Positions 1-14,348 of a stretch of DNA of 14,348 nt are shown here, piece after piece; positions within the stretch are counted from its first letter, which is position 1, and every line of letters starts with the position of its first letter. The position numbers and the translations under genes were made by a program. The notes below the pieces were generated by a model. That model did not search any database and was not told the origin of the DNA. It saw only the letters and a program-made list of their open reading frames with translations. The stretch covers positions 1 to 14,348 of the forward strand of contig MNUO01000027.1 of the NCBI GenBank assembly GCA_001871015.1. The letters run 5' to 3'. Origin of the DNA: Candidatus Desantisbacteria bacterium CG1_02_38_46. GTDB lineage: Bacteria > Desantisbacteria > UBA1551 > UBA1559.

Positions 1-442
1 CGTCTTCATCCCTTGGCCTTGCTTTCTGCCAGTAGAATTTTATATCTCGTGGTTTAAAAACTCCGAGGGATTTGTTTTCAGTTTGCAATTTGTTCAGGAT
101 TTCACACATTGATTTATCTAATGTCGGCAGGACAATCTCTTTTCTTTTAACCCATTTGTCACTTGTATCAAGATGGTCTACTACCTTTATGCTATCTGCA
201 TTTACTCTAAAACTCTCCGGTCTTTTGTCATCTGAGGGTTTGCTAATTTTTGCTCTGATAATCGCATATTTCGGGAATTTTTGTTCTTCATCCAGATCGC
301 GGTATGGAATAGGATATAAACGTACCCATTTCTTATCATCAATGGTTATACCCGCAACACAGATCGTTTCTCCGTACTTTTTGCTGGGGTTTGGGTATGC
401 TTTTACTGTGATAAGGATATCTTTTGTCAGCCAATCTTTCAT
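1..442 (-). CDS. Uncharacterised DUF488-partner protein, C-terminus beyond the left edge
   Basis: An open frame starts at ATG 442-440 and runs leftward without a stop to base 1 (147 codons visible). The protein begins MKDWLTKDILITVKAYPNPS and continues through KKYGETICVAG and WVRLYPIPYRDL, a conserved-looking N-terminal block that I recall in proteins encoded beside DUF488 genes. I cannot name a domain or reaction. It has no signal peptide or membrane segment; it is charged, soluble-looking and rich in Lys and Asp. Its start codon overlaps the stop of the upstream DUF488 gene (ATGA, 442-439), so the two are almost certainly one transcript with coupled translation and probably work together. 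The plus-strand open frame over the same bases is its antisense shadow. Confidence is high that it is a gene and low on any function. Confidence 0.85.
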   Translation of the reverse strand, partial: MKDWLTKDILITVKAYPNPSKKYGETICVAGITIDDKKWVRLYPIPYRDLDEEQKFPKYAIIRAKISKPSDDKRPESFRVNADSIKVVDHLDTSDKWVKRKEIVLPTLDKSMCEILNKLQTENKSLGVFKPRDIKFYWQKARPRDED

Positions 443-939
443 AGGTGTACTACTTGTAGTCCATTTCTATCTATTCGTTTTACTTCTGAAGCAATTATTT
501 TTCTGTGGCACACGCCGACATCTTTTTCAAAACACATCAGGCAACAAATCGTATTCTCTACAAGATTTAACAGAGACTGGAGTTCTTCCTTTTGTGTTTC
601 AAGATACCCCTCGTATTCATCAAAGAACTGCTCATAATCACCATTTTTCTTTACTTCCTTGCGTAAAGCAGAAGGACTGCCAAGTTTTTTCAAATGGATA
701 TACTTTATCCCTTGCTGGTTAACTGCGTTTTCAATCTGAGATTTTGAAAAACCTTTTTTCCTGCTCAATGGAATCTCTCGGACATCAGCGAGGACTTTAA
801 CATTGTTTTCCTTGAGGCGATTTACAAAATCTTCCACTTGCAATCCCTCATAGCCAATGGTATACAGAAATTCACCGTTATGCCTGCCATTTCCTCTTTT
901 ACCAAGGATGTGTTTTATAAAATTAGAAATAAAGTTCAT
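439..939 (-). CDS. DUF488 family protein
   Basis: A 166-residue protein carrying the hallmarks of DUF488 (PF04343): LYTIGYEG near the N-terminus, LADVREIPLSRKKGFSK in the middle, and the Cys/His block CCLMCFEKDVGVCHRKI near the C-terminus. The family is small, cytosolic and of unsettled function; the conserved Cys and CHR residues suggest a metal or catalytic site (inference). I chose ATG 939-937, preceded by GAGGGAG, although the spacing is short (2 nt). An in-frame TTG at 978 would add 13 residues but lies inside a hairpin, so I reject it. The gene ends in an ATGA overlap with its partner gene. It is transcribed away from dnaA, probably from the promoter at 1149-1176 through a leader with a terminator-like hairpin. 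Confidence 0.9.
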   Translation of the reverse strand: MNFISNFIKHILGKRGNGRHNGEFLYTIGYEGLQVEDFVNRLKENNVKVLADVREIPLSRKKGFSKSQIENAVNQQGIKYIHLKKLGSPSALRKEVKKNGDYEQFFDEYEGYLETQKEELQSLLNLVENTICCLMCFEKDVGVCHRKIIASEVKRIDRNGLQVVHL

Positions 940-1142
940 ATCTCCCTCACTAAAAATAAAAACCCGCTTCAATATCAAAGCAGGTTAATATCTTGGTTCT
1001 CCTTTGTAAAAATCCCCACTTATTTATTTCTATCAGAAGACTCATCAATCCCTCCGAGCCCACCCTCTTTTAGGACTGCCATATCTTCTCTGGAATTAAA
1101 TATATATAATGGCAAATGCCCTGTACTGCCCTCTTTTTTTAT
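940..1142 (-). promoter_or_regulatory. Candidate 5' leader of the DUF488 unit, possible attenuator
   Basis: If transcription starts about 7 nt after the -10 box at 1149-1154, the DUF488 mRNA has a leader of roughly 200 nt. It contains a 20-codon mini-ORF (1082-1020, starting MAVLKEGGLGG, weak SD) and ends with a terminator-like hairpin (961-986) that touches the DUF488 ribosome-binding site. No room for a promoter remains between hairpin and start codon, so the hairpin must lie in the DUF488 transcript, or the leader is a free small RNA. I recognise no known riboswitch class. The stretch 1040-1075 (TCCCTCCGAGCCCACCCTC and flank) may be a degenerate dispersed repeat. Confidence 0.4.
949..986 (-). 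terminator. Intrinsic-terminator-like hairpin just upstream of DUF488
   Basis: Read leftward the RNA is AACCUGCUU, an 8-nt loop, AAGCGGGUU, then UUUAUUUUUAG. The nine-pair stem (arms 978-986 and 961-969) has one G-U pair and is followed by a T-rich tract at 960-952. On the plus strand no T-run follows, so it would act leftward only. The DUF488 start is 10 bases beyond, which fits attenuation rather than simple gene-end termination, since no credible leftward gene precedes it. Confidence 0.6.
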
Positions 1143-1148
1143 AATATC

Positions 1149-1176
1149 ATTCTACCAGATTTTCAAAAAAAGTCAA
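1149..1176 (-). promoter_or_regulatory. Sigma70-like promoter reading leftward to DUF488
   Basis: On the minus strand: -35 TTGACT (1176-1171), 16-bp spacer, extended -10 TGG-TAGAAT (-10 at 1154-1149). Five of six bases match the consensus in each hexamer, and the TGn extension compensates for the 16-bp spacer. It sits back to back with the dnaA promoter candidate. Confidence 0.6.
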
Positions 1177-1194
1177 GGGTAATATATTTTTTGC

Positions 1195-1222
1195 TTGATT
1201 TTTTTTATTTTTGTGATATACT
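1195..1222 (+). promoter_or_regulatory. Candidate dnaA promoter
   Basis: -35-like TTGATT (1195-1200), 16-bp spacer, extended -10 TGA-TATACT (-10 at 1217-1222). An overlapping TATAAT at 1222-1227 could be an alternative -10. The site is about 105 bp upstream of dnaA, and the DnaA boxes at 1268-1310 lie in the predicted leader, the usual arrangement for dnaA autoregulation. Confidence 0.5.
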
Positions 1223-1233
1223 ATAATAAAAAT

Positions 1234-1257
1234 TGCAGGGTAAGTCCTGCAGCTACA
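1234..1257 (+). repeat. Hairpin repeat upstream of dnaA, related to the hairpins before dnaN
   Basis: Perfect 6-bp inverted arms TGCAGG (1234-1239) and CCTGCA (1246-1251) around a GTAAGT loop, followed by GCTAC. The order CAGG..TAAGTCCTG.AG.TAC is shared with the hairpin at 3025-3046 beyond dnaA, so the two look like copies of one dispersed element. There is no U-run, so it is not a terminator. Confidence 0.5.
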
Positions 1258-1267
1258 AAAAAGAGGC

Positions 1268-1310
1268 TGTGGAGAACTATATCCACAAATGTGGATAAAC
1301 TTGTGGATAA
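1268..1310. promoter_or_regulatory. DnaA-box cluster upstream of dnaA
   Basis: Two perfect boxes on the minus strand (TTATCCACA at 1290-1298 and 1302-1310) and two one-mismatch boxes (1279-1287 plus strand, ATATCCACA; 1268-1276 minus strand, TTCTCCACA). Adjacent boxes in the leader or promoter of dnaA normally bind DnaA for autoregulation and form the upstream arm of a bipartite origin. Confidence 0.9.
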
Positions 1311-1328
1311 ATTTTCTGGAGGAAAGCA

Positions 1329-2708
1329 ATGGAAGGAGAAGAAGTATGGCAGGCGGTGCTGTCCGGGCTGGAAAAAACTGTCAATAAACAAAGTTTTGAC
1401 ACCTGGTTTAAACCTGTTCAATTTCTGCGCGCTTCCGAGGATTTAATTGAAATCGGCGTGCCAAACAGGTTTTGCCTTGATTGGATTACCGAACATTACC
1501 AAGCTCTCATTACGGAAATGATAAGAGGCATTGCAAATAGAGCTCTCGAAATTAGATTTTTAGTCGTAGAAGATTCGCCAGGCGAACCCTCATCTGCTCC
1601 TGCCAGCACGGGTGCCAAACCATTGGTGCCAAGCAGGCCAGGAGGCGATGCCGATGAACAACCTCATCCGGAAACCGATACCCTGAATCCAAAATATACT
1701 TTTGAGAATTTTGTCGTGGGGGAAAATAACCACTTTGCCCAGGCTGCATCCCTGGCAGTAGCAGAAGCACCTGCTAAAGCATACAACCCCCTCTTTATAT
1801 ATGGTAAGGTAGGGCTTGGAAAAACCCATCTTCTTCAGGCAATCGGACACTTCATTAAGAAAAATGAGTCAGCGATAAAGGTTAAGTATATTTCCTCTGA
1901 AAAATTCACCAACGAAATGATAAATTCAATACGGGATGACAAAATGGAGGAGTTCCGTATGGCATACAGGACAGTGGATGTTCTCCTTGTTGACGATATT
2001 CAATTTCTAATTGACAAGGAGCGCACACAGGAAGAATTCTTCCACACCTTTAACGACCTGTATGAGTCCCGCCATCAGGTCGTCATATCTTCTGACCGCC
2101 CGCCCAAAGAGATGATACCCCTGGAAGAACGTCTGCGCTCACGCTTTGAATGGGGGTTGATTGTGGACATCCAGCCCCCGGACCTGGAGACAAGGGTGGC
2201 AATATTGCGCAAAAAAATGGAACCTGAAGGAATTAATATCCCAGAGGAAGTCACTTTTTACATTGCCAATAAAATAAAATTCAATATCAGGGAATTAGAA
2301 GGCGCACTCACAAAAATTATCGCCTATTCCTCGTTAATGAAAAAAGATATAACTTTAAACTTAGCCAGGGAAATATTAAAAGAAATCCTCTCGCAGGAAA
2401 GGGGAGAGGAAATATCAGTTGAAGCAATTCAAAAGATGGTAGCTAAAACATTTAATATCCGTTATGAAGATATGAAAATTAAAAAAAGGAATAGGGAAAT
2501 AGTCTTCCCAAGACAGGTGGCAATGTATCTATGCAGAGAAATTACTGATTATTCATTGCCAGAAATCGGTAAGGAATTTGGAAAAAGAGACCACACTACT
2601 GTTATCCACGCCTATAATAAAATTCAAGAAAGAATAAAGGTGGATGCTGAATTATATAATAAAATAAAGGAGATTATGGGAGGGCTAAAGAAAGAAGGGT
2701 CTGTTTAA
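1329..2708 (+). CDS. dnaA: Chromosomal replication initiator DnaA
   Basis: A 459-residue AAA+ initiator that binds DnaA boxes, melts oriC and recruits the helicase. Domain I is about 1-80. A Pro/Ser/Gly-rich linker (domain II) spans about 83-118. Domain III has Walker A GKVGLGKT (159-166), Walker B LLVDDIQF (219-226), the box VII arginine in SRFEWGL (Arg272) and the sensor II arginine in NIRELEGAL (Arg321). C-terminal domain IV carries the DnaA signature GKRDHTTVIHAYNKI (418-432). The ATG at 1329 has GGAGG at 1318-1322. The length is typical. DnaA-box clusters on both sides of the gene mark it as part of oriC and as autoregulated. Confidence 0.99.
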   Translation: MEGEEVWQAVLSGLEKTVNKQSFDTWFKPVQFLRASEDLIEIGVPNRFCLDWITEHYQALITEMIRGIANRALEIRFLVVEDSPGEPSSAPASTGAKPLVPSRPGGDADEQPHPETDTLNPKYTFENFVVGENNHFAQAASLAVAEAPAKAYNPLFIYGKVGLGKTHLLQAIGHFIKKNESAIKVKYISSEKFTNEMINSIRDDKMEEFRMAYRTVDVLLVDDIQFLIDKERTQEEFFHTFNDLYESRHQVVISSDRPPKEMIPLEERLRSRFEWGLIVDIQPPDLETRVAILRKKMEPEGINIPEEVTFYIANKIKFNIRELEGALTKIIAYSSLMKKDITLNLAREILKEILSQERGEEISVEAIQKMVAKTFNIRYEDMKIKKRNREIVFPRQVAMYLCREITDYSLPEIGKEFGKRDHTTVIHAYNKIQERIKVDAELYNKIKEIMGGLKKEGSV

Positions 2709-2710
2709 AG

Positions 2711-2933
2711 TTATCCACAGGTGTGAATATCTTTGTGAATAGAGAGATTTTAGTATTACCAAACATTTGTGTATAACTTGTGGATAATTTTGATTATATT
2801 TTATATAAAGTTATATTTTTAGGATTTTGTGTAAAAGTATTGTTTATAAACAACCCCTGTGGATAATTTTGTGTATTATAAAATGTCGCAATAAATTATC
2901 AGTAACCAATCCCTTTAGAATAAGTTATTCACA
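2711..2933. promoter_or_regulatory. oriC DnaA-box region between dnaA and dnaN
   Basis: Perfect TTATNCACA boxes lie at 2711-2719 (+, TTATCCACA), 2768-2776 (-, TTATACACA), 2779-2787 (-, TTATCCACA), 2858-2866 (-, TTATCCACA) and 2925-2933 (+, TTATTCACA). One-mismatch boxes lie at 2722-2730, 2734-2742, 2828-2836 and 2870-2878, all minus strand. The first box begins two bases after the dnaA stop codon. The density, AT richness and position between dnaA and dnaN identify the chromosomal origin. The last perfect box faces the trio array. Confidence 0.95.
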
Positions 2934-2937
2934 ATAC

Positions 2938-2979
2938 TTACTACTACTACTATTACTATTATTATTACTATTATTATTA
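2938..2979 (+). promoter_or_regulatory. DnaA-trio array, origin unwinding element
   Basis: Fourteen consecutive triplets, each CTA or TTA, run without interruption: TTA at 2938, four CTA at 2941-2952, then a TTA/CTA mix to 2979. Read 3'->5' on the complementary strand each is GAT or AAT, matching the DnaA-trio consensus 3'-[G/A]AT-5' described for bacterial origins, where DnaA loads onto a single strand to open it. The array starts 4 nt after the DnaA box at 2925-2933. The leucine-rich open frame through it is an artefact of the repeat. Confidence 0.85.
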
Positions 2980-2990
2980 ATAATAATAGT
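2967..2990. repeat. 24-bp perfect AT palindrome at the end of the trio array
   Basis: ACTATTATTATT (2967-2978) is followed directly by its reverse complement AATAATAATAGT (2979-2990). The left half consists of the last DnaA-trios, so the right half gives trio-like units on the opposite strand. It could extrude a cruciform or be a mirrored unwinding element. Confidence 0.8.
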
Positions 2991-3021
2991 TAAGGAAATT
3001 ATACTAAAAGTTATCTATAAC

Positions 3022-3050
3022 CTTCAGGACTAAAGTCCTGAGTTACGTAA
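3022..3050 (+). repeat. First hairpin of an inverted repeat pair before dnaN
   Basis: Stem CAGGAC (3025-3030), loop TAAA, stem GTCCTG (3035-3040), then AGTTAC. The palindrome GAGTTACGTAACTC (3040-3053) links it to a second hairpin of the same design in opposite orientation (3051-3070). It resembles the element at 1234-1257 and is probably part of a dispersed intergenic repeat. Confidence 0.6.
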
Positions 3051-3077
3051 CTCAAACCTTTAGGTCTGAGTTTTCTT
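3051..3077 (+). terminator. Hairpin with U-run upstream of dnaN
   Basis: CTCAAACCT (3051-3059) pairs with AGGTCTGAG (3062-3070) with one mismatch over a very tight TT loop (closing pairs probably open), followed by TTTTCTT. It could end transcripts coming from dnaA or oriC and separate them from dnaN. A TATATT at 3082-3087 might be a dnaN -10 box, but no convincing -35 is visible. Confidence 0.5.
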
Positions 3078-3114
3078 AACATATATTAAGTTAGAGTTAA
3101 AAAAGGAGGAAGAA

Positions 3115-4245
3115 ATGAAGATAAAAGTATCAAAAGGACAAATGTTTTATGGTGTAGGAGTAGTTCAGAATGTAGTGAGTATGAAAGTATCACTTCCCGT
3201 GTTATTAAATATATTATTAGAATCTAGTATAAAAGAAGTGGGGAGTGGAAAGTTAAGATTAACAGCTACAGATTTAGAAATAACAGTTAAATGCACTATT
3301 CCTGTGGAAGTCAAAGAAGAAGGAGGAGTTACTGTCCCTGCTAAATTGTTTACTAATATAATAAAGGAATTACCAGAGAAAGAAGTTTATATTTATACTG
3401 AGGAAAATAATAATATAAAAATTGAATGTGAAAAATCAGTGTTTAATATTTTTGGATTGCCACAAAATGAATTTCCAACCCCACCAACCATAGAAGAAAA
3501 AACTTCTTTAATTATTAACGCTAATATATTAAAAGAAATGATTAGAAAAACAAGATTTGCGGTGTCCACTGATGAGACAAGGTTTAATTTAAATGGAATA
3601 TGCATGATATTAAAGGAGAACCAAGTAAAGATGGTTGCGACAGATGGGCACCGCTTAGCGTATATAAAAGAGGATATACCATTAAGCATAAAAGAAGAAG
3701 TAAGTGTGATAATTCCAAATAAAGTATTGAATGAACTCACTAGATTATTACCAGAGGAAGGGGAAAAGGTTAAGATAAATATTGGGAAGAACTATATATT
3801 ATTTAACCTCTCAGAGGACATATCCATCACATCCCGCCTGATAGAGGGAACATTCCCAGGTTATGAACAGGTGATACCAAAAGAAACTGATAAGCAGATT
3901 AAGGTTAATACCAGGAATTTCTTAGATGCGACACGAAGAGTTTCCCTTTTAACAGAGGAGAAGTCAAACTTAATAAAACTTCAAACAGCAAAGAACCGCC
4001 TTACAGTTATTGGTGACACACCGTCTTCTGGTAAAGCGAGGGAGGAAATAGAAATTTCCCTGAAAGGCGAGGATATTGAAACCGGCTTTAATGCTAAATA
4101 TGTTATGGATGTGTTGAAAGTAATTGACACAGAAGAAATGGTAATTGAGATGAGCAATCCTGCCAGCCCTGCACTCATTAGACCTTACTCAAAGGAGCTA
4201 AAGGAAAAGAACTACCTCTGTGTTGTAATGCCGGTGCGGCTGTAA
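3115..4245 (+). CDS. dnaN: DNA polymerase III beta sliding clamp
   Basis: A 376-residue protein with the clamp hallmarks: an N-terminal segment with LPVLLNILLE, the middle-domain block RFAVSTDETRFNLNGI and ATDGHRLAYI, the segment RLIEGTFPGYEQVIP, and the C-terminal ending NYLCVVMPVRL that lines the peptide-binding pocket. It acts as a ring-shaped dimer that tethers the replicative polymerase and repair proteins to DNA. GGAGG at 3105-3109 fits the ATG at 3115. Codon and base use change inside the gene: roughly the first 660 bases are very AT-rich with TTA/ATA/AGA codons, while the last third is close to the neighbouring genes. It abuts recF with no intergenic base. Confidence 0.98.
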   Translation: MKIKVSKGQMFYGVGVVQNVVSMKVSLPVLLNILLESSIKEVGSGKLRLTATDLEITVKCTIPVEVKEEGGVTVPAKLFTNIIKELPEKEVYIYTEENNNIKIECEKSVFNIFGLPQNEFPTPPTIEEKTSLIINANILKEMIRKTRFAVSTDETRFNLNGICMILKENQVKMVATDGHRLAYIKEDIPLSIKEEVSVIIPNKVLNELTRLLPEEGEKVKINIGKNYILFNLSEDISITSRLIEGTFPGYEQVIPKETDKQIKVNTRNFLDATRRVSLLTEEKSNLIKLQTAKNRLTVIGDTPSSGKAREEIEISLKGEDIETGFNAKYVMDVLKVIDTEEMVIEMSNPASPALIRPYSKELKEKNYLCVVMPVRL

Positions 4246-5400
4246 ATGATTTTAAAAAAATTAAAGATAAAAGATTTTTGCAATTACAAAAACATAGACC
4301 TGGAGTTTAACCCTGCGAGCAATGTATTTTTTGGAGATAACGGCACAGGAAAAACTAATTTGTTAGAGGCAATATATTTCCTGGCATTTTTACGCTCTCA
4401 GCGTGCCTGTAAGGATGGGGAATTAATTCATTGGGGGAAACAAGGTTTTTATTTGAGGGGCGAAGTAGAGCGCAAAGGAAACTTTTTCCACTGTGTAGAG
4501 ATCTCGCTTTATAGAGAGGGGAACAAAAAGCTAAGGATAAACTCCAAAGTCAGAATGAAATTGCCCCCCGCAGAAGAGGGATTAAAGATTGTTGGTTTTT
4601 ACCCCGACGATTCGCTGCTTATAAGCGCTACACCATTATCAAGGCGGCGATTTTTAAATCTGGAAATTTCTCAGATAGATGGAGTTTACCGTAGTTACTT
4701 ACGTCAATACCAGGGGATTCTTACTCAGAGAAACCTTGCCTTAAAACGGGTCAGGAGTAAAAAGGGTTTTTTGGATGACCTCCTTCCCTGGGATGAGCAG
4801 GTTGTTAGAGTTGGGGCACGGATAATCGAGAAAAGACTCTCTCTTATAGAAGAGATATGTCCTATAGCAAGGAAAATCCACGGGTTTTTAACAGGAGGAA
4901 GAGAAGACTTGACAATTGGGTATGTCAATTCTTCAATGGGTGAGGGCTTTCGATATGGTAGCTCGAATACCTCTGAGCGCTCTAATTTGGGGCTGGCGGA
5001 TAAGTTCAGCCAGTCCGTCTGCCGACTGCGAGAAAGAGAGGTTTCCATGGGAATGACGCTGGTTGGTCCACACAGGGACGACATTACATTTTTTATAAAT
5101 AATATTAATGCATCAATCTTTGGCTCCCATGCACAAAAACGCACGATTGTCATTTCCCTGAAGCTTGCGCTGGCGGAACTTTTGGAGAAAATCCTCGGAG
5201 AGCCACCTGCAATTCTCCTTGACGATGTTCTTTCTGAACTGGACGAAAAAAGAAGAGATATGCTGCTTGATTTTCTGCAATCCCACAAAATGCAATGCTT
5301 TATTACCGGCACCAACGCTGAACAATTCAGGAGTAATTTAAAAAAAGCGACTTTTTTTGAAGTTAGTGGCGGCACGATAGCACCGCAGACGATTGGGTAA
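4246..5400 (+). CDS. recF: DNA replication and repair protein RecF
   Basis: A 384-residue ABC/SMC-like ATPase of the RecFOR pathway, which helps load RecA at gapped DNA. Walker A is GDNGTGKT (30-37). The RecF motif LVGPHRDDI is at 272-280. Walker B and D-loop, AILLDDVLSELDEKRR, are at 322-337. The signature region reads GSHAQKRTIVISLKLA (about 293-308), where most RecF proteins have SQGQ; the usual glycine is alanine here. The start codon follows the dnaN stop directly (TAAATG) without a clear SD, so translation is probably coupled to dnaN. Confidence 0.97.
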   Translation: MILKKLKIKDFCNYKNIDLEFNPASNVFFGDNGTGKTNLLEAIYFLAFLRSQRACKDGELIHWGKQGFYLRGEVERKGNFFHCVEISLYREGNKKLRINSKVRMKLPPAEEGLKIVGFYPDDSLLISATPLSRRRFLNLEISQIDGVYRSYLRQYQGILTQRNLALKRVRSKKGFLDDLLPWDEQVVRVGARIIEKRLSLIEEICPIARKIHGFLTGGREDLTIGYVNSSMGEGFRYGSSNTSERSNLGLADKFSQSVCRLREREVSMGMTLVGPHRDDITFFINNINASIFGSHAQKRTIVISLKLALAELLEKILGEPPAILLDDVLSELDEKRRDMLLDFLQSHKMQCFITGTNAEQFRSNLKKATFFEVSGGTIAPQTIG

Positions 5401-5434
5401 TTGGATTATCCAGTTATCTGTATTTGGAGGTATT

Positions 5435-5731
5435 TTGGCACGGCGTGAACCCGAAAAAATAGGCGATATATTAAAAAGGGTGGTAAGGAATTTAGGTATT
5501 GATGCAAGGATGCGCGAGCAGACCCTGTTTTCAATCTGGAATGAAGTTGTGGGCAACAAAATCGCTGGACATGCCAGGCCTTCTCATATTCGCAGAGGAA
5601 GACTTACGGTGCTTGTGGAGAACAGCGGCTACATCCAGGAATATTCTTTTCTTAAAAAGGAACTTCAGAGGAAGCTAAATGCCATCCTTGACAAAGCCAT
5701 TATTAAAGAAATTGTCTTTCGGGTGGGATAG
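5435..5731 (+). CDS. dciA: DciA-like (DUF721) putative helicase loader
   Basis: A 98-residue protein with the DUF721 pattern: a helical N-terminus (IGDILKRVVRNLGI), the core LFSIWNEVVGNKIAGHARP, then GRLTVLVENSGYIQEYSFLKKEL and a closing IKEIVFRVG. DciA family members recruit or load the replicative helicase DnaB in bacteria lacking DnaC/DnaI; that role is inferred by family. I chose TTG 5435, preceded by GGAGG at 5426-5430 with 4-nt spacing. An in-frame TTG at 5393 would overlap recF and add 14 residues unlike the family. It is probably co-transcribed with recF. Confidence 0.9.
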   Translation: MARREPEKIGDILKRVVRNLGIDARMREQTLFSIWNEVVGNKIAGHARPSHIRRGRLTVLVENSGYIQEYSFLKKELQRKLNAILDKAIIKEIVFRVG

Positions 5732-5899
5732 AAAAGGGAAAAATGAAAACAGAGGTATTGAGCGGGTTTAAGCATGAATCAACGAGAGAAAAGGTAATGT
5801 GGTTCTCACAGTTTTCACCAAGCCAGCGCTATAAAATTATGACCGGCTTTGCGCAGTTTATACTTACATCTCGCAGCACGAACAAAAAAGGAAAACCAC

Positions 5900-8274
<2,375 letters not shown>

Positions 8275-8277
8275 TGT

Positions 8278-8339
8278 GGGGGACTGACACATTTACGGAC
8301 GAAGCCCCCGAAGGGGACGAAGTCGTAGAATGTGTCTGT
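8278..8339. repeat. Palindromic intergenic repeat after gyrB
   Basis: Outer arms ACTGACACATT (8283-8293) and AATGTGTCTGT (8329-8339) are inverted with one mismatch (GACACATT/AATGTGTC is perfect). Inside are a CCCC-GGGG mini-hairpin (8306-8316) and GAC/GTC complements. The preceding GGGGGACTGACAC pattern resembles dispersed palindromes of the REP/TnpA-associated type. There is no U-run, so it is not a classical terminator. Confidence 0.55.
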
Positions 8340-8345
8340 GCGTAG

Positions 8346-8818
8346 AAAGACCCAAAATCACAAATTCAGAACATTGCCAATAGCTGCGAGTCAAAAGTTA
8401 AGATTCTCTTTGAAGAAGTTGGGAATGTTCTTGTTATAGAAGTCCGTGAGGGCGAGGACAAACCTTATAAATGCTCTTCGGGATTCTATAGAAGAATGGG
8501 CCCAAATACCCAGAAATTGACCCGCAATGAGATAATTGACCTTTTTAAATCAGAAGGAAAGGTAAAATTCGACACCTTAGCAGAACCCAAATTTAAGCAC
8601 CCAAAAGATTTTGACAGGGAAAAATTATCAAGGTTTCTGGAACTCGCCGGCGTTTTAAAATCAATAAAAACCGATTGTTTGAGATTGTTTATAAAGTGAT
8701 GGATTTCGTGAAATTATACGCAAAGGTAGCATACAGATTCACAGGAAAACCACAAAGAGAAGAAATATATGAATATCCCTTTGAAGCAGTAAGAGAAGCG
8801 GTCATAAACTCGGGATAA
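8346..8818 (+). pseudogene. Decayed AlbA_2 / Schlafen-type (PF04326) gene
   Basis: The frame open from 8346 to the stop at 8697-8699 reads KVKILFEEVGNVLVIEVREG, then EDKPYKCSSGFYRRMGPNTQ and KLTRNEIIDLF. This is the classic AlbA_2 pattern (vIeV.eg..kPy.....yvR.G..t...t..Ei). There is no valid start, and the usual N-terminal part is missing. About base 8675 the homology jumps frame: LFEIVYKVMDFVKL continues as AYRFTGKPQREEIYEYPFEA and VREAVINS in the frame stopping at 8816-8818. The middle of the family is absent and the sequence breaks just before the expected HRDY-type motif. This is a remnant with at least a 5' loss, an internal deletion plus frameshift, and a 3' loss. Intact relatives are putative DNA-binding ATPase-like regulators. 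Confidence 0.85.
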
Positions 8819-8903
8819 CCATAGCGCATTTTGATTTTGATGTTTGAAAATTCTAAAGAAGGTTGGAAGCAAAAGTTTTTACTTAATTAAGAAAGGAGTT
8901 GTA

Positions 8904-11555
8904 ATGCCCAGAGGAAGACCCAAAAAGAAAAAAGATATAGAAGAAATTGTAAAGATTGCAGAAGAGGCAGCAGAAGAAGAAAAGAAGGGCGCTTCTGCAC
9001 AAACAGAGTTAAAACTAAACATTCCTGCTGCAGGCGGGGGCAGGAAGAAGAAATCAGCCGCTGAACAGACGGCAGCAGTCCCACCTGTGATTGCTACGCC
9101 GCCAGAAGAGAGAATTGTCCCCAGAGAAATTGAAGATGAAATGCAGGAATCATATATTGATTATGCAATGAGTGTAATTGTAGGCAGGGCACTGCCAGAT
9201 ATCCGCGATGGACTCAAACCTGTACATCGCCGGATTCTATTTGCAATGAATGAACTTGGTTGTGGTCCGGACAAACCCTACAAGAAGAGCGCCAGAATTG
9301 TCGGGGATACAATGGGCCGCTACCACCCCCACGGCGACATCGCCATTTACGATACTCTTGTGCGCATGGCTCAGGATTTCAGTCTGCGATATCCATTGAT
9401 TGATGGCCAGGGTAATTTCGGTTCTGTGGATGGGGATGCACCAGCAGCTATGCGATATACCGAAGTAAAACTGGACCCACTCGCCATAGAAATGCTTAAG
9501 GATATCGAGTCAGAAACCGTGGATTTCATCCAGAATTTTGACGGCACGCTGAAAGAACCAAAGATTCTTCCCTCTGTCCTTCCCAATCTTTTACTCAATG
9601 GTTCTTCAGGCATTGCTGTTGGGATGGCAACGAACATTCCCCCGCACAATCTGGGTGAACTCGTAAACGCAATTAATGGTGTGATTGATAATCCCAAAAT
9701 TGAAATCAAAGAACTTCTAAAATATATGCCAGGACCTGATTTTCCAACCGGGGGTATGATACTTGGCAGAGAGGGAATAAAATCGGCTTATGAAACAGGA
9801 AGGGGTTTGATTAAAATTCGCGCCAGAGCAGAAATTGAAGAATCAAAGTCCGGCAAGACGCAAATTATTATCCGCGAAATTCCCTACGAGGTAAACAAGG
9901 CAGAGCTACTTATAAAAATTGCAGACCTTGTCAGGGCAAAGCAGGTTGAGGGCATTGCTGGCCTGCGAGATGAATCAGACAGAGAAGGAATGCGTATAGT
10001 AATTGAAGTCAAGCGCGACGAGATTCCGGAGGTCATCCTGAACCAGCTCTACCACCACACCCAGATGCAGACAACTTTCGGCGTTATAATGCTTGCGCTT
10101 GTGGACGGAAAACCGCTGGTACTCAACATCAAGGAGATGATAGAATATTATATCAAACACCGCCAGGAAATTATAACCAGGCGCAGCCAGTTTGAGTTGA
10201 AGCAGGCAGAGGCAAGGGCGCACATCGTTGAAGGGTTGAAAATTGCGCTTGCCAACCTGGATGCAGTTATCAAAACCATAAGAAAATCCCGGGATGTGGA
10301 AGAGGCGCGCCAGGCATTAATGGATAATTTTGATTTGAGCAAGGAGCAGGCAACTGCAATACTGCAGATGCAGTTGCAGCGCCTTACACAACTGGAAAAA
10401 GAAAAACTTGATACTGAATATCTGGAGCTGCGCAAGAAGATTGCACGGTTCAAATATATTCTGGCAACACCGAAGGAAATTCTCAATATAATCAAGGAAG
10501 AACTTCAAGATTTGAAGAAGAAATATGGAGACGCTCGGCGCACAAAGATTATTGAAGGCGAGGTAGAATTTAAAATAGAGGACTTAATTGCTGAAGAGGA
10601 TATGGTTGTGACAATTTCTAATACCGGCTACATAAAACGCCTGCCGCTGGATACATACAGGAGACAGCGCCGCGGTGGGAGAGGTATAGTTGGAATGGAA
10701 ACAAAGGAAGAGGATTTTGTTGAAGACATTATAATCGCATCCACTCACGACTACATCCTTTTCTTTACAAATATTGGAAAGGTCTACTGGCTTAAAGTCC
10801 ATGAGATTCCTGTGGGTTCAAGACAGGCAAAAGGAAAAGCAATAGTTAACCTCCTTCGGCTTTCCCCGGATGAGAAAATTGCTGCGCACATACCAGTGCG
10901 GGAATTTGATAACAAACACTATTTAGTGATGGCAACCAGACAAGGGGTAATAAAGAAGACACTTCTTTCTGAATATTCCAGGCCCAGGCCAATGGGAATC
11001 ATCGGGTTGAAACTGCGAGAGGAAGATGAGTTAATAGAAGTGCGGCTTACTGATGGAAAACAGGAGATAATTTTAGGGACACACGACGGAAAGGCAATTC
11101 GCTTTGATGAAACAGAGGTGCGCGATGTGGGTAGAGCAGCTACAGGTGTAAGGGGCGCAAGACCTGGAAAGAAGGATTATATTATTGGAATGGTGACCAG
11201 TTCCAGTGAAGAGGATTCACTCCTGACCGTAACTGAGAATGGTTTTGGCAAGCGCACAGAAATTAAAGAATATCGTAAAACCCACCGTGGCAGCAAGGGT
11301 GTGATTAACATTAAAGCAAGCCAGAGAAACGGACCTGTTATTGCTATCCGTGCTGTTGAGGATAAAGACGAGTTAATGATAATTACTTCGTCAGGAATAG
11401 TTATAAGGTTTGCAGTAAAGGGACTGCGTGAAATCAGCAGGGTAACACAGGGTGTGAGATTGATGAGATTGGATGCGGGAGACAAAATTGTTGCTATTGC
11501 CCGTATCGTTCCGGAAGATGAAGAAGAGGAAGAATCCAAAACAGTAAAAAAGTAA
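8904..11555 (+). CDS. gyrA: DNA gyrase subunit A with an N-terminal AT-hook-like extension
   Basis: The 883-residue breakage-reunion subunit of gyrase. The family core starts near residue 70 ([20 protein letters not shown]). Winged-helix/[21 protein letters not shown] (134-150). Catalytic Tyr185 is in AAMRYTE. The coiled coil and [10 protein letters not shown] segment follow, then a six-blade-type C-terminal pinwheel opened by the GyrA box QRRGGRG (588-594), which marks gyrase rather than topoisomerase IV. An acidic tail (EDEEEEESK) ends the protein. The first ~70 residues are unusual: PRGRPKKKK (2-10) is an AT-hook-like core, followed by Lys/Glu/Ala-rich sequence and a second basic patch GGGRKKK. 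ATG 8904 has AAAGGAG upstream; an upstream in-frame TTG at 8844 lacks such a site. At the E. coli Ser83 position it has Ile146. Confidence 0.97.
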
Positions 11556-11580
11556 TACAGTCGAAAAAATAGACCCCATA

Positions 11581-11675
11581 TATCTCCCTTTATTAAAAGG
11601 GGCGGGTACCCGCCGAAGGTGGGTGGGGGATTATGCGAGATTGCCACCTCGCCGCGGCGAGTCGCAAAGACATCT
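11581..11675. repeat. GC-rich palindromic intergenic element between gyrA and the DUF1016 gene
   Basis: The 183-bp gap holds, in order, CCCTTTATTAAAAGGG (an inverted repeat), the perfect 14-bp palindrome GGCGGGTACCCGCC (11601-11614), and the perfect 14-bp palindrome CTCGCCGCGGCGAG (11648-11661) flanked by TTGC (11641-11644) and GCAA (11664-11667). The last unit resembles the widespread 'GAGATTGC...cgCAA.GACA' dispersed repeat of environmental bacteria. It is far more GC-rich than the flanks. It may end gyrA transcripts by structure, but there is no clean U-run. Confidence 0.65.
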
Positions 11676-11738
11676 GCCAATCTATTATGAAAAATTGTTT
11701 TTAAGCAAGAAGGTATTTACAGGAGAGCGCATTTATTA

Positions 11739-12812
11739 ATGAAAAATAAGTTAGTTGAGAGTAACAAAATAGATAATTACAATGGGTTATTAGACAGAAT
11801 TGGTGAGATTATTAATTCTGCCAGAAATAAGATTGCGCGAGCAATTGATACGACGCAGGTTTCTGCCTATTGGCAGATTGGACGGGCGATAGTTGAATAT
11901 GAACAGAAGGGGCAAGTGCGCGCCGAATATGGGCAGCAGACATTAATCAAGTTGTCTGGCGATCTATCTAAGCGATTTGGCAAGGGTTTCTCGGTTGATA
12001 ATTTGCAGAATATGAGAAGATTTTACAGTGCATTTCCTCGGCTGTTGCAGATTTACGAGACAGTGCCTTGTGAATCTTTAGTTCACCAAAAAGCCAGCAA
12101 ATACGAGACATCGTCTCGTATTTTGTCCTGGTCGCATTACTGCGAACTTCTTAAAGAAGACAATGAATTAGCACGTTCGTTCTATGAAAAAGAATCTATG
12201 GAAAGCAATTGGTCAGTGCGGGAATTGAAGCGGCAAATGAATTCAATGCTTTTTGAACGTCTGGCGCTGAGTAAGGATAAAAAGAAGGTTATGCGTATGG
12301 CTAAAAGCGGACACATTATCGAAAAACCTGAAGATGCTATTAAGGATCCGTATATCCTTGAATTTTTGAACCTAAAAGAAGACGCGACTTATACAGAAAG
12401 CCAATTAGAACAAGCCCTGATTGATAAACTGCAGTATTTTCTTCTTGAGTTAGGCAAGGGGTTCTCATTTGTATCGCGGCAAAGACGTCTAACTATTGCT
12501 AATCGGCATTATTACATCGACCTTGTGTTTTATAATCGCTTGCTTAAATGTTTTGTTTTAGTTGATTTAAAGTCCGGAGAGCTTGACCATGCAGACATCG
12601 GACAGATGAACTTTTATTTGAATTATTTCAGGGAAAACGAAGAAACACCCGAAGAAAATGACCCCATAGGACTTATCCTATGCACGAAAAAGGATGAGAT
12701 TTTTGTTAAATATATTCTCGGTGGAATTAACAATAAGATTTTTGCTTCTAAATATAAGCTGGCTTTACCGTCAGAGAAACAGTTACAGAAACATTTAGTT
12801 ATGAAGGATTAA
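11739..12812 (+). CDS. DUF1016 / YhcG-type PD-(D/E)XK nuclease
   Basis: A 357-residue protein with two parts. The N-terminal DUF1016 domain (about 15-180) shows YWQIGRAIVEYEQKG, YGQQTLIKLSGDLSKRFGKG and FSVDNLQNMRRFY. The C-terminal nuclease domain (about 205-350) has Glu224 in QLEQALID, Asp261 in YYIDLVFYN and the Asp276-x-Lys278 pair in VLVDLKSGE, followed by GQMNFYLNYF: the D-(X)n-DxK layout of PD-(D/E)XK enzymes. The family (E. coli YhcG) is common near restriction and defence genes; its biological target is not established. The ATG at 11739 has only a distant AGGAG (11720-11724), so initiation may be weak. The next gene starts one base after its stop. Confidence 0.92.
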   Translation: MKNKLVESNKIDNYNGLLDRIGEIINSARNKIARAIDTTQVSAYWQIGRAIVEYEQKGQVRAEYGQQTLIKLSGDLSKRFGKGFSVDNLQNMRRFYSAFPRLLQIYETVPCESLVHQKASKYETSSRILSWSHYCELLKEDNELARSFYEKESMESNWSVRELKRQMNSMLFERLALSKDKKKVMRMAKSGHIIEKPEDAIKDPYILEFLNLKEDATYTESQLEQALIDKLQYFLLELGKGFSFVSRQRRLTIANRHYYIDLVFYNRLLKCFVLVDLKSGELDHADIGQMNFYLNYFRENEETPEENDPIGLILCTKKDEIFVKYILGGINNKIFASKYKLALPSEKQLQKHLVMKD

Positions 12813-12813
12813 A

Positions 12814-14178
12814 ATGGGAACGGAAAACAGACCAACTTTACAATTCCTGGGTGGAGTCAGGGAAGTAACCGGCTCAATGCATCTAATTGAAATCCGCGGC
12901 AAAAAATTTCTTATTGACTGCGGTTTTTTTCAGGGCAGGCGGGAAGAATCAAGAAAAAGAAATGAAAATTTTCCCTTTAACCCGGAGAGCATTGATGCTC
13001 TGATTGTTTCCCATGCGCACATTGACCACACAGGAAATATCCCGAACCTCGTCAAGCAGGGATTTAAAGGAAACATATATTCCACGATAGCGACAAGGAA
13101 CCTTTGTTCTGTAATGTTGAAAGATAGCGCCCACATCCAGGAGCAGGACGCAAAATATATAAATAAGGAACATCATTTAAAATATATGTTACCCGTACAA
13201 CCCTTATACAATATAGAAGATGTAGAAAAAAGCATGGAGTTATTTATAAGCATCCCTTATGGCCGCAGTTTTAATGTTTCGCAGGATTTAACCATTACTT
13301 TTTTTGACGCAGGACACATCCTGGGAGCAGCTCTTACTGTGCTGGATATAAAACAGGACGGACGCCAGACACGTCTTGGTTATATCGTTGACCTGGGCAG
13401 AAAAGGACTGCCAATCCTCTCTGACCCGGTAGTGGTGAACGGCCTGGATACGGTAATAATGGAGAGCACTTACGGAGACCGTCTCCACGGTAAAATTGAA
13501 GACGGGGAAAGTGAATTGCGCGATGTAATTAACAGGACTTACAAGCGTGGGGGTAAGGTTATTATCCCGGCTTTTTCTCTGGAGAGAACCCAGGAAGTCC
13601 TTTATTTCCTGCGCCGGCTTATTGATAAAAAACAAATTCCTGCTCTGCCAGTCTATGTTGACAGCCCGCTGGCGATTAATGTAACAGAGGTTTTTCGCCT
13701 TCATTCAGAATGTTTTGACAGGGAATCTCAGTATATGCTTGTGCATGGCGAAGACCCTTTTTCCTTTGAAGGTCTTCATTATGTGCGCCGCGTAGAAGAC
13801 TCAAAAGCAATTCAATTTGACCCGCAGCCGATGATTATTATTTCGGCTTCGGGAATGTGTGAAGCAGGGCGCATTCTTCACCATTTGAAAAATAATATCG
13901 AAGACTCGCGTAATAGCATAGCCATAATCAGTTTTATGGCACAGCATACTTTGGGAAGAAGAATTGTGGAGCGCGAAAAGAAGGTTAAAATATTCGGGAA
14001 AGAATATGAATTAAAAGCAGAAGTTGCGACAATCAATGCTTTTAGTTCGCATGCCGACCAGAAAGAGTTGATTGAATATGTGGCAGATGCACATAGATCG
14101 GTTACCCTGCTTCCCTCGATAATTTGTTTATTGAAAATTAGAAAAATATCTCATCATATTAAACAAGTCTATTTTTAG
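12814..14178 (+). CDS. Beta-CASP metallo-beta-lactamase RNase-like protein, C-terminus disrupted
   Basis: The visible 454 residues follow the YSH1/COG1236-type MBL-beta-CASP family: SHAHIDH (66-72), DAGHILG (His168), GYIVDLGRKG (Asp193), the motif A region MESTYGDR (Glu217), IPAFSLERTQE, ISASGMCEAGR (344-353) and the motif B His413 in FSSHADQ. Relatives are RNA endo/exonucleases or nucleic-acid processing enzymes. Homology stops at VADAHRS (base ~14097); the remaining ~25 residues (VTLLPSIICLL...) are unlike the family. The expected motif C (the His of a 'VHGE' segment) is missing, so zinc binding is probably impaired. The cause is probably an insertion. It starts one base after the DUF1016 stop, with AAGGA at 12804-12808; it is probably co-transcribed with it. 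It may be a pseudogene. Confidence 0.85.
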   Translation: MGTENRPTLQFLGGVREVTGSMHLIEIRGKKFLIDCGFFQGRREESRKRNENFPFNPESIDALIVSHAHIDHTGNIPNLVKQGFKGNIYSTIATRNLCSVMLKDSAHIQEQDAKYINKEHHLKYMLPVQPLYNIEDVEKSMELFISIPYGRSFNVSQDLTITFFDAGHILGAALTVLDIKQDGRQTRLGYIVDLGRKGLPILSDPVVVNGLDTVIMESTYGDRLHGKIEDGESELRDVINRTYKRGGKVIIPAFSLERTQEVLYFLRRLIDKKQIPALPVYVDSPLAINVTEVFRLHSECFDRESQYMLVHGEDPFSFEGLHYVRRVEDSKAIQFDPQPMIIISASGMCEAGRILHHLKNNIEDSRNSIAIISFMAQHTLGRRIVEREKKVKIFGKEYELKAEVATINAFSSHADQKELIEYVADAHRSVTLLPSIICLLKIRKISHHIKQVYF

Positions 14179-14348
14179 AATCAAAAGCCACTACTTCTTC
14201 TCTTAATCTGTAAGGAAAAGTTTTTATCAATATCTTTGGAGAATCTTCACTCTCCTGATAATAGATATTACAGGTTTGTTTACCAGTATCAACAGTAACC
14301 CAAATATAATCAGTAAATAAGGACGTGTCAATAAAGAAACTCTCATTT
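14098..14348. mobile_element. Possible insertion-element end that interrupts the beta-CASP gene, partial
   Basis: The beta-CASP reading frame leaves its family abruptly near 14097, and an opposite-strand ORF ends about 60 bp inside that point. A transposase gene ending near an element terminus would look like this. Only one end is visible, so terminal repeats and target duplication cannot be checked. The boundary is approximate and a genomic rearrangement is an alternative. Confidence 0.35.
14159..14348 (-). CDS. C-terminal part of an unidentified protein, possibly a transposase
   Basis: An open frame entering from the right edge runs leftward to the TAA at 14161-14159 (62 codons visible, no start). 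It includes SFFIDTSLFTDYIWVTVDTG, KQTCNIYYQES and ILIKTFPYRLREEVVAFDSK. The alternating strands suggest a small C-terminal beta domain, as in several DDE transposases, but I do not recognise the family firmly. It overlaps the aberrant tail of the beta-CASP frame on the other strand. Confidence 0.5.
   Translation of the reverse strand, partial: NESFFIDTSLFTDYIWVTVDTGKQTCNIYYQESEDSPKILIKTFPYRLREEVVAFDSKNRLV

Follow-up and report, generated by a model that had tools for sequence, protein, structure and literature searches.

A candidate AT-hook-like tail at the N-terminus of DNA gyrase subunit A in Candidatus Desantisbacteria

Background

What might some 70 residues, opening with a motif that resembles an AT-hook, be doing in front of a DNA gyrase A subunit? 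The question is raised by a stretch of 14,348 nucleotides (the window) from Candidatus Desantisbacteria bacterium CG1_02_38_46. Set point, processivity and site choice vary among bacterial gyrases, and this variation has been studied mostly via the C-terminal domain and its acidic tail. A naturally occurring gyrase whose N-terminal end bears a conserved hook-like tail would offer a clean, deletable element, through which the effect of in cis affinity for AT-rich DNA on gyrase location and processivity could be probed. The features discussed are collected in Table 1.

Table 1. Positions in the window of the genes and of the parts of the GyrA tail
Feature	Position	Strand	Remarks
dnaA	1329		
dnaN	3115		
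recF	4246		
DciA gene	5393		
gyrB	6361		
Shine-Dalgarno AAGGAG	8893..8898	+	5 nt ahead of the gyrA ATG 8904
gyrA, 883 aa	8904..11555	+	70-aa extension and complete GyrA core
AT-hook-like tip, residues 1-10	8904..8933	+	kept as MPKGRPKKK in G001; matches HMGA consensus PRGRPKK; shuffles
Predicted helix, residues 11-30	8934..8993	+	invariant core IEEIVKIA; AlphaFold; hydrophobic-moment permutation
IEEIVKIA helix core	8937-8960	+	5 synonymous, 0 nonsynonymous changes relative to G001
Linker, residues 31-70, predicted disordered, unconserved	8994..9113	+	pLDDT < 50; insertions in G001
GGGRKKK patch within linker	9033-9053	+	
GyrA core, first 20 residues	9114..9173	+	from residue 70 on, aligns with the N-terminal arm of GyrAs in the PDB

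An otherwise ordinary gyrase A subunit

Judged by its sequence, the protein is a complete and otherwise ordinary DNA gyrase A subunit. A profile search finds the breakage-reunion domain (PF00521, 558.7 bits) with the catalytic Tyr185 in an invariant RYTE motif (R184-Y185-T186-E187), and six stretches of PF03989 make up the six-bladed wrapping domain, whose GyrA-box QRRGGRG lies at residues 588-594. GyrAs of other phyla have the same core, catalytic tyrosine, GyrA-box and six blades and are 50-60% identical to it, whereas the 70-residue N-terminal tail with its AT-hook-like tip belongs to the window protein. The nearest named GyrA, that of NPL-UPA2 (L043), is 61% identical and has no tail. AlphaFold2 was run on 40 GyrAs (mean pLDDT 80), and beyond the tail the model of the window protein is that of an ordinary GyrA.

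The extension is translated and its beginning is conserved

The 70 codons at 8904-9113 are in frame with the core, and the ATG that opens them has its own Shine-Dalgarno sequence, so the N-terminal extension of about 70 residues described in an initial annotation of the window is real. Could the start nevertheless have been mis-called, with an untranslated leader ahead of a true start near residue 62-70? GyrAs do mostly begin 4-25 residues ahead of the core, and a GTG is present 9 codons before it. This GTG, like the upstream in-frame TTG at 8844, lacks a Shine-Dalgarno sequence, however, and the extension contains no ATG, against the strong AAGGAG before ATG 8904. On these signals no internal start is better than ATG 8904.

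Further evidence comes from the comparison genome G001, the sole other member of the phylum in our set, which belongs to the same order and a different family. Its GyrA (L031, from 15976 downwards) starts after AGGAG and has 84 residues ahead of the core LPREIEDEM; here too the sole alternative start is a GTG without Shine-Dalgarno sequence. The first 19 or so residues are kept in both genomes, as MP[R/K]GRPKKK followed by IEEIVKIA, and the remainder has diverged. Over the 16 codons of tip and helix there are 7 synonymous changes and 1 nonsynonymous change between the two species (pS 0.69, pN 0.026), to be compared with pS 0.90 and pN 0.043 over the first 60 codons of the core. In the 14 codons that follow tip and helix, the amino acid is altered in 9. 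The low pN relative to pS indicates that the start of the tail is protein-coding, under purifying selection and as constrained as the core, as judged on 16 codons in two species; the test is small because only two tail-bearing sequences entered it. With the start signals and these codon changes pointing the same way, we rejected the mis-called start, which we regard as hardly credible. A start of translation near residue 70, named in the initial annotation as the result that would overturn its reading, is disfavoured by the Shine-Dalgarno sequence and the coding-type codon changes alike, and its other concern, that relatives might begin at the core, does not apply to G001, the nearest relative, which has the same extension.

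The linker between helix and core, about 40-65 residues long, is freely variable between the two genomes. The patch GGGRKKK, to which the initial annotation had drawn attention as a second basic element, is present in the window but is not conserved in G001. In G001 the linker includes a dispersed repeat, CCGAACAAGTTCGGGCACCC, twice, read there as the peptide NKFGHPE. The repeat is near-palindromic and is found at 13 places in G001 (contigs C61, C73, C111 and C115) with at most 2 mismatches, 3 of them exact; there is no copy in the window's genome, G000. Such insertions are as would be expected of a tolerant spacer.

How widespread is the tail?

We inspected N-termini from about 150 GyrA loci, drawn from whole-genome relatives, named species and further long-frame genes. 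The number of residues ahead of the core is typically 4-25, and [KR]GRP at the N-terminus occurs in 0 of these about 150 other GyrAs. In a survey of 386 genomes, G000 and G001 alone align over the tip from residue 1 among the matches listed, and no third tail-bearing case was found in the 386 genomes, at least 80 named loci and 40 further long-frame GyrAs. The phylum and the order are represented by two genomes only, the scan of named genomes leaves out near relatives, and more tail cases may exist. The comparison with relatives has thus a divided outcome: the nearest one has the tail, but more distant GyrAs do begin at the core, and therefore the tail is a lineage-specific trait. A search with the tail finds GyrA alone in G000 and G001, with no copy elsewhere in either.

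The earlier remark that in an ordinary GyrA only a few residues precede the core applies to nearly all of the about 150 GyrAs, with one exception. Methanosarcina GyrAs (L071, L089) have acidic N-terminal extensions of 88-97 residues. These have no similarity to the window tail, and hence long N-terminal tails of GyrA arose more than once. In the open-access literature we found no report of a gyrase with an AT-hook, and on N-terminal extensions of GyrA only a 5-residue case from Helicobacter and a review naming that case.

Is the tip an AT-hook?

The consensus of HMGA hooks is TPKRPRGRPKK, with GRP as the usual core and RGR entering the minor groove (PMC11354804). Single short hooks of 5-11 residues around PRGRP bind weakly without their flanks (PMC11354804). 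The GRP core is present in both proteins (PRGRPKKKK in the window, PKGRPKKK in G001). RGR is found in the window and at the C-terminus of G001 GyrA, which ends in ...KPAGKKRGRPPKKK and contains there a further canonical-looking hook, KKRGRPPKKK; at the N-terminus of G001 the corresponding residues are KGR. The window GyrA has no hook at its own C-terminus. The tip has a charge of +6 over ten residues, and when the extension is shuffled 200,000 times with its composition preserved, [KR]GRP[KR][KR] arises only 39 times. The tip is also predicted to be disordered when on its own, as AT-hooks are: in the AlphaFold2 model pLDDT is below 50 at residues 1-11, as it is in the linker (residues 29-71).

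Not everything fits. Flanking basic residues occur on the C-side alone, the N-side being Met-Pro at the start of the chain. The Pfam family AT_hook (PF02178) is not reported for either N-terminus, and the C-terminal hook of G001 reaches 10.4 bits where the cut-off is 17.4. The initial annotation had called the opening motif AT-hook-like, and this wording we keep: PRGRPKK matches the HMGA consensus and the tip is conserved, but the missing upstream flank, the unreached Pfam threshold and the KGR of G001 argue for "like". With the HMGA AT-hook the tip has in common the PRGRPKK core and the disordered context; it differs in being present once per chain in the window protein, in having no upstream basic residue and in being fused to a topoisomerase. 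Myxococcus CarD and WhiB7 likewise have an AT-hook on a disordered tail of a bacterial protein. They are transcription regulators, however, CarD with four hooks, whereas the window protein is a housekeeping topoisomerase.

In both genomes, coding sites with R-G-R-P-x-K are found in GyrA, in a probable transposase fragment (G000, L129/L182) and in a few short spurious frames. The idea that the hook motif is common in these genomes was rejected, its counts being no higher than those of a reversed-pattern control.

If GRP is incidental, the tail may be a general basic disordered segment that adds non-specific electrostatic affinity for DNA, with no preference for the minor groove or AT-rich sequence. 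The strongly basic tip would suit this, as would the lysine that replaces the first arginine of RGR in G001. Basic disordered segments can substitute for the HMGA-like domain of CarD without functional loss (PMC4374960), and some other GyrAs (L009, L018) have basic C-terminal tails that are free of hooks. Yet GRPKKK is identical letter for letter in the two genomes while the charged linker around it has diverged, and a second RGRP hook, of canonical form, has evolved in G001. We consider a purely non-specific tail unlikely on balance; even if it were so, it would still be a conserved, lineage-specific gyrase tail.

The helix behind the tip

AlphaFold2 predicts a helix at residues 9-30 with low confidence (pLDDT about 55-60). 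Its amphipathicity is modest (hydrophobic-moment permutation p 0.02-0.05). Neither this conserved helix nor the C-terminal hook of G001 is mentioned in the initial annotation. Assignment of the tail to a known family was attempted and rejected, as there is no Pfam match for it and its PDB matches are designed helical repeats, found by composition.

It could be suggested that IEEIVKIA is the working part of the tail, binding GyrB, another gyrase, or a partner in replication or in the nucleoid, and that the tip is secondary. The helix is amphipathic and the only ordered part predicted within the tail, and its core is invariant in amino acids with synonymous codon changes only (Table 1). The tip, however, is as conserved as the helix, there is no known partner, and no other protein of G000 or G001 has the tail. 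We would rate such a docking tail as improbable, more so than the non-specific one.

What the tail might do

The reading that we prefer, with a probability of roughly 0.55, is that of a lineage-specific bipartite tail in which an AT-hook-like tip and an amphipathic helix would add AT-biased minor-groove affinity to gyrase. A flexible linker would join tip and helix to the N-terminal arm of GyrA, which lies against the TOPRIM domain of GyrB. The arm is the pivot of TOPRIM insertion (PMC6821735). The tail would leave from the arm close to the DNA gate, and the two tails of an A2B2 holoenzyme may hold AT-rich DNA flanking the gate, or DNA crossings. Holding DNA in this way might raise residence time and processivity and bias gyrase to AT-rich DNA. 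The helix would most likely dock on gyrase or on a partner, though this is a guess.

If correct, the tail would be a built-in, in cis version of AT-binding architectural proteins that act in trans. Human TOP2A is stimulated by HMGA2, a protein that binds at DNA crossings, and no fewer than two hooks are needed for this; the role of GapR in bacteria is comparable (PMC7349988). In HMGA2 with TOP2A, and in GapR with gyrase or topo IV, AT-biased DNA binding is likewise coupled to type II topoisomerase activity, but there the activities reside on separate proteins, whereas the window GyrA is one chain. In E. coli and B. subtilis, GyrA has an acidic C-terminal tail that is also non-conserved and disordered and could tune DNA binding and supercoiling. 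The window tail, by contrast, is N-terminal and basic at its tip; being basic, it is expected to add affinity and not to compete with DNA.

A bolder version can be put forward: that the whole phylum built an AT-hook into its gyrase, which would recognize AT-rich or crossed DNA within the same chain, the helix coupling hook to gate, with two hooks per holoenzyme and four in G001. We regard this as possible but doubtful, somewhat less so than the non-specific tail.

G000 and G001 each have a single gene for GyrA and a single one for GyrB, and neither ParC nor ParE was found in them (genomes 88% and 93% complete). Gyrase appears to be their sole type IIA topoisomerase, and therefore may also have to decatenate. 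Extra DNA capture by the tail could help decatenation.

Genomic context

The suggestion that the tail anchors gyrase at the nearby origin is unsupported. Nothing ties the tail to oriC about 6 kb upstream; a diffusible protein acts in trans, and so distance on the chromosome is uninformative. In the likely oriC itself (2711-2990, between dnaA and dnaN) G+C is low, about 26-28%, exact DnaA boxes occur several times, and a tract of the trinucleotides TAC/TAT/TTA is reminiscent of DnaA-trios. There are two more exact DnaA boxes at 1290-1310, upstream of dnaA.

The gap between gyrB and gyrA holds, at 8496-8818, a pair of short frames, apparently what is left of a single broken gene. There is no Pfam match for these frames; we presume that the gene was perhaps an AlbA_2/Schlafen-type ATPase.

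An intein that carries a LAGLIDADG endonuclease (PF14890, PF14528) splits the GyrA of G001 (L031, 11795-15976, minus strand); the intein sits between IVGE and CMGKYHPHGD and adjoins the quinolone-resistance region. The GyrA frames of two other genomes (G011 and G159), about 1256 aa long, seem to be interrupted at or near the same site.
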